Of a stretch of 64,000 nt of DNA, positions 1 through 64,000 are shown in pieces. Each line of letters starts with the position of its first letter. Within the stretch, counting starts at the first letter, position 1. This stretch comes from Ectopseudomonas composti (GTDB taxonomy: Bacteria; Pseudomonadota; Gammaproteobacteria; Pseudomonadales; Pseudomonadaceae): NCBI RefSeq assembly GCF_900115475.1, contig NZ_FOWP01000003.1, positions 372,001 to 436,000 of the forward strand, in the 5' to 3' direction. A program made the position numbers and the translations under genes. The notes below the pieces were generated by a model that saw nothing but the letters and a program-made list of their open reading frames with translations, did not search any database and was not told where the DNA came from.

Positions 1-1653
1 GAGACTGGACAAAAAGACCAGCAAGGCCAGCGCCAGGGTCACTTTTGGCCAAGCCAGCACCCACTCCAGTACCGGCCGGTATGCGCCGATCAGCCAGCGG
101 TTCAAGGGGTTCTGTTGTTCGCTGGGGATATGCCCGCGAATCCAGTAGCCCATCAGCACCGGTACCAAGGTGACCGAGAGTCCGGCGGCAGCCGCCATGG
201 CATAGGTCTTGGTGAAGGCCAGCGGGCCGAACAGGCGGCCTTCCTGGGCCTCCAGGGTGAAGACCGGGAGGAAGGACAGGGTGATGATCAGCAGGCTGAA
301 GAACAGCGCCGGCCCGACCTCGACCGCGGCTTCGCCGATCACCCGCCAGTGCGCCTCGCCCTGTAGCTGCTCACCAGGGTGTCGAGCCTTCCAGGTTTCG
401 ATGTGCTTGTGCGCGTTCTCGATCATCACCACGGCGGCGTCGACCATAGCGCCGATGGCGATGGCGATCCCGCCGAGCGACATGATGTTGGCATTGACGC
501 CCTGGTAGCGCATGACGATGAAGGCCATGAGGATGCCCAGGGGCAGGGTGATGATCGCGACCAGCGACGAGCGCAGGTGCCAGAGGAAGAGCAGGCAAAC
601 CAAGGCCACCACCACGAACTCTTCCAGCAGCTTGTAGCTGAGGTTATCGATGGCGCGGTCGATCAGTTGCGAGCGGTCATAGGTGGTGACCACCTCGACG
701 CCGGCCGGCAGGCTGCCCTTCAGGCTGTCCAGCTTGGTCTTCACCGCGGCGATGGCATCGCGGGCATTCTTTCCGGAGCGTAGGATGACCACGCCGCCTA
801 CCACTTCACCCTGGCCATCCAGCTCGGCAATGCCACGCCGCATCTCTGGCCCCAGCTGAATGGTGGCTACCTGACCCAGCAGCACCGGAACTCCGCTGGC
901 CGAAGCCCGCAGCGGCACATTGCGGAAATCCTCCAGGCTCTCTAGATAGCCTGAAGCCCGCACCATGTACTCGCGCTCCGCCAGCTCCAGGATGGCGCCG
1001 CCGGTTTCCTGATTGGCGCTCTTCAGCGCCGCTTCGACCTCCTGCTGAGTTACCCCATAAGCCACCAGCTTTTGCGGATCGAGCAGCACCTGATACTGCT
1101 TGACCATGCCCCCGAGGGTAGCCACTTCGGCCACGTTGGGTAGGCTCTTGAGCTCGTACTTGAGGAACCAGTCCTGCAGCGCCCGTAGCTGCGCAAGATC
1201 ATGTTGGCCGCTGCGGTCGACCAGGGCGTACTGGTAGATCCAACCCACGCCCGTGGCATCCGGCCCGAGGGTGGTGGTAACACCCTCGGGCAGGCGCTCC
1301 TGCGCCTGGTTGAGGTACTCCAATACGCGCGAGCGCGCCCAGTAGAGGTCGGTATCGTCCTCGAACAGCACATAAACGAATGAGTCACCAAAGAACGAGT
1401 AGCCGCGCACCGTCTTCGCCCCCGGTACCGAGAGCATGGTGGTCGCCAGTGGGTAGGTCACCTGGTTCTCGACGATCTGCGGCGCCTGTCCGGGAAAGCT
1501 GGTTCTGATGATGACCTGGGTATCGGACAGGTCCGGCAGTGCATCCAACGGCGTGTTGCGCAGCGACCAGACGCCCAGGGCGGTGATGAACAGGGTCGCC
1601 AGCAGCACCAGGAAGCGATTGCCGATAGACCAGTGGATCAGGCGCGCGATCAT
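1..1653 (-). CDS. cusA: Cus-type heavy-metal RND efflux pump, inner-membrane subunit (partial)
   Basis: Reading the minus strand from 1653 gives 551 uninterrupted codons that run off the left edge, so the C-terminal half is missing. The protein begins [14 protein letters not shown], typical of HME-RND transporters, and shows the first membrane helix, the porter-domain region and the membrane segment with [17 protein letters not shown] near residue 400, which carries the conserved acidic residue of the proton relay. The family exports Cu(I)/Ag(I) from periplasm and cytoplasm through a CusCBA tripartite complex. The start codon overlaps the cusB stop (ATGA), so translation is probably coupled. 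Copper/silver rather than Co/Zn/Cd is inferred from the CusF domain fused to the neighbouring adaptor. Confidence 0.93.
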
Positions 1654-3107
1654 GGCCGCTCTCCTTGATTGACGAGCCGCTCGACCCGCAGGCCGGAATC
1701 CGTCTGGCGGACGCCGATACGCACGTGATCCCCGGGCTTAAGCCCAGCCGCTACTTCGGGGCTGGCCAGTGGAAATGCCATGGTCATACCGGGCATATTC
1801 AGGCTCTCGAATGGCCCGTGCTCCAGGGTGACTTCCTCAGCGTCCAGAGCGCGAATCACACCATGGGACTCATGTAGTTCCTTCTCATTGTCCTGCTCGG
1901 CATGGCTGGCCATGATGCCCTGCAGGCTGGCTTCCGAATCGATGAGGAACTGGCCGGAGGTGACGACCGCCTGACCTTCCTCTAGGCCGGACAGCACTTC
2001 GAGGCGCCCATCGGCCTCGCGGCCCAGACTGATTTCCTGGGGACGGTAGCGTCCGTCGCCTTCGGCCAGCATCACCAATGCACGCTTGCCGGTGCGAATC
2101 ACGGCTTCACTCGGCACAAGAAGCGCGGGTTGTTCGACGGTACTGTTCAGGCGTACGGCGGCGAACATGCCGGGGCGCAACTTACCGGCAGGGTTGGGTA
2201 GCTCGCTGCGTACCGTGAGCGTGCGCGTTTGCGGGTCGGCACTCGGCAACAAAGCGATGACGCGGCCCTGCAGCGGTTGCCCGGGGAAGGCGGTCAGGGT
2301 GGCGCGGATGTCAGCCCCAACCTGAACCATTCCAGCCATTGCTTCGGGTATCGCCGCATCGAGCCAGACCGTGGACAGCCCGTTGATCCTGGCCAGGTCC
2401 TGACCCGCCTCCACGGTCATCCCGGCGCGTACCTGCAAGGCTTGGAGCTCGCCGGCGATAGGTGTGGTGAGGGTTTGCACCGCCCGCGGTTTGCCGCTGC
2501 GGCGAACCTGCTCGATCAACGCTTGAGGCATGCCGAGCAGGCGCAGGCGCTCTTGGGTCGCACTTATCAAGCGAATGTCAGCGGTACGCAGTACCGCCAG
2601 GAACTCCAACTGCGCGGCGAACCACTCGGGAATCAGCAGGTCGACCAGGGGGGTACCGGCAGGCAGCACATCGCCCGGGGCACGCCCGTAAACCCGCTCG
2701 ACGAATCCGCCAGCGCGAGCCTGGAGGTTCGCCACCTCTCGCTGGTTATAGGCCAGGGAACCGACCGCCTCGATACCCGAGGGCAGTACACCGCGGATCA
2801 CCGGAGAAGTTCGCATTCCGAGGCTTTGCACGGCTTGAGCGGGGACGCTCAGGACAGACGGATCCTGCTCGGATCCCGCGTATTTAGGGACAAGCTCCAT
2901 ATCCATGAAAGGTGACTTGCCCGGTTTATCGAAGCGCTGCTCGGGCTGCATCGGGTCGTACCAATAGAGCACCTTGCGCTCGTCCGTCGGTGCAGAACTG
3001 GGCAGAACCTCATGTTTGGCCTGCCGCTGGGCCAGCCAGTAGCCGCCTGCCGCGCCAATGCCCACGGCCAGCAAGGCGACCGCAAAACCAAATGCCGATA
3101 TCTTCAT
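1650..3107 (-). CDS. cusB: Cus-type RND periplasmic adaptor with fused C-terminal CusF domain
   Basis: 485 residues. An N-terminal membrane anchor (about 5-25) is followed by a heavy-metal-binding-like segment (about 47-77, [10 protein letters not shown]...DMELVPKY), a barrel-sandwich/alpha-hairpin adaptor core and a C-terminal CusF-like domain (about 410-482) containing [10 protein letters not shown]. That Met-rich motif is the Cu(I)/Ag(I)-binding signature of CusF, so a metallochaperone that is a separate protein in E. coli is here tethered to the adaptor. The N-terminal metal-binding segment keeps its framework but has lost the Cys residues usual in CPMHP...CPxCGM versions. Start and stop both overlap the neighbours by ATGA, giving a tightly coupled cusC-cusB-cusA operon. 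Confidence 0.92.
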
Positions 3108-4366
3108 CTCAGTCCCTCCACATAGGCGTAATACAGGCTTGCGGAGAGCTGGCTCAACTTGCGCTGCTGTTCAATCTGCCGCAGCTGCGCCTCGATCAGG
3201 TCGCGCTGTGCGGTAATAACGGATGTGAGCTGGCTGTTACCGGCTTGGTAGGCGGCTAGTTCGAGATCGGCCCGTTTGCTTGCAAGCGGGATCAAGGTTT
3301 TTTCGGTGCGTGACAAGGTCCTGCGCAGTTGCTCAAGCTCGGCAATACCGCCTTCAAGCTCAGCCTGATGGGCGCGCAGTAACGCCTCCTGCTCGGCTTC
3401 CATCTGCGACACGCTGTGCTGCCTGGCATTGATCTTGGGCCCCTGACGTGTGCCTACGAACAACGGCAGGTCGAAGGTGAATTGCACCATCACCATATCG
3501 CCGAACTGGTTGTCGCGATTGTTGTAGGCAAACTCGACACCCCAGTCGGGAGTCTTTTCGGCGATGGCCTCGTTCAGCTCGGCGCTAGCCTCGCCGACTC
3601 GGGCCGAGGCAGCGCGCAACTCAGGGTGTGAGGCAATGCGTTGCGGCAGGTGCGGTGCCTCCAGGCTCAGATTGGGAACACCTCCTTGCAAAGGCTGATC
3701 GGCCTCGTTGCCTATCCAGCGGCGCAGCTTGGCACGAGCCACTGCTACATCGCGATTCAGCTCGTCTCGCCGATCCTGCAATGCCAAAGCTTCCTGGTCG
3801 GCCTGCAACAGCTCGCCAGGCTGAGCACTACCGCCGGCAATCAGCGATTGCACGGTCGAGCGGAGCATCTCGAGCTGACGATCCAGTTGATCGAAGAGGC
3901 CAACACTGCGTTCGGCGTAGTACACGTCCAGCCAGCTCACTGCCGTCAGGCGCTTGATTCCCAACTGCATGGCACGTTGCTCGGCTTCGGCCCGCGTCAT
4001 GGAGGCTTCGGCCAGTTGGCGACGGGCCAGACGCTTGTCGCCGTTTGGTACCTCCTGCATGAGTCCAATGCGGCGCATGGTCATGGAGTCACGATTCAGG
4101 GTGTAACGGTCAGGGCCTTCGATCAGCAGGTTGTCGATGCCTAGAATAAGCTTGGGATCGGGCAGGGCGTCTGCGGGCCCTACAGCCTGCTGTGCCGATG
4201 CCACCTGCGCCTGGCGCGCGAGGTTCTCAGGGGCACTCTGCTCGGCCAGAGCTTGGGCTCGTTCGAAGGTTAGGGGCTGCGCCTGCGCGGCAAGCCAGGG
4301 AGCTGCCCAGAATGCGGCAGCCAACACGCCGAGATAGCCACGGCGTGTGAAAAGGAAAGCGGGCAT
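3104..4366 (-). CDS. cusC: Cus-type outer-membrane efflux protein (TolC family)
   Basis: 420 residues from the ATG at 4366, which is preceded by a good ribosome site (GGAGGCG, 5 nt spacing); an upstream in-frame start would add 13 residues without a better site. A signal peptide (MPAFLFTRRGYLGVLAAAFW..., cleaved near AQAQP) leads into the long helical repeats of an OEP/TolC channel. The stop overlaps the cusB start. It would form the outer-membrane duct of the copper/silver pump. The export signal has a twin-arginine-looking TRRGYLG stretch, but the helix after it is ordinary and Sec export is more likely. Confidence 0.88.
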   Translation of the reverse strand: MPAFLFTRRGYLGVLAAAFWAAPWLAAQAQPLTFERAQALAEQSAPENLARQAQVASAQQAVGPADALPDPKLILGIDNLLIEGPDRYTLNRDSMTMRRIGLMQEVPNGDKRLARRQLAEASMTRAEAEQRAMQLGIKRLTAVSWLDVYYAERSVGLFDQLDRQLEMLRSTVQSLIAGGSAQPGELLQADQEALALQDRRDELNRDVAVARAKLRRWIGNEADQPLQGGVPNLSLEAPHLPQRIASHPELRAASARVGEASAELNEAIAEKTPDWGVEFAYNNRDNQFGDMVMVQFTFDLPLFVGTRQGPKINARQHSVSQMEAEQEALLRAHQAELEGGIAELEQLRRTLSRTEKTLIPLASKRADLELAAYQAGNSQLTSVITAQRDLIEAQLRQIEQQRKLSQLSASLYYAYVEGLR

Positions 4367-4423
4367 GCTTTCGCCTCCAATGCGATTGATCGAGGTCGCC
4401 ACCAAAAACGTGGTCGCGACGAT

Positions 4424-4442
4424 GCGCCTGGTTTAAAGGCGC
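4424..4442 (-). other. Small hairpin between the Cys-rich gene and cusC
   Basis: GCGCC, a TGGTTTAAA loop and GGCGC form a short inverted repeat in the gap between the stop of the upstream small gene and the cusC start. There is no T-run, so it is unlikely to be a terminator. It may be a processing or stability element within one operon transcript. Confidence 0.35.
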
Positions 4443-4455
4443 GAAGATCACTGCA

Positions 4456-4800
4456 TTAGACGAAACGAGGAGGGCGCCAGAGTCCTGCGGGCTCTCTCTT
4501 AATCACCGACTGGGTCAGCAATATCTCGGGGCGTGAGGGAAGAGGGGATATGCTCTTGATAACGGTGGTCTGGAGAAGTCCTCCGGTCTTGCATTCCTGG
4601 CCGGATTTGCAGGGGGACTTACTGGCCACCCCATCAGACTTATCCATTTGCTCGCAGCACGGAGCATCGGCCATTGCATGGCCCTGATGATCGGCGCTCT
4701 GCATCGGGCAAGGCTGTGCCGGCATGCTGAAAGCCATACCGCCGAAGGTCGGCAGCACGAGACTAGCAATCATTACCAGGATCAATCCAATTCGACGCAC
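4456..4800 (-). CDS. Small exported Cys/Met/His-rich protein preceding the cus operon
   Basis: 114 residues with a GTG start. An N-terminal signal-like helix (MRRIGLILVMIASLVLPTFG) is followed by a segment rich in metal-ligand residues (PCPMQSADHQGHAMADAPCC, then more Cys), with seven Cys in the mature part plus several Met and His. Similar small proteins sit first in Pseudomonas copper/silver efflux operons; a role as a periplasmic metal-binding or accessory factor is inferred. I know no biochemical function for it. The weak GTG start is overlapped by a 23-codon upstream reading frame (4782-4853) with a much stronger ribosome site, so expression may depend on coupling. Confidence 0.7.
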   Translation of the reverse strand: MRRIGLILVMIASLVLPTFGGMAFSMPAQPCPMQSADHQGHAMADAPCCEQMDKSDGVASKSPCKSGQECKTGGLLQTTVIKSISPLPSRPEILLTQSVIKREPAGLWRPPRFV

Positions 4801-4853
4801 AGCAATTCACCAGGCGGGCGATAGGGCGACGATAGCAGATTGCCCCGAGGCAT
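4782..4853 (-). CDS. Possible 23-residue leader peptide upstream of the cus operon
   Basis: On the minus strand AAAAGGAG lies 5 nt before an ATG at 4853 that opens 23 codons (MPRGNLLSSPYRPPGELLCV... ending ELD) and stops at TGA 4782-4784, overlapping the GTG start of the Cys-rich gene in another frame. The ribosome site is the best in the region. A leader that couples translation into the weak GTG gene fits the geometry, but nothing proves it is made, and it would not be transcribed if the start site lies closer in, as a class II FNR-box layout would predict. Confidence 0.3.
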   Translation of the reverse strand: MPRGNLLSSPYRPPGELLCVELD

Positions 4854-4876
4854 GAACGCTCCTTTTGGCAATAGTG

Positions 4877-4890
4877 TTGATTTGGATCAA
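4877..4890. promoter_or_regulatory. FNR/ANR-type box upstream of the cus operon
   Basis: TTGATTTGGATCAA is a perfect match to the FNR/ANR/DNR consensus TTGAT-N4-ATCAA. It lies 77 bp upstream of the Cys-rich gene that leads into cusCBA. Its centre at 4883.5 would put a class II start site near 4842. It also overlaps a candidate minus-strand promoter (TTGATA, 17 bp, TTTGAT), in which case it could repress. Low-oxygen control is plausible because Cu(I) toxicity rises without oxygen. Confidence 0.55.
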
Positions 4891-5023
4891 ATAGAGTGTC
4901 ATGCAGGGTATCAATCGGGCTCAACTGGTAGCTCCGTTTAACCGGATTTCTCAAGCTCGTAGGGTTCGCACCACCCGCTAGGCGCGCTAGCACAAGACCG
5001 GCCTCGCTAGCCGTTCAGTCGAG

Positions 5024-5042
5024 CCCCAAGTAGGAATTGGGG
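5024..5042. other. Short hairpin in the terminus intergenic region
   Basis: CCCCAA and TTGGGG pair around a 7-nt loop. A second hairpin, GCCTGC/GCAGGC with a TTCGA loop, follows near 5094-5110. Neither has a T-run. They may be decayed terminators or structural remnants; no gene is assigned. Confidence 0.3.
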
Positions 5043-5126
5043 GCCTGGTCAAACATACTGTTGCTTAGGCGAGATGCAGGGGCTGCCTGCTTCGAGCAGG
5101 CCCAATCAGGCACCAAAAGCGAATTC

Positions 5127-5164
5127 TATAATCGCTCTATAATCACTTTATAATCGACTATAAA
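5127..5164. repeat. Four helically phased TATAATC/TATAAAC direct repeats
   Basis: TATAATC begins at 5127, 5138 and 5149, and a fourth TATAAAC copy at 5159, giving spacings of 11, 11 and 10 bp, about one helical turn each. They lie about 480 bp from dif in otherwise gene-free DNA. The pattern resembles phased protein-binding sites or stacked -10 elements. No binding protein is known to me for this sequence. Confidence 0.6.
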
Positions 5165-5636
5165 CCAGATTCTAGAGCGCCCGGCGCTGCCTAAAAAGCC
5201 GATCAGTTGCTGTATGCATGTGTCACTTAGATACTGCATACAAGGAGCCCGAAGGAGGGGTGTTTGATCGGGGAGAATGCGCTACCTAGCAAGCGCAACC
5301 CTGTACGATACGGACGTCGACTCAGGCTTCTCTACTTCAAGCCGTTACTATTCATAGAAGAGACCAGGAGCAAAGTTCCAAATTGACTTCCAACAAACAG
5401 GTGGAGCCCCACATTGCTTTCCAATGCTGTCAAAGAGCAGTTCGCATCCACGCGGCCCGTGTGTCATACCCTGAAGGTGTCTCCTTGGAGTCTCAAATTT
5501 GTCGATTCACAGAAGATGAAGTTTCAAATTTTGCTTCCAAACCGCTCACGAGAGAGGTGTTCAGGTGCTTTCTGTTTCAAATTCACCCGATCACAAGAGA
5601 CACCCGATCAAGAAGGGGCATCTGGCCCAATACGTT

Positions 5637-5664
5637 ATTTAACATAATATACATTATGCGAATC
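5637..5664 (-). other. dif: dif chromosome dimer resolution site (XerC/XerD)
   Basis: On the minus strand the XerC arm GATTCGCATAA, the centre TGTATA and the XerD arm TTATGTTAAAT follow one another exactly. This differs from the E. coli dif site at 2 of 28 positions, both in the XerC arm, and agrees with the Pseudomonas form as I recall it. FtsK-activated XerCD recombination at dif resolves chromosome dimers, so this marks the replication terminus. Polar octamers switch strand here, as expected of KOPS. No integrated element is visible next to it. Confidence 0.93.
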
Positions 5665-6027
5665 GAAGACTTATCCATCGCGGGGCCTTTCAGCCACAAT
5701 TTGGCCAGGCTGAATCACTCACTTTGCTCTCCAAGTACCTGAAACTCCGGCTTTATCGATCACTGCCATGATCCATGCAACCCATGGGCGTTGAAAACGT
5801 TCGCTCTGCCTTTCTTTCGTCGACGGCCCGAAACGCGTAAAGCGATAGGTTCTTTGCACGCATATGGATGGGTTCGCTTCGATTCAGCTTATGCGCAACA
5901 GGATGGAGCGCCTGGGTTGCACGCAGACCGCGACGCCCTATATCCACATGGAGTTTACCCAGGCTGGTCCATGCGGCTGACTTGTCCGCACATCGACATC
6001 TAAGTCGATCAACTCATCGCGATTCCC

Positions 6028-6056
6028 TTGACCCATGCATTGGCTCACACAATACT
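6028..6056 (+). promoter_or_regulatory. Candidate sigma-70 promoter for the imu cassette
   Basis: TTGACC at 6028-6033 and AATACT at 6051-6056 are separated by 17 bp, 31 bp before the imuA start. The -10 element touches the first bases of the LexA box, so LexA would block polymerase binding. Assigned by position and match only. Confidence 0.5.
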
Positions 6057-6070
6057 GTATTCATATACAG
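6055..6070. promoter_or_regulatory. LexA (SOS) box
   Basis: CTGTATTCATATACAG is a perfect CTG-N10-CAG SOS box, almost fully palindromic, 16 bp before the imuA ATG at 6087. It predicts DNA-damage induction of the whole imuA-imuB-dnaE2 cassette, as known for this operon in Pseudomonas and other bacteria. Confidence 0.92.
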
Positions 6071-6086
6071 TATTTGGTCATTTCCC

Positions 6087-6676
6087 ATGTCATCCGTGGT
6101 TGCGCTTGACCGATTGATCGACGCTCGTCGTGTGTGGCGAGGCCAAGTCGTTTCATCGCCATCGGGCGCCAATTTTTCAACTGGACACCCGTTTCTCGAC
6201 GCTGCATTGCCAGGTGGCGGCTGGCCCAAGGCTGCCCTTAGTGAAATTCTCACGGCTGCGCCAGGCACCGGCGAGCTGAGTCTGCTGTGGCCGACCATTG
6301 CCAAGCTTACGGCTGCGGGCGAGCGGGTCGTGTTGGTCTCCCCTCCTCATCTGCCCTACCCCCAGGCCTGGATTGATGCGGGTATCGATTTGCGTCAACT
6401 GAGCATCATCCATACCAGTGGCCGCGACGCTTTATGGGTTGTGGTGCTGTGTTGAGCTGGTTGCGTCAGAGCGATGATCGTTCGTTGAGGCGCCTGCAGG
6501 TGGCTGCCGGTACCGGGCAAACCCTGGCGTTCGCTTATCGACCGCAGGCAGAAGCCGCCAATCCTTCACCGGCAGCGCTGCGCCTGGTGCTCGAAAGCCA
6601 ACCAGCACAGCTGCGGGTGATCAAGTGCCGGGGCGGTTTGCCGCCAGCGCAGCCGCTCGCGTTTGCTTGGCATTGA
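6087..6676 (+). pseudogene. imuA: Frameshifted imuA (SulA/RecA-like translesion synthesis protein)
   Basis: The first frame starts at ATG 6087 (MSSVVALDRLIDARRVWRGQ) and shows the RecA-like core of ImuA up to SGRDALW, then leaves the frame and stops at 6453-6455 after VVVLC. The rest of the family sequence continues in another frame from about 6434 (GCGAVLSWLRQ to AFAWH) and stops at 6676, 7 nt before imuB. The missing length must be 1 modulo 3. Compared with the usual family sequence (recalled, about eight residues between DALW and the GCGAVL segment), a 25-nt deletion fits exactly. ImuA works with ImuB and DnaE2 in damage-induced mutagenesis, so the cassette may be non-functional unless the shift is a sequence error. 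Confidence 0.85.
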
Positions 6677-6683
6677 GCCATTC

Positions 6684-8093
6684 ATGCTCTGGGCTTGCAT
6701 TTTGTTGCCACAACTCGCCATGGACGGCGTACAGCGTCACCGCGCCGATGTTGATGAGCCGTTGGTGTTGCTTACCGGCTCATCACAACGACGCATACTG
6801 CAGGCCGTCAATCCAACGGCCCGCGCCCTGGGACTGAAGCCTGGTCAGTCACTGACAGCGGCACAGGCGCTGACGCGCGGGTTTGCTACGGCGGAATATG
6901 ACCCTGTAGCCATCGAGCGATGGCAACAGTTTCTGGCCGCCTGGGCCTATGGTTTCAGTGCTCAGGTCAGTCTTCATTATCCGCGCTGCCTGCTGCTGGA
7001 GGTGCAGTCCAGCTTGGGCTTGTTCGGCCCCTGGCCGCGTTTCGAAGCACGTCTACGCGCTGAGCTTTCGGCACTAGCCTTCCAGCACCGCATCGCCGTG
7101 GCGCCAAACCCGGCGGCCGCGCGGGTGCTGGTCAACGTCGGTGATGGGCTGCTGGCAGGTGATGGGCAGACGCTCAAACGGATACTCGATCCATTGCCAG
7201 TGGATAGGCTTGGGCTTTCCGCCACGGTAACCACTGCCTTCAAACGCATGGGGCTCAGGCAGTTGCGGCAGCTGTTGGCTCTGCCGCGTGACAGCCTGGC
7301 CAAGCGGTTTCCTGCTGAAGTGCTTGGCCATCTCGATACCCTGCTGGGCCATCGTCCACTGGCGCTGGAATTCTTCAAGCCTGCGGATGTTTTCGATGCC
7401 CGTATCGAGCTGAATTTCGAGGTGGCATCGCATCAGGCACTGCTGTTCCCGCTACGCCGCTTGACGGCCGATCTGGCGGCTTACCTGGCCGGCCGTGACA
7501 GTGGCGTACAGCGTTTCGCCTTGTCTCTCGAGCATCGAGCGGGTGCCGACACCCTGGTGCAGGTGGGCTTGCTCAGTGCCGAACGCGACCCTGGCATGCT
7601 GTTCGAATTGACTCGCGGCCGTCTGGAACATCAACAGTTACCAGCGCCGGTGCTGGCCGTACGGCTGGTGGCTCGTGAGTTGCCGGTGTTCATGCCGCAG
7701 CATCAGCAGCTGTTTGATGAGCGTCCACAGCAGAATCAGCCTTGGGAGCAATTGCGTGAGCGGCTGCGTGCACGGCTGGGTGATGACGCACTGCACAGCC
7801 TTGGTGCCAGAGCGGACCATCGCCCTGAACGCGCCTGGGTGAGCGAGCCGACAAATACGCTACTGCCCGTCAGTGGCCCACGCCCAGGTTGGCTGTTGAG
7901 CGAGCCACAGCCATTGCGGGATATCTCGCTACGCATTCTCTCCGGCCCGGAGCGAATCGAATCCGGCTGGTGGGACGGTGAGGACATCCGCCGCGACTAC
8001 TACGTGGTGCAGACCCGTACCGGGCAACGCGGCTGGGCCTTCCGCCCGGTCGGCAGTGACGGTCCATTGCTGCTGCACGGCTGGTTCGCATGA
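6684..8093 (+). CDS. imuB: ImuB, catalytically inactive Y-family polymerase-like SOS mutagenesis protein
   Basis: 469 residues from ATG 6684 ([14 protein letters not shown]), the usual family start; an earlier in-frame start would overlap imuA. The fold is that of a DinB/UmuC polymerase without the full catalytic acidic set, as is normal for ImuB, which bridges the beta clamp and DnaE2. A candidate clamp-binding motif (HQQLFDE) lies near residues 340-346. The start has a poor ribosome site, so translation probably depends on coupling from imuA, which the imuA frameshift would disturb. The stop overlaps the dnaE2 start (ATGA). Confidence 0.92.
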
Positions 8094-11000
8094 GCGATTA
8101 CGCCGAGCTGCATTGCCTATCGAACTTCAGTTTCCAGCGCGGCGCGTCCAGTGCGCAGGAGTTGTTCGAGCGTGCCGCAAGGCTGGGCTATCGCGCCTTG
8201 GCGATCACCGATGAATGCACCTTGGCGGGCATCGTGCGTGCCTGGGAGGCATCGAAGAACAGCGGCGTAAAGCTGATCGTGGGCAGTGAGGTGCTGATCG
8301 AGAATGGCCCGAAACTGGTTCTGCTGGTCGAGAATCTGCAGGGCTATCAGGCACTTTGTGGCCTTATCACCCGGGCACGGCGCCGAGCGGCAAAAGGTAC
8401 ATACCGACTGCTGCACGAGGATTTCCCTGCGCAGCTCGATGGGTTGCTGGCCATCTGGCTCAGCGAAGGCAGCCCTACTACCCTGCCCTGGCTTCGCTCG
8501 GTATTCGCCGAACACCTGTGGCTGGGCGTGGAATTGCACCGGAGTGCGGGCGATGCTGCACGCCTGCAGCACCTGCTCGAACTGGCAGGCGATCACGATC
8601 TGCCAGCTGTGGCCTGTGGCGATGTACACATGCATGCCCGTGGCCGCCGCGCCTTGCAGGATTGCATGACTGCTATCCGCCACCATCTTCCCGTGACCGA
8701 AGCCGGCGCCTACCTGTTTGCCAATGGCGAGCGGCATCTGCGCCGAGTTGATGAGCTGGTCGAGCTGTATCCGCCCGAGCTGCTCGCCCAGGCCCTGCGC
8801 ATCGCCGAGCGCTGCCACTTCGATCTCGATCAGCTGGAGTATCACTACCCGCACGAGTTGGTGCCTGCAGGTCATGACGCCACGTCCTGGCTGCGCGTTC
8901 TGGTGGAGCGTGGCGCTGCCGAGCGTTGGCCCGAGGGTGTGCCGAACGTCGCTCGTGCGCAGATCGAACACGAACTGGCACTGATCGCCGAGCTGGAATA
9001 CGAAAGCTACTTTCTGACCGTGCACGACATCGTCCGCTTCGCCCGTGAACAACGCATTCTCTGCCAGGGCCGAGGTTCAGCGGCCAACTCGAGTGTCTGT
9101 TTCGCCCTGGGTATCACCGAACTGGACCCGACGCACAGCAGGCTGTTGTTCGAGCGTTTTCTCTCCCGTGAGCGTAACGAACCGCCGGATATCGACGTCG
9201 ACTTCGAGCATGAGCGGCGTGAAGAGGTGATCCAGTATGTGTTTCGCCGTTATGGCCGAGCGCGTGCGGCGCTTACGGCTGTGGTCAACACCTATCACGG
9301 CGCCGGGGCGATACGCGACGTCGCCAAGGCCCTTGGCTTGCCGCCTGATCAGGTCAATGCCCTGGCTGACTGCTGTGGCCGCTGGAGCAACGGCCCACCA
9401 TCGGCCGAGCGCCTGATGGAAGCGGGGTTCGACCCACAGAATCCACTGCTCAGGCGCGTGCTGATCCTGACTGGTGAGCTGATCGGTTTCCCCCGCCACC
9501 TATCACAACATCCCGGTGGTTTCGTCATTTCCGAGCACGCCCTCGATACGCTGGTGCCGGTGGAAAACGCGACGATGGCGGAGCGCACCGTCATCCAGTG
9601 GGACAAGGACGATCTGGACATGATCGGCCTGCTCAAGGTCGACGTGCTGGCGTTGGGTATGCTGAGCGCGTTGCGCCGCTGTTTCGGCCTGATCGAGCGC
9701 TACCGGGGCACGCAGTGGACGCTGGCGACCCTGCCTAAGGAAGACCCGGCCACCTACGCCATGATCAGCCGCGCAGACACCATCGGTGCGTTCCAGATCG
9801 AGTCCCGCGCGCAGATGGCAATGCTGCCGCGCCTGCGCCCGAACACCTTCTACGATCTGGTGATTCAGGTGGCCATCGTCCGTCCGGGGCCGATCCAGGG
9901 CGACATGGTGCATCCCTACCTGCGTCGGCGAAACGGCGAAGAACCGATCGACTACCCCTCTGATGAACTCAAGCCGGTCTTCGAGCGCACGCTCGGCGTG
10001 CCGCTGTTTCAGGAGCAGGTCATGGAGTTGGCCATCGTCGCAGCCGAGTACACACCCGGCGAGGCGGATGAACTGCGCCGCAGCATGGCCGCCTGGAAAC
10101 GTCATGGCGGGCTCGAACCGCATCGCCAGCGACTAACCTCGCGCATGCTGGAAAAGGGTTACACGCAGGCTTTCACCGAACGGATATTCCGCCAGATCGA
10201 GGGCTTCGGTAGTTACGGTTTTCCCGAGTCGCACGCGGCCAGCTTCGCCCTGCTCGCCTATGCCAGTTGCTGGCTGAAATGCCACGAGCCCGCAGCCTAT
10301 GCTTGCGCTCTGGTCAACAGTTGGCCGATGGGCTTCTACAGCCCGGATCAGGTACTGCAGGATGCACGGCGGCATGATGTAGAGGTGCGCTCCGTGGACG
10401 TACGTTACAGCGACTGGGATTGCAGCCTGGAGTCGAATGAACATGGCGAGCCGGCCATCCGCCTGGGGCTGAGGATGATTCGCGGCTTCCGCGAGGCCGA
10501 TGCGCGGCGTATCGAACAGGCGCGCCAGTGCGGCGCATTCCGTGATGTCGAAGACCTTAGCCAGCGTGCGTTACTGGATGCATCGGCACGCGAGCACCTG
10601 GCCGATGCTGGCGCGCTAAGCAGCCTGGTAGGTGATCGCTATCGGGCGCGCTGGGCAGTCTCTGGGGTCGAGGAACAACTGCCGCTGTTTGCAGGCGTGC
10701 CTGCGCCGACTGAAGAAGTCTCGAGCCTGCCGGTACCGTCGCCAGGCGAAAACCTGCTGACCGACTATGCCACCCTTGGCACCACGCTCGGCCCACATCC
10801 TCTTGCCATGCTGCGCGAGGCATTGCGCGCCCAGCGCTGCCGCAGTTCCGATGATTTGCAGGCGATTGAGCACGGCCGCCCCGTCAGCATCACCGGCATG
10901 GTGATCGGCCGGCAAAGACCGCAAACCGCCAGCGGGGTTATTTTCGTCACCCTCGAAGATGAGTTCGGCCTGGTCAACGTGGTTGTCTGGCACGACCTGG

Positions 11001-11158
11001 CCGAGCGGCAGCGACGAGTTCTGGTGCAGTCGCAAATGCTGCGCGTCGATGGCCACTTGGAGACCGTCGACGGTGTGCGCCACGTAATCGCCGGACGCCT
11101 GACGGACATGACGACGCTGCTGATGGGGCTGGATATTCGCAGTCGCGATTTTCACTGA
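8090..11158 (+). CDS. dnaE2: Error-prone DNA polymerase III alpha-like subunit DnaE2 (ImuC)
   Basis: 1022 residues, normal for the family. An N-terminal PHP domain (about 1-230) precedes the PolIIIalpha palm with the acidic cluster PDIDVDFEH (about residues 365-373), thumb and fingers regions, helix-hairpin-helix segments and a C-terminal OB domain (about 890-1000). It is the catalytic polymerase of the ImuABC mutasome and inserts opposite DNA lesions after SOS induction. It overlaps imuB by 4 nt as the third gene of the LexA-controlled operon. The reading frame is intact, in contrast to imuA. Confidence 0.95.
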
Positions 11159-11494
11159 GCCGTCGGCTGCACCACCAAGCACCGTACGAACGCAAAAAAA
11201 AGGCCGCACTGGATCACCAGGCGGCCACAAGTCGTCTTAACCAAAGGAGATGAAGTGGAGCCAGAGCGTCGGCTTGCGGGAGTGATACAAAAGCCGCCGC
11301 CCGTGGAATCTTCATCGGGGTGAAGCCTATCGTCCTTCGCCGCCAATACCGCATCGAAGTCGTTGATAGTGATCATCAATCCGCTTGAATAGTGCATCTT
11401 CAGGCTGGGTGGTAACTCTAAGCGCGCCCTCTGGGCCGGGCCTTACCTCGATGTGAGGCGCGTTTAGAACAGCACACCAACACCGGGAGCACTC
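11159..11494. other. Intergenic region between dnaE2 and the porin gene
   Basis: 336 bp holding the minus-strand terminator at 11193-11226 and a short minus-strand frame (from about 11376, MITINDFDAVLAAKDDRLHP...) that runs straight through the terminator. That frame has only a weak AGCGGA ribosome site and no recognisable family, so it is not called as a gene. The part nearest the porin must hold its promoter, but no clear -35/-10 pair stands out. Confidence 0.4.
11193..11226 (-). terminator. Intrinsic terminator, minus-strand orientation
   Basis: Read on the minus strand, GGCCGC pairs with GCGGCC around a 13-nt loop and is followed by an uninterrupted T-run. It would stop minus-strand transcription entering from the right. 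On the plus strand there is no T-run after the stem, so it is not a good dnaE2 terminator. Confidence 0.65.
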
Positions 11495-12748
11495 ATGCAC
11501 AAGAAGCACTGTCTCGCGCTGGCTTGCAGCCTCGCGCTGGGCGGGCAGTTGGCTCATGCCAGCAGCCAGTCCGAAGCCAATGGTTTCGTCGAGGACGCCA
11601 GCCTCAATCTGTTGCTGCGCAACGCCTACTTCAACCGTGATTACAAAGACAACACCAACGATGCCAAGACTTGGGGCCAAGGCTTCATCGCCACTTTCGA
11701 GTCCGGCTTCACCCAAGGCACCGTCGGTTTCGGCGTCGATGCTTTCGGCCTGCTCGGGGTCAAGCTCGACAGCGGCCGCGGTCGCAATTACCGCGCCTTC
11801 TTCGACACCGATAGCGAAGGCCGTCCGGTGGACGATCTGTCCCAGGCCGGCGGTGCGGTGAAACTGCGCGTTGCCAATACCGTGATCAAGTACGGCAACC
11901 AGTTCCCTTCCCTACCGGTTCTAGCCCATGACGACAGCCGTCTGCTGCCCCAGTCCTTCACTGGCACGCTGGTTACCAGTAACGAGATCGAAGGCTTGGA
12001 GCTGAACGCCGGCCGTTTCACCGCTGACAGCCCGATGGGCGACTCGGCACGCGATCCCAACCGCCTCAAGAGCATCGACGTGCTCGGCGGCAGCTACGCC
12101 GTCAGTGACGATCTGAGCCTGGCGGTCTATCACGCCGACCTCGAGGACATGTACAAACGCTACTACGCCAACGTCAATTACAACCTGGCGCTGGCGGCTG
12201 ATCAGGCGCTCAATTTCGACTTCAACATCTACCGCACCAAGTACGACACCGGCTCGGTGGCTGCAGTGGATCTCGGCGGTGATGGCCAGGGGGATCGCAA
12301 CACCATCTGGAGTCTGGCGGCCAAGTACAGCATCGGCGCCCATGCGTTCATCGTCGCGCATCAGCGCAACAGCGGCGATGCTGGCTTCGCCTATGACTAC
12401 GGCGATGGCGGCGCCAGTATCTACCTGGCCAACTCCTATTACTCGGACTTCAACCTGAAGGACGAGCGCTCCTGGCAGGCCAGCTACGAGCTGGACTTCG
12501 CCGAGTACGGTGTGCCGGGCCTGCGCTACAAGTTCGCCTACGTACGCGGTGATAACATCGATACCGGCAATGACAACAACGGCACCGAACGCGAGATATT
12601 CAACCAGATCGGCTACACCATCCAGAGTGGTGCCGCCAAGGATCTGCATCTGCGCCTGCGTAACTCCATCTACCGTTCCAGCACCGACGTAGGGCCGGAT
12701 CTCAACGAGATTCGCGCCTTCGTCGAGTACCCGCTGAGCATCCTCTGA
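11495..12748 (+). CDS. OprD-family outer-membrane porin
   Basis: 417 residues. A signal peptide (MHKKHCLALACSLALGGQLA, cut near AHA-SS) precedes an 18-strand-type beta-barrel with OprD hallmarks: FVEDASLNLLLRNAYFNRD near the start, then TWGQGFIATFESGFT, and an aromatic barrel end (FVEYPLSIL). OprD (Occ) channels take up carboxylates or basic amino acids across the outer membrane; the substrate cannot be read from sequence. It stands alone with its own terminator. GGGAG lies 3-4 nt before the ATG. Confidence 0.92.
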   Translation: MHKKHCLALACSLALGGQLAHASSQSEANGFVEDASLNLLLRNAYFNRDYKDNTNDAKTWGQGFIATFESGFTQGTVGFGVDAFGLLGVKLDSGRGRNYRAFFDTDSEGRPVDDLSQAGGAVKLRVANTVIKYGNQFPSLPVLAHDDSRLLPQSFTGTLVTSNEIEGLELNAGRFTADSPMGDSARDPNRLKSIDVLGGSYAVSDDLSLAVYHADLEDMYKRYYANVNYNLALAADQALNFDFNIYRTKYDTGSVAAVDLGGDGQGDRNTIWSLAAKYSIGAHAFIVAHQRNSGDAGFAYDYGDGGASIYLANSYYSDFNLKDERSWQASYELDFAEYGVPGLRYKFAYVRGDNIDTGNDNNGTEREIFNQIGYTIQSGAAKDLHLRLRNSIYRSSTDVGPDLNEIRAFVEYPLSIL

Positions 12749-12753
12749 TGGCG

Positions 12754-12779
12754 ACTGCCCCGGCTTCGGCTGGGGCAGT
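12754..12779. terminator. Intrinsic terminator after the porin gene
   Basis: ACTGCCCC and GGGGCAGT form a perfect 8-bp stem, extended by GC pairs around a TTCG tetraloop. It lies between the convergent porin and MocR genes and probably serves both; T-runs are short on either side. Confidence 0.7.
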
Positions 12780-12781
12780 TC

Positions 12782-14281
12782 TCAGCCTCGCAGCGCCTGC
12801 GCAACGGCCTTGGCAGCCTCCTCGATGGCGCGCTCCTCGTAAGGCGCAAAGCCCATGACCAAGCCTGGGCCACGTGGGTTGATGCAGTAACGCGACAGCG
12901 GCATGGCATCGATCCCCTCAGCACTCAAACGGTCAAAAGCCTGCTGTTCGTTCTCCACCTGCAAACGGCAGGCGATATCCATGCCTGCACGAATTTCCGG
13001 CACATCGATCAGCCCTCGCCAATGCGTGTGCGCGGCTTCAGCGAAGGCAGCGGCGCGCGCTGCGTAGATCTTGCGCATGCGCCGCACGTGGCGATCGAAA
13101 TGGCCCTCATGGATGAAGTCGGCCAGCACCGCCTGCGCCAGGCTGTTGGCATGCCGTGACATCAGCGCCGACGCGCGGGTGAAGCTCTCGATCAAGTGCG
13201 GCGGCATTACCAGATAGGCCAGGCGAATCGAAGGAAACAGCAGCTTGCTGAAGGTCCCAGCCATGATCACCGAGTGCTCAGTGCCTGGCATCGAGCGCAA
13301 TGCCGGAATGGGCTTGGCGATGAAACGGTATTCGCTGTCGTAGTCGTCCTCGAAGATGTAACTGCCCTGCTCCGCTGCCCATTTCAGCAAGGCCAGACGC
13401 CTAGCCGGCGACAGCTCACCCCCCAACGGCGCCTGTCGTGACGGGGTGACATAGGCCAGCCGAGCGCCTGGTGCCAGGCGTATTCCCTCGTCCACCTTGA
13501 GGCCGGAGCCATCCACCTGCACGTCCACTCGCCTCACGCCAGAGATGTCCATCAACTGCCGTGCGCCGGGGTAGCCGGGGTCTTCCATCCATACCTCGGA
13601 ATCACCTGGCGCCAACAAGCGCAGGCAGATATCCAGCCCCTGTTGCACGCTGCCAAGCACCAGGATGCGCTCGGGCGAAACCTGCACGCCACGGGCGATG
13701 GCCAGGTAGCCGGCAATGGCCTCGCGCAACTCAGGCAGCCCCGCCGGGTCGGCATCGAGCAGCATCGTCAGACGCGAGCTACGCAGTTGCTGAGTGTGCA
13801 ACTTGCGCCACAGATCGATGGGAAAGGCGCTGATATCACCACGGTGCGGAAAGAACGGGCGCAGGCCATTTGGCAATGTGCGCCGAGAGAAGATGGGCTC
13901 GATCTGGGTCAGACGCTTCAGCCAGGGCGTGTCGGGCGCTGTGCGCTTGCCTTCCACCTCGGCCACCACCTTGCGCCGAACGTATCCGGCATTCAGCGTC
14001 GGATCCGGCAATACCTCGCTAACGCGCGTACCGCTGCCGGTGCGCGCTTGCAGATAGCCTTCGGAAAGCAGCTGTTGATAAGCCGCCTGCACCGTGCCGC
14101 GCGCCAGGTTGTAGTGCTCGGCCATGGCGCGCGTGCTAGGCAATTTGCTGCCTGCCGGCAGGCGCCCGCCCAGGATCGCGCCACGCAGCGACTCATATAG
14201 CCATCCCTGCAGGCTAGTCCCCTCTTCTGGCGTTCCCAGTGGCAGAAAGAGCACCTGCGGTGGCGCTTTGTCGACTGGCAT
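12782..14281 (-). CDS. MocR-type transcription regulator (GntR DNA-binding domain plus aminotransferase-like domain)
   Basis: 499 residues. An N-terminal winged helix of the GntR family (about 20-90: LRGAILGGRLPAGSKLPSTR, then RGTVQAAYQQLLSEGYL) is linked to a fold-type I aminotransferase domain (about 135-499). The PLP site is visible in FEDDYDSEYRF and in TFSKLLFPSIRL, where the Lys should form the internal aldimine. MocR proteins usually sense PLP-bound amino compounds or vitamin B6 and regulate a divergent neighbour. Here the neighbour is the FAD oxidoreductase at 14405, with a perfect inverted repeat between them. The effector is unknown. Confidence 0.92.
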   Translation of the reverse strand: MPVDKAPPQVLFLPLGTPEEGTSLQGWLYESLRGAILGGRLPAGSKLPSTRAMAEHYNLARGTVQAAYQQLLSEGYLQARTGSGTRVSEVLPDPTLNAGYVRRKVVAEVEGKRTAPDTPWLKRLTQIEPIFSRRTLPNGLRPFFPHRGDISAFPIDLWRKLHTQQLRSSRLTMLLDADPAGLPELREAIAGYLAIARGVQVSPERILVLGSVQQGLDICLRLLAPGDSEVWMEDPGYPGARQLMDISGVRRVDVQVDGSGLKVDEGIRLAPGARLAYVTPSRQAPLGGELSPARRLALLKWAAEQGSYIFEDDYDSEYRFIAKPIPALRSMPGTEHSVIMAGTFSKLLFPSIRLAYLVMPPHLIESFTRASALMSRHANSLAQAVLADFIHEGHFDRHVRRMRKIYAARAAAFAEAAHTHWRGLIDVPEIRAGMDIACRLQVENEQQAFDRLSAEGIDAMPLSRYCINPRGPGLVMGFAPYEERAIEEAAKAVAQALRG

Positions 14282-14317
14282 AAGGGCTCCAAAGTGGACT
14301 AGTTATTTATGCAGATA

Positions 14318-14339
14318 TTGGATCAATACCATGATCCAA
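14318..14339. promoter_or_regulatory. Perfect inverted repeat between the divergent MocR and oxidoreductase genes
   Basis: TTGGATCA and TGATCCAA are separated by ATACCA, giving 8-bp perfect arms. A second small dyad, TCCA-AAG-TGGA, lies nearer the MocR start (about 14288-14298). The first is the best candidate operator for the MocR regulator; the ATACCA spacer is reminiscent of the GabR-type half-site. Binding is inferred. Confidence 0.5.
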
Positions 14340-14404
14340 AACAACCTCACAATCGATCCCGTCGTCAGCCAACACCTTTCTTCTCAACTACGGGAATTCA
14401 CGAT

Positions 14405-15610
14405 ATGAAACAGCAGATACTGATCATCGGTGCCGGTTTCGGCGGTATGTGGAGTGCGCTGAGCGCGGTTCGCCTGCTGGACCAGCACGAGCGCCTGGAT
14501 GTTGCCGTCACCCTCCTCGCCCCCCAAGCCGAACTGCGCGTACGCCCACGCTTTTATGAAAGCGACCTGGTCACTACCGTCGCCCCGCTCGGCCCACTGT
14601 TCGATGCAGTCGGTGTGCAATTCGTGCAAGGCAGCGCGACGCGCATCGATGCCGCCGGGAAACGAGTCATCTACCGTGACGCGAGTGGCGCCCAGGCTGA
14701 ATTGAAGTTCGACCGCCTGATTTTGGCATCCGGTAGCCAGGTCGCCCGGCCGCCACTGGCCGGTATCGACCGCTTCGCCTTCGATGTCGACAGCCTGGAG
14801 TCGGCACAACAACTCAACATCCACCTGCAGGGCCTGCGCGATAAACCGGACAGCCAGGCACGCAATACCGTGGTGGTGGTCGGTGGTGGTTTCACCGGTA
14901 TCGAAACAGCCACGGAAATGCCGGCGCGGCTGCGCGCCATCCTGGGTAGCGAGGCCGATGTGCGAGTGATCGTGGTCGACATGGGTAAACAGGTCGGCAG
15001 CGCCATGGGTGAGCAGATCGCCTCGGTGATCGCCGAAGCCAGCGATACCCTGGGTGTGACCTGGAAGCTCGGCAGCCCGGTGTCGATGGTCGACGAGCAT
15101 GGTGTGCAGTTGGATAACGGCGAGCGCATCGAAGCCAGCACCGTGGTCTGGACTGTCGGCGTGAAAGCCTCGCCACTGACGCAGCAAATCGACGGCGAGC
15201 GCGATGCCTTTGGCCGCCTGCACGTCGACCGCAATCTCAAGGTGCTGGGCCAGGACGCCATCTACGCCACTGGTGATACCGCGTATGCCGCGGTGGATGA
15301 TCGCGGCAACCACGCACTGATGACCTGCCAGCACGCCATTGCCCTCGGTCGCTCTTCCGGTAACAACGCTGCAGCCGATCTGCTCGGTGTCGCGCCGACG
15401 CCTTACAGTCAGGTCAAGTACGTCACCTGCCTGGATCTGGGCGCCTGGGGCGCGGTGTTTACCGAAGGCTGGGAGCGCAAGGTGGTGCTGACCGGCAAAG
15501 AAGGCAAGGCGATCAAGACCGAAATCAATACTAAGTGGATCTACCCGCCAGAGGCAAAGCGCGAGATTGCCCTGGCTGCTGCCGATCCGCTGATTCCGGT
15601 CGTGGCCTGA
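14405..15610 (+). CDS. NAD(P)/FAD-dependent oxidoreductase (type II NADH dehydrogenase-like)
   Basis: 401 residues from ATG 14405 (GGGA site upstream); a longer in-frame extension lacks a ribosome site and crosses the inverted repeat. The N-terminal FAD-binding Rossmann motif is GAGFGG (residues 8-13), and a second dinucleotide-binding motif VVVGGGFTGIE sits near 157-167. The ATGDTAY region near 286 closes the FAD site. The family includes NADH:quinone reductases and carotenoid or ferredoxin-type oxidoreductases. No C-terminal membrane-binding helix is obvious, so the electron acceptor is uncertain. It is divergent from the MocR regulator, which probably controls it. Confidence 0.87.
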   Translation: MKQQILIIGAGFGGMWSALSAVRLLDQHERLDVAVTLLAPQAELRVRPRFYESDLVTTVAPLGPLFDAVGVQFVQGSATRIDAAGKRVIYRDASGAQAELKFDRLILASGSQVARPPLAGIDRFAFDVDSLESAQQLNIHLQGLRDKPDSQARNTVVVVGGGFTGIETATEMPARLRAILGSEADVRVIVVDMGKQVGSAMGEQIASVIAEASDTLGVTWKLGSPVSMVDEHGVQLDNGERIEASTVVWTVGVKASPLTQQIDGERDAFGRLHVDRNLKVLGQDAIYATGDTAYAAVDDRGNHALMTCQHAIALGRSSGNNAAADLLGVAPTPYSQVKYVTCLDLGAWGAVFTEGWERKVVLTGKEGKAIKTEINTKWIYPPEAKREIALAAADPLIPVVA

Positions 15611-15619
15611 TCGATGTAA

Positions 15620-15650
15620 CCAGCCCAGGGCGCGATTTGCCCTGGGCTGG
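15620..15650. terminator. Intrinsic terminator (bidirectional) after the oxidoreductase gene
   Basis: CCAGCCCAGGGC pairs perfectly with GCCCTGGGCTGG over 12 bp with a 7-nt loop. It lies between the convergent oxidoreductase and AraC-family genes. Confidence 0.8.
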
Positions 15651-15656
15651 CGGTAT

Positions 15657-16520
15657 TCAGTCGCTGTAAATCTGCACCTGCAGCTTCGCGGGCGGGTCTT
15701 CGCCTTCGGCCCGCGACCATTCACCTGGCGGTTGCCCGACATGCTGGACGAAGGTGCGCGAGAACGACGCCTGCGATGCGTAGCCCACCGCATCGGCGAC
15801 TACCTTGATCGGCATCCCTTCAAGCAATAGATCCTGCGCCACCTTCATGCGCCAGGCCGTGACATAGGCCATGGGCGTCATGCTCATGACCTCGGCAAAC
15901 AGCGCGGCGAACTTGGTGCGCGACATCTTCGCCAACTCGGCCAGACGCTCCACGCTCCAGGCTTCCTGAGGTTCCTGATGGATGCAGATCAAGGCAGGCC
16001 CCAGCTGGCTATCCTGTAGCGCATACAACAGGCCACTGGTGATGCGACCTTCGCTCACCGCGCGACGCACGAGTAAGACGAACACGTATTCGAACAGCAG
16101 ATTCAGCGCCTTGTTGCGCCCAGGTGCCGGTGTGCGGAACTCATTGACCAGCGAGCCGATCACCGGCCCGAGCTGTTCCAGGGCGCTCAGCGGAAACACC
16201 AGCGTTTCCAGCAGGCCCAGTGGAAACGGCTGCTGCCCTGAACGTCCGAACTGGAACGAGGCGCAGATCAGGTCAACGCCGCCGGGCTGGTGCGCGCGCA
16301 GCTTGTAACAGCAGGTGCTGGGGCAGAACAGCACGCTCGGCTCACTGATCGCGATGCGCGGCTTGTCGGCATGCACCATATCCAGCGCGCCTCGCTCGAT
16401 CACGTGGATGAATGCCATACCAGGGGGTTTGTCCAGCACCAGGGTACCGTCTACCGGGCCGGCGAATAACAGTCGCCCTTGCAGGCTCGTGCGATCGAAG
16501 AACTCGGAAAGAACATCCAT
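15657..16520 (-). CDS. AraC-family transcription regulator with cupin-type sensor domain
   Basis: 287 residues. The N-terminal part (about 1-160) looks like a cupin sensor (RLLFAGPVDGTLVLDKPPG, FIHVIERGALDM). The C-terminal part has two AraC helix-turn-helix motifs: WSVERLAELAKMSRTKFAAL near 188-207 and VADAVGYASQASFSRTFVQH near 240-260. Proteins of this architecture usually activate adjacent redox or detoxification genes. No target is obvious, because both neighbours have their own terminators or other context. Confidence 0.88.
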   Translation of the reverse strand: MDVLSEFFDRTSLQGRLLFAGPVDGTLVLDKPPGMAFIHVIERGALDMVHADKPRIAISEPSVLFCPSTCCYKLRAHQPGGVDLICASFQFGRSGQQPFPLGLLETLVFPLSALEQLGPVIGSLVNEFRTPAPGRNKALNLLFEYVFVLLVRRAVSEGRITSGLLYALQDSQLGPALICIHQEPQEAWSVERLAELAKMSRTKFAALFAEVMSMTPMAYVTAWRMKVAQDLLLEGMPIKVVADAVGYASQASFSRTFVQHVGQPPGEWSRAEGEDPPAKLQVQIYSD

Positions 16521-16726
16521 ATTGGCGGCGTCCTGATTAAAGATTCTCTAGGTTGTGAAAGTAAAACCGGTTGCAACCCATGGGGTTGAACTGTCGTAGA
16601 TTCATAGACAATTTCGCCGATGAAAATTCCAACCGTCATTCACCAAAATTGAGAATCTCCACGATCCGTTTACCCGAGCATTCCCCCCCTCCTTCCCGAA
16701 AGATTCGTCAACCCGGCTGCCACCGA

Positions 16727-17230
16727 TCAGATCAATCCGTAAGAGTGGCCATCTTCTTGCGACTGGGCCTGCATCTTGGCGCGCTCCTGCATGCGCTGGG
16801 CGATCTCCTCTTCGACTGCCTTCTGTTGCTCAGGTGGCAGCGCCTCGATCTCCTCTTCGGTCATGCCCATTTCCTTGAGTATGCTGTCGCGTACTTTTTC
16901 GGCGGGGGTCATTGCCATGTAAGCCTTGAAGGCCTCCAGTGCAGCGTTACCACCCTCGTCACCCAGCGGCTTTTCCACGTGCCCGGAACCGACGGATGTC
17001 TCCACCTCGCCCTCCGACGCGTTCTGCAGGGCAACCCGCAAGCGGGCAAAGCCCTCCTCCGTGGCCTGTCTGGCGCGAAACTCGCGCTCGGAATCGGCGT
17101 TCGCCGTGCGCGTGGTCTTCTCCACGTTGCGCGCTAGTTGGGCCAGATCGCCCTGCTCTTCACTCTGCTTGTTGCGAAATCCCGTCAGCGATATGCCGCC
17201 GTAGCTGCCAATGCCTCCAATCGTGCTCAT
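16727..17230 (-). CDS. Hypothetical protein, charged helical, conserved in Pseudomonas
   Basis: 167 residues from the ATG at 17230, chosen because AAGGAG lies just upstream (AAGGAGCACGGC-ATG). The N-terminus is glycine-rich (MSTIGGIGSYGGISLTGF) with no signal peptide. The middle and C-terminus are strongly charged and helical (EKVRDSILKEMGMTEEEIEA, PPEQQKAVEEEIAQRMQERA), consistent with coiled coil. I do not recognise a named domain. It precedes cheV on the same strand but is downstream of it, beyond a terminator. Confidence 0.7.
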   Translation of the reverse strand: MSTIGGIGSYGGISLTGFRNKQSEEQGDLAQLARNVEKTTRTANADSEREFRARQATEEGFARLRVALQNASEGEVETSVGSGHVEKPLGDEGGNAALEAFKAYMAMTPAEKVRDSILKEMGMTEEEIEALPPEQQKAVEEEIAQRMQERAKMQAQSQEDGHSYGLI

Positions 17231-17341
17231 GCCGTGCTCCTTGACTGAGTTGCAATTGCCAGGCGCACTGATACAAGGCGCATGCCAGCCCACAAGGCGC
17301 ACCTAATACATTGAAAATATTGGCTTTTATTTTGGATCAGG

Positions 17342-17387
17342 AAAAAGGCCTGGCAAGCCTTTGCCGTTTCGCGGCAAGGGCTTGCAG
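17342..17387 (-). terminator. Intrinsic terminator after cheV
   Basis: On the minus strand GCAAGCCCTTGCCG pairs with CGGCAAAGGCTTGC (one mismatch) around a CGAAA-type loop, and a CCTTTTTC tract follows. It ends the cheV transcript. Confidence 0.8.
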
Positions 17388-17395
17388 TCGCCGTC

Positions 17396-18291
17396 TCAGT
17401 ATTGCCCGCTCATCTGCCGAAAGGCATCGAGCAACGCTTGGCTGAGATCGACCGAGGAGAACTTGGTCAGCACCGCGTTGGCACCTACCGAGCGCGCCTT
17501 CTCGGTATTCATGGTGCTGTCCAGCGAGGTATGCAGCAGCACGTAGGTGCCGGCGATATCAGGACTGCGGCGAATTTCCTGAACCAGGCTGTAGCCGTCC
17601 ATCTCGGGCATTTCGATGTCCGAGACCAGCAACTCGAACGGCATACCGGCCTGCTGATAGTCGTGCAGTTGTTCCAGCGCGGCCTGAGCACTGCGCACCG
17701 CGGTGCAATCGAGCCCCAACTGACGCAAGACATTGAGTGTTTGCTGCAACGCGACTTGCGAATCATCCACCAACAGCACACGGCGGCCCTGCAGCAGGCG
17801 GCCATCCTGGCCATCGAGCAGTTGCCCGACGGGCGCTTCTTCGAGTGCCGGTGCAATGTCGTGCAGCACCTTCTCGATATCGAGAATCTGCACGATGGCG
17901 CCGTCGATCTGGGTCACGCCGGTGATGAAGGCGCGATTGCCGGAACCGGCAGGAGGCGGCCGCACGTCGCGAGTGGAGCACTGCACAATGCGCTCGACCC
18001 CCTTCACATGCAGGCCCTGACGCGAGCGGCTCACCTCGGTGACGATCAGACAACCGTCGTCCTCGTCAGCGGCGCACCGCGCTCACCGATGGCGCGCGCC
18101 AGATCGATCACCGTCATCGCCGCGCCACGCAGGGTGGCGATACCGCGCACATTAGGGTGACGACTGGGTAACTTGGTCAACGCAGGGCAAGGAATGATCT
18201 CGTTGACCTTGAGCAGGTTGATCCCCAGCAGGCGGCCGCTATGCAGACGAAACAACAACAGCGATAGCGCGTCGCCAATAACCATACTCAT
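17396..18291 (-). pseudogene. cheV: Frameshifted cheV (CheW-like domain plus response-regulator receiver)
   Basis: The N-terminal CheW-like part starts at 18291 (MSMVIGDALSLLLFRLHSGR) and runs to AIGERGAPLT, then goes out of frame and stops (RTTVV) near 18046. The family sequence resumes in another frame (EDDGCLIVTEVSRSRQGL) and continues through the receiver domain (LLVDDSQVALQQTL, phospho-acceptor Asp in LLVSDIEMPEMDGYSL, Lys in AVLTKFSS) to the stop at 17396. Restoring one base at about 18060-18066 joins both halves as APLTEDDGCLIV. CheV couples chemoreceptors to CheA. Either a recent inactivating mutation or a single-base sequence error. Confidence 0.85.
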
Positions 18292-18351
18292 GCAGCTTTC
18301 CTTGAACGAACGGTAACCCTACCGGGTATAGCGACCAGCTGGCTGCGGACT

Positions 18352-19374
18352 TTAATCCGCAGCCAGTTTCAAGGCCACTCGCCCACGGTTCGGGCAGGTT
18401 TCCATGTAACGGTGCGCTTCGACGAAATCCTCGAAGTCGAACACCTTGTCGATCACCGGGGTCAGCAAGCGGTCGGCGGTCATCTGGTTGATGTGCGTCA
18501 ACGCGCGCTGCACTGCCTCGTTGTTCGGCTCAATGCCCAGTTCCGGGCAACCGGTGAAATCCAACACGCAATGACGGAAGAACTGCAGATGCTTCTTGAA
18601 CGCTGCGCAAGCCGGAAAAGCCGTGTCGTTACCGCCGTTGATGCCGTACAGGATCAATTTGCCGCGCGGCGCGGCAATGTCGCCCAGCAGCTTCATCTGC
18701 GGGCCGGCGCACTGATCGAGAATCACCTCGACGCCTTTGCCTTCGGTGTAGCGCTCGACTTCCAGAACCAGGTCCTGCTCTTCGGTCGCGATCACCTTGT
18801 CAGCACCCAGGCCACGCAGGAACTCACGGTCCTCCGATGAACTGGTGGAGACGATGACCTTGGCGCCCAGCGCCTTGGCCAGTTGCACGGTCTGCGGTGC
18901 CATGCAGTGGCTGGCCTCGGTGATCAGCACGTGCTGACCGGGCTTGAGATGCGCAAGATCGATCAACGCCAAGTAACCGAACAGCAAGCTGGTGTAATGC
19001 ACGCTGGCTTCGAGCGGGCTGAGCACCTCGGGATAACGGGTCAGGGCGTGGCTGGGCATCAGCACCAGATCACCCCAGGTCGGATAACGGTTCGGCGTGC
19101 TTGCCGGGAAACCGGCAACGGCGGTGCCGACTTCAAGGTCGCTTACACCGTCGCCCAACGCGGCCACGGTGCCGGCCAGTTCGAAACCGGTACCGGCAGG
19201 AAGCTTGGCCTGCTCGGCCGCCAGGTTCTGCCGCCACAGCACGTCTTTCCAGCCAAGGCCGACCGCCTGAACGCGCACCAGCACCTCACCAGGGCCGGGC
19301 ACGGGCGTCGGAACCTCTTCGTACTGGAGCACATCGGCATCGCCGAACTTATGAAAACGGATCATGCGGGACAT
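18352..19374 (-). CDS. mexS: MexS-type quinone/alcohol oxidoreductase (MDR family)
   Basis: 340 residues of the zinc-independent medium-chain reductase type: an N-terminal GroES-like domain (GPGEVLVRVQAVGLGWKDVL) and a Rossmann domain (about 150-260). It is divergent from a MexT-like regulator that precedes mexEF-oprN, the same arrangement as mexS-mexT-mexEF-oprN in P. aeruginosa. The N-terminus MSRMIRFHKFGDADVL and the segment PRGKLILYGINGGN resemble P. aeruginosa MexS. In that species loss of MexS activates MexT and raises pump expression, probably through an electrophilic metabolite; the same role is inferred here. Confidence 0.82.
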   Translation of the reverse strand: MSRMIRFHKFGDADVLQYEEVPTPVPGPGEVLVRVQAVGLGWKDVLWRQNLAAEQAKLPAGTGFELAGTVAALGDGVSDLEVGTAVAGFPASTPNRYPTWGDLVLMPSHALTRYPEVLSPLEASVHYTSLLFGYLALIDLAHLKPGQHVLITEASHCMAPQTVQLAKALGAKVIVSTSSSEDREFLRGLGADKVIATEEQDLVLEVERYTEGKGVEVILDQCAGPQMKLLGDIAAPRGKLILYGINGGNDTAFPACAAFKKHLQFFRHCVLDFTGCPELGIEPNNEAVQRALTHINQMTADRLLTPVIDKVFDFEDFVEAHRYMETCPNRGRVALKLAAD

Positions 19375-19448
19375 CGCTTACCTCGAGCTTGATCGCGGAT
19401 TAACACTTCAATGACTGTGGACTCTATCCGCTGTGCGGCGGCGACACT

Positions 19449-19473
19449 ATCAGACTCTATCGATAGTCTTCAT
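19449..19473. promoter_or_regulatory. Candidate MexT (nod-box-like) binding site between mexS and mexT
   Basis: ATCA, 5 nt, TATCGAT, 4 nt and TTCAT match the described MexT box (ATCA-N5-GTCGAT-N4-ACYAT) closely, with a CTATCGATAG palindrome at its core (19457-19466). It lies about 75 bp upstream of mexS and 120 bp upstream of mexT. Confidence 0.6.
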
Positions 19474-19592
19474 GCCTGTCAGTGATTCAGCGGCTTTCAA
19501 TCCGCTACACACTGCCCGTACTATTGCCCGGGCAAAGGCTCTCATTAGCAGCGCCGTGCTGACAAGGCCCGTATCCCTCGAATGGTACCCGG

Positions 19593-20507
19593 ATGAACCG
19601 CAACGACCTGCGTCGCCTCGACCTGAACCTGTTGATCGTCTTCGAGACCTTGATGCACGAGCGCAGCGTGACGCGGGCCGCAGAGAAGCTGTTTCTCGGT
19701 CAGCCAGCCATCAGTGCGGCGCTCGCCCGCCTGCGCACCCTGTTCGACGATCCCCTGTTCGTGCGCACCGGTCGCAGCATGGAACCGACCCCACGCGCGC
19801 AGGAAATCTTCGCTTTGCTTTCGCCGGCGCTGGATTCGATTTCCACCGCCGTCAGCCGTGCTGCAGACTTCGACCCCGCCACCAGCAAGGCAGTGTTTCG
19901 CATCGGCCTGTCCGATGATGTCGAGTTTGCTCTGCTGCCCGCCCTGCTCCGTCGTCTGCGCGCCGAAGCGCCTGGCGTAGTGCTGGTGATTCGCCGTACC
20001 AACTACCTGATGATGCCCGGTCTGCTGGCTTCCGGTGAAATCTCGGTGGGCGTGGCCTACACCGAGGAGCTGCCGGCCAACGCCAAGCGCAAGATTCTGC
20101 GCCGCAGCAAGGCCAAGCTACTACGCGCCGATACCGTACCCGGTGCGCTTAGCCTCGATGATTACTGCGCGCGCCCGCATGCGCTGGTGTCCTTCGCCGG
20201 CGACCTGACCGGTTTCATCGACGACGAACTGGCCAAGGTCGGGCGTGAGCGTCACATCGTACTGGCCGTGCCGCAGTTCAACGGCCTGGCCAGCCTGTTG
20301 GCGGAAACCGATATCGTCGCCAGCGTGCCGGACTACACCGCTGCCGCCCTTACCGCAGCGGGCGGCCTGCGCGCCGAAGAACTGCCGCTGCAGACGCAGA
20401 CCTTCGAACTGCACATGGCCTGGCGTGGCGCCCAGGACAACGACCCCGCCGAGCGCTGGCTGCGCTCGCGTATCCAGATGTTCTGCGGCGATCCCGATAG
20501 CCTTTGA
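19593..20507 (+). CDS. mexT: MexT-like LysR-family regulator of mexEF-oprN
   Basis: 304 residues. The N-terminal winged helix-turn-helix (about 8-65: LDLNLLIVFETLMHERSVTR, then KLFLGQPAISAALARLRTLF) is followed by a LysR effector domain containing FDPATSKAVFRIGLSDDVEF, close to MexT. Gene order (mexS divergent, mexE downstream) agrees with it being the MexT orthologue, an activator that responds to disulfide/electrophile stress. The reading frame is intact, so it is not the inactive mexT form known from some PAO1 lineages. Confidence 0.85.
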   Translation: MNRNDLRRLDLNLLIVFETLMHERSVTRAAEKLFLGQPAISAALARLRTLFDDPLFVRTGRSMEPTPRAQEIFALLSPALDSISTAVSRAADFDPATSKAVFRIGLSDDVEFALLPALLRRLRAEAPGVVLVIRRTNYLMMPGLLASGEISVGVAYTEELPANAKRKILRRSKAKLLRADTVPGALSLDDYCARPHALVSFAGDLTGFIDDELAKVGRERHIVLAVPQFNGLASLLAETDIVASVPDYTAAALTAAGGLRAEELPLQTQTFELHMAWRGAQDNDPAERWLRSRIQMFCGDPDSL

Positions 20508-20562
20508 ACATCCGGTAACGCACCATCCAAGTGCCGCCAGGAACCTTCACGCACCGTCATAG

Positions 20563-20574
20563 ATCGAAATTGAT
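20563..20574 (+). promoter_or_regulatory. Candidate LysR/MexT site upstream of mexE
   Basis: ATCGAAATTGAT (ATC-N6-GAT) is a LysR-type dyad about 117 bp before the mexE start, in the 183-bp gap after mexT. It is followed by TCCAT, as in the right part of a nod-box-like site, but one base off the spacing of the site at 19449. Confidence 0.4.
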
Positions 20575-20690
20575 ATAAGTCCATCTTTTATCATTCCCGA
20601 TGATATTGAAATTCATGGCGTTCGATTCGTAGCCCTCCAAGACTCACCGCAGACTCCGCCCATCCACAAATCCGACTGGCGGAGTCACCC

Positions 20691-21929
20691 ATGGAACAGC
20701 AGCACAAGAACATCTGGATATTCCCCCTGGCCCTCGCCGGCGTCCTCGCACTCAGCGGCTGCGACCAGGCTGCGCAGACTCAAGCGCAAATGCCCGCCCC
20801 CAAGGTCAGTGTCGCCGAAGTGATCGAGCAGCCGATCAACGAGTGGGACGAGTTCACTGGCCGTCTCGAAGCACCGCAGTCCGTTGAAATCCGCCCGCGC
20901 GTCTCCGGTTACATCGACAAGGTCGCCTTCGCCGAAGGCACCCTGGTGAAGAAAGGCGATCTGCTGTTCCAGATCGACCCGCGCCCCTTCCAGACTGAAG
21001 TCAAACGCCTCGAAGCCCAGCTACAACAGGCCCGTGCCAGTCAGGCACGCGCCGCTAACGAAGCGCGCCGTGGTGAGCGTTTGCGCCAGAGCAACGCCAT
21101 CTCCGCCGAACTGGCCGATGCTCGCGCCAGCGCCGCTACAGAAGCTCAAGCACAGGTCGCAGCGATCGCTGCCGAACTGGAAAACGCCCGCCTCAACCTC
21201 GGTTTCACCCGTATCACCGCCCCCATCGATGGCCGCGTCAGCCGCGCCGAAATCACCGAAGGCAACCTGGTCGGTGCCGGTGAAAGTCTGCTGACCTCGG
21301 TGGTGTCCACCGACAAGGTCTACGCCTATTTCGACGCCGATGAGCGCGCCTTCCTCAAGTACATCGAGCTGGCGCGTCAGTCCGGCGCCGACGCCCGTGG
21401 CGCCAGCCCGGTGTACCTCGGCCTGTCCGATGAAACCGACCATCCGCATCTGGGTCAGCTGGATTTTCTCGACAACCAGGTCAACCCACGCACCGGCACC
21501 ATCCGTGGCCGCGCCGTGTTCGACAATCAGGACGGCCGCTTCACCCCGGGTCTGTATGCCCGTCTGAAACTGGTGGGCAGCAAACCCTACGCCGCCACCC
21601 TGATCAAGGACGAAGCGGTCGGCACCGATCTGGGCAAGAAGTACGTGCTGGTGCTCGGTGACGACAATGCCGTGGCCTACCGCTCCATCGAGTTGGGGCC
21701 AAAGCTGGAGGGCCTGCGTATCGTCCGAAGCGGCCTGAGCAAGGGCGAAAAGATCGTGGTCAACGGTCTGCAACGCGCCATGCCCGGCTCCACTGTCGAT
21801 CCGCAACCAGTGTCCATGGCCGATGACAGCACCCTCGAACAGCTGGCCCGCATGCGCCAGGCCGTCGATGGCAGCCAGGCCCCGCGTATCGCCGCCGAAA
21901 AAATCGATGCTCGCTCGCCGCGTGGCTGA
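20691..21929 (+). CDS. mexE: MexE-type RND efflux periplasmic adaptor lipoprotein
   Basis: 412 residues. Signal peptide with lipobox LSGC (Cys24). Then barrel-sandwich half-motifs (RLEAPQSVEIRPRVSGYIDK), an alpha-hairpin (about 100-150, QLQQARASQARAANEARRGE), the second lipoyl half and beta-barrel (GFTRITAPIDGRVSRAEITE), and a membrane-proximal domain. It links the MexF pump to OprN. First gene of a three-gene operon, 27 nt before mexF. Related pumps export chloramphenicol, quinolones and quinolone-signal precursors. Confidence 0.92.
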   Translation: MEQQHKNIWIFPLALAGVLALSGCDQAAQTQAQMPAPKVSVAEVIEQPINEWDEFTGRLEAPQSVEIRPRVSGYIDKVAFAEGTLVKKGDLLFQIDPRPFQTEVKRLEAQLQQARASQARAANEARRGERLRQSNAISAELADARASAATEAQAQVAAIAAELENARLNLGFTRITAPIDGRVSRAEITEGNLVGAGESLLTSVVSTDKVYAYFDADERAFLKYIELARQSGADARGASPVYLGLSDETDHPHLGQLDFLDNQVNPRTGTIRGRAVFDNQDGRFTPGLYARLKLVGSKPYAATLIKDEAVGTDLGKKYVLVLGDDNAVAYRSIELGPKLEGLRIVRSGLSKGEKIVVNGLQRAMPGSTVDPQPVSMADDSTLEQLARMRQAVDGSQAPRIAAEKIDARSPRG

Positions 21930-21956
21930 TCCAGCCTGCGCCTTGAGGAAAGACCC

Positions 21957-24900
21957 ATGAATTTCTCGCAATTCTTCATCCAGCGGCCGATTTTCGCCGC
22001 GGTGCTGTCGCTGCTGATCCTGATCGGCGGCGCCATCTCGCTGTTCCAGCTACCGATCAGTGAATACCCGGAAGTGGTGCCGCCCACCGTGGTGGTGCGT
22101 GCCGACTTCCCCGGCGCCAACCCCAAGGTGATCGGTGAAACCGTCGCCTCGCCGCTGGAGCAGGCCATCGTCGGTGTCGAGGGTATGCTCTACATGTCGT
22201 CGCAATCGACCATCGACGGCCGCCTGACGCTGACCGTGACCTTCGCCCTCGGCACCGACCTGGATAACGCCCAGGTGCAGGTGCAGAACCGCGTCACCCG
22301 CACCATGCCGACCCTGCCCACCGAAGTGCAGCGTCTCGGCGTGACCGTGGACAAGGCCTCCCCGGACCTGACCATGGTGGTGCACCTGACCTCGCCGGAT
22401 CAGCGTTACGACATGCTCTACCTGTCCAACTACGCCGCGCTCAACGTCAAGGACGAGCTGGCGCGCCTGGACGGCGTCGGCGACGTGCAGTTGTTCGGCA
22501 TGGGCAACTATTCGCTGCGCGTCTGGCTCGACCCGAACAAGGTAGCCTCGCGCGGGCTGACCGCCACCGACGTGGTCAACGCCATCCGTGAACAGAACCG
22601 TCAGGTCGCCGCCGGTGCCCTCGGCGCGCCGCCTTCGGATGCCGGTAACAGCTTCCAACTGTCGATCAACGCCCAGGGCCGTTTGGTTTCCGAGGAAGAG
22701 TTCGAGAACATCATCATCCGTGTCGGCGACAACGGTGAGATCACCCGCCTACGCGACATTGCCCGCATTGAACTCGGCTCCAACCAGTACGCCCTGCGCT
22801 CGCTGCTGGACAACCAGCCGGCGGTCGCCATCCCGGTGTTCCAACGTCCCGGCTCCAACGCCATCGATATTTCCGACTCGGTGCGCGAGCGCATGGCCGA
22901 GCTGAAGAAGTCCTTCCCGCAAGGCATGGACTACGAAGTGGTGTATGACCCGACCATTTTCGTCCGCGGCTCCATCGAGGCAGTGGTGCACACCCTGCTC
23001 GAAGCTGTCGTGCTGGTGGTGCTGGTGGTCGTGCTGTTCCTGCAGACCTGGCGTGCTTCGATCATTCCGCTGGCTGCCGTGCCGGTGTCCTTGATCGGCA
23101 CCTTTGCAGTCATGCACATGTTCGGCTTCTCGCTCAACGCCCTGTCGCTGTTCGGCCTGGTGCTGGCCATCGGTATCGTGGTGGACGACGCCATCGTCGT
23201 GGTGGAGAACGTCGAACGTAACATCGCCCTGGGCAAATCGCCGGTCGAGGCCACTCGCCAGGCCATGAAAGAGGTGACCGGCCCCATCGTCGCCACGGCC
23301 CTGGTGCTGTGCGCCGTGTTCGTGCCGACGGCCTTCATCTCCGGCCTGTCGGGCCAGTTCTATCAGCAGTTCGCACTGACCATCGCCATTTCCACGGTGA
23401 TCTCGGCCATCAACTCGCTGACCCTGTCGCCGGCCCTCGCCGCCATCTTGCTCAAGGACCATCACGCGCCGAAAGATGCCTTCTCTCGTGGGCTCGACAA
23501 GCTGTTCGGTGGCTGGCTGTTCGCCCCGTTCAACCGCATGTTCGAACGCGCCAGTAACCGCTACGTCGGTACTGTGCGTCGCGTGCTGCGTGGTAGCAGC
23601 ATCGCCATGCTGATCTACGGTGGCCTGCTGGTGCTCGGTTACCTGGGCTTCTCCAGTACGCCGGCCGGCTTCGTGCCGCAACAGGACAAGCAGTACCTGG
23701 TGGCCTTCGCGCAGTTGCCGGATGCCGCCACCCTGGATCGCACCGAGGCGGTGATCAAGCGCATGAGCGAAATCGCCGGCAAGCATCCGGGCGTGGAAAA
23801 CACCGTGGCCTTCCCGGGCCTGTCGATCAACGGCTTCACCAACAGCCCCAACAGCGGCATCGTTTTCGTCACGCTCAAGGACTTCAGCCTGCGCAAAGAC
23901 GCAAACCTGTCTGCCGGCGCCATTGCCGCCGAGCTCAATGGCCAGTTCAGTGAGATTCAAGAGGCGTACCTCGCCATCTTCCCGCCGCCGCCAGTACAGG
24001 GGCTGGGCACCATTGGCGGCTTCCGCCTGCAGATTCAGGACCGTGGCAACCTGGGCTATGAAGAGCTGTATACGCAGACCCAGAACATCCTCAACAAGGC
24101 CCGCCAGTTGCCGGAGCTGAACCCGATGTCGGTGTTCACCAGCTACCAGGTCAACGTGCCGCAGGTCGATGCCGCCATCGACCGTGAAAAGGCCAAGACT
24201 CACGGCGTGGCCATCGATGACATCTTCGACACCCTGCAGGTGTACCTGGGCTCGCTGTATGCCAACGACTTCAACCGTTTCGGCCGCACCTACCAGGTCA
24301 ACGTCCAGGCCGACCAGCAATTTCGCCTGGAACCGGAGCAGATCGGTCAGCTCAAGGTACGCAACAACCGTGGCGAGATGGTGCCGCTGTCGACCTTCGT
24401 CAAGGTCGATGACAGCGCAGGTCCCGATCGGGTGATGCACTACAACGGCTTCCTCACCGCCGAGATCAACGGTGCCGCCGCGCCGGGTTACAGCTCGGGC
24501 CAGGCCGAAGCGGCCATCGCCAAGCTGCTCAACGAGGAACTGCCGATCGGCATGACCTTCGAGTGGACCGATCTGACCTACCAGCAGATCCTCGCCGGCA
24601 ATACCGCGATCTTCATCTTCCCGCTCTGCGTGCTGCTGGCCTTCCTCGTGCTGGCCGCCCAGTACGAAAGCTGGAGCCTGCCGCTGGCGGTGATCCTGAT
24701 CGTGCCGATCGTGCTCTTCACCGCCATCACAGGGGTGATCATCGCGGGCCTCGACAACAACATCTTCACCCAGATCGGCCTCATCGTGCTGGTGGGCCTG
24801 GCCTGCAAGAACGCGATCCTGATCGTCGAGTTCGCCAAGGAGAAACAGGAAGAAGGGCTTGATCGTGTCGCAGCCGTGCTCGAGGCCTGCCGCCTGCGTC

Positions 24901-25136
24901 TGCGCCCGATCCTGATGACCTCGATCGCCTTCATCATGGCCGTGGTACCGCTGGTGCTGTCCAGCGGTGCAGGTGCCGAGATGCGCCATTCCATGGGTGT
25001 GGCGGTGTTCTCCGGGATGATCGGTGTGACCTTCTTCGGTCTGCTACTGACACCTGTGTTCTATGTCCTGATCCGCGGTTCCGTCGAAAAACGCGAAGCC
25101 CGCAAAGCCGCCCGTCTGCAGGAGTCGCATGCATGA
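21957..25136 (+). CDS. mexF: MexF-type RND multidrug efflux transporter
   Basis: 1059 residues, full length for HAE1-type RND pumps. The N-terminal FFIQRPIFAAVLSLLILIGG helix, two large periplasmic loops and the 12-helix layout are all present. The proton-relay Asp pair is in GIVVDDAIVVVENVERN near residues 405-420. It works as a trimer with MexE and OprN to move hydrophobic drugs and metabolites from the periplasm outward. It overlaps oprN by 4 nt (ATGA), so translation is coupled. Confidence 0.95.
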   Translation: MNFSQFFIQRPIFAAVLSLLILIGGAISLFQLPISEYPEVVPPTVVVRADFPGANPKVIGETVASPLEQAIVGVEGMLYMSSQSTIDGRLTLTVTFALGTDLDNAQVQVQNRVTRTMPTLPTEVQRLGVTVDKASPDLTMVVHLTSPDQRYDMLYLSNYAALNVKDELARLDGVGDVQLFGMGNYSLRVWLDPNKVASRGLTATDVVNAIREQNRQVAAGALGAPPSDAGNSFQLSINAQGRLVSEEEFENIIIRVGDNGEITRLRDIARIELGSNQYALRSLLDNQPAVAIPVFQRPGSNAIDISDSVRERMAELKKSFPQGMDYEVVYDPTIFVRGSIEAVVHTLLEAVVLVVLVVVLFLQTWRASIIPLAAVPVSLIGTFAVMHMFGFSLNALSLFGLVLAIGIVVDDAIVVVENVERNIALGKSPVEATRQAMKEVTGPIVATALVLCAVFVPTAFISGLSGQFYQQFALTIAISTVISAINSLTLSPALAAILLKDHHAPKDAFSRGLDKLFGGWLFAPFNRMFERASNRYVGTVRRVLRGSSIAMLIYGGLLVLGYLGFSSTPAGFVPQQDKQYLVAFAQLPDAATLDRTEAVIKRMSEIAGKHPGVENTVAFPGLSINGFTNSPNSGIVFVTLKDFSLRKDANLSAGAIAAELNGQFSEIQEAYLAIFPPPPVQGLGTIGGFRLQIQDRGNLGYEELYTQTQNILNKARQLPELNPMSVFTSYQVNVPQVDAAIDREKAKTHGVAIDDIFDTLQVYLGSLYANDFNRFGRTYQVNVQADQQFRLEPEQIGQLKVRNNRGEMVPLSTFVKVDDSAGPDRVMHYNGFLTAEINGAAAPGYSSGQAEAAIAKLLNEELPIGMTFEWTDLTYQQILAGNTAIFIFPLCVLLAFLVLAAQYESWSLPLAVILIVPIVLFTAITGVIIAGLDNNIFTQIGLIVLVGLACKNAILIVEFAKEKQEEGLDRVAAVLEACRLRLRPILMTSIAFIMAVVPLVLSSGAGAEMRHSMGVAVFSGMIGVTFFGLLLTPVFYVLIRGSVEKREARKAARLQESHA

Positions 25137-26521
25137 AAGCCTTTGCCCCCGCCCTCCTGACCCTGGCGCTGTCGGCCTGCGCCGTTGGCCCGGACTACCG
25201 AACGCCGGTGACCGATCCAGCGCGCATTGCCGCGCTGGAAGCGGCCGATTACGACCGCAGCCGTTTCGAAGCCGCCTGGTGGCAGCAATTCGACGACCCG
25301 ACGCTGAATCAACTGGTGCAGCGTTCGCTACAGGACAACCGCGAACTGCACGTGGCCTTCAACCGCCTGCGTGCTGCACGGGCGATCCGTGATGATGTGG
25401 CCAATGACCGTTTCCCCACGGTCACCAGCCGCGCCAGTGGCGAATTCGGCAAGGCTCAGCAACCGCCAACCAGCGATGAACGCATCCGCCAGGAGCGCTA
25501 CGACCTGGGCCTGGACATGGCCTGGGAAGTGGATCTGTTCGGCCGCATCCAGCGCCAACTGGAAGCCAGCGAAGCCCGAATCGAACTGGCAGAGGCTGAC
25601 TATTACCAGTTACAGGTCAGCCTGATTGCCGAACTGGTCGATGCCTATGGCACCCTGCGTGGCGCGCAACTGCGCGAAAACATCGCCCGCGAGAACCTGA
25701 AGAATCAGCAGGACTCGCGCGCCATCACCGAGCAACTGCGTGACGCTGGCGTCGGCAACGAGTTGGACGTACTGCGCGCCGATGCCCGCCTGGCCGCCAC
25801 CGAAGCCAGCCTGCCGCAACTGCAGGCGCAGCAGGTGCGTGCGCAGAACCGCATCGCCACCCTGCTCGGCCAGCGCCCAGAGCAATTGCAGGTCGACCTA
25901 ACGCCCAAACCATTGCCGGTGATCGCCAAGGCGCTGCCGATTGGCAACCCGGCCGAACTGCTGCGTCGTCGCCCGGATATCCAAGCCGCCGAGCGCCAGC
26001 TGGCGGCGGCCACCGCTGAAGTCGGTGTCGCCACCGCTGATCTGTTCCCGCGCGTCAGCCTGTCCGGTTTCCTGGGCTTCACTGCCGGCCGCGGCTCGCA
26101 ACTGGGTGCATCGGCGGCACGCGCCTGGGGCGTCGCACCCAGCATCAGCTGGGCCGCGTTCGATCTGGGCAGCGTGCATGCACGCCTGCGTGGTGCCGAG
26201 GCCGAGGCCGATGGCGCACTGTCGCAGTACGAGCAGCAGGTCCTGCTGGCGCTGGAGGAATCGGAAAACGCCTTCAGCGATTACGCCAAACGCCAGCAAC
26301 GCCTGGTGGCCCTGGTGCGCCAGGCCGAAGCCAGCCGTGCAGCGGCTGATCAGGCGGCAATTCGCTACCGCGAAGGCACCGTGGATTTTCTCGTGCTCCT
26401 GGATGCCGAACGTGAACGCCTGGCTGCCGAAGATGCCCAGGCCTCAGCCGAGGTGGAGCTGTACAGCGGCATCGTCGCTATCTACAAAGCGCTTGGCGGT
26501 GGCTGGCAGCCACAGGCCTGA
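25133..26521 (+). CDS. oprN: OprN-type outer-membrane efflux lipoprotein
   Basis: 462 residues. Short signal peptide with lipobox LSAC (Cys16) followed by AVGPDY, the usual start of NodT-family outer-membrane factors. Two OEP repeat regions (about 60-240 and 270-455) carry the helical hairpins (ALEESENAFSDYAKRQQRLV near the end). It forms the outer-membrane channel of MexEF-OprN. No terminator is obvious after the stop. Confidence 0.92.
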   Translation: MKAFAPALLTLALSACAVGPDYRTPVTDPARIAALEAADYDRSRFEAAWWQQFDDPTLNQLVQRSLQDNRELHVAFNRLRAARAIRDDVANDRFPTVTSRASGEFGKAQQPPTSDERIRQERYDLGLDMAWEVDLFGRIQRQLEASEARIELAEADYYQLQVSLIAELVDAYGTLRGAQLRENIARENLKNQQDSRAITEQLRDAGVGNELDVLRADARLAATEASLPQLQAQQVRAQNRIATLLGQRPEQLQVDLTPKPLPVIAKALPIGNPAELLRRRPDIQAAERQLAAATAEVGVATADLFPRVSLSGFLGFTAGRGSQLGASAARAWGVAPSISWAAFDLGSVHARLRGAEAEADGALSQYEQQVLLALEESENAFSDYAKRQQRLVALVRQAEASRAAADQAAIRYREGTVDFLVLLDAERERLAAEDAQASAEVELYSGIVAIYKALGGGWQPQA

Positions 26522-26972
26522 TCCCTCTCCCCTCCTTCGCTTGGCAGTTGCTTGAAATCGAAGGGGGGGTATATATGAAGTTGTCGAATTTCCTTTCTTC
26601 TAATTATTTCTGACTGGCATTCCTGTCCAGGCACTCAGTATTTATAAATGCCACGTCATGGCAATGTGCCCTCATCGCCACAAATAATTAATCTTTCAAA
26701 AGATCAGCCATACATCGGATGGCGAGGATTTAACTTGCCTTGCAGGTGGTATCAACTATAACTCTCCAGACTTGGAACTATTTACCTAACCAATAAATAT
26801 TAAAATACCTTGCTTATGACTCACAGGCATTTAAATAGGTGAATTCATGCACGGTCGTACCGAATTAATCCGTGCATATTAAGTGCTTCCGATAGGTGGA
26901 CTGCAAAGCATCCATCATGCCAAGAAACAACCTGCGAGCGCTGTATCTGCCCGTCAAGGCAAAGGAGTTCGT
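26522..26972. other. AT-rich intergenic region before the fap regulator
   Basis: About 450 bp with lower GC than the flanking genes and no convincing gene. It starts with a G-run (near 26565) and contains an 8-bp inverted repeat at 26847-26877. It must hold the promoter of the sigma-54 activator. No terminator for oprN was recognised. Confidence 0.5.
26847..26877. repeat. Inverted repeat upstream of the sigma-54 activator gene
   Basis: ATGCACGG and CCGTGCAT are perfect 8-bp arms around 15 nt, about 95 bp upstream of the activator start. No T-run follows. It could be an operator, perhaps for autoregulation, or a stem-loop in the 5-prime leader. Confidence 0.45.
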
Positions 26973-28298
26973 ATGCTGGGTTCGCTTGACCATCCCAGAC
27001 GCCTGTTGATCGTGGAACCTGTAAGCGACTGCGAGCGACTCATTCCCGAGCTGCAAGCGAATAAATGGTTAGTCGACCACGCTGACCTCAATAGCAAGAT
27101 CGATCCAATTTATGATGTGTGTGTCATTTGCCTACAAGCGCACCACCTCGACTATCTGGAGCGGATAAAACAACAGATTCGTGACAGCCAGACCGAGTGG
27201 ATCGCGGTAATGAGTGACAGCCTGCGTGGTAATACGGGGCTGGCAAACTTCATATATGAATGGTTCTTCGATTTTCACACGCTTCCTTTTGACTTATCCC
27301 GCCTGCATTGCACACTGGGCCGCGCCTCAGGCATGGCCCGTCTGTATCGTCGTATCACCTCGCCCCCGACACTAACGGCTGGAGAGTTACTGATCGGTCA
27401 AAGTCAGTCGACTCAAGAGCTACGTCGCTTGATCGACAAGATTTCCCCAACTGATGCCTCTGTCCTGATAACGGGTGAAAGCGGCACAGGCAAAGAGCTG
27501 GTTGCGCGCCGTCTGCACAACCAGTCTCGGCGGGCCGCAGGCCCTTTCGTGGCGATCAACTGTGGTGCCATCTCCGAGCAGTTGATCCACTCCGAGCTGT
27601 TCGGTCACGAAAAGGGAGCATTCACCGGCGCCAGTCAACGCAAGATTGGTCGTATCGAGTCAGCGGAAGGCGGAACGTTGTTTCTCGACGAGATAGGTGA
27701 CCTGCCCCTGGAAATGCAGGCGAACCTGCTGCGCTTCCTCCAGGAAATGACCTACGAGAGGGTTGGCTCCAGCAAGAGCATGACGGCAAATGTACGTGTA
27801 CTGGCAGCGACCCACATAGACCTTGAGGCGGCCATCTGTGCGGGGCGGTTTCGCGAGGATCTCTATTACCGCCTGAATGTGCTGCAGATACAGACGACCC
27901 CTCTGCGCCTGCGCAAGGAAGACATTGCCTTGTTCGTCGAACATTTCTCTCGCCAGTACGCCAGCGAGATAGGCCGTCGCCCGCGCAAATTCAGTGATAG
28001 CGCAATGAACACGCTGATGAGCCACGACTGGCCCGGAAACGTGCGAGAGCTGGCCAACCGTGTCAGGCGTGCTCAGGTTCTCGCCGAGGGCCGCCAGATA
28101 GAAGCACACGATATCGGCCTGGCCGTAACCGCCTCCATGCCTTGCCGCCCGCTAGATGACTACTTGCTGAGCGCCGAACGCCAGGCACTCGAAGATGCCC
28201 TGATGCATTACTCAACCAACATGAGTAACGCCGCACGTTCGCTGGGTGTGTCACGACCAACCTTCTACCGATTGCTGCACAAACACCAACTGCGCTGA
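26973..28298 (+). CDS. Sigma-54-dependent activator with VpsR-like N-terminal domain, next to fap
   Basis: 441 residues from ATG 26973, chosen because AAAGGAG precedes it; a longer frame upstream lacks a site. The N-terminal 120 residues look like a receiver fold without a clear phospho-acceptor pocket, as in FleQ/VpsR-type proteins. The AAA+ domain has Walker A GESGTGKE (168-175), the sigma-54 loop GAFTGA (215-220) and Walker B GTLFLDE (234-240). The C-terminal Fis-type helix-turn-helix ends SRPTFYRLLHKHQLR. It is convergent with the fap operon (9-bp gap), and fapA has a sigma-54 promoter candidate, so it is the likely fap activator. VpsR/FleQ relatives bind c-di-GMP; that is only a possibility here. 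Confidence 0.85.
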   Translation: MLGSLDHPRRLLIVEPVSDCERLIPELQANKWLVDHADLNSKIDPIYDVCVICLQAHHLDYLERIKQQIRDSQTEWIAVMSDSLRGNTGLANFIYEWFFDFHTLPFDLSRLHCTLGRASGMARLYRRITSPPTLTAGELLIGQSQSTQELRRLIDKISPTDASVLITGESGTGKELVARRLHNQSRRAAGPFVAINCGAISEQLIHSELFGHEKGAFTGASQRKIGRIESAEGGTLFLDEIGDLPLEMQANLLRFLQEMTYERVGSSKSMTANVRVLAATHIDLEAAICAGRFREDLYYRLNVLQIQTTPLRLRKEDIALFVEHFSRQYASEIGRRPRKFSDSAMNTLMSHDWPGNVRELANRVRRAQVLAEGRQIEAHDIGLAVTASMPCRPLDDYLLSAERQALEDALMHYSTNMSNAARSLGVSRPTFYRLLHKHQLR

Positions 28299-28307
28299 CA
28301 CGGCTGT

Positions 28308-29558
28308 TCAGAAGTAGTAGGGAAACTTGATGCTGAACGAGAAGTCCGGCGCGTCGGGTGTCAGTCCGATTGACAGGTTGGGCACGATGGTCAGCTTGTC
28401 GCTCGCGGCAAAGGTCATGCCTATGTTGAAGTAAGCGGCGTTGGCATCGCTGCCAGCGATGGTCTGCCAGCCCTGCCCTTCAGGCTTTATCTTGCTCCGC
28501 TGACTGATCAGCTCACTGAACGACATCGACATGCTTGCACGTTCGTTGAGCGCGAACGCCACACCCAGGCCGAACTGAAACCAATTGCCCAGATCCACCT
28601 TGCCCGGCACCTTGACCCCTCGCTGCGGGCTGATGTCGTCATAGCTTTCCTCAAGGTTGTAGGTGTACGAAAAATTGCCAAACACCACTGTGGGATCGAG
28701 GGTCTTGACCAACGTGATACCGGGCGTGATGGACCACACGCCGTTGCCCGTCGGCAGATCTTCCGGGATGCTCAGGTTGTCGTTCCCCGCCACGCGGTCG
28801 AGTTTTATCCCGTAGGGTTCAACACCGGTCGGAGCCTTGACCCTCAAGCTCAGGACCACGTCCGGGCTGCCTTCGTCTTCATCCAGCAACTTGTAGGCAA
28901 TGCCCATGTTGACGTCTCCGAGCCGGGCATCACCCGTCACGGTCGCCTCACTGACCGATGTGCTGGAACCGCCAGCGCCTGCCGACTGATAGGTACTTTC
29001 GCGGTAGATCCACGGCGTGTTGATATCCAGCTGCCAACGTTGTGCCCAGTTGTAGCGGCCGGTCAGATCGAAAGTGAAGGTGTCGGCATTGATCTGATCC
29101 ACGCCGATATTGCCCAGGAAGATCGCATCCAGGGCCAGAAAACCGTTGAGAAACAGCTGGCGTGAATCGTAGTGGCTGTAGGTGATTCCTGGTTCGATGC
29201 TGAACGTACCACCGCCGAAGAAGCCACTCGCCTCCTGATACAGGTTTTCCACGCTCGCGGGAGGCTCGGCGTTATCTTTCAAGGCAGTTCCATACCCGGC
29301 CGACGCTTCTGCACTGGCCATCTGAGGGTTGCGTGACTGAGGCGTAGCGCCGTTACCTGCCGCTGCCGCCCTGCCCTCGATCTGGCGCAGCCGCTGCTCA
29401 AGCACCATCAAGGCGTTCTGCTGTGTCTGATAACTGGCGCGCAGCCCTTGCAATTCCTTCTGCAGGGCCTCGACCTGGGAGTCGTCGGCCGCAAAAGCCA
29501 CCAGACTGAAACAGACACTCATGCTGAACGTGACGAAGACGCCATATGCTGGGCGCAT
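28308..29558 (-). CDS. fapF: FapF, outer-membrane secretion channel for Fap amyloid
   Basis: 416 residues from ATG 29558 (AAGGA 9 nt upstream); a longer frame has no good site. Signal peptide ([13 protein letters not shown]), then a coiled-coil segment (about 23-60, [20 protein letters not shown]), a linker, and a beta-barrel of about 280 residues ending in FSIKFPYYF, a typical outer-membrane C-terminal Phe. FapF is a trimeric beta-barrel with a coiled-coil plug that exports FapB, FapC and FapE. Last gene of fapABCDEF. Confidence 0.88.
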
Positions 29559-29589
29559 ATACCGGATCCTTGTGCCGTGTGGACACCTG

Positions 29590-30318
29590 TCAGTAGCCGT
29601 GAGGGCGCAAGGCCCGAATTTGCTCGATGCAGTTCTCGAGATTGAGATTTCGCGGGTTATCACGTAGCGCGACGTTCAGGGCCGCCAGGTTGCGGACGTT
29701 GTTCAGGGTGCCGGAGATATTGGCGTGCTGCGCCACGCCGCCACCGATTTGCTGGCTACTGGAACCCTGCCCCTGGCTGGCATTCAAGGCGATGCTGATA
29801 CCGCCGGCGCGAGTGCTGACGTGAACCAGGCCGGCTGCATTGCTGAAGTCCTGGCTGCCGTTCCAGGGCTGTGCATCGGGATCGACAGGTACGTCGCCAT
29901 TGCCCGTTGTGATTCGTAGCCGCAGATCATTCAGGCCGGTATTGAGATCACCGGCCGTGCGCACGCTTTGCACGATGCCTTGCACGTTTTCCAGGCCAGC
30001 ACCGCCAGTGATGGTGCCACTGCCTGCTGTAACGTTGCCGTTGCCGGGCGAACTGATCTGGCGTACGTAGAGCGACGGCTGGATCTGACCATTGGCCACG
30101 TTCAGGGCCACCTCAGCACCGATGACCTGGCCCGCACTGTTCTGCCAGGTAGACGTCATCACCACACCGAAACTGATGATGCGATCCGGCAACACATAAC
30201 GACCCCGCAGTTGCGCCAGTTCCTGATCGCTGACCTCGACGGGCTGGAACAAGGTGCTGGCGCCAACCGGTAGACTGGCGGCGAGAATGCTCGCCGCTAG
30301 CCATAGTTTTTTGTGCAT
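29590..30318 (-). CDS. fapE: FapE, minor extracellular component of Fap amyloid
   Basis: 242 residues from ATG 30318 (CAGGAGG upstream). Signal peptide [20 protein letters not shown], followed by an Asn/Gly/Gln-rich beta-type sequence including [20 protein letters not shown] and [21 protein letters not shown] Cys lies near the C-terminus ([10 protein letters not shown]). FapE is exported with the fibre proteins and is found in small amounts in fibrils. Assigned by position between fapD and fapF and by size. Confidence 0.83.
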
Positions 30319-30350
30319 GACCAACCTCCTGGGCAATCGGCCCAAGTTGG

Positions 30351-31046
30351 TTAAAAGAAGTCACTCTGGATGAAACCGAACTCCATCAGTTCGGCATCCC
30401 TGACGGGACTGAAGTGATCGATGCGGCGCTTCGCCGTCAGCGGTTCCGGTGGTGTCAGCAGTGCATTTTCGCGGTCGTAGCCAGGGCCGATCAGCGCGAA
30501 AACGATACCGTTCCATCCCTTGCTGAACTCGCTGAGCCCCATCTTCTTGTGCCCCAGCACGGGGTCGCCGATATAGACGTAGCCGCGGTAGGTACGCTGC
30601 AGCACGACAAAGTGCTTGTAGCCACGGACATCGAGCAAAACGATGGCGGGAATCTTGATGCTGTCCAACTGCTGGGCATCAATGCGATAACCACGCGCCC
30701 TCAGTCCCAGCGTGGCGGCGTAGTTCTTCATGTCGAGCATGGAGAATCCTTGAGTGCGTACCAGATCGGCATCCGCACTGGCCAGCATGCCCCTGATCAC
30801 ATCCTCTTCGCGCAGCGCCAAGCCGTAAGCCTGGTTGAGAATCGTCGCCATGGCCGCTGCACCGCAGCTGAAATCGGTTTGCTGCTCGACCAGGTTGGAA
30901 AAACGCCGCTCACGGATGCTCTCCACCTGTATATGGGCCAAACCACCATTGGGCAGCACGGCAAGGCGTAGTTCTGCAGCACCGGCCAGCGAACAGAGAG
31001 CCAGGCAAAGGCAGCAGGTAAAAAATCGAGATCTGGAGCCGAACAT
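30351..31046 (-). CDS. fapD: FapD, periplasmic C39-family cysteine protease of the Fap system
   Basis: 231 residues. Signal peptide, then a C39 peptidase domain with catalytic Cys61 in TDFSCGAAAMAT, His145 in GYKHFVVLQR and Asp161 in YIGDPVLG. FapD is required for amyloid export, probably processing a Fap partner. The ribosome site GGAGG at 31050-31054 can be buried in a hairpin (31050-31068), suggesting translational control. Confidence 0.88.
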   Translation of the reverse strand: MFGSRSRFFTCCLCLALCSLAGAAELRLAVLPNGGLAHIQVESIRERRFSNLVEQQTDFSCGAAAMATILNQAYGLALREEDVIRGMLASADADLVRTQGFSMLDMKNYAATLGLRARGYRIDAQQLDSIKIPAIVLLDVRGYKHFVVLQRTYRGYVYIGDPVLGHKKMGLSEFSKGWNGIVFALIGPGYDRENALLTPPEPLTAKRRIDHFSPVRDAELMEFGFIQSDFF

Positions 31047-31049
31047 GGT

Positions 31050-31068
31050 GCCTCCAGCATAAGGAGGC
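31050..31068 (-). promoter_or_regulatory. Hairpin that can sequester the fapD ribosome site
   Basis: In the minus-strand RNA, GCCUCC pairs with GGAGGC around UUAUGCU; the GGAGG is the fapD Shine-Dalgarno sequence, 3 nt before AUG. Its 5-prime arm shares three bases with the larger hairpin at 31066-31099, so the two structures compete. Confidence 0.55.
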
Positions 31069-31099
31069 GGCGCTATCGATACAGAACGGCAGCGCCGCC
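31066..31099 (-). other. Strong stem-loop between fapC and fapD
   Basis: On the minus strand GGCGGCGCT pairs perfectly with AGCGCCGCC (9 bp) around a 16-nt loop, 6 nt after the fapC stop. No T-run follows, so it is more likely an attenuator or a 3-prime stabiliser of fapABC mRNA than a full terminator. Confidence 0.65.
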
Positions 31100-31105
31100 A
31101 TTTCC

Positions 31106-31918
31106 CTACTGAGCTACACAGGCGTTGCAGCCGGCGGCGATAGCCAGGCTGTTGCTTTGCTGATTACCACCACCGGCGGCAATGTTGACGCCCACGTTGC
31201 CCGAGGCATTGGCCAGCGAATCGCTCAGGCTGGCGTTATTGACCACCGGGGTCTGTGGCGTGCGCGGGTTATAGCCGCCACCGCCGAATCCGAAGCCGCT
31301 GGCTACAGTGGGCAGGGCTGCATCGACCTCGAACACGTCGCCAAGCTTGTTCTCCGTCTCGTTGCCGCTGGAGGTCTGGGTAATAGTCGACGCCGCAGTA
31401 GCGACCAGGGCGTTCTCCGACGCGGCGATCGACATGTCGTTTTTCTGTTGGTTGTAGTTGCCGGCTGCAACGTTGATCGCAACGTTGCCGGTCGCTTCGT
31501 TGGCACTGCCCAGCACGCTGGCATTGTTGGGGTTGCCGTAATTGGTCAGGGTGTTGTTATAAGCCTGCTGATCCACACCAATGCTGGCACTGGCACTGCT
31601 GGAGGCGAGACCTCCGAACACGAACGCGGCATCGGCGGTCGCAATGGCTGCAGCATTGGCCTGCTGGTTGTTGTCACCGGCGGCCACGTTGACACCGACG
31701 TTACCCGCTGCACCATCCAGCGATCCATCAATGCTGGCCGTGTTCTTGGTCTCGTTGTTGATCACATCGTTGCTGTGATTGATTTGCGTGTCGTCGACGC
31801 TCGCGTTGGCGCCATTGGGGTTACCGTAGCCACCTCCGAAGCCTTCGGCCTGGACAGTGGTTGCCAACATCGCGGCCAGAGCAAAAGCCAGAGGACTTAG
31901 CAGTACTGAGTGTTTCAT
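31106..31918 (-). CDS. fapC: FapC, major functional-amyloid fibre subunit
   Basis: 270 residues from ATG 31918 (AAGGAG upstream). Signal peptide cut near VQA-EG. Three imperfect amyloid repeats at about 60-94, 133-168 and 228-262 share GNVGVNVAAGxNQQxN, separated by linkers with Ala/Ser-rich and Gly-rich stretches. The C-terminus carries the CxxC motif (Cys264, Cys267) characteristic of FapC. The cross-beta repeats assemble into extracellular fibres that stiffen biofilms. The linkers are short compared with P. aeruginosa FapC. The gene overlaps no neighbour but is 48 nt from fapB. Confidence 0.92.
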   Translation of the reverse strand: MKHSVLLSPLAFALAAMLATTVQAEGFGGGYGNPNGANASVDDTQINHSNDVINNETKNTASIDGSLDGAAGNVGVNVAAGDNNQQANAAAIATADAAFVFGGLASSSASASIGVDQQAYNNTLTNYGNPNNASVLGSANEATGNVAINVAAGNYNQQKNDMSIAASENALVATAASTITQTSSGNETENKLGDVFEVDAALPTVASGFGFGGGGYNPRTPQTPVVNNASLSDSLANASGNVGVNIAAGGGNQQSNSLAIAAGCNACVAQ

Positions 31919-31965
31919 GGTGTTCTCCTTGCGGTTTTGGGTGTTGACCTTTGTTGCGGCAGGGC

Positions 31966-32538
31966 TCAATCCACCACCCTGATGCTGAGGTGATTGGCAG
32001 AACGGTTGCCAATACCCGCACTCTGGTTCAACTGCACCACGCCACGGCTACCGGCGAAGGCCTCGTTGCTCATGTCAACTCGACGCTCGCCACCCAGGGT
32101 GGATACGGTTGAAGCTGAATCGTTGGGGCGCGTTACGCTCTGAGCGAGAGCGCTGTCATCCAGACTCTCCGGCGCGGCGATCAGCGCCACGCTTGCAGAA
32201 TTGATCTGCTGGTTGGCGATGCCAGCGGCCTGGTTGATGCCGACAATGCCACTGCCGTTGCTGAAAGAATCGCCGGTGATGGAGGCTTGGGTATCAAGTG
32301 GCAATGTGCGCTGGAGGAGGTTTTCCTGCCGCTGCACCACGGTGTTCGTTGCCACGCCATCCACCCCCACAGCAAGGGTGCGAGTGTTTACCTGCTGCTG
32401 CAGATGGCCCGCAGCCTGGTTGACAGCCAGATTGCCCTGGTAAGCCTGGCCACTGGCGTCGATGCTGGCGCTCATGCTGTCGGCCTCCGCCGACAGGCTG
32501 AGCAGCAGCACAATGGAAAACAGCCAATGCTCGCGCAT
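31966..32538 (-). CDS. fapB: FapB, amyloid nucleator subunit
   Basis: 190 residues with a signal peptide (MREHWLFSIVLLLSLSAEA). Three repeats related to FapC: GNLAVNQAAGHLQQQVN, GIVGINQAAGIANQQIN and GVVQLNQSAGIGNRSAN, with shorter linkers and no CxxC. FapB seeds FapC polymerisation in the known system. It starts 1 nt after the fapA stop with an AGGAGGG ribosome site. Confidence 0.9.
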   Translation of the reverse strand: MREHWLFSIVLLLSLSAEADSMSASIDASGQAYQGNLAVNQAAGHLQQQVNTRTLAVGVDGVATNTVVQRQENLLQRTLPLDTQASITGDSFSNGSGIVGINQAAGIANQQINSASVALIAAPESLDDSALAQSVTRPNDSASTVSTLGGERRVDMSNEAFAGSRGVVQLNQSAGIGNRSANHLSIRVVD

Positions 32539-32539
32539 G

Positions 32540-32947
32540 TCAGCGCCCTCCTATGCTCTGCAAAGGGCGCAAACCTTGCTGCACGCTGCGATTGACCTGA
32601 TCGGCAATGCCGTTGCTGCGTGCACCTCCCGCGTGGCCCGAACCAAGAACGGGAATACCTTGGTGAGTAGCGGTAGGAATTGGTGTGCCGAGACTTCCCT
32701 GGAGCAATCGCTGCGGAAGTGCCAGACCGCTGGAAACGCCGGCAAAGTCGCTGTCACCGAGCTCGCCAGTGACCCCTGTGGCGATGCTGCCGGGATTGAC
32801 CACGCGCGGATGTGGATCCGGGACTATTGGATTGACCGTTGCCACGCGCGTCTGCACGTCGCGGCTGATGATCACGTCGCCATCACCCGCCTGGGCTACG
32901 CCCACCAGCATGGTTACCAAGACCAATATGCAGCAATCCCGCTTCAT
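32540..32947 (-). CDS. fapA: FapA, periplasmic chaperone-like Fap protein
   Basis: 135 residues from ATG 32947 (GAGAGG 9 nt upstream); the next in-frame ATG upstream, 9 nt away, would sit directly on that site. Signal peptide MKRDCCILVLVTMLVGVAQA, then a low-complexity, Pro/Gly/Val-rich chain (TVNPIVPDPHPRVVNPGSIA). FapA is thought to hold FapC in the periplasm and affects fibre composition. First gene of the operon, about 45 nt after the start site predicted from the -24/-12 promoter. Confidence 0.82.
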   Translation of the reverse strand: MKRDCCILVLVTMLVGVAQAGDGDVIISRDVQTRVATVNPIVPDPHPRVVNPGSIATGVTGELGDSDFAGVSSGLALPQRLLQGSLGTPIPTATHQGIPVLGSGHAGGARSNGIADQVNRSVQQGLRPLQSIGGR

Positions 32948-33001
32948 GCTCGGCATCCTCTCAAGGGTGTCGCTCAATGAGCACACCACTCTCGAAGACA
33001 A

Positions 33002-33017
33002 AGCATGGCTTGGGCCA
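33002..33017 (-). promoter_or_regulatory. Sigma-54 (-24/-12) promoter candidate for fapABCDEF
   Basis: TGGCCCAAGCCATGCT on the minus strand keeps the GG (-24) and GC (-12) with the required 10-bp spacing and matches 9 of the 12 defined bases of TGGCACG-N4-TTGCW. The start would be near 32991, 45 nt before fapA. The gene for a sigma-54 activator lies just beyond the operon. Confidence 0.65.
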
Positions 33018-33312
33018 ATATTTACTTATGCTTTTAGAACAATCACTTACAGAAATGTCTTAACTCAGACGAGAGCGTTTTGTTAAGCAGCTGAGACAGC
33101 CCAGACCGCACAGAACGTCCGATAAAAGCGTCGCGACCGCTCAAGCCCGAGGGTTTCTGTGGGAAAAGTGGGAGTGTTAAGCGCCTGATTCAGATTGAGC
33201 CGGTGCAACGCCATCCGTTGCTCCAGCGAGTCAACCAGGAAGATAAATAAACTCTGCTGTCATTCGTTACTGGCGCATAAACCGCTAATTCGCGAACTGG
33301 CAATACACCTGG
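33018..33312. other. Intergenic region upstream of the fap promoter
   Basis: About 295 bp between the diguanylate cyclase stop and the fap promoter. It should hold the upstream activator sites for the sigma-54 regulator and possibly IHF sites (AT-rich near 33018-33070). No gene or clear dyad was found. Confidence 0.45.
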
Positions 33313-35160
33313 CTAGCCAACCTCAACGCGATTACGCCCCAGCGCCTTGGCGCGATAAAGCGCTGCATCAGCTCGCTGCAACAACGTCTGCAGGGGAAGT
33401 TCTGCCTCGGCCTGCATGGCTGTTACACCTACGCTGATGCTGACGTGGCCTAAGGGCGAACGAACATGAGGCAAGGCCAGCGCCGCCACTGACTGCACCA
33501 GCTTCTCCGCCATGCCCTGCGCACTGGCCAGACTGGTAGCCGGTGCCAGGAAAACGAACTCTTCGCCGCCATAGCGCGCCACCAGATCGCTGGAACGGCT
33601 GATGGTCGTGGCCAGCGCAAGCGCAACCTGTTGCAGACAACTGTCACCTGCGAGGTGTCCGTAATGGTCGTTGTAAGCCTTGAACCAATCGACATCCACC
33701 ACCGCCAGGGCCAACGGCTCGCCCATTCGCTGGGCGCGTTTCCACTCCTTGGCCAATACCTCGTCGAAATGACGACGGTTGGCGATGCTGGTCAAGGCAT
33801 CGGTGAGGCTCAGGGTTTCCAATCGGCTGTTGAGCACCTGTAGCGCTTCGGTCCGTTCAGCTACACGCGCCTCCAGCTCACGCTCGGAGCGTTGCAGGCT
33901 TTGCACCAGTTGCTCCTGCGTCTGCAACAACCTGGCCTGCGCCTGGAGCTTTTCCTGGCGCATGACGTTGATACGGTCAGCCAGGGCGAAGGCCAGCAAC
34001 AGCATCTCCAGCGACGAGCCGATCTGCAGACCGTCCACGGTAAAGGCGTTGGTCGGCAATATGCCCATGGCGCGCAAGCTGGTGGTGGCCCCGCCGAGAA
34101 TCAGCAGGCCGAAGGCTGCGAGAAAGAAGTAGGCACTGCGTTGACGCTTCAAGGCGCAGGCCAAAGCCACCCCCATCATCACGAAGGCCGTGAGCAGATT
34201 GACCACGACGGCCACACGTGAAACCTGCGGTAAGGCAACGGCATAGAGCAGAGGGGAAGCCAGGTACAACGCCACCAGCGCCAGCAACCAGCGGTCGACC
34301 CGCGGCAGCAGACGGGCTGTCTGCAGCATGCTGCGCATGAATAACAGCATGCCGCTCAGCGCCAGTGATGCCCCCGAGTAATAGGCCACGTTGGAGTTGA
34401 GTGGCAGGCCGAACAGCGTCCAGTCCGGTGCCATGCCGTTCTTGATGGTCAAGGCGCAGACGGCGCACAGTACGAAGGTCACGTAGAGCAAGTAGATGCG
34501 TTCTCGCAGGGCGATGAACAGCATCAGGTTGAACAAGATCATCGCGACGGCAATGCCCATATAGCCGGATCGCGCCATGTAGTCCTCGCGCTCGTAGGCC
34601 TGAAAACCTTCGACGGACCAAAGCTGCAGCGGCACCAGAAGGCCAATGCTCGACTCGACCCTCAGGTAGACCGCCTGCTGCGAGTGCGCCGCAAGGTACA
34701 GCGGGAAGACGAAGTTGCGGTTGTCATAGGCCTTGCTGGTTTGCGGTCGATCCGCCCCGGTGCGCCAGGCGCGATAGCCGCCCTGCTCGTCCGGCAGGTA
34801 GGCATCGACATGGGAGATGCGCGGGTTGTCCAACACCAGCAAACGGTTCAGCGCCTGGTCGCTGGAATTGCCAATATCCAGGCGAAACCAGTAAGCCGAA
34901 CGCGTGAACCCCAGGGCGAAGGACGCGCTAGCGGCCTGCTCGACGCGAAATCGCCCAGCGACCTCGGCAGAGCGGACATCCACCAGCGTCAGCGCGCGCG
35001 AGGGATCTTCCAGCAACCCGACATGGGTGGTCAGGATCAACGGCTCCTGATCCATCGCCGTAGCATCGAGCTGGCGAACACCCGCCCAGGCCGACGAAGC
35101 GAATATCGACAGGCTGAGCAGTATCCAGAGGGCGAACCGAAAACGCTGATGGGTGTTCAT
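33313..35160 (-). CDS. Membrane diguanylate cyclase with 7TMR-DISM sensor
   Basis: 615 residues from ATG 35160, which gives a clean signal peptide (MNTHQRFRFALWILLSLSIF, cut near AWA-G); an upstream GTG would add 16 residues. A periplasmic 7TMR-DISMED2-type domain (about 25-165) precedes seven membrane helices (about 180-385), a coiled coil (about 390-445) and a GGDEF domain (about 450-615) with GGEEF as the active-site motif and DVDWFKAYND as the metal-binding Asp region. It makes c-di-GMP. No inhibitory RxxD is evident 5 residues before GGEEF (SDLVARYGGEEF). Its position next to fap suggests a link to biofilm control. Confidence 0.9.
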   Translation of the reverse strand: MNTHQRFRFALWILLSLSIFASSAWAGVRQLDATAMDQEPLILTTHVGLLEDPSRALTLVDVRSAEVAGRFRVEQAASASFALGFTRSAYWFRLDIGNSSDQALNRLLVLDNPRISHVDAYLPDEQGGYRAWRTGADRPQTSKAYDNRNFVFPLYLAAHSQQAVYLRVESSIGLLVPLQLWSVEGFQAYEREDYMARSGYMGIAVAMILFNLMLFIALRERIYLLYVTFVLCAVCALTIKNGMAPDWTLFGLPLNSNVAYYSGASLALSGMLLFMRSMLQTARLLPRVDRWLLALVALYLASPLLYAVALPQVSRVAVVVNLLTAFVMMGVALACALKRQRSAYFFLAAFGLLILGGATTSLRAMGILPTNAFTVDGLQIGSSLEMLLLAFALADRINVMRQEKLQAQARLLQTQEQLVQSLQRSERELEARVAERTEALQVLNSRLETLSLTDALTSIANRRHFDEVLAKEWKRAQRMGEPLALAVVDVDWFKAYNDHYGHLAGDSCLQQVALALATTISRSSDLVARYGGEEFVFLAPATSLASAQGMAEKLVQSVAALALPHVRSPLGHVSISVGVTAMQAEAELPLQTLLQRADAALYRAKALGRNRVEVG

Positions 35161-35260
35161 GCGGGATATCGACTGGCGTTCGAATGACACCAGCTCGCGA
35201 GTGATCACAGGAAGGCGAGTCTACAAGACAACTCAGGGCGCTGCCAAAGTGCCATGACGA

Positions 35261-35683
35261 TCAGAGCAGCGCCTTACCGATCATTGCTGCCAATACCAGC
35301 AGGCAAGCCAATCCCACCCCGTAGGCCAGGCTCCGCCAGGGTTGCCAGCCGCCCAGGTACGTCAGCGTATGGATTGCACGGGCGACGGTGAATGCGCAGA
35401 ACAGCAAACCCGTCACGTCGTCCGGCGTCTGCAGCGCAATGGCAAGAGCGCCGAGCACGAAGAACAGCGGAATATTCTCCAGGTCGTTGGCCCAGGCACG
35501 GGCAGCACGCCGTACCTGGGGTAAATCCTGCGCCATCACGGCGCGGCCAACGAAGGCTGCATCCTCGACATTGGCGAAGGCTCGATACCTGAGCCGGAAG
35601 TAGCCCTGGTAACAGGAGATCACCAGCATCTTCAGAAACAGCGCCAGCACGCATAGACCGTACAACTGCAAAAGACCGTTCAC
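35261..35683 (-). CDS. MAPEG-family membrane protein
   Basis: 140 residues with four predicted membrane helices and the MAPEG pattern (RAARAWANDLENIPLFFVLG, then ARAIHTLTYL). Eukaryotic relatives are glutathione- or eicosanoid-metabolising enzymes; the bacterial function is mostly unknown. The start overlaps the stop of the DUF2834 gene (ATGA). Confidence 0.85.
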   Translation of the reverse strand: MNGLLQLYGLCVLALFLKMLVISCYQGYFRLRYRAFANVEDAAFVGRAVMAQDLPQVRRAARAWANDLENIPLFFVLGALAIALQTPDDVTGLLFCAFTVARAIHTLTYLGGWQPWRSLAYGVGLACLLVLAAMIGKALL

Positions 35684-36006
35684 CGCCGCAGCTCCAGCGG
35701 GCGCGTGCGCAAGAAGCCCTCGACCACGATGTAGGTCAGCGGCCCGATGGAGGCGAAGACCACGGTCAGTGTCAGGTACGGCAGGATCGAAAACAGCGAG
35801 CGGCCCTTAGCCCGTGCGTCCCGGTACATCCAGAGTGCGGCCAGCGATGCCAGCAGATAGAGATCGATGACCACCTGAGCGGTGTCGGGCCGCGACAGCA
35901 GCTCCAGGCCGAAAGCGAGCAGAGACTGCTCGGCCATCGCCATGCTCCAGGCGGTATAGAGCGAGAACGCCAGCAAGGCGACGAGTGCGAGGTAAGGTCT
36001 GCTCAT
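35680..36006 (-). CDS. DUF2834-type small membrane protein
   Basis: 108 residues with three membrane helices (about 5-22, 42-60, 72-96), ending in a basic tail (RTRPLELRR). Family function unknown. It leads a two-gene operon with the MAPEG protein and is divergent from the XRE regulator at 36115; a perfect 21-bp palindrome lies between them. Confidence 0.75.
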   Translation of the reverse strand: MSRPYLALVALLAFSLYTAWSMAMAEQSLLAFGLELLSRPDTAQVVIDLYLLASLAALWMYRDARAKGRSLFSILPYLTLTVVFASIGPLTYIVVEGFLRTRPLELRR

Positions 36007-36060
36007 GGGCGGCTCCTGATCGATGATGCGAGCAACTTAGTGATAGGCCCGCCCTACGTT

Positions 36061-36081
36061 CTATGACCTGTCAGGTCATAG
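36061..36081. promoter_or_regulatory. Perfect 21-bp palindromic operator
   Basis: CTATGACCTG and CAGGTCATAG flank a single central T. It lies 33 bp before the XRE regulator gene and 54 bp before the divergent DUF2834 gene, the classic position for an autoregulated operator of an XRE-type dimer. Confidence 0.75.
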
Positions 36082-36114
36082 ACGTCGCCTCACCCGAACT
36101 GCCAGACTCTGCGC

Positions 36115-36930
36115 ATGAATGCCTATCTGCCGCCTCGCACGCTCCCTGCCACGTCCGCAGGTCTACAACTGCGCATGCTCCGTCGCCAGGCAGGCCTCAG
36201 CCAGCTCGACCTGGCCCTGATCACCGGCATGTCCCAGCGCCATATCAGTTGCATCGAAACCGGTCGCGCCAGGCCGAGCCCTGCCACCCTGCACGCCCTG
36301 CTGATGGCACTGGAAGCCCCGTTGGAACAGTGCAACAACCTGTTCCTGGCCGCCGGCTATGCGCCGCGCTACGGTTCCTTGCCGCTCACTTCGCCATCTC
36401 TGGAGGCCATCCGTGGAGCCATCGGCCATGTGCTGCAGGCCAACAACCCCGCCCCGGCGATCGTCCTCGGCAGTCAATGGCAGGTCATGGCTGCCAACGC
36501 CAGTACGGCCGCACTGTTCGCCCTGCTGGGGTTGCCAGCGAATGCCGCCGATGAACTCAACCTGCTGGTGACACTGTTGCAGCCAGGTGGCCTGGGCGAT
36601 CATCTGCTCAATGCCGACGAAATCCGCTCGGTCGCCTGGCAACGCGCCTCTCGTGAAGCCCTGGAGAATCCTGAGCTGGCCACTTTGCTGGCAGGCTTGC
36701 CGATGCCATCCGGGCCGGCGTCGCTGGCCAACGACGCTCCCCCGCTGGTGATGACCCACATCGACTCACCCGAGGGGCAACTGAGCTTTCTCTCCACCTT
36801 CACCACCTTTGGCATGCCGCTGGACATCACGGTGGCCTCGTTGCGTATCGAGCACCTGATCCCGGCAGACCCGCACACCTGGCAGGTCATGACCCAGGCC
36901 TACGAAAACAGCATCAGGCCCTCGACATGA
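36115..36930 (+). CDS. XRE-family regulator with MmyB-like ligand-binding domain
   Basis: 271 residues. N-terminal helix-turn-helix (about 18-72: LRMLRRQAGLSQLDLALITG, then RHISCIETGRARPS) and a C-terminal MmyB/PAS-like domain (about 95-265), which in the family binds fatty-acid-like ligands. It is divergent from the DUF2834-MAPEG pair over a perfect palindrome, so it probably represses that pair and itself. Confidence 0.88.
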   Translation: MNAYLPPRTLPATSAGLQLRMLRRQAGLSQLDLALITGMSQRHISCIETGRARPSPATLHALLMALEAPLEQCNNLFLAAGYAPRYGSLPLTSPSLEAIRGAIGHVLQANNPAPAIVLGSQWQVMAANASTAALFALLGLPANAADELNLLVTLLQPGGLGDHLLNADEIRSVAWQRASREALENPELATLLAGLPMPSGPASLANDAPPLVMTHIDSPEGQLSFLSTFTTFGMPLDITVASLRIEHLIPADPHTWQVMTQAYENSIRPST

Positions 36931-37059
36931 CCCAGCAAATCCAGGATGCCCTGGACCTCCTGAGTCGCCACGTTGGTAATGCCCGGAGACAGATCGAAGT
37001 ACTACGCACGGCTTCCAACGCCCGATAGACTGCCCCTTGGAACTGCCAGGGAGATGCCA

Positions 37060-37413
37060 ATGACAACCGATCAGATCGCCGCCTTCTGCCTCGCCCTGCC
37101 GGGTGCTCGCGAAGACCTCAAATGGGGCAGTAACCAGGTGTTTTCCGTGGCGGGCAACAAGATGTTCGCCATCCTCCACTTCATTGGCGAGGACCTGGCC
37201 TTCAAGGTCGATAGCGACCTGTTTCTCGGCTATGTCGATCGGCCGGGCATCCGCCCTGCGCCTTATCTGGCCCGCGCTCACTGGGTCAGCATGAGCGCCC
37301 AGCGCTTGCCATTGGGCGACGATGAACTGCGCCAGTTACTCACGCGCTCGCATCAACTGGTGGTGCGCAAGCTGCCCAAACGCCTGCAACCCGGCTTGCT
37401 ACTGGACGAATAA
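37060..37413 (+). CDS. MmcQ/YjbR family protein
   Basis: 117 residues from ATG 37060 (AGGGAG 6 nt upstream). The family pattern is clear: CLALPGAREDLKWGSNQVFS, then KMFAILHF and RAHWVSMSAQRLPLGDDELR. The fold is a double-wing (CyaY-like) domain sometimes called DNA-binding; the biological role is unclear. It is convergent with, and overlaps by 15 bp, the DUF1294 gene. Confidence 0.85.
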   Translation: MTTDQIAAFCLALPGAREDLKWGSNQVFSVAGNKMFAILHFIGEDLAFKVDSDLFLGYVDRPGIRPAPYLARAHWVSMSAQRLPLGDDELRQLLTRSHQLVVRKLPKRLQPGLLLDE

Positions 37414-38121
37414 GGGGATGTGACGGGCGATGTAGGCGCCATCGAGCAACAGCAGATCGATCCAGAGCAGTTGATGAGCGACAACGATCAGCCAGAAAAC
37501 GGCTTGATAGGACACTTTGCGCGTCTTGTGCCGGAAGGTCTGCTGCGCGATCAAAGCCCCCGGCCAACCACCGGCCAGCTCGACCAGGTGCAGGGTGTTT
37601 TCTGCCGTGCGCCGGCTACCGCTCTGAGCACTGCGTTTATCCAGCCAGTACTGCAGAAAACTCAGCACGCTGGCCAGCAGATAAAGCGGCAATACCCACC
37701 AGAGCCCCTTGCCGAACAGTTTCACGGCGCCAAGCGACGGCAGGACACAGAGCAAAGCAAGCATCAAGGCCTTGCTAGAGAAGTGCTGGATGGAGCCCTG
37801 CGTCGCTGGCCGATGCGTGAGTTTGGCGGCAGGCTTTCGCGCTACGGGTGCAGCCTTGCCAGGCGTTTTCGGTTTACGCCGGATCGCCTGACGGTCAAGG
37901 CTCAGCTCGCCAGCCAGGCGCAAATGCTCGGCACGCGGCCGACCGCGCGGGTCACGCCCCTCGATGAACAGCACCTCGTCGTCCGGCTGCGGGCGACGGT
38001 CACCTCGCATTACCGAGATATGCGCGAAGACCTCGGTACCTCCGTCCTGCGGCAGGATGAAGCCAAAGCCCTTGGCATCGTCCCAGCTTTTCAGGCGCCC
38101 CTTGCGCTCGTTGCCGATCAC
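37399..38121 (-). CDS. Cold-shock domain fused to DUF1294 membrane domain
   Basis: 240 residues from a GTG at 38121 that overlaps the uppP stop (GTGA), so translation is coupled to uppP. The N-terminal cold-shock/OB domain (about 3-70) has both RNA-binding motifs, KGFGFI and VFAHIS. A basic linker (about 75-120) leads to membrane helices and the DUF1294 pattern ([20 protein letters not shown], then KVSYQAVFW). A nucleic-acid-binding domain is thus anchored to the inner membrane. The function is unknown. Confidence 0.85.
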
Positions 38122-38948
38122 GGTTGCGCTGTGCTCCAGTCGATCAAGTGCAACTGCCAGGTGGCGAGAATCACCAGGCCGAAGGCGATGCGGTACCAGG
38201 CGAACACAGCGTAACTGTGGCTGGTGATGAACTTGAGCAAGGCACGCACGGTGATCATCGCCACGATGAAGGTGCTGACGAAGCCGATGGCGAAGATTGG
38301 CAAGTCGCTCATCTGCAGGATGTCGCGGTACTTGAACAGCGAATAGACCGTGGCCGCGACCATGGTCGGCATGGCCAGGAAGAAGGAGAACTCGGTGGCA
38401 GCCTTGCGCGACAGGCCGAATACCAGGCCGCCGATAATGGTGGCGCCTGAACGCGATGTGCCCGGAATCAGCGCCAGGCATTGAGCGAAACCGACCTTGA
38501 GCGCCAGCTTCCAGGTCATGTCGTCGACCGACTCGGCCTTGATCGCGTGTTCGCGCTTCTCCGCCCAGAGCATGATGACGCCGCCGATGATCAGCGCCAT
38601 CGCCACGGTGATCGGATTGAACAGCCAGTGCTCGATCAGGTCGGCGAAGGCCAGACCGAAAATCACTGCCGGGATGAACGCCAGCAGCAGATTGAAGGTG
38701 AAACGCTGGGCTTTCGGGTCATTGGGCAAGCCCACGACCACGCCGAGCACTTTCGCTCGGAACTCCCAAATGACCGCCAGAATGGCGCCGAGTTGGATAA
38801 TGATCTTGAACGCTGTAGCGGTTTCGCCATTGAAGCCCAGCAAGTCACCGACCACGATAAGGTGCCCGGTGCTGGAAATGGGCAGGAACTCGGTCAGGCC
38901 TTCCACTATGCCCAGAATCAGGGCCTGAAAGGCCATCCAGATATCCAT
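38118..38948 (-). CDS. uppP: Undecaprenyl-diphosphate phosphatase
   Basis: 276 residues from ATG 38948 (GGGGGA upstream). Active-site motifs [14 protein letters not shown] (16-29) and PGTSRSG (162-168) are intact, and the multi-helix membrane layout is normal. It recycles the C55-PP carrier lipid for peptidoglycan and other envelope polymers and can confer bacitracin resistance. Confidence 0.95.
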
Positions 38949-39197
38949 CAAATCCCCCAAAGCGCGGCAACTACCTACGCGTAAATTTAGAACGTGGAGC
39001 GTGGCCCCGGCCGTGGGACACAAGTCAGTCGCGGAGGTTCCTGGCAACGGTCTAACGCGGTGCTATTCAGGTTCTTTGCCGGGCTGCCGAAATGCTATCA
39101 GACAACTAGAGTGAATAATGCCTTGATGTGACAGTATTGCCCTGTGCCCGTCGAGGCAGACCTGAAGCCGACAATTACAACAATCAGGAATTCGTCC

Positions 39198-40832
39198 ATG
39201 AACAGCTTGCGTAGTCTTCCCATCAGCCGACGTCTTTGGCTGATTCTCGCGTTGGCCATCCTGACGCTGGTCTTGCAGGGCGCCTATATGCTGCGCCAGA
39301 TCCACACCGACCTGTACAACGGCAAATCGGAAAAGACCGAGCATGTGGTACAGAGTGCCGCCGGCATTCTCAAGCACTTCCACAGCCTGGAAAGTGCCGG
39401 CAGTCTGAGCCGCGAAGAAGCGCAAAAACAAGCCATGGAAGTGGTCCGCGGTCTGCGCTATGACGGCCAGGAGTACTTCTGGATCAACGACATGACGCCC
39501 GTCATGCTCATGCACCCGATGAATGCCAAGCTCGAGGGCCAGAACCTTTCCGGCTTCAAGGACCCGGACGGCAAGGCGCTGTTCAACGAGATGGTCGCCA
39601 TCACCCGCAGCCAGGGGGCCGGTCAGGTTGACTACCGCTGGCCGAAGCCCGGTGCCAGTGATCCGGTACCGAAAATTTCCTATGTCGAGCTGTTCCAGCC
39701 CTGGGGCTGGATCATCGGCTCTGGTGTCTATGTCGATGACGTGCAGGCGGAGTTCCGCGCCCAGGCGATGAAAGCCATGAGCATCGGCCTGCTGATCGCC
39801 GTGTTGCTGGCGGCGCTGGTGGTGCTGATTACCCGCAGCATCGTGCAACCACTGCAGGCGGCAGTGGACGCCATGGCCAACATTTCCAGCGGCGAAGGCG
39901 ACCTGACCCGCAATCTCGACACCCATGGTCGTGACGAACTCACCGCGCTGGCCACCTATTTCAATGCCTTTACCGAGAAGCTGCGCCACGTGATTCGGCA
40001 GATGCTCGACTCGGCAGGCTCGCTGGATCAGGCCGCACGTTCGCTGGGCGACATCTCCAGCGAGGCGCAGCGCCATAGTCAGCAACAGGCGCAGCAGATG
40101 GAGCTGGTGGCGACCGCCGTGAACGAAGTGACCTACGGCGTGCAGGACGTGGCGAAGAACGCCGAACACGCCTCCAGCGAGATGCACACTGCCGAGGATC
40201 AGGCCAGCCAGGGCCAGCAGAACATCGAAGCGAGCCTGCGCCAGATCGGCCAGCTTTCGGGCACCATCGACAAGGCGGTCGAAGTCATTCAGTCGCTGGC
40301 CAGCGAAAGCACGCAGATCGGCAGCGTGCTGGAGGTGATTCGCTCGATTGCCGAGCAAACCAACCTGCTCGCCCTCAACGCCGCCATCGAGGCTGCCCGC
40401 GCCGGCGAACAGGGCCGTGGCTTCGCCGTGGTCGCCGACGAAGTCCGACTGCTGGCGCAACGGACGCAAACCTCAACCGCCGAGATTCAGGGCATGATCG
40501 AGCGCCTGCAAGGCAACTCCGAGGCAGCGGTCAAGGTGATCAACGAAAGCAGTCGGGCCTCTCAACTGACCGTGGAGCAAGCCAGCCAGGCCGGCGAAAG
40601 CCTCGCCCAGATCGCCCAGTCGCTGCGCAACCTCACCGGGCTCAATGCCTCGATCGCCAGCGCCACCCTGCAACAGTCCCACGTGGTGGAAGACATCAAC
40701 CAGAACGTCACACAAACGGCCGCACTGGCCCACAACACCGCCGAGTCCGCCGAGCAGTCGAGCGCGGCCAGTCAGCACCTCAAGCAACTGGCCGACCAAC
40801 TCAATCGTCTGCTTGGGCAGTTCCGCGTATGA
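39198..40832 (+). CDS. Methyl-accepting chemotaxis protein with sCache_2 sensor
   Basis: 544 residues from ATG 39198. Helix 1 (about 12-31), a periplasmic sCache domain (about 35-185, with [20 protein letters not shown] and [20 protein letters not shown]), helix 2 (about 194-214), HAMP (about 215-270) and a signalling domain with the hairpin tip [20 protein letters not shown]. sCache_2 receptors often sense short carboxylic acids. No C-terminal CheR-binding pentapeptide is seen. Confidence 0.93.
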
Positions 40833-40839
40833 GACAAGC

Positions 40840-41454
40840 ATGAGCAGCATGCAGCATCAGGAAGTCGATTTCAGTCGACCACAGAACCAGGACCTGATCT
40901 GGGACCTGGACAGCATGGCCCGTCGCGAGCTGGCCGAGCGCTTCATCAAGCTGTTCGAGAACCGCCTGTGCGTCTATTCCGAATCGGTGGGGCAGCTGTA
41001 CACCAACTACAGCCTGCATTTCCCCACCGATCTCGGTCGCAAGATGGTGGTACTGCCCAACCCCTACGCCTTTCACGACACCCTGCATGGCATCGATAGC
41101 CAGGCCATTCGCAAGACGGGCCTGTGCGTCTTGCCAGGCCGGGTTCTGGGCAAACCAGGCTTGCTACTCAGCACGCAGATCAAGGATGGTGGACCGGCGC
41201 CCAAGACCATGCCGTTCAAGCCCGCGCTGGCGCAGATCATCAGCAACCAGAAGAAGATCGGCGATCTGTTCCTGCCGGTGCTAATGAAGGGTGATCTGCG
41301 CGAGTTCGACCAGCAAATGCCCTATATCCACCTGCATCGCCTACAACTGGCGCGCCTTGAACGACTGTCGAGCTTCGAGCGCGACGACATTCAGCAGACC
41401 ATCACCCGCAAACTGCTGATGCTCTATCGACAAGCCGACAGCCTGGTGTGCTGA
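40840..41454 (+). CDS. Hypothetical protein downstream of a chemoreceptor
   Basis: 204 residues, 7 nt after the chemoreceptor stop, so probably cotranscribed. Soluble, without signal peptide or helices. It contains DLDSMARRELAERFIKLFEN and a charged C-terminus (SSFERDDIQQTITRKLLMLY). I do not recognise a family. The start (MSSMQHQEVDF) has a weak ribosome site, consistent with coupling. Confidence 0.7.
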   Translation: MSSMQHQEVDFSRPQNQDLIWDLDSMARRELAERFIKLFENRLCVYSESVGQLYTNYSLHFPTDLGRKMVVLPNPYAFHDTLHGIDSQAIRKTGLCVLPGRVLGKPGLLLSTQIKDGGPAPKTMPFKPALAQIISNQKKIGDLFLPVLMKGDLREFDQQMPYIHLHRLQLARLERLSSFERDDIQQTITRKLLMLYRQADSLVC

Positions 41455-41504
41455 GTCGGCGTCCCCAGTACAATCGCCACCCTTTCCTAGTTTGAGGACG
41501 CCGG

Positions 41505-42074
41505 ATGTCCTGGCTCGAACTCATTGCTGCCGGGCTCGGCATCGTGGCGGTCTGGCTGACCGTCAGACAGAACCCCTGGTGCTGGCCCATCGGCCTGGTA
41601 ATGGTGCTGCTGTATGCCTGGCTGTTCTATGACTGGCGCCTGTATTCCAACCTGCTTCTGCAACTGCTGTTCGCCGCGCTGCAGCTGTATGGCTGGTGGC
41701 AGTGGACCCGCGGCGGCGAACGCCACGATGGGCGCACCGTCAGCCGCCTGGGCGTGGCCGCAGTGCTGACTGGACTGCTGAGCGGCGCGCTCGGTGCCGG
41801 GCTGCTCGGCTATCTCATGGCCACCTACACTGACGCCAGCTCGCCCTGGCTGGATTCGGCGCTGACCGCCTTCAGCCTGGTCGCGCAGTGGTGGATGGCG
41901 CAGAAGCGTCTGCAATGCTGGACGCTCTGGGTGGTGGTGGACCTCTGCTATGTCGCCTTCTTTCTGTACAGCGAGCTGTTTCTCACCGCAGGCCTTTACG
42001 CCGCCTTCACGGCTCTGGCCATCAGCGGCTGGCTCAGTTGGCGACGCGACCCAGCACTGCGGAACGCGGCATGA
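41505..42074 (+). CDS. pnuC: PnuC-type nicotinamide riboside transporter
   Basis: 189 residues with about seven membrane helices and PnuC motifs (VWLTVRQNPWCWPIGLV, LLQLLFAALQLYGWWQW, WTLWVVVDLCYVAFF). It imports nicotinamide riboside by facilitated diffusion, trapped by phosphorylation. The stop overlaps the start of a NadR-like kinase gene (ATGA), giving a transport-kinase pair for NAD salvage. Confidence 0.9.
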   Translation: MSWLELIAAGLGIVAVWLTVRQNPWCWPIGLVMVLLYAWLFYDWRLYSNLLLQLLFAALQLYGWWQWTRGGERHDGRTVSRLGVAAVLTGLLSGALGAGLLGYLMATYTDASSPWLDSALTAFSLVAQWWMAQKRLQCWTLWVVVDLCYVAFFLYSELFLTAGLYAAFTALAISGWLSWRRDPALRNAA

Positions 42075-42622
42075 AAGTTCTGGTGCTGACCGGCCCGGAG
42101 TCCAGCGGCAAGAGCTGGCTGGCGGCGGAAATACAGGCGCGCTTCGGTGGCGTGGTCGTGGGCGAGTACGTACGCCACTTCATCGACGCGCAACAGCGCG
42201 ATACCTGCTACGCCGACATCGCCGAGATCGCGCGCGGCCAGTTGGCCTGGGAAGATGCGGCACGGGCAGCCACACCCGCACTGCTGATTCTCGACACGCA
42301 CCTGTTGAGCAACATGCTGTGGAGCCAATGCCTGTTCGGCGATTGCCCCTCATGGTTGGAGGGCGAGCTGTTGGCGCGGCGTTATGACCAGCACCTGTTA
42401 CTCGATCCCACCGGCGTGCCCTGGGTCGAAGACGGCCAACGCTGCCAGCCACAGTTGGTCGAGCGTCAGGCCTTTCATCAGGCCTGCAGAGACTGGCTGC
42501 TGGCTAACGGGCAGCGCTTCAGCGAACTGTCCGGCGACTGGGGCCAACGCCGCCAGGCCGCACTTGAGCATGTCGCAGCGCTACTCGGCTCAACTGATCA
42601 GCACGCTGGCCCAGGCCACTAG
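42071..42622 (+). CDS. NadR/Ttd14-like AAA kinase (probable nicotinamide riboside kinase)
   Basis: 183 residues. The P-loop GPESSGKS (8-15) and a later LLILDTHLLSN (Walker B-like) fit the ribosylnicotinamide kinase domain of NadR; the NMN adenylyltransferase and helix-turn-helix domains of full NadR are absent. Overlap with pnuC suggests it phosphorylates imported nicotinamide riboside. Its 3-prime end overlaps the convergent DUF3429 gene by 33 bp. Confidence 0.85.
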   Translation: MKVLVLTGPESSGKSWLAAEIQARFGGVVVGEYVRHFIDAQQRDTCYADIAEIARGQLAWEDAARAATPALLILDTHLLSNMLWSQCLFGDCPSWLEGELLARRYDQHLLLDPTGVPWVEDGQRCQPQLVERQAFHQACRDWLLANGQRFSELSGDWGQRRQAALEHVAALLGSTDQHAGPGH

Positions 42623-43057
42623 CAAGCTCAAGCACACCACCAGTGTCAGTGGCGTGCGCAGTGCCGGGTACCACTGTGGCGCCAGCCCCACCCGCACGGC
42701 GTGCATGTCGGCCAGGTACAGGCCGACGAAGGAGAACAGGAAGATCGGCAGCGACAAGCCCATGGGCAGCCCACCGGCCAGAGCAGCCCACCCCAGCAAA
42801 GGCGGTATCACCGAAAGCCCCAGCTGCAACTTGGCCTTCTCGTCTGCCTCCTCGCCACGCATGGCCAAGCCCCAGTGAATGGCGCCCATGAAGGCCAGAA
42901 TCACCGCGGAATAATCCAGCAATGCGTCAAGCACGAACGGACGCCAGCCCAAGGGAATCACCCAGATCCCCAGCGCGCCCCCGACGAATGGAACCAGCCC
43001 TGCATACCCCAGCAAAACAGCCAATTTTGGCGGCTTCTCGGCGTCGAACGGGTGCAT
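42590..43057 (-). CDS. DUF3429-type membrane protein
   Basis: 155 residues with about five membrane helices. The family pattern includes GYAGLVPFVGGALGIWV, ILAFMGAIHWGLAM and QLGLSVIPPLLGWAAL. The function is unknown. GGAGATTGTC precedes the ATG. Confidence 0.8.
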   Translation of the reverse strand: MHPFDAEKPPKLAVLLGYAGLVPFVGGALGIWVIPLGWRPFVLDALLDYSAVILAFMGAIHWGLAMRGEEADEKAKLQLGLSVIPPLLGWAALAGGLPMGLSLPIFLFSFVGLYLADMHAVRVGLAPQWYPALRTPLTLVVCLSLLVAWASVLIS

Positions 43058-43124
43058 GACAATCTCCTTGGCGACAGTTTGCCAAGCACCTTAGCAGCGT
43101 TTATCGAGCGTTACAGCAAGGGCC

Positions 43125-44333
43125 TCAGCGCAAGCGATGCTTGTGCAGCAGTCGATAGAAGGTCGGCCGCGATATTCCGAGCGTGCGCGCCGCCTGGCTC
43201 ATGTTGTGGGTATAGCGAGCGAGGACATCGTTCAGCGCCTGCCGCTCGGCCCGCAGGATGTAGTCCTCCAGCGTCACGGGGGCATCGATGCTGGCCTGCA
43301 TTGGCTGCAGCCCGAGGTCAGCGGCAAGAATCTGTCGGCCCTGAGCCAGCACCAGGGCGCGCACCACGCGATTGCGCAACTCACGCACATTGCCGGGCCA
43401 GGCATGGCTGATCATGGCATCTACCGCCTCGTCGCTGAAACGGCGGTGATGGCGAGCGACCGTAGCGCCAAGCTGCTTGGCGAAATGCTCGGCCAGTAGC
43501 AACAGATCGCCAGGGTGCTCTCGCAGAGTCGGCGTGTGCAGTTGCCGGGCCGCCAACAGTTGAAACAGATCCGGCCGGAAGCGCCCCTGCTGAACCGCCG
43601 GCATCAGCTCGTCTCGATCCAGGGTGAACAGCGCTGCATGCGGATGGCGCTGCAGGTGATCCAACAGCTTTTGCTGATCCGCTTCAGCCAGTTGCCCAGG
43701 GTTTTCCAGCAGTACACTGCTTACCGTTGCAGCGCTGAGCGCAGTGACATCGAGTTCTTCGGCGCAATCGATACAGCGCAGGTAATGTGAAGCACGGGGT
43801 GAACGCTGGTGCAGCAATCGCGCCAGCAGGTGCTTACCGCTGCCGGGTTCGCCACTGATGAGCAACGGACCCTCATTGCGCCCCAGAGTATCCAGCAGCT
43901 TGCGCAAGCTGCGCGCAGGGCCGCTATTACCGAGAAACTGCAGTGGCGCTCGCCCGCCTTTCAGTCTGGACAATCGAGTAGCCGCCTGAGCCTGAAGCAA
44001 GGTTTCCAGCAATCGCGGCATTTCTGGCGGAATCGGCAGCGTTGCGAAGAGCCCTTCGCCGGCCAGCTGTTCACAGGCTTGCATCAATCGTGCGTCGTCC
44101 ACCAAGGCTACGCCCCCCAGTCCAGAGCACTGCAACTGCTTGAGCAGCGCAGGACTGGGAGGCTGATCGAGATGCAGCAGGAGCGCATCAGCAACATGGC
44201 TGGCGAGCATTTCCGGGGAGCAAGGCTTCAAGGTCCAGCCGGCAGCCTGCAATGGCTGGAGCAAGGTGTCGTATGCATCGAAAGGTTCAAGCACCAATAA
44301 TTGCCGGGATGCGAAGGAAACTGCCTCGAACAT
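43125..44333 (-). CDS. Degenerate sigma-54-activator-like regulator lacking the GAFTGA loop
   Basis: 402 residues with the same layout as the fap-side activator (26973-28298): a receiver-like N-terminus, an AAA+ domain and a Fis-type helix-turn-helix. Walker A is altered but usable (GEPGSGKH, 161-168). The region that should hold GAFTGA is missing (CAEELDVTALSAATVSSVLL near 190-210), and Walker B is poor (HAALFTLDRDE). The AWPGNVRELRNRV segment is intact. Without the loop it should not remodel sigma-54 polymerase. It may act on sigma-70 promoters or compete for sites: 23 of its last 29 residues match the other activator. It is divergent from the di-heme gene. Confidence 0.85.
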   Translation of the reverse strand: MFEAVSFASRQLLVLEPFDAYDTLLQPLQAAGWTLKPCSPEMLASHVADALLLHLDQPPSPALLKQLQCSGLGGVALVDDARLMQACEQLAGEGLFATLPIPPEMPRLLETLLQAQAATRLSRLKGGRAPLQFLGNSGPARSLRKLLDTLGRNEGPLLISGEPGSGKHLLARLLHQRSPRASHYLRCIDCAEELDVTALSAATVSSVLLENPGQLAEADQQKLLDHLQRHPHAALFTLDRDELMPAVQQGRFRPDLFQLLAARQLHTPTLREHPGDLLLLAEHFAKQLGATVARHHRRFSDEAVDAMISHAWPGNVRELRNRVVRALVLAQGRQILAADLGLQPMQASIDAPVTLEDYILRAERQALNDVLARYTHNMSQAARTLGISRPTFYRLLHKHRLR

Positions 44334-44414
44334 ATTCCATCCTTGGCGCCATTATTTTGTAATCCCAATAAAAACAATACTTTGGCGCGTGCAATTGTAA
44401 CGCTAGCAAGAACT

Positions 44415-44444
44415 TTGACGCCCCATGGATCATTTCTCTATATC
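44415..44444 (+). promoter_or_regulatory. Candidate sigma-70 promoter for the di-heme/catalase-like operon
   Basis: TTGACG at 44415-44420 and TATATC at 44439-44444 with an 18-bp spacer, about 110 bp before the di-heme gene. Its presence fits a regulator that does not need sigma-54. Confidence 0.4.
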
Positions 44445-44560
44445 CATTGTTCCTGCTGGTTATTGCGCGCCGCTTCAGATCACAGCGATGGCATCTTGCC
44501 AACGCTGTGCAGTATTGGCATAACAAGCAACTTAATAAGAACGCCACAAGGATGTCTCTG

Positions 44561-46435
44561 ATGCGTCTGCTCCGCCGTACCCTCAAGCTCATCCTTCTGT
44601 TGGCCCTGATCGGCGTCGCAGTGGCGCTGTATTACGTGGCCAATCCCAACCTCCCGGCGTATCAGCAGCCGAACCAGTTGCACTATTTGCAGCAGTGGAG
44701 CGAGGAGCAGCGTCAGACCTACTACTACACGCCCCAGGGCACCACAGTTAAAGGCCTGCGCTATGACTGGTTCAACGCGCTGGAAATGCCGTTTGGTAAG
44801 GAAAAATTCGCCCGCCTCGACTACCTCGCCCGCTTCGGTTTTCTCACCGATCCGAAGCAGCAGCCCAGCGATCTGAACCCCGGCAATCTGCCGGTCGGGT
44901 TTACCCGCCACCAGGACAGCGAGAGCGGCGAGCATTTCCTCGATATCAGTTGCGCGGCCTGTCACACCGGCGAATTGCGTTATAGAGGCCAAGCCGTGCG
45001 CATCGACGGTGGCGCGGCCCTGCACTCCCTCGCCTCCACCGTCCCCACCCTGCGCGGCGGCGGTTTCGGCCAGGCGCTGGGCATGAGCATGGCCTTCACC
45101 TACTACAACCCGCTGAAATTCCGCCGCTTCGCTCAGCAAGTGTTGGGTGACCAGTACCCACAAGGCCGTGATCAGCTGCGTGAAGATTTCAAGCAGGTGC
45201 TCGACAGACTGCTGGCGACGGCATTCAACGATTGGCATCGTGGCCTGTACCCGACCGAAGAGGGATTTGGCCGCACCGACGCCTTCGGCCGCATTGCCAA
45301 TACCGTGTTCGGTGATGTACTGGACGAGGCCAACTACCGCATTGCCAACGCGCCGGTCAGCTATCCGCAACTCTGGGATATCTGGAAGTTCGACTGGGTG
45401 CAGTGGAATGGCTCGGCCATGCAGCCGATGGCGCGTAACGTCGGCGAAGCCCTTGGCGTCGGCGCCAGCCTGCATCTGCTCGACGAGCACGGCAAAGGCG
45501 TCGCCGAAGCGGATCGCTACGCTTCCAGCGTGCGCCTGCATGACCTCTACACCCTCGAAGAAACCTTGAAGCGGCTGCAGCCACCGAAATGGCCGGAAAC
45601 CGTCTTCGGCAAGGTAGACCTGCCGCTGGCCAGCCGCGGTAAGGCGCTCTACACCGAGAATTGCGCCTACTGTCACGCCCCGGATCCCAAGCCCCGTGAT
45701 CAGCGCCTGGCGCCTGCGCGCGACCCCGAATGGAAGATGCGCGTTGTGCCGATCAGCATCGTCGGCACAGACCCGACCACTGCCGATAACATCGCTGACC
45801 ATCGCTTCGACATCAGCCGCCTGGGCTGGACCAAGGCTGAACTGTCGCGCCTGGATGTGAAGCTGTTCGGTTCCAGCCTCGATGATGTCGATTTCAAGAG
45901 CATTTCCAGTGCCAAGGGCCTGGCCTACATCACTGCCTACGTGGAAAACCGCGCTTATCAGGATGCCGGTATCGCACCACGCCAGCGCAAGGAAATGGAC
46001 GGCTATGGCCTGCCCATCGGCGTTCAGGAAAAGCGCGGCTACAAGGCCCGTCCCCTCGACGGCATCTGGGCTACTCCGCCCTTCCTGCACAACGGTTCGG
46101 TGCCCAACCTGTTCGAGTTGCTGTCACCCGTGTACGAGCGGCAGGCACAGTTCTGGGTTGGCGACTTCGAATTCGACCCGGTGCGCGTGGGCTATCGCAG
46201 CGACGAGTTCCCAGGCGGATTCCTGCTCGATACCCGCATCACTGGCAATAACAATGGCGGTCATGAGTTCCGCGATGGCTGTCGCCAGGAAGGTGTAATC
46301 GGACGCGCCCTGTCGCCGGACGAGCGCCTGGCCCTGATCGAATACCTCAAAGTGCTCGGTAATGCTGACCTGGAAACTCAGCTCAGCCAGGCACCGGTGC
46401 GTCCCTGGACACCTGGCCCCAACTGCGAAGGCTGA
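44561..46435 (+). CDS. Membrane-anchored di-heme cytochrome c (peroxidase/RoxA-like family)
   Basis: 624 residues from ATG 44561 (AAGG 9 nt upstream); an ATG 9 nt earlier is also possible. One N-terminal helix (about 8-25) anchors it with the rest in the periplasm. Two c-type haem sites: CAACH (131-135) and CAYCH (369-373). Near the end, GIWATPPFLHNGSVPNLFEL matches di-heme peroxidase/RoxA-type proteins. Relatives include haem dioxygenases that cleave rubber or oxidise oleic acid, so a lipid substrate is possible. It is followed at 33 nt by a catalase-like gene. Confidence 0.82.
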   Translation: MRLLRRTLKLILLLALIGVAVALYYVANPNLPAYQQPNQLHYLQQWSEEQRQTYYYTPQGTTVKGLRYDWFNALEMPFGKEKFARLDYLARFGFLTDPKQQPSDLNPGNLPVGFTRHQDSESGEHFLDISCAACHTGELRYRGQAVRIDGGAALHSLASTVPTLRGGGFGQALGMSMAFTYYNPLKFRRFAQQVLGDQYPQGRDQLREDFKQVLDRLLATAFNDWHRGLYPTEEGFGRTDAFGRIANTVFGDVLDEANYRIANAPVSYPQLWDIWKFDWVQWNGSAMQPMARNVGEALGVGASLHLLDEHGKGVAEADRYASSVRLHDLYTLEETLKRLQPPKWPETVFGKVDLPLASRGKALYTENCAYCHAPDPKPRDQRLAPARDPEWKMRVVPISIVGTDPTTADNIADHRFDISRLGWTKAELSRLDVKLFGSSLDDVDFKSISSAKGLAYITAYVENRAYQDAGIAPRQRKEMDGYGLPIGVQEKRGYKARPLDGIWATPPFLHNGSVPNLFELLSPVYERQAQFWVGDFEFDPVRVGYRSDEFPGGFLLDTRITGNNNGGHEFRDGCRQEGVIGRALSPDERLALIEYLKVLGNADLETQLSQAPVRPWTPGPNCEG

Positions 46436-46468
46436 TTTCAACCGATACCTAGAACAAGGATTGCAACG

Positions 46469-47662
46469 ATGTTGAAACGCTTCTGGCTCTGGCTCGGTCG
46501 TCTGCTCGGCAAACTGCTGTTCACCGTCGCTCTGGTCGGCCTGATTGGCTGGGGAGTGGGCGAAGCTTATTACGCCTGGAAATTCTCCGGCCCGGTCTCC
46601 ACGCAAGAACAGATCGCACCGGATGAAGCGGCGCTGACCCGGCTGATCATCGAAGATGCGGTGCGCATCGTCGAGCAACACCGCGATAACACCCGCGTGC
46701 TGCGTGACGCCCACGCCAAGGCCCATGGCTGCGTGAAAGCCGAGGTGCAGGTGCTGGATACGCTGGATGCGTCACTGCGCCACGGCGTGTTCAGCGAACC
46801 CGGGCATACTTGGCAAGCCTGGATGCGTCTATCCAACGGTAACGCCTATCCCCAGTTCGACCGTGCCCGTGATGCACGCGGCATGGCCATCAAGCTGCTC
46901 GACGTGCCTGGCGAGAAACTCATGAAGAGCCCGGCGCACGCAGGCGAGCAAGACTTCGTGATGTTCAACCATCCGGCCTTTTTCGTTCGCGACGTGGCGG
47001 AGTACCACAGCAATTTCGCCGCCCAGGCCGATGGCAAGAAGGTTCAGGCCTTCTTCCCCAGCTGGGACCCGCGCACCTGGGAGCCTCGTCACCTGGTCAT
47101 TGCCCTGAAAACCCTGGCTCCAGCGCCAGAAAGCCCTGTGGCCACCACCTACAATTCCATCGCGCCCTTCAAGCTCGGTGAGCTGAACATCAAGTACCGC
47201 GTGATACCTGCACCGCAGAACTGCCCACCCTACGAGCTGCCAGAGCAGAACAACGCCCTGCCCAACTTCCTGCGCAATGCGCTTTACCAGCAGCTGTCAC
47301 TGGACCGCGCACCTGCGTGCTTCGAGTTGCAAGTGCAAAAACAGAATGCGCAGTACTACATGCCAATCGAAGATCCGAGTGTCGAGTGGAGCGAAAAGAT
47401 ATCGCCCTTCGAAAGCGTTGCACGTATTACCGTGCAACCTCAGGACTTCGATAGCCGCGAACAAAACCTGTTCTGCGACAATTTGTCCTTCAACCCCTGG
47501 CATGCCCTACCAGAACACCGCCCGATCGGCGGCATAAATCGCTTACGCAAATCGGTATATGAGGCAGTCAGTGCCTATCGGCATCAGCGTAACGCGCCAG
47601 CCCCCGCTGTTACTGCGCCGCAGCCGAGTGAAGAAGAAACCGAGTTGGAACTTTCGCAGTAG
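46469..47662 (+). CDS. Membrane-anchored catalase-like haem protein
   Basis: 397 residues. An N-terminal helix (about 13-32) is followed by a catalase-fold core: distal His near 82-86 in AHAKAHGCVKAEV, distal Asn167 in FVMFNHPAFFVRD and a proximal R-x3-Y (Arg360, Tyr364) in RLRKSVYEAV. It is much shorter than true catalase and anchored, like SrpA-type catalases and allene-oxide-synthase-like proteins, which act on small or lipid peroxides. The acidic tail (EEETELELSQ) is unusual. It is probably cotranscribed with the di-heme protein. Confidence 0.82.
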   Translation: MLKRFWLWLGRLLGKLLFTVALVGLIGWGVGEAYYAWKFSGPVSTQEQIAPDEAALTRLIIEDAVRIVEQHRDNTRVLRDAHAKAHGCVKAEVQVLDTLDASLRHGVFSEPGHTWQAWMRLSNGNAYPQFDRARDARGMAIKLLDVPGEKLMKSPAHAGEQDFVMFNHPAFFVRDVAEYHSNFAAQADGKKVQAFFPSWDPRTWEPRHLVIALKTLAPAPESPVATTYNSIAPFKLGELNIKYRVIPAPQNCPPYELPEQNNALPNFLRNALYQQLSLDRAPACFELQVQKQNAQYYMPIEDPSVEWSEKISPFESVARITVQPQDFDSREQNLFCDNLSFNPWHALPEHRPIGGINRLRKSVYEAVSAYRHQRNAPAPAVTAPQPSEEETELELSQ

Positions 47663-47678
47663 AAAGTTGTAACCCGCA

Positions 47679-47720
47679 AGACGCCTGAAGTGTTCACCAG
47701 GACACTTTACGGCGGCAATA
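47679..47720 (+). terminator. Weak terminator after the catalase-like gene
   Basis: AAGTGT and ACACTT pair inside an outer GCC/GGC stem, and AATAAAACTTTTTT follows within about 10 nt. Plausible end of the di-heme/catalase-like operon. Confidence 0.45.
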
Positions 47721-47843
47721 AAACTTTTTTCAGTAACGTGTGACTTATGGGTTCGCTGCGTTCATCAACAGTAATGTAAGGCCAACAGCAATAACCTGAT
47801 GGCCGCAATTAATTACTGGGATCAACTCGGAGAAACCGAACCC

Positions 47844-48110
47844 ATGAACACTCCGCTGCGTTTTAACGAAGCCCTGCTGATTGCCGATCGCGCCTTCCGC
47901 CCGTTCCAGTGCGTAGCCTGGGCTCCGCAGGACGGCACCGGCGTCGTCAGCATCAGCGTCATCGACCGCACCAACACCCGCCTGCTCGGCCGCCAACTGT
48001 CCAGCGCCACCTACAGTGACCCGCAACAGCTGGAAGCTGCGCTGCAGCGCTCCCGTGACGAGCTGCGCAGCCAGGGCTTCGACCTGGCGCCGTGGAGCAT
48101 GCCGGAGTAA
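47844..48110 (+). CDS. Small hypothetical protein
   Basis: 88 residues from ATG 47844 (CGGAG upstream; MNTPLRFNEALLIADRAF). Soluble, no signal peptide, ending DLAPWSMPE. The pattern suggests a conserved Pseudomonas protein, but I cannot name the family. A good terminator follows. Confidence 0.65.
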   Translation: MNTPLRFNEALLIADRAFRPFQCVAWAPQDGTGVVSISVIDRTNTRLLGRQLSSATYSDPQQLEAALQRSRDELRSQGFDLAPWSMPE

Positions 48111-48118
48111 CTCGTTTC

Positions 48119-48137
48119 GGGGCGCCTTGCGCGCCCC
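48119..48137 (+). terminator. Intrinsic terminator
   Basis: GGGGCGC and GCGCCCC form a 7-bp stem with a 5-nt loop, 8 nt after the stop; a short T-containing tract follows. Confidence 0.6.
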
Positions 48138-48211
48138 TCGATTTGCCCGTTGCGCTTAGCCCCCGGCGACTGCAGACTGCTGCGATCACCCACTGTGCCG
48201 AGCTTAGCGCC

Positions 48212-48439
48212 ATGCTTGAACTGCGCCCCAATTGCGAGAACTGTGACTGCGATCTACCTGCAGCCAGCAGTGACGCCCTGATCTGCTCCTTCGAGTGCAC
48301 CTTCTGCCGTTCCTGCGCGGAATCCGTTCTGGCGCTGCGCTGCCCGAATTGCAGCGGTGAACTGGTAAAGCGCCCTATTCGCCCAGCCGAAAAGCTCGAG
48401 CGCTTCCCCGCTTCCAGCACGCGCGTACTCAAGGCCTGA
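48212..48439 (+). CDS. DUF1272-type small zinc-finger-like protein
   Basis: 75 residues from ATG 48212. Cysteines are arranged as CENCDCDLP, CSFECTFCRSCAE and RCPNC, a zinc-ribbon/RING-like pattern typical of DUF1272. Function unknown; metal binding is expected. It ends at a strong bidirectional terminator. Confidence 0.82.
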   Translation: MLELRPNCENCDCDLPAASSDALICSFECTFCRSCAESVLALRCPNCSGELVKRPIRPAEKLERFPASSTRVLKA

Positions 48440-48443
48440 AATG

Positions 48444-48471
48444 AAAAGGGGCGACTCCGGTCGCCCCTTTT
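48444..48471. terminator. Strong bidirectional terminator
   Basis: AAAAGGGGCGAC and GTCGCCCCTTTT form a perfect 12-bp dyad with a TCCG loop, between the convergent DUF1272 gene and nfuA. Confidence 0.9.
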
Positions 48472-48488
48472 ACATCTGCTCTGGCCTA

Positions 48489-49073
48489 TCAGTAGTAGGC
48501 GTTCTCGCGGTTGCTGTGATCGGTCACATCACGCACACCCTTGAGTTCAGGAATGCGCTCGAGCAAGGTTTTCTCGATGCCTTCCTTGAGGGTGTAGTCA
48601 GCCTGGCCGCAGCCCTGGCAACCACCACCGAACTGCAGTACGGCGATGCCCTCTTCGACCACATCGATCAAAGTGACCTGGCCGCCGTGGCTGGCCAGGC
48701 CGGGGTTGATCTCGGTCTGCAGGTAGTAGTTGATGCGCTCGTTCAGCGGGCTGTCCTCGTTGACCATCGGCACTTTGGCATTCGGCGCCTTGATGGTCAG
48801 CTGGCCACCCATGCGGTCGGTGGCGTAGTCGACGACTGCGTCTTCCAGGAAAGCCTCACTGATGCCGTCGATCCAGGCAGTGAAACTGGCCAGGCCAACG
48901 GCGGTGTCTTCAGGTTTCTGCTCACCCGGCTTGCAGTAGGCAATGCAGGTTTCCGCATAAGGCGTACCTGGCTGAGTGATGAAAACGCGAATGCCGATAC
49001 CCGGAGTGTCCTGCTTGCTCAGCAGCTCGGCCAGGTAGTCTTCGGCAGCTTGGGTAATGATGATGGCGCTCAT
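48489..49073 (-). CDS. nfuA: Fe-S biogenesis/carrier protein NfuA
   Basis: 194 residues, standard length. N-terminal degenerate A-type (IscA-like) domain (about 1-95) and C-terminal Nfu domain (about 105-185) with CQGC (Cys152, Cys155), which holds a shared 4Fe-4S cluster in a dimer. It delivers clusters to targets under oxidative stress or iron limitation. Confidence 0.95.
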
Positions 49074-49143
49074 GGCAACTCCTCACGGTCATGCGGCGAA
49101 TTGTACGCCAAGTGACGCCCTGAATATAGTCCTACTAATTTAC

Positions 49144-50163
49144 TCAGGATAGTGACTGCAGCCTTCCTGAGTCGGTTCGCTGGCCGACCCAGAGCTTGGC
49201 GCGGACGAAAAAGCGCTTTTCGATCAACTCGTAGCTGCCCCAGGCTGCCACTGCGATCACCGGTATGCAGGCAGCGATGACCAGGGTCGGCTCAAGATCG
49301 AGTCTGGCCTGCAGATACCAGCCCAGCGATAGCACGATCACGTGCAGCAGATACACCGAGTACGAGCAATCACCCATATGACTAAACAGGCGATTGCCCC
49401 TGAACCAAGGCTCCATGGCGATGCAGGCGGCGACTATCAAGACACTCGGTACGCCCCAATGCAGTAAACGCATGGAGTTGTCGAAGTGGTAGATGGTCAG
49501 CAGCGCTGCACTGATGACCAGCAGTGGCAGCCATAGGCCCTGACGAATCCAGCCCCGTTTGTAGATCACGCCCAGGCATACCCCGAGGACGAACTCATAA
49601 ACGATGCTGTTGCGGTAGAAATCGCTCATCCACGGCTGCGTTGCCAGCAGGCTGAACGCTGCCAGGGCCAGGACGATGAATAGCAGGCGCAATCGCTCGG
49701 TAAAGACGAAAGCCAAGGCAAACAGCAGGTAGAAGAACATCTCGTAATTCAGCGTCCAGCCGACATTGAGCGTCGGATAGAGTCCAAACCCGCCGGGATT
49801 CTCGGCCGGGATGAAGAACAGCGAGAGCAGCAGATGATGCAGGTCGAACTCCTGCACGGGCATCACCGGGTTGACGAAGGCGATGATCAGCGCCGCAATC
49901 AGCGAGTAGAGCCAATAGGCCGGGACGATACGCAGCACGCGATTGAGCATGAAGCGCCAGGGCGTGATGCTCTTGCCCTGGGTGGAGAGATAGATCACCA
50001 GGCCGCTGATGACGAAGAAGATGTCGACGCCAACAGCACCCCTTTCGGCAAACAGGCGGCCGACGAAGCTGTCAGCCTGAAAATCGAAGAACACCTGCAT
50101 GACATGATGAAAAACCACAACCCAGGCTGCCAACGCCCGTAACGCCTGTACTGAAACCAACAT
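49144..50163 (-). CDS. Acyltransferase family 3 membrane protein
   Basis: 339 residues from ATG 50163. About ten membrane helices and the family motifs SVQALRALAAWVVVFHHV (with the catalytic His) and GVDIFFVISGLVI, and late GDCSYSVYLLHVIVLSLGWY. Such enzymes acetylate or succinylate surface polysaccharides. No polysaccharide genes are adjacent, so the substrate is unknown. Confidence 0.88.
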   Translation of the reverse strand: MLVSVQALRALAAWVVVFHHVMQVFFDFQADSFVGRLFAERGAVGVDIFFVISGLVIYLSTQGKSITPWRFMLNRVLRIVPAYWLYSLIAALIIAFVNPVMPVQEFDLHHLLLSLFFIPAENPGGFGLYPTLNVGWTLNYEMFFYLLFALAFVFTERLRLLFIVLALAAFSLLATQPWMSDFYRNSIVYEFVLGVCLGVIYKRGWIRQGLWLPLLVISAALLTIYHFDNSMRLLHWGVPSVLIVAACIAMEPWFRGNRLFSHMGDCSYSVYLLHVIVLSLGWYLQARLDLEPTLVIAACIPVIAVAAWGSYELIEKRFFVRAKLWVGQRTDSGRLQSLS

Positions 50164-50329
50164 TGAACCGCCATTCCCCCTGTTGCCGAGATCGAAACCG
50201 GGTTGCCTGGAAACAGGCAACCACAGGGTCCGACCGCAGCACAGCGAGAAAGATCAGCGCAGCGAAACAATGAACGACGGGGTGTAAGCCGCGCAGCAGA
50301 CACCTCAGCGTCTGCCGCGCCAGGTCATG

Positions 50330-52606
50330 CTAGAGATTCTGGTAGCGATTCATATCCAACACCCCCGCCTCAATTGGCTGGGTTTCACGGATACGCTCGG
50401 CCAGATCGTGGAAATAGCGCCAGAACTCGGGATGACTGCGGCGCACGCCCCAACGCTCGACGATAGTCTCGAAGGACTTGGCGTCGCTGACAGCCTCCAT
50501 CTGCTTGACGAAGGCATCCACCTCAGCGGCTTTGACGTTGAACAGGAAGTTCGGGTAGCTGCTCAGCACTTCCGGGTAGATGGTCAGGGTGTCCAGGCGC
50601 GGTTGATAACGCAGCTCCTCGCCCAGCATGAACGCCACGTTGCTATGCGCGCGGTTGCGCAGCAGGCTGTAGATCTCGCGCGAACCGTCGCTCAGCTCCA
50701 CCCGCAGCATGGTTGCTTCCGGCAATTGATCGATCACCCGCAGGCCACCGGCCGGGCGGCTGGCCAGGCGCGCCAACGCCTGCTCGGTATGTTGCAGTTC
50801 CTTGGGCAGGCCATCGCGATAGCAATGCGCGCCCGTGCAGCGGTTGATCGGATCAGGGCGCGCATTGAGCTTGGCGTAGCGCTGCAGCAGCTGTTCGGCG
50901 AACTGCTTCTTCGGATCGTTGCCGGCCAGGCCAATGGCGCTTGGTGAGCGGTGATCGACCGAGGTGTAGTCCAGCAGCATCTTCAACTTGCCGCTGTTCT
51001 GATACCAGTCATCCAGATAGGCCTCCCGCGAGCGGGCCGGCAACAAACGCAGGAAGTTGACCTCGGCACCGTTGCGGATCAGGTCGAAATACAGGCGCGT
51101 CTGTGCCTGATGCGAGACGTTACCGAACACGTCGAAATTGACCACCAACTGGTAGTAGGTGCGCTCCAGCAGCGGATAGTCCAACCACCACAGGGTCTGC
51201 GGAATCTCGCCGAGCAGGCCTTTGCGCACCGAAGCGCTGTCGTGCTGACGGAAGATCGACAGCAACGCGTTGTCGTTGCCACTCCAGATGTGCGCCCAGT
51301 CCGCGGCAGGTGCGTCAGCATAGGCGTCCTTGCGCAGGTTCTCGTAATCATTGCGCTTGTCGCGGTAGTTACGCCACAGGCCCAACAGATCGCCAATGTC
51401 ATCGAACTGGCCAGGCATGGCCAGCAGCGGCGTCGCCTCGCGCTGATATTCGGCATCGGTGATATAGAGATCGTGCTCCGGCGCCTGGAACACGGCCCAG
51501 AAGTTGTCGCGAATCACGTCAGTGGCGATCTGCCCGCGGCACACCGGGCCACGGATGAAGGTGCGTACGAAGTACTCGGCGTTATCCAGCATGAACTGGT
51601 AACGCGCCCGCGCCGGAATCGCGGCGAAGGTTTCGAAGGGATTGGCGCGGCGCTGCGCACCGTAGCCTGGCACGGCATCCAGCGCCCAGTCCTCGCCAAA
51701 GAACAGCTCCTTGACCCGCGCCAGCTTGGCGTCACCCAGCGGATAGGTGATGTGCGTCTTGTGCACGATCACGCCCTGGATCGGCCAAAGGCGGTAATAG
51801 AACTCGGTGCCCGGATCATCGTTCGGGCGGCGTGTGGCGATGGGGTCGATGGGTTTGCCGCTGGGGGTGCGCGAACGCACCATCTGGAAGAAGTGGCCGG
51901 GCTCACCACCCTCGAAGTGCAGGTGGGCGAGGAACAGGTGCTCGTACAGCCAGCGCGACACCAGGTCCTGCCGTGCGCCGGGCGCATTCATGAAGCTTTC
52001 CCACTCCGCCACCTGGCGCAACTCAACCGCGCTGGGCTTTAGCGCCTGTTCGGCGACCGGCGCGCCCTGCGCCAACCATTGCTCCAGAGTGGCGTATTCA
52101 TCATCGTTCAGGCCGGTCACCGCGAACGGCATACCGCCATGGGGGTTCTTCTGCGCGTAGGCGGCGAACTCGCCCGGCAATGGGCAGCTGTTGCTGCGGG
52201 TAATGGCAATGTCGAGGTTGTCAGGGAGCTTCGCGTTGGGCTCCAGCGGCTCGCTGCGACCCAGCTCGAGCATGCGCTTAATCAGTGCCGCCTGGCCGTT
52301 CTCGCCATCGAGCACCGAATGAAAGTCGCGTTTACGCCAGGCCGCTTCGCCTTGCGCGTCCAGATACAGGCGCGTGGTCGCTTGCGCCTCGCTGCGCATG
52401 CCGTCGTAGACCAGTTGCTTGCTGGCGCCACGCAAAATGCCTTCACCGCTGCCGAGATTGAGCTGGCACGGTGCGTCGTAGCAGGTGTGGCAGGCCACGC
52501 ACTTGTGGGTAAGGATAGGTTGCACGTCGTCGATATAGGAAATCGCTTCCGCACGGGCCAGGCCTGCTGCGAAAGAAAGAAGAAAAAGAGCAGCAGGCTT
52601 GAGCAT
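50330..52606 (-). CDS. cti: Fatty acid cis/trans isomerase
   Basis: 758 residues from ATG 52606 (AAGGA 7 nt upstream; a GTG two codons earlier is less well placed). Signal peptide cut near ARA-EA, then the c-type haem motif CVACH (36-40). The long periplasmic body matches Cti, which converts cis- to trans-unsaturated fatty acids in phospholipids to stiffen the membrane under solvent or heat stress. Common in Pseudomonas. It is divergent from metH. Confidence 0.92.
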   Translation of the reverse strand: MLKPAALFLLSFAAGLARAEAISYIDDVQPILTHKCVACHTCYDAPCQLNLGSGEGILRGASKQLVYDGMRSEAQATTRLYLDAQGEAAWRKRDFHSVLDGENGQAALIKRMLELGRSEPLEPNAKLPDNLDIAITRSNSCPLPGEFAAYAQKNPHGGMPFAVTGLNDDEYATLEQWLAQGAPVAEQALKPSAVELRQVAEWESFMNAPGARQDLVSRWLYEHLFLAHLHFEGGEPGHFFQMVRSRTPSGKPIDPIATRRPNDDPGTEFYYRLWPIQGVIVHKTHITYPLGDAKLARVKELFFGEDWALDAVPGYGAQRRANPFETFAAIPARARYQFMLDNAEYFVRTFIRGPVCRGQIATDVIRDNFWAVFQAPEHDLYITDAEYQREATPLLAMPGQFDDIGDLLGLWRNYRDKRNDYENLRKDAYADAPAADWAHIWSGNDNALLSIFRQHDSASVRKGLLGEIPQTLWWLDYPLLERTYYQLVVNFDVFGNVSHQAQTRLYFDLIRNGAEVNFLRLLPARSREAYLDDWYQNSGKLKMLLDYTSVDHRSPSAIGLAGNDPKKQFAEQLLQRYAKLNARPDPINRCTGAHCYRDGLPKELQHTEQALARLASRPAGGLRVIDQLPEATMLRVELSDGSREIYSLLRNRAHSNVAFMLGEELRYQPRLDTLTIYPEVLSSYPNFLFNVKAAEVDAFVKQMEAVSDAKSFETIVERWGVRRSHPEFWRYFHDLAERIRETQPIEAGVLDMNRYQNL

Positions 52607-52661
52607 GACCACATCCTTGATTGCGATGCTGGCAATTCTAACGAGACGGCGTCCACAGCAA

Positions 52662-52678
52662 CATGAATGAAATTCATG
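52662..52678. promoter_or_regulatory. MetR-type box upstream of metH
   Basis: CATGAAT and ATTCATG around GAA contain TGAA-N5-TTCA, a perfect MetR consensus, about 80 bp before the metH start. It predicts homocysteine-responsive control. It also lies 56 bp before the divergent cti gene. Confidence 0.6.
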
Positions 52679-52758
52679 GAAAGGCCGCCAATGCTCCAGA
52701 ACCCTGCAGCTTTGCTATCATCGCGCACCTTTGTTTCCGCTTTGCTCAGGTAGTTCTC

Positions 52759-56469
<3,711 letters not shown>

Positions 56470-56472
56470 TAC

Positions 56473-56500
56473 AAAAGAGCCCGCACTAGCGGGCTCTTTT
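56473..56500 (+). terminator. Intrinsic terminator of metH
   Basis: AAAAGAGCCCGC and GCGGGCTCTTTT form a perfect 12-bp dyad with an ACTA loop, 3 nt after the stop. Confidence 0.92.
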
Positions 56501-56621
56501 ACTTCATGCAGTGACGAACACGAGGCGACTCGCGCCGATCATCGAAAAACTCGAACTCTCATGCATGAGCGCAGCTCCAACACATGTCGAGCCACTTCGG
56601 CTCATTCGACGGAGCGATGAC

Positions 56622-56954
56622 ATGTACAAGCACAGCCTTGCAGTAATGGCCGTAGCGGCCGTGATGAGTGGTTGCTCGACCTTCGAGAACCCGACCGACT
56701 ACGTGACCTTTCGCAATGAGCCTCTGGTCAAGCAGGTCGACCACGGCATGACCAGAGATCAGGTAAGCACCCTCGGTGGCCCGCCTTCGTCGGAAGTACC
56801 GAACAGCGTGACCGGCGGCTCCTGCAACAACTACGTGCTGAATGTCGATGGAGTGGAGCAGCCCTATTACGTGGATTTCGACGTCAACGGTCGGGTCGAC
56901 AGCAAGGGCTTCATGAGCTGCGAGCAGCACCAGGGCAACCAGCGCCGCCTCTGA
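56622..56954 (+). CDS. osmE: OsmE-type osmotically induced outer-membrane lipoprotein
   Basis: 110 residues from ATG 56622. Signal peptide with lipobox MSGC (Cys17), then a SmpA/OmlA-like domain (HGMTRDQVSTLGGPPSSEV). In E. coli osmE is induced by osmotic stress and stationary phase. A 9-bp stem terminator follows. Confidence 0.88.
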   Translation: MYKHSLAVMAVAAVMSGCSTFENPTDYVTFRNEPLVKQVDHGMTRDQVSTLGGPPSSEVPNSVTGGSCNNYVLNVDGVEQPYYVDFDVNGRVDSKGFMSCEQHQGNQRRL

Positions 56955-56962
56955 ATCGAATG

Positions 56963-56984
56963 CGCCCCGCTGCCCGCAGCGGGG
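56963..56984. terminator. Bidirectional terminator between osmE and a small membrane-protein gene
   Basis: GCCCCGCTG and CAGCGGGGC form a perfect 9-bp stem with a CCCG loop. On the minus strand it also closes the 28-codon gene at 56992-57078. Confidence 0.65.
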
Positions 56985-56991
56985 CCATTGA

Positions 56992-57078
56992 TTAGAAGAT
57001 CAGTTTCAGCAGGCCGATAACCACTATCAGGCCAATGATGAAAATGATCCCGACAGTACCGCCGAGAAACTTCAGCAT
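56992..57078 (-). CDS. 28-residue single-helix membrane protein
   Basis: The ATG at 57078 has an excellent ribosome site (AAAAGGAGAG, 5 nt spacing). It opens 28 codons: MLKFLGGTVGIIFIIG followed by LIVVIGLLKLIF, ending TAA at 56992-56994. The product is almost entirely one hydrophobic helix with Lys at both ends. It lies just before a strong terminator on its strand. The function is unknown; candidates are a regulator of a membrane protein or a type I toxin, though no antisense RNA promoter was evident. Confidence 0.65.
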   Translation of the reverse strand: MLKFLGGTVGIIFIIGLIVVIGLLKLIF

Positions 57079-57157
57079 GATGACTCTCCTTTTGCGAGGT
57101 TCACCCGTTGTGACCTCGAACAGGACGTCAGCGTTTAGCTTTTTTCTTGTGCTGCAG

Positions 57158-57448
57158 CTACGCGGGACGGCGGACGATCTTGATGCTGTATTCCATCTGC
57201 GGCTTGCGCGTCACGCTCACCGCGCGACGACTGACAGTATCCAGAGTGATGTTCCAGAAACCGCTGGAGGGCACGCGGATCTTCGCCGGGAACTTGATGA
57301 AGGCGCCGCCGTGGTAGCTGTGTCGACCGCGGTTCCTGAAGGCACGGAAGTTCGCGTCGTTCATCAGGCGGATGTTGCAGGGCTGCGAACATTGGATGAC
57401 CACCAGATCGCCCTCTTCCAGATGCTCGCGTTGATGGATGAATTTCAT
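57158..57448 (-). CDS. DUF1883-type protein
   Basis: 96 residues from the ATG at 57448 (MKFIHQREHLEEGDLVVIQC), the family start. Beta-rich, with NDANFRAFRNRGRHSYHGGA and FWNITLDTV in the core. DUF1883 is found alone or fused to TIR-like domains and its function is unknown. Confidence 0.82.
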   Translation of the reverse strand: MKFIHQREHLEEGDLVVIQCSQPCNIRLMNDANFRAFRNRGRHSYHGGAFIKFPAKIRVPSSGFWNITLDTVSRRAVSVTRKPQMEYSIKIVRRPA

Positions 57449-57587
57449 CGTTTTCGGACTCGGTGGTGAAACGGGGGCGCAATAGTGCCGCAAGCGGCCC
57501 GGCATCGCCAGCGCCGCTGACGACTCACTTGCACGCAATGCTCGCCCTACCTAGGATGCCCGCCCAACACCGTAACGCGGCTCTTCC

Positions 57588-58610
57588 ATGAAAGTCCTGC
57601 TCGACCGTATCCCCACCCTGCTCGCCCTGCTGCGCCGCTACCCCGGTCTGGTCGCCCTGTTCGGCTTTTGCTCCGGTTTAGCCAGTTTTCTCCTGGTCGA
57701 CCGCCAAGCGCACCTGGCCAAGGTGCTGGGCGCGGTGCTGCTGGTCAGTTGGCTCTGGCTGATCCTCGAGAACCTGCTGCGTGAGCGCATTGCCCGGTGT
57801 TTCGGCTTCGAGTTGCCGCTGCCGCTGCTGCGCTACGGCACGCAGATGATCCATCAGGAGAGCCTGTTCTTCGTCCTGCCATTCTTCTTCATCACCACCA
57901 CCTGGAACAGCGGACAGTTGCTCTTCAGCGGCCTGCTGACAGCTGCCGCACTGGCTTCGATCACCGACCCGATCTACTACCGCTGGTTGGCGCCACGGCG
58001 CTGGCTGCTGCTTATCTTTCACAGCCTGACGCTGTTTGCGGTGATGCTCACCGCGCTGCCGGTCATCTTTCACCTCAGCACGCCGGAGAGCTACCGCATC
58101 GCCCTGGCGGTTGCCACGGTGCTGGCACTACCGAGCCTGCCCGGTCTGATCGGTTTCGCTGGCTGGCGACGCATTCTGCTGTTGGCAGCACTGCCTATGG
58201 CGATGGCCAGTGCAGGCTGGATGGCGCGGGTCTGGGTGCCACCGGCGACGCTGTGGCTGACCGAAGTGGCGATCAGTGATCACTTCGATGGTGCGCAACG
58301 CACGCCGGGTGAAAGCCTGGAGCGGGTCAGCCCGGAACAAATGCGTAACGGGCTCTACGCCTACACCTCGATCAACGCGCCGCGCGGCCTCAACGAGCGC
58401 ATCTATCATGTCTGGCAGCACAACGGCGAAGAAGTCGATCGCATTGCGCTGGACATCAACGGCGGGCGCAAGGAGGGCTATCGCGCCTGGACGCACAAGC
58501 TCAACTTCCCGGCCTCGCCCGAAGGCCGCTGGCAGGTGCGCGTGGTTACCGAAGCCGGACAGATGATCGGCGCGCTGCGCTTCGACGTGGTCGCTCCCAC
58601 GGCCAAGTGA
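57588..58610 (+). CDS. DUF5924-type membrane protein with C-terminal DUF2914 domain
   Basis: 340 residues. About six membrane helices (20-210) are followed by a periplasmic domain (about 225-335) with the DUF2914 pattern (YAYTSINAPRGLNERIYHVW, then GRWQVRVVTEAGQMIG). Function unknown. It precedes the RlmN-family gene by 15 nt, so they may be cotranscribed. Confidence 0.8.
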   Translation: MKVLLDRIPTLLALLRRYPGLVALFGFCSGLASFLLVDRQAHLAKVLGAVLLVSWLWLILENLLRERIARCFGFELPLPLLRYGTQMIHQESLFFVLPFFFITTTWNSGQLLFSGLLTAAALASITDPIYYRWLAPRRWLLLIFHSLTLFAVMLTALPVIFHLSTPESYRIALAVATVLALPSLPGLIGFAGWRRILLLAALPMAMASAGWMARVWVPPATLWLTEVAISDHFDGAQRTPGESLERVSPEQMRNGLYAYTSINAPRGLNERIYHVWQHNGEEVDRIALDINGGRKEGYRAWTHKLNFPASPEGRWQVRVVTEAGQMIGALRFDVVAPTAK

Positions 58611-58625
58611 TAGCATGCGCGCCCC

Positions 58626-59675
58626 ATGCAGCTCACCGAACTCAACCAACGCCTCGCCGACCTTGGCGCCAAACCCCAGCATATCGGGCGCATTACTCGT
58701 GCCTGGCTGCAGGGCAAGGCGTTGGACACCGGCACCAAGCATCAGAAGACCGAGAATTTCCTGCCGTTGACGGTACGCGAGGGGCTGCCAGCCATCGCGG
58801 CAAATCTCGAGCAACTGGCGCGGGTCAGCGCCGAGCACCCAGGCGCCGATGGCTCCTCGCGCCTGCTGGTGGAGCTTGCCGACCGGCAAATGGTCGAAAG
58901 CGTACTGCTGCCGCGAGACGGCCTGTGCATCTCCAGCCAGGTGGGCTGCGCCGTAGGCTGCACCTTCTGCATGACTGGTAAAAGCGGCCTACTGCGCCAG
59001 CTCAGCAGCGCCGAGATGGTTGCCCAGGTCGTGCTGGGCCGCCGCCGCCGTGCCGTGAAAAAGGTGGTGTTCATGGGCATGGGCGAGCCGGCGCACAACC
59101 TCGACAACGTGCTGGAAGCCATCGACCTGCTTGGCACCGAGGGTGGTATCGGCCAGCGTAACCTGGTGTTCTCAACGGTTGGTGATCCGCGTGTGTTCGA
59201 ACGCCTGCCCAAGCAACGCGTGCGCCCTGCCCTGGCCCTGTCGCTGCACACCACCGATGCCGAGCTGCGCCAGCGCCTGCTGCCCAGGGCTCCGCGCATC
59301 GATCCCGAAGAGCTGATGGAGTTGGGCGAAGCCTACGCGCGAACCATCGATTACCCGATCCAGTACCAGTGGACGCTGCTCAAGGGCATCAACGACAGCC
59401 AGGAAGAGATGGACAATATCCTGCGTCTGTTCAAGGGCAAGTTCGCCGTGCTCAACCTGATCCCCTACAACAGCCTGGAAGCAGATGAATATCAGCGCCC
59501 CGGTGGCGAACGCATCGTCGAGATGGTGCGCTACCTGCACAGTCGTGGCGTGCTGACCAAGGTGCGCAACTCGGCTGGCCAGGATGTCGACGGCGGCTGC
59601 GGCCAACTGCGCGCCCGCACGGTGGATGTGGTCAATACCAGTCGCCTGCACAGAAAGCTCAAGAACGGTACCTGA
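58626..59675 (+). CDS. RlmN-family radical SAM RNA methyltransferase (short paralogue)
   Basis: 349 residues. The radical SAM cluster ligands are Cys108, Cys112 and Cys115 (GCAVGCTFC). The two catalytic Cys of RlmN/Cfr enzymes are present: Cys101 in GLCISSQ and Cys325 in GGCGQL. The family methylates C2 of adenine in 23S rRNA and some tRNAs. In Pseudomonas the housekeeping rlmN usually sits by ndk and ispG; this copy is elsewhere and shorter, so it is probably a paralogue whose RNA target is unknown. Confidence 0.85.
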   Translation: MQLTELNQRLADLGAKPQHIGRITRAWLQGKALDTGTKHQKTENFLPLTVREGLPAIAANLEQLARVSAEHPGADGSSRLLVELADRQMVESVLLPRDGLCISSQVGCAVGCTFCMTGKSGLLRQLSSAEMVAQVVLGRRRRAVKKVVFMGMGEPAHNLDNVLEAIDLLGTEGGIGQRNLVFSTVGDPRVFERLPKQRVRPALALSLHTTDAELRQRLLPRAPRIDPEELMELGEAYARTIDYPIQYQWTLLKGINDSQEEMDNILRLFKGKFAVLNLIPYNSLEADEYQRPGGERIVEMVRYLHSRGVLTKVRNSAGQDVDGGCGQLRARTVDVVNTSRLHRKLKNGT

Positions 59676-59802
59676 GAGCCGATACAAGAGCGTACAGAGA
59701 GACCACACGTCCCGCTGGCGAAAAGCCGGCACTGTATTTGCCTTGTAGACAACTGCCTTGCATGGATGCAGCCCCGTCGTCTTGGTGCCCAGGAGCCCAT
59801 TC

Positions 59803-61686
59803 ATGAAAATCGCCCACAAGGTCGGTATCGCGGCCGCTACCGTGCTGTTCCTTACCACCAGCTTGCTGTCGCTGTCCCAGGTCAGTCAGGTTCGCGACAC
59901 CCTGCGCAGTCAGGTCGAATCGAGCATTGCCGAGTCGAGCAACGCACTGGCCAGGCAGATCGAAAACTGGCTCAACGCCAAATTGCGCCTGATCGACCTG
60001 ATGTCGCAGACCATCGATAGCAACTACAGCCCTGAAGAAAACCAGCGCGTGTTCGATTCGCCGCTGCTCAAAAGTGAATTCATCCTGGTTTTTGGTGCAC
60101 TGGAAACCGACGGCAAGCCAATCAAGAACAGCAACGACTGGAAACCCAGTGCCGATTGGGACGGCCGCAAACGCCCCTGGTACGCGACCGGCAAGGCGGG
60201 CAGCCAGGCCGTGCTGACCGAACCCTACGTCGACTCCACCACCAATGAAATCCTCATCTCCGCCGTGGCTCGGATCAGCAACGCTGGCCAGTTTCTCGGC
60301 GTGTTCGGTGGCGATATCCGCCTGCAATCAGTCGCCGATGCAGTCAACACCCTGGACTTCAATGGCGCCGGCTACGCCTTCCTGCTCAGCCGCTCGGGCA
60401 ACATCATTTCCCACCCCAATGCCGAGTACAACGGCAAGCCCTACAGCGCATTGTTCGATGGCCAGAGCCCGGCGCTAGGCAAGGAGCTGCGTGAAGTCGA
60501 AGCTGGCGGCAAGAGCCTGCTGGTCTCCTTCACCCCGTTACCCAACCTGCGTGGCATGGACTGGTACATCGGCGTCGTGCTGGACGAAAGCGTGGTGATG
60601 GCAGAGGCCAACCGCCTGACCTGGCTGGCCGTGGTCGGCACCGTGATTGGCGTGGCCATCAGTCTGGTGGTGCTGGGCCTGTTGATGAACAGCCTGCTCA
60701 AACCACTGGGCCTGCTCAACACCTCACTGCGTGAAATCAACAGCGGCGAAGGTGACCTGACCCGCCGCCTGGCGATCACCAGCAACGACGAGATCGGCGA
60801 ACTGTCGCAGGAATTCAATCGCTTCCTGCAGACCCTGCAGACCTTGATCGGCGAGGTCATGGGCAGCTCGCATCAAGTACGTGAAAGCACTGCCCTGACT
60901 TCCAACGAGTCGGAACAGGCCGCGCGCCGCCTGCAGGAACAGCTGCAGGAGCTCGATCAACTGGCCACCGCCATGCAGGAAATGGCCTCGACTGCCGAGG
61001 AAGTGGCACGCAACGCCCAGGCTGCAGCCCAGGCCGCCGTTGCCGCCAACGAAGAAACCGAGAACGGGGTGCGCGTGGTCTCGCAATCGAGTTCTGCGAT
61101 TCGCCACCTGGCCGACGAGATGGACGAAACCAGTCACGCGATCAACGAACTGGCCAAGCTCAGCCACAACATCGAGTCGATCCTGCAGGTGATCACCAGC
61201 ATCGCCGAACAGACCAACCTGCTGGCACTGAACGCGGCCATCGAAGCGGCACGGGCCGGCGAGTCCGGTCGTGGCTTTGCCGTGGTGGCTGACGAAGTAC
61301 GCTCGCTGGCCTCGCGTACGCAGCAGGCGACTCAGGAAATCCGCCAGATGATCGACCAACTGCAAGGCGGCGTGCGTCAGGCCGAGAACCGTATGCAGCA
61401 GAGCCGCGATACCGCCAGCAAGACCGCCGAGGATGCAGGCGCGGCCAACGACATGCTCGGCCGCATTCGCGAGGCGATCACCCGCATCAACGACATGAAC
61501 CTGCAGATCGCTACCGCTGCCGAAGAGCAGAGCGCGACCACCGAGGAGATCAACCGCAACACCACCAACATTCGCGACATCAGCCATGAACTGGCTGGCG
61601 GTGCCGAGCAACAGGTGCGCCAGTGCGCCTCGATGGTGGAGCAGGTCGGGCAGCAGGATCGCCTACTGGGCCGCTTCAAGGTCTGA
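59803..61686 (+). CDS. Methyl-accepting chemotaxis protein with dCache_1 sensor
   Basis: 627 residues from ATG 59803. Helix 1 (about 8-28), a double-Cache sensor (about 35-275), helix 2 (about 280-302), HAMP (about 303-357) and a signalling domain with [20 protein letters not shown]. The membrane-distal pocket carries RKRPWY and PYVDSTT, similar to the amino-acid-binding dCache motif (R-x-W-Y then D), though the residues after WY differ. An amino acid or amine ligand is inferred; polyamine-related genes lie just beyond. No CheR pentapeptide at the end. Confidence 0.92.
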
Positions 61687-61704
61687 TGCCTGAATGACCT
61701 TGTC

Positions 61705-61760
61705 GTAGGAGCGAGCTCTGCTCGCGAAGCTTTTTGTTCATGAGCAAAGCTCACTCCTAC
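61705..61760. repeat. REP-type palindromic repeat pair
   Basis: GTAGGAGCGAGCTCTGCTCGC, the common Pseudomonas REP core, faces GAGCAAAGCTCACTCCTAC about 15 nt away in inverted orientation, forming a REPIN-like cruciform in the gap after the chemoreceptor gene. The second copy is partly degenerate. Confidence 0.75.
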
Positions 61761-61768
61761 TGGAAAAG

Positions 61769-61806
61769 AAAACGCCGCGAACCTGCAAAGGCTCGCGGCG
61801 TTTCTC
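61769..61806. terminator. Bidirectional intrinsic terminator
   Basis: AACGCCGCGA and TCGCGGCGTT pair over 10 bp with a 12-nt loop, flanked by A- and T-runs. Ends the chemoreceptor transcript and possibly the convergent polyamine-binding-protein transcript. Confidence 0.75.
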
Positions 61807-61830
61807 TTGGGAGATCAGCATCAGGAGTTT

Positions 61831-61924
61831 CTGAAAAAACTCACAGTCACTCCCGCGAAGGCGGGAGCCCAGGCGTTGCAGACTTTCTGGATTGCCGCCT
61901 GCGCGGCAATGACGGCGTTTTCAG
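61831..61924. repeat. Nested inverted-repeat element (MITE-like)
   Basis: GTCACTCCCGCGAAGGCGGG (61846-61865) with GCCCAG is mirrored by CTGGATTGCCGCCTGCGCGG and CAATGAC (61887-61913), each half containing its own hairpin. The outer edges CTGAAAA (61831) and TTTTCAG (61924) are also inverted. It resembles the dispersed TCATTCCCGCGAAGG-type repeats of proteobacteria and sits just after the polyamine-binding-protein gene. Confidence 0.65.
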
Positions 61925-61963
61925 ACCTTCCCAGGCAATGCCAGGACTCGATTCATCCAGCAA

Positions 61964-63040
61964 TCAGACGCCGCTCTTCACCTTGCTCCAGATGCGCGTG
62001 CGCACCCGATCGATCTTCAGCGGCATGGCTTCCAGGGTGTACAGCTTGTCCATCACTGACTCCGGCGGGTACACGGTCGGGTCGGCCTTCAGCTCCGGAT
62101 CGACCAGACCATCGGCCTTGGCATTGCCGTTGGCGTACTTCACATGATTGCTAATGGCCGCCATCACCTCGGGCTGCAGCAGGTAGTTCATGTAGGCGTA
62201 GCCACCCTCCTCGTTGCTGGCATCGACCGGCATCGCCACCATGTCGAACCAGATCGGCGCGCCTTCCTTGGGAATCTCGTACTGGATCTTCACCCCGTTG
62301 CCCGCTTCAGCGGCACGGGCGCCAGCCTGCATGATGTCGCCGGAGAAGCCGACCGCCATGCAGATCTCGCCGTTGGCCAGATCGCCGACGTATTTGGAAG
62401 AGTGGAAATAACGCACGTTCTTGCGCATTTCCATCAGCAGCGCTTCGGCGCGTTTGTAGTCCTCGGGGTTCTTGCTGTGGTGCGGCAAGCCCAGGTGATG
62501 CAGGGCAATCGGCAGCATTTCCGGGCCATTATCGAGGATGGCGACGCCGCACTGGTTGAGTTTGGCCAGTTTGGCCGGGTCGAACAGCACGTCCCAGCTG
62601 TCCATCTTGACGTCATCGCCCAGCACCGCACGGACCTTGTCGACGTTGTAGCCGATCCCGGTACTGCCCCAGAGATAAGGGAAGCCATGCTCGTTGCCCG
62701 GGTCGTTGACTTCCAGCGCCTTCATCAGCAGCGGGTTGAGGTTGGTCCAGTTCGGCAACTTGCTGCGGTCGAGTTTCTTCAGCGCACCGCCCTGAATCTG
62801 CCGAGCCATGAAGTGGTTGGAGGGGAACACCACATCGTAGCCCGAGCGCCCAGCCATGAGCTTGGCGTCCAGCGTCTCGTTGCTGTCGTAGACGTCGTAA
62901 TGGGTGCCCAGGCCGCTGCTCTTTTCGAACTGTTTGAGGGTGTCCGGGGCGATGTAGTCGGTCCAGTTGTAGATGCGCACGCTGTCAGCGGCATGGGCGG
63001 TGCCGGCCAGGATCAGGCACGGCAGGAGTTTCTTCAGCAT
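61964..63040 (-). CDS. Polyamine-type ABC transporter periplasmic binding protein (PotF/Spu family)
   Basis: 358 residues from ATG 63040 (GAGG 8 nt upstream). Signal peptide MLKKLLPCLILAGTAHA. Family start DSVRIYNWTDYIAPDTL, then GYDVVFPSNHFMARQI and GSTGIGYNVDKV. PotF/SpuD/SpuE relatives bind putrescine or spermidine in the periplasm. No permease or ATPase genes are in the window, so it may be an orphan or lie in a polyamine-use cluster with the flanking cupin and FAD oxidase. Confidence 0.88.
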   Translation of the reverse strand: MLKKLLPCLILAGTAHAADSVRIYNWTDYIAPDTLKQFEKSSGLGTHYDVYDSNETLDAKLMAGRSGYDVVFPSNHFMARQIQGGALKKLDRSKLPNWTNLNPLLMKALEVNDPGNEHGFPYLWGSTGIGYNVDKVRAVLGDDVKMDSWDVLFDPAKLAKLNQCGVAILDNGPEMLPIALHHLGLPHHSKNPEDYKRAEALLMEMRKNVRYFHSSKYVGDLANGEICMAVGFSGDIMQAGARAAEAGNGVKIQYEIPKEGAPIWFDMVAMPVDASNEEGGYAYMNYLLQPEVMAAISNHVKYANGNAKADGLVDPELKADPTVYPPESVMDKLYTLEAMPLKIDRVRTRIWSKVKSGV

Positions 63041-63089
63041 GGGATACCTCATGAGTTGTTGTTCTAGGCAGCACTGAAAAGGCGCTGAT

Positions 63090-63431
63090 TCAGAAGATCA
63101 GCACATAGGTCTTGCGAACCGTTTCTTGTATGTCCCAGATACCGACGGTATTGGCCGGCATCATCAGCGCGTCGCCGGCGCGAATCTCGATGGGCTCGCC
63201 GCCGTCAGGGGTGAAGGTGCAACGCCCTGCGACGAAGTGGCAGAACTCCTGCTGCACGATCTGCCGGCGCCAGCGCCCCGGCGTGCACTCCCAAATTCCG
63301 GTTTCCACGCCATCACTGCGCTCGACACTGGTGGTCGACGTGATCGCCACCGGCTCGCTCAGGGGCACGGCGACCGGGTTAGACGCTTCCAGGGCGACGT
63401 TGGGGGTGTTGCGAAAATGGGTGATGTTCAT
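63090..63431 (-). CDS. Cupin-domain protein (Cupin_3/DUF861 type)
   Basis: 113 residues from ATG 63431 (MNITHFRNTPNVALEASNPV). One cupin barrel with CTPGRWRRQIVQQEFCHFVA and GDALMMPANTVGIWDIQETV. Such proteins often accompany polyamine or amine oxidases and may bind a metal or small molecule. It sits 40 nt after the FAD oxidase gene on the same strand. Confidence 0.83.
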   Translation of the reverse strand: MNITHFRNTPNVALEASNPVAVPLSEPVAITSTTSVERSDGVETGIWECTPGRWRRQIVQQEFCHFVAGRCTFTPDGGEPIEIRAGDALMMPANTVGIWDIQETVRKTYVLIF

Positions 63432-63471
63432 GTGGACTCCAGGTGAAAGATCGACGAGCACTGACGCCCGC

Positions 63472-64000
63472 TCAGCCCATCAGGCTTTCCATGCGCACGG
63501 CCACGGCCTGCGCCAGACGGCGACGCCAGGCAGAGCTGCGCGGGTTGGCGAGAACTTCGTCCTCATGGACGAAACTGCGGATGATCGCGTTGTAACCAAG
63601 CCAGCGACAGGGTTCTGGCTCCCAGCGGCTCAGGCTGGAAATCGGGCTGTCGCTCAATACCCAGGGCTGGCGCAGCAGTTCGCTGTCGCGCCCGAGAATC
63701 AGGTCGGCCAGGGTGCGCCCACCGAGGTTGCTGGCACCGACGCCCTCGCCGCCATAGCCGCCAGACAGCGCGATACGGTTGCGCGTGTCACGCAGCATGT
63801 GCGGCTGGAAACGTCGCGCCATGCCCAGATTGCCGCCCCAGGAATGGGTGAAGCGCACGTTGCGCAACTGCGGGAAGATTTCGCCCATCAGGTAGCGGCG
63901 CAGGCCCAGTTCGTCATCGGTGAGGTTGAAGTCGCTGCGCAGGCGTCCGCCAAAGCGGTAACCACCGCGCGCACCGAAGATCAGCCTGTCATCGAGGCTG
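63472..64000 (-). CDS. FAD-dependent amine oxidase (DadA/PuuB-like), C-terminal part
   Basis: About 176 codons are visible; the N-terminal FAD-binding part lies beyond the right edge. The visible part has LIFGARGGYRFGGRLRSDFN and HSWGGNLGMARRFQPHMLRD, and GGYGGEGVGASNLGGRTLAD, matching gamma-glutamylputrescine oxidase/PauB-type flavoproteins. With the polyamine-type binding protein and cupin downstream, a role in polyamine breakdown is inferred. Confidence 0.83.
   Translation of the reverse strand, partial: SLDDRLIFGARGGYRFGGRLRSDFNLTDDELGLRRYLMGEIFPQLRNVRFTHSWGGNLGMARRFQPHMLRDTRNRIALSGGYGGEGVGASNLGGRTLADLILGRDSELLRQPWVLSDSPISSLSRWEPEPCRWLGYNAIIRSFVHEDEVLANPRSSAWRRRLAQAVAVRMESLMG

Follow-up and report, generated by a model that had tools for sequence, protein, structure and literature searches.

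The 64,000 nucleotides of Ectopseudomonas composti DNA analysed here (the window) lie on contig C16 of a draft genome and carry, near their left end, a sequence that an earlier note had read as the recombination site dif, within a stretch that holds few genes. We asked what this site is and what accounts for the gene-poor DNA next to it. Comparison with related genomes makes it highly probable that the site is the single chromosomal dif and, at the same time, the attachment region for a family of large Tn7-like transposons, one of which ends just outside it.

The window contains the only dif site of the genome

The minus strand at window positions 5637-5664 reads GATTCGCATAA TGTATA TTATGTTAAAT, with the XerC arm at 5654-5664, the centre at 5648-5653 and the XerD arm at 5637-5647, and shows no mismatch to the dif arms and centre. 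Relative to E. coli dif, the 28-mer has two differences, as the earlier note had stated. It is the same in all 28 letters as the Pseudomonas aeruginosa PAO1 dif in the table of Carnoy and Roten's 2009 survey (PMC2731167), and the claim of a complete dif at this position therefore stands. The note had also expected a search of the whole genome to return a unique hit, and in the 5,392,494-base draft genome this was indeed the sole match at up to three mismatches; the next-best 28-mer on the 468-kb contig C16, the other strand of dif excepted, has 10 mismatches. None of 100 dinucleotide-preserving shuffles matched dif at up to three mismatches which, together with the single genomic copy, rules out a chance match.

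The same holds across a panel of 149 genomes of the genus, our own included, of which 105 have one dif match at up to three mismatches, while the 22-base dif core occurs once, at that threshold, in 40 of the 44 others. No panel genome has more than one copy by either query, and four (G069, G072, G075 and G146) gave no match at the 28-mer or core threshold. Chromosomal dif is the site at which chromosome dimers are resolved by XerC and XerD, with FtsK assisting. Genes for XerC and XerD were identified in our genome above curated cut-offs and the FtsK gamma domain was found too; very probably, joined chromosome copies are separated at this 28-base site in this Pseudomonas. As such, dif itself is an already known feature.

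Segregation signals switch at dif

On contig C16, the FtsK-orienting KOPS motif GGGNAGGG occurs 47 times in forward and once in reverse orientation to the left of dif, and once in forward and 15 times in reverse orientation to its right, so that 62 of 64 motifs agree with a polarity switch at dif. The best breakpoint falls in the 2.2-kb interval between C16 376160 and 378354, dif being located at 377637, and none of 20,000 label permutations equalled this fit. In our genome, a draft of 28 contigs, dnaA is on C7 and dif on C16. Among relatives, the distance between the two amounted to 0.474-0.500 of the chromosome in 24 of 24 genomes assembled into one contig, with 13 of the 24 genome sizes rounded to 0.1 Mb. 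These 24 are all the one-contig genomes among 35, namely our own and 34 with a dif match on contig C1; the other 11, our own among them, consist of several contigs and were left out, and G051 and G080, which also have their dif match on C1, lie outside the set of 35.

The cumulative GC-skew maximum was found at C16 337793, 40 kb to the left of dif. When the transposon described below was left out, it shifted to C16 382699, 5 kb to the right of dif, and we attribute the offset to the presence of this element. The earlier note had taken the window to be the terminus of the chromosome and had named a skew switch at the site as a check; the window does hold dif and the marks of a segregation terminus, with KOPS switching at dif, and the reading needs qualifying in that the skew maximum of the intact sequence is 40 kb off. 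In P. aeruginosa PAO1-UW, KOPS and GC skew switch near dif and replication terminates away from it (PMC6199493), and therefore dif need not mark the point at which the forks meet.

A 49,869-bp element stops 39 bp from dif

According to the earlier note, dif would explain the lack of genes between 4.9 and 6.05 kb. This proved incorrect, as about 700 of these 1,150 bases, up to position 5597, are the terminal part of a Tn7-like transposon, whose right-hand portion fills window positions 1-5597. The whole element reaches from C16:327729, 44.3 kb to the left of the window start, to window position 5597, comprises 49,869 bp and, on the XerD side, leaves a gap of 39 bp to dif. Its right end (5375-5597, minus strand) carries the repeats AATTTGAAAC/AATTTGAGAC/AATTTGGAAC at 5574-5583, 5521-5530, 5490-5499 and 5375-5384, which on the minus strand read AATTTGAAAC, two of the four with one change, and copies in inverted orientation are found at the left end, 44 kb to the left of the window, at C16 327759, 327902 and 327930. 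The right terminus reads 5'-CTTGTGATCGGGTG at window 5597; in longer form, the two ends of the element read 5'-CTTGCGACTCC (C16:327729) and 5'-CTTGTGATCGG (window 5597). It is framed by a perfect 5-bp target-site duplication, AGACA, with the right copy at window 5598-5602 and the left copy, outside the window, at C16:327724-327728. Between the duplication and dif lie 34 bp of host DNA (5603-5636) that align with G064 and G032. The G+C content of the element is 0.566 versus 0.616 for the rest of contig C16.

Within the right end region, the stretch 4914-5424 has 85% identity to DNA just inside the dif-side end of the related element in G054 (subfamily B, see below) and is possibly, judging from this similarity, the remnant of an earlier related end. 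Window 5120-5175 contains about four near-tandem TCTATAATC-type repeats, two of them found by the repeat tool, and repeats of this type match other genomes of the genus, mostly far from dif or on another contig. No Rfam match was obtained up to E 1 for structured RNA near dif in window 4000-7000. Two other origins of the dif flank were considered and rejected: a plasmid origin, as seven plasmid records gave matches that were each confined to 13% of the query or less, five of the seven via the cus-side end, and a recombination patch, as the 100%-identical block that is shared with G113 and ends 40 bp before dif is the transposon end itself.

On the other side of dif, the host DNA contains a palindrome, AATACTGTAT-4-ATACAGTATT, at 6051-6074 upstream of imuA, presumably a LexA-box-like sequence. 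The imuA gene is split over window 6087-6673, positions 1-106 of the 181-position ImuA model being matched by 6087-6452 and positions 114-181 by 6434-6673 in another frame, which indicates either a frameshifted gene or an assembly error; the dnaE2-like gene at 8090-11158 is one open frame. Beyond the left end of the element, relative to G012, 16 kb of extra DNA (C16:311403-327723) separate the element from the left dif neighbour of G012 and encode a PEP carboxylase, DctP/DctM and an IS-like remnant.

The element encodes Tn7-like transposition proteins and metal resistance cargo

Four ORFs of 210, 628, 328 and 485 aa are located beside the distal repeats. The 628-aa product is TnsB-like, with rve and HTH matches, and the 328-aa product TnsC-like, with an AAA match, all of these being weak and below gathering scores; the 485-aa product is TniQ, above the Pfam gathering score. 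The 210-aa ORF, a putative TnsA by position and size, gave no Pfam or NCBIfam match and a weak match to REase_II (E 0.019). The order TnsB-like, TnsC-like, tniQ is conserved in relatives, in which the tns genes are likewise distal to dif. By its ORF order and arrayed end repeats, the element has the layout of a Tn7-like transposon.

Family searches identified CusA, CusB, a multicopper oxidase, CopB and a heavy-metal two-component system as cargo, along with ChrB, a chromate transporter and a P-type ATPase with a heavy-metal-binding domain, so that the cargo is predicted to be of the copper/silver/chromate resistance type. The part inside the window, all on the minus strand, comprises a portion of a gene for a CusA/CzcA-type heavy-metal RND pump (1-1653; whole ORF L011:10504-13653), a gene for a CusB-like periplasmic adaptor with a CusF-like tail (1650-3107) and one for a TolC/CusC-like outer-membrane factor (3104-4405), the last with family matches far below cut-off. 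An OprD-family porin is encoded at L011:8547-9870 (about -3453 to -2130 in window coordinates) by two ORFs that cover profile positions 1-200 and 226-393. Elsewhere inside the transposon, at L010:11029-15345, a HEPN/Toprim-domain gene adjoins a gene for a 992-aa AAA/SMC-like ATPase, and the two possibly form a defence pair.

Related elements sit at the XerD side of dif

TniQ matches at E 1e-25 or better were present in 11 of 398 genomes. In nine of these 11 panel genomes tniQ and dif share a contig, about 44-77 kb apart, and in G332 and G002 they are on separate contigs. A search with orf384, the neighbour of tniQ described below, returned four loci, of which L129 and L130 belong to G148 and G102, genomes already among those compared, and L128 and L131 to two additional genomes, G398 and G399. 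Both ends could be located for 12 elements, those of 10 of the 11 panel genomes and of G398 and G399. All 12 have perfect 5-bp target duplications at both ends and the twelve duplications are mutually different; in G332, where the two ends of the element lie on two contigs, the same duplication is found on both. The distance from the right end to the XerD edge of dif was 31, 33, 36, 39, 39, 50, 53, 65, 68, 68, 74 and 155 bp, and the same end faces the XerD arm in 12 of 12 cases. Side and orientation are hence fixed and spacing varies; even the elements of G000 and G113, with near-identical tns genes, are 39 versus 65 bp from dif. Several elements share much sequence; the insertions are separate and the lineages few.

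The 12 elements fall into two groups. Subfamily A comprises nine elements with one kind of end and orf384, the termini reading 5'-CTTGYGA (5'-CTCGCGA at one end in G332), and subfamily B those of G054, G194 and G379, with another kind of end (5'-CKTKC) and no orf384 match. In subfamily B, the point of divergence between the three sequences defined the right terminus, and the duplication served to find the left one, so that these three elements are less independent proofs; the three left ends agree on one terminus. Lengths ranged from 48.6 to 128.7 kb in the 11 elements measured, the longest being that of G399.

Several further loci deserve mention. In G333, tniQ is in two pieces in different frames. 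G002, whose TniQ match has about 31% identity over part of the protein and whose tniQ is on another contig, showed no end at dif. Element ends were also sought and not found in G056, G024, G011 and G023, in which a TniQ gene lies 35-142 kb from dif. By eye, G011 has apparent end repeats on the right, XerC-proximal side of dif (L155 from 10892, and L156), with TnsB- and TniQ-like matches about 35 kb away, and perhaps represents a second, oppositely placed dif-targeting lineage. G078 (C1:2682548-2694085; L081-L082) has in common with our element the dif-adjoining right end and some 11.5 kb of cargo, at 98.4% identity versus about 88% on either side, without a match to its TniQ, and would appear to be a copy that has decayed or been exchanged. 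Near tniQ at L130:8550-9716 (G102) and after tniQ in L108 (G054), ORFs resembling tyrosine recombinases were noted whose catalytic motifs look complete by eye. On plasmids, TnsB relatives were limited to distant ones of less than 60% identity.

A tniQ-adjacent gene with a possible relation to tyrosine recombinases

In all nine subfamily-A elements, tniQ is followed by a convergent gene, orf384. A profile of eight Orf384 sequences matched a profile of nine tyrosine recombinases with a probability of 75 and a score of 45, as against scores of at most 21 for TnsB, TnsC, TniQ and KfrA and at most 17.6 for 20 column-shuffled profiles. The similarity is confined to the N-terminal half and does not reach the catalytic HxxR and Tyr. 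In Tn6022, comM is targeted by TnsF, an inactivated tyrosine recombinase (PMC10293859), and the parallel, suggestive only, raises the idea that the orf384 product is a TnsF-like dead tyrosine recombinase reading dif as TnsF reads comM. The constant position of orf384 beside tniQ in subfamily A and a recombinase match that exceeds unrelated and shuffled profiles and leaves out the catalytic half speak for this. On the other hand, subfamily-B elements are found at dif without a recognisable orf384, Pfam returned no recombinase for it and two unrelated matches only (E 0.08 and 0.19), the probability against a profile of XerC and XerD alone was 3.9, and the AlphaFold model, built from four sequences, had a pLDDT of 39.5 and was unusable. 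A PDB sequence search yielded 0 matches up to E 10. We consider such a role for the orf384 product tentative and somewhat unlikely.

dif is the probable target

When the 12 sites were aligned on dif, 26 of the 28 dif columns were identical in 10 or more of the 12 genomes, and this applied to none of 31 flanking columns on the left and none of 100 on the right (G379 gives 2 right bases). On this alignment, dif is the only sequence common to the 12 insertion sites. We then joined the flanks of our element with one copy of the duplication and compared this reconstructed empty site with 61 dif-upstream segments, same-genome repeats included. Our own site apart, alignments that span the junction were obtained with G064 (query 98-220, 75%, E 1e-16) and G032 (query 95-220, 70%, E 1e-13), and a weaker match, to L039 of G003 (E 8e-6), starts at query 146. 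The G064 score was 139 versus at most 107 in 200 left-flank shuffles, every score being partly due to dif itself. The end repeats are absent in the 400 bp before dif in both G064 and G032. As G064 has a related copper region 14 kb from dif, it is empty only at the exact insertion spot.

About a quarter of the dif sites in the 2009 survey have mobility genes adjoining (PMC2731167), and some mobile DNA near dif is therefore to be expected. The site could accordingly be an ordinary dif alone, with the gene-poor stretch being terminus DNA and the nearby island a coincidence. However, a coincidence would have to place 12 of 12 elements whose two ends were located within 31-155 bp of dif, on the same side and in the same orientation, with different perfect 5-bp duplications. 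Moreover, 107 TniQ-domain matches occur in the 149-genome panel, 33 of them on the dif contig, and of these 33 only nine are within 142 kb of dif whereas 24 are at least 0.87 Mb away, the nearest of them at 0.88 Mb and 13 at 2.8-3.5 Mb along the contig; six of the nine near matches belong to the dif-adjoining family and those in G056, G024 and G011 are of other kinds. We regard coincidence as very improbable. Equally little weight falls on the proposal that target choice follows the replication-terminus region rather than dif: TnsE of Tn7 does favour terminus regions, but all 12 of 12 elements inserted on one side of dif and no more than 155 bp from it, which is far tighter than a regional preference. 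Least probable of all, and close to negligible, is entry as an IMEX by XerCD recombination between dif and a carried dif mimic; although IMEXs do integrate at dif (PMC9765430), the far end of our element has no second dif-like site (the single genomic match and the 10 mismatches of the next best on the contig contradict XerCD-mediated integration), the 5-bp duplications, together with end repeats in arrays, are typical of a DDE transposon, and the element ends 39 bp from dif, not inside it.

The reading of the site as dif and attachment region in one is left as the preferred explanation. Regarding the alternative offered in the earlier note, a mobile-element att site, one half was right: the site is a genuine dif that has a family of transposons inserting next to it.

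Within the 11 elements examined, KOPS motifs point toward dif 134 times and away from it nine times (97 and nine distinct contexts). This polarity was the strongest among 42 motifs of like composition, the other 41 of which gave 70% when pooled; in the five least related elements KOPS counted 56 to 7 and ranked second of 42, not first. The elements look adapted to one orientation beside dif, though part of the polarity could stem from gene orientation.

A model for transposition beside dif

We propose that a 49.9-kb member of the family, with TnsB- and TnsC-like genes, tniQ, orf384 and metal-resistance cargo, transposed to a position 39 bp outside the XerD arm, with a duplication of 5 bp and no damage to dif. 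The transposase would be brought there by TniQ, in one subfamily perhaps jointly with the orf384 protein, through recognition of either dif DNA or XerC/XerD on dif. Fixed spacing, as in TnsD-type targeting, would suggest one protein reading dif DNA; the spacing here varies between 31 and 155 bp, and therefore reading of XerC/XerD bound to dif is the more likely of the two. The combination of varied spacing and fixed polarity also recalls the res site hunters and the IS1202-family dif hunters discussed below, and by this analogy we favour a TniQ that reads XerCD on dif. A berth beside dif in one orientation may spare genes and keep the FtsK-orienting motifs of the element rightly pointed. In its full form, the model describes a Tn7-like lineage with dif as its dedicated attachment site, in which TniQ, perhaps with a dead tyrosine-recombinase partner in one subfamily, reads XerCD-dif from the XerD side, and in which KOPS polarity suits the berth so that the elements travel as ready-made terminus DNA; for this whole we see about an even chance.

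If true, the targeting of dif by a Tn7-like lineage would amount to an additional class of target, a site that is present once in 145 of the 149 genus genomes examined and is known to serve segregation. It would provide a natural setting in which to test whether transposons are able to sense XerCD on DNA, and a candidate for a predictable, gene-sparing landing place in Pseudomonas.

Comparison with known systems

The 28 letters of PAO1 dif recur here unchanged (PMC2731167), and what is different is the Tn7-like end 39 bp away. Arrayed repeats at both ends, putatively transposase-binding, and a 5-bp duplication are as in Tn7-like transposons. The termini of the Tn7 family are given as 5'-TGT...ACA-3' (PMC10132070), whereas those found here are 5'-CTTG/CKTKC, hence the designation 'Tn7-like' as opposed to Tn7 family in the strict sense. 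Attachment sites described for Tn7-like elements include glmS, tRNA genes, comM (PMC10293859) and CRISPR-guided sites. Tn6022 with TnsF (PMC10293859) resembles our elements in having TnsABC, TniQ and a dead tyrosine-recombinase partner, the last only suggested here, and differs in that its target is comM and its tnsF gene is in an operon with tniQ, whereas here the target is dif and orf384 is convergent to tniQ; the text of that paper, as searched, contains neither the whole word dif nor, at the start of a word, XerC, terminus, chromosome dimer or resolvase.

Two other groups share the landing place or the machinery. IMEX elements also use dif (PMC9765430), but integrate through Xer recombination, of which the 49,869-bp element shows no sign. 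The Tn5053/Tn402 'res site hunters' have TniA/B/Q machinery, 5-bp repeats, a preferred orientation and a recombination site as target, the resolvase that acts at a given res site being used for insertion there (PMC7765201). Their targets are thus res sites of resolvases, and they bring a res-TniR resolution system of their own, whereas the site here is one of XerCD.

The closest published case that we found are the 1.5-kb IS1202-family 'dif site hunters' of Acinetobacter (ISAjo2 group; PMC10132070, PMC9455709), which insert on the XerC side, a contact with XerC having been proposed for them (PMC10132070). Shared with our family are a TnsB-related transposase, a 5-bp duplication, fixed orientation and a position adjacent to dif. 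However, those are single-gene elements 5 bp from the XerC arm, while the elements described here are 49-129 kb long, lie 31-155 bp from the XerD arm and, unlike the IS1202-family elements, have TnsC-like and TniQ genes. In the parts of openly licensed PMC papers that our search covered, with preprints outside its scope, we found no description of a Tn7-like element at dif. The family thus belongs to a known kind, the dif hunters, of which the Tn7-like version is new as far as the openly licensed literature was searched.
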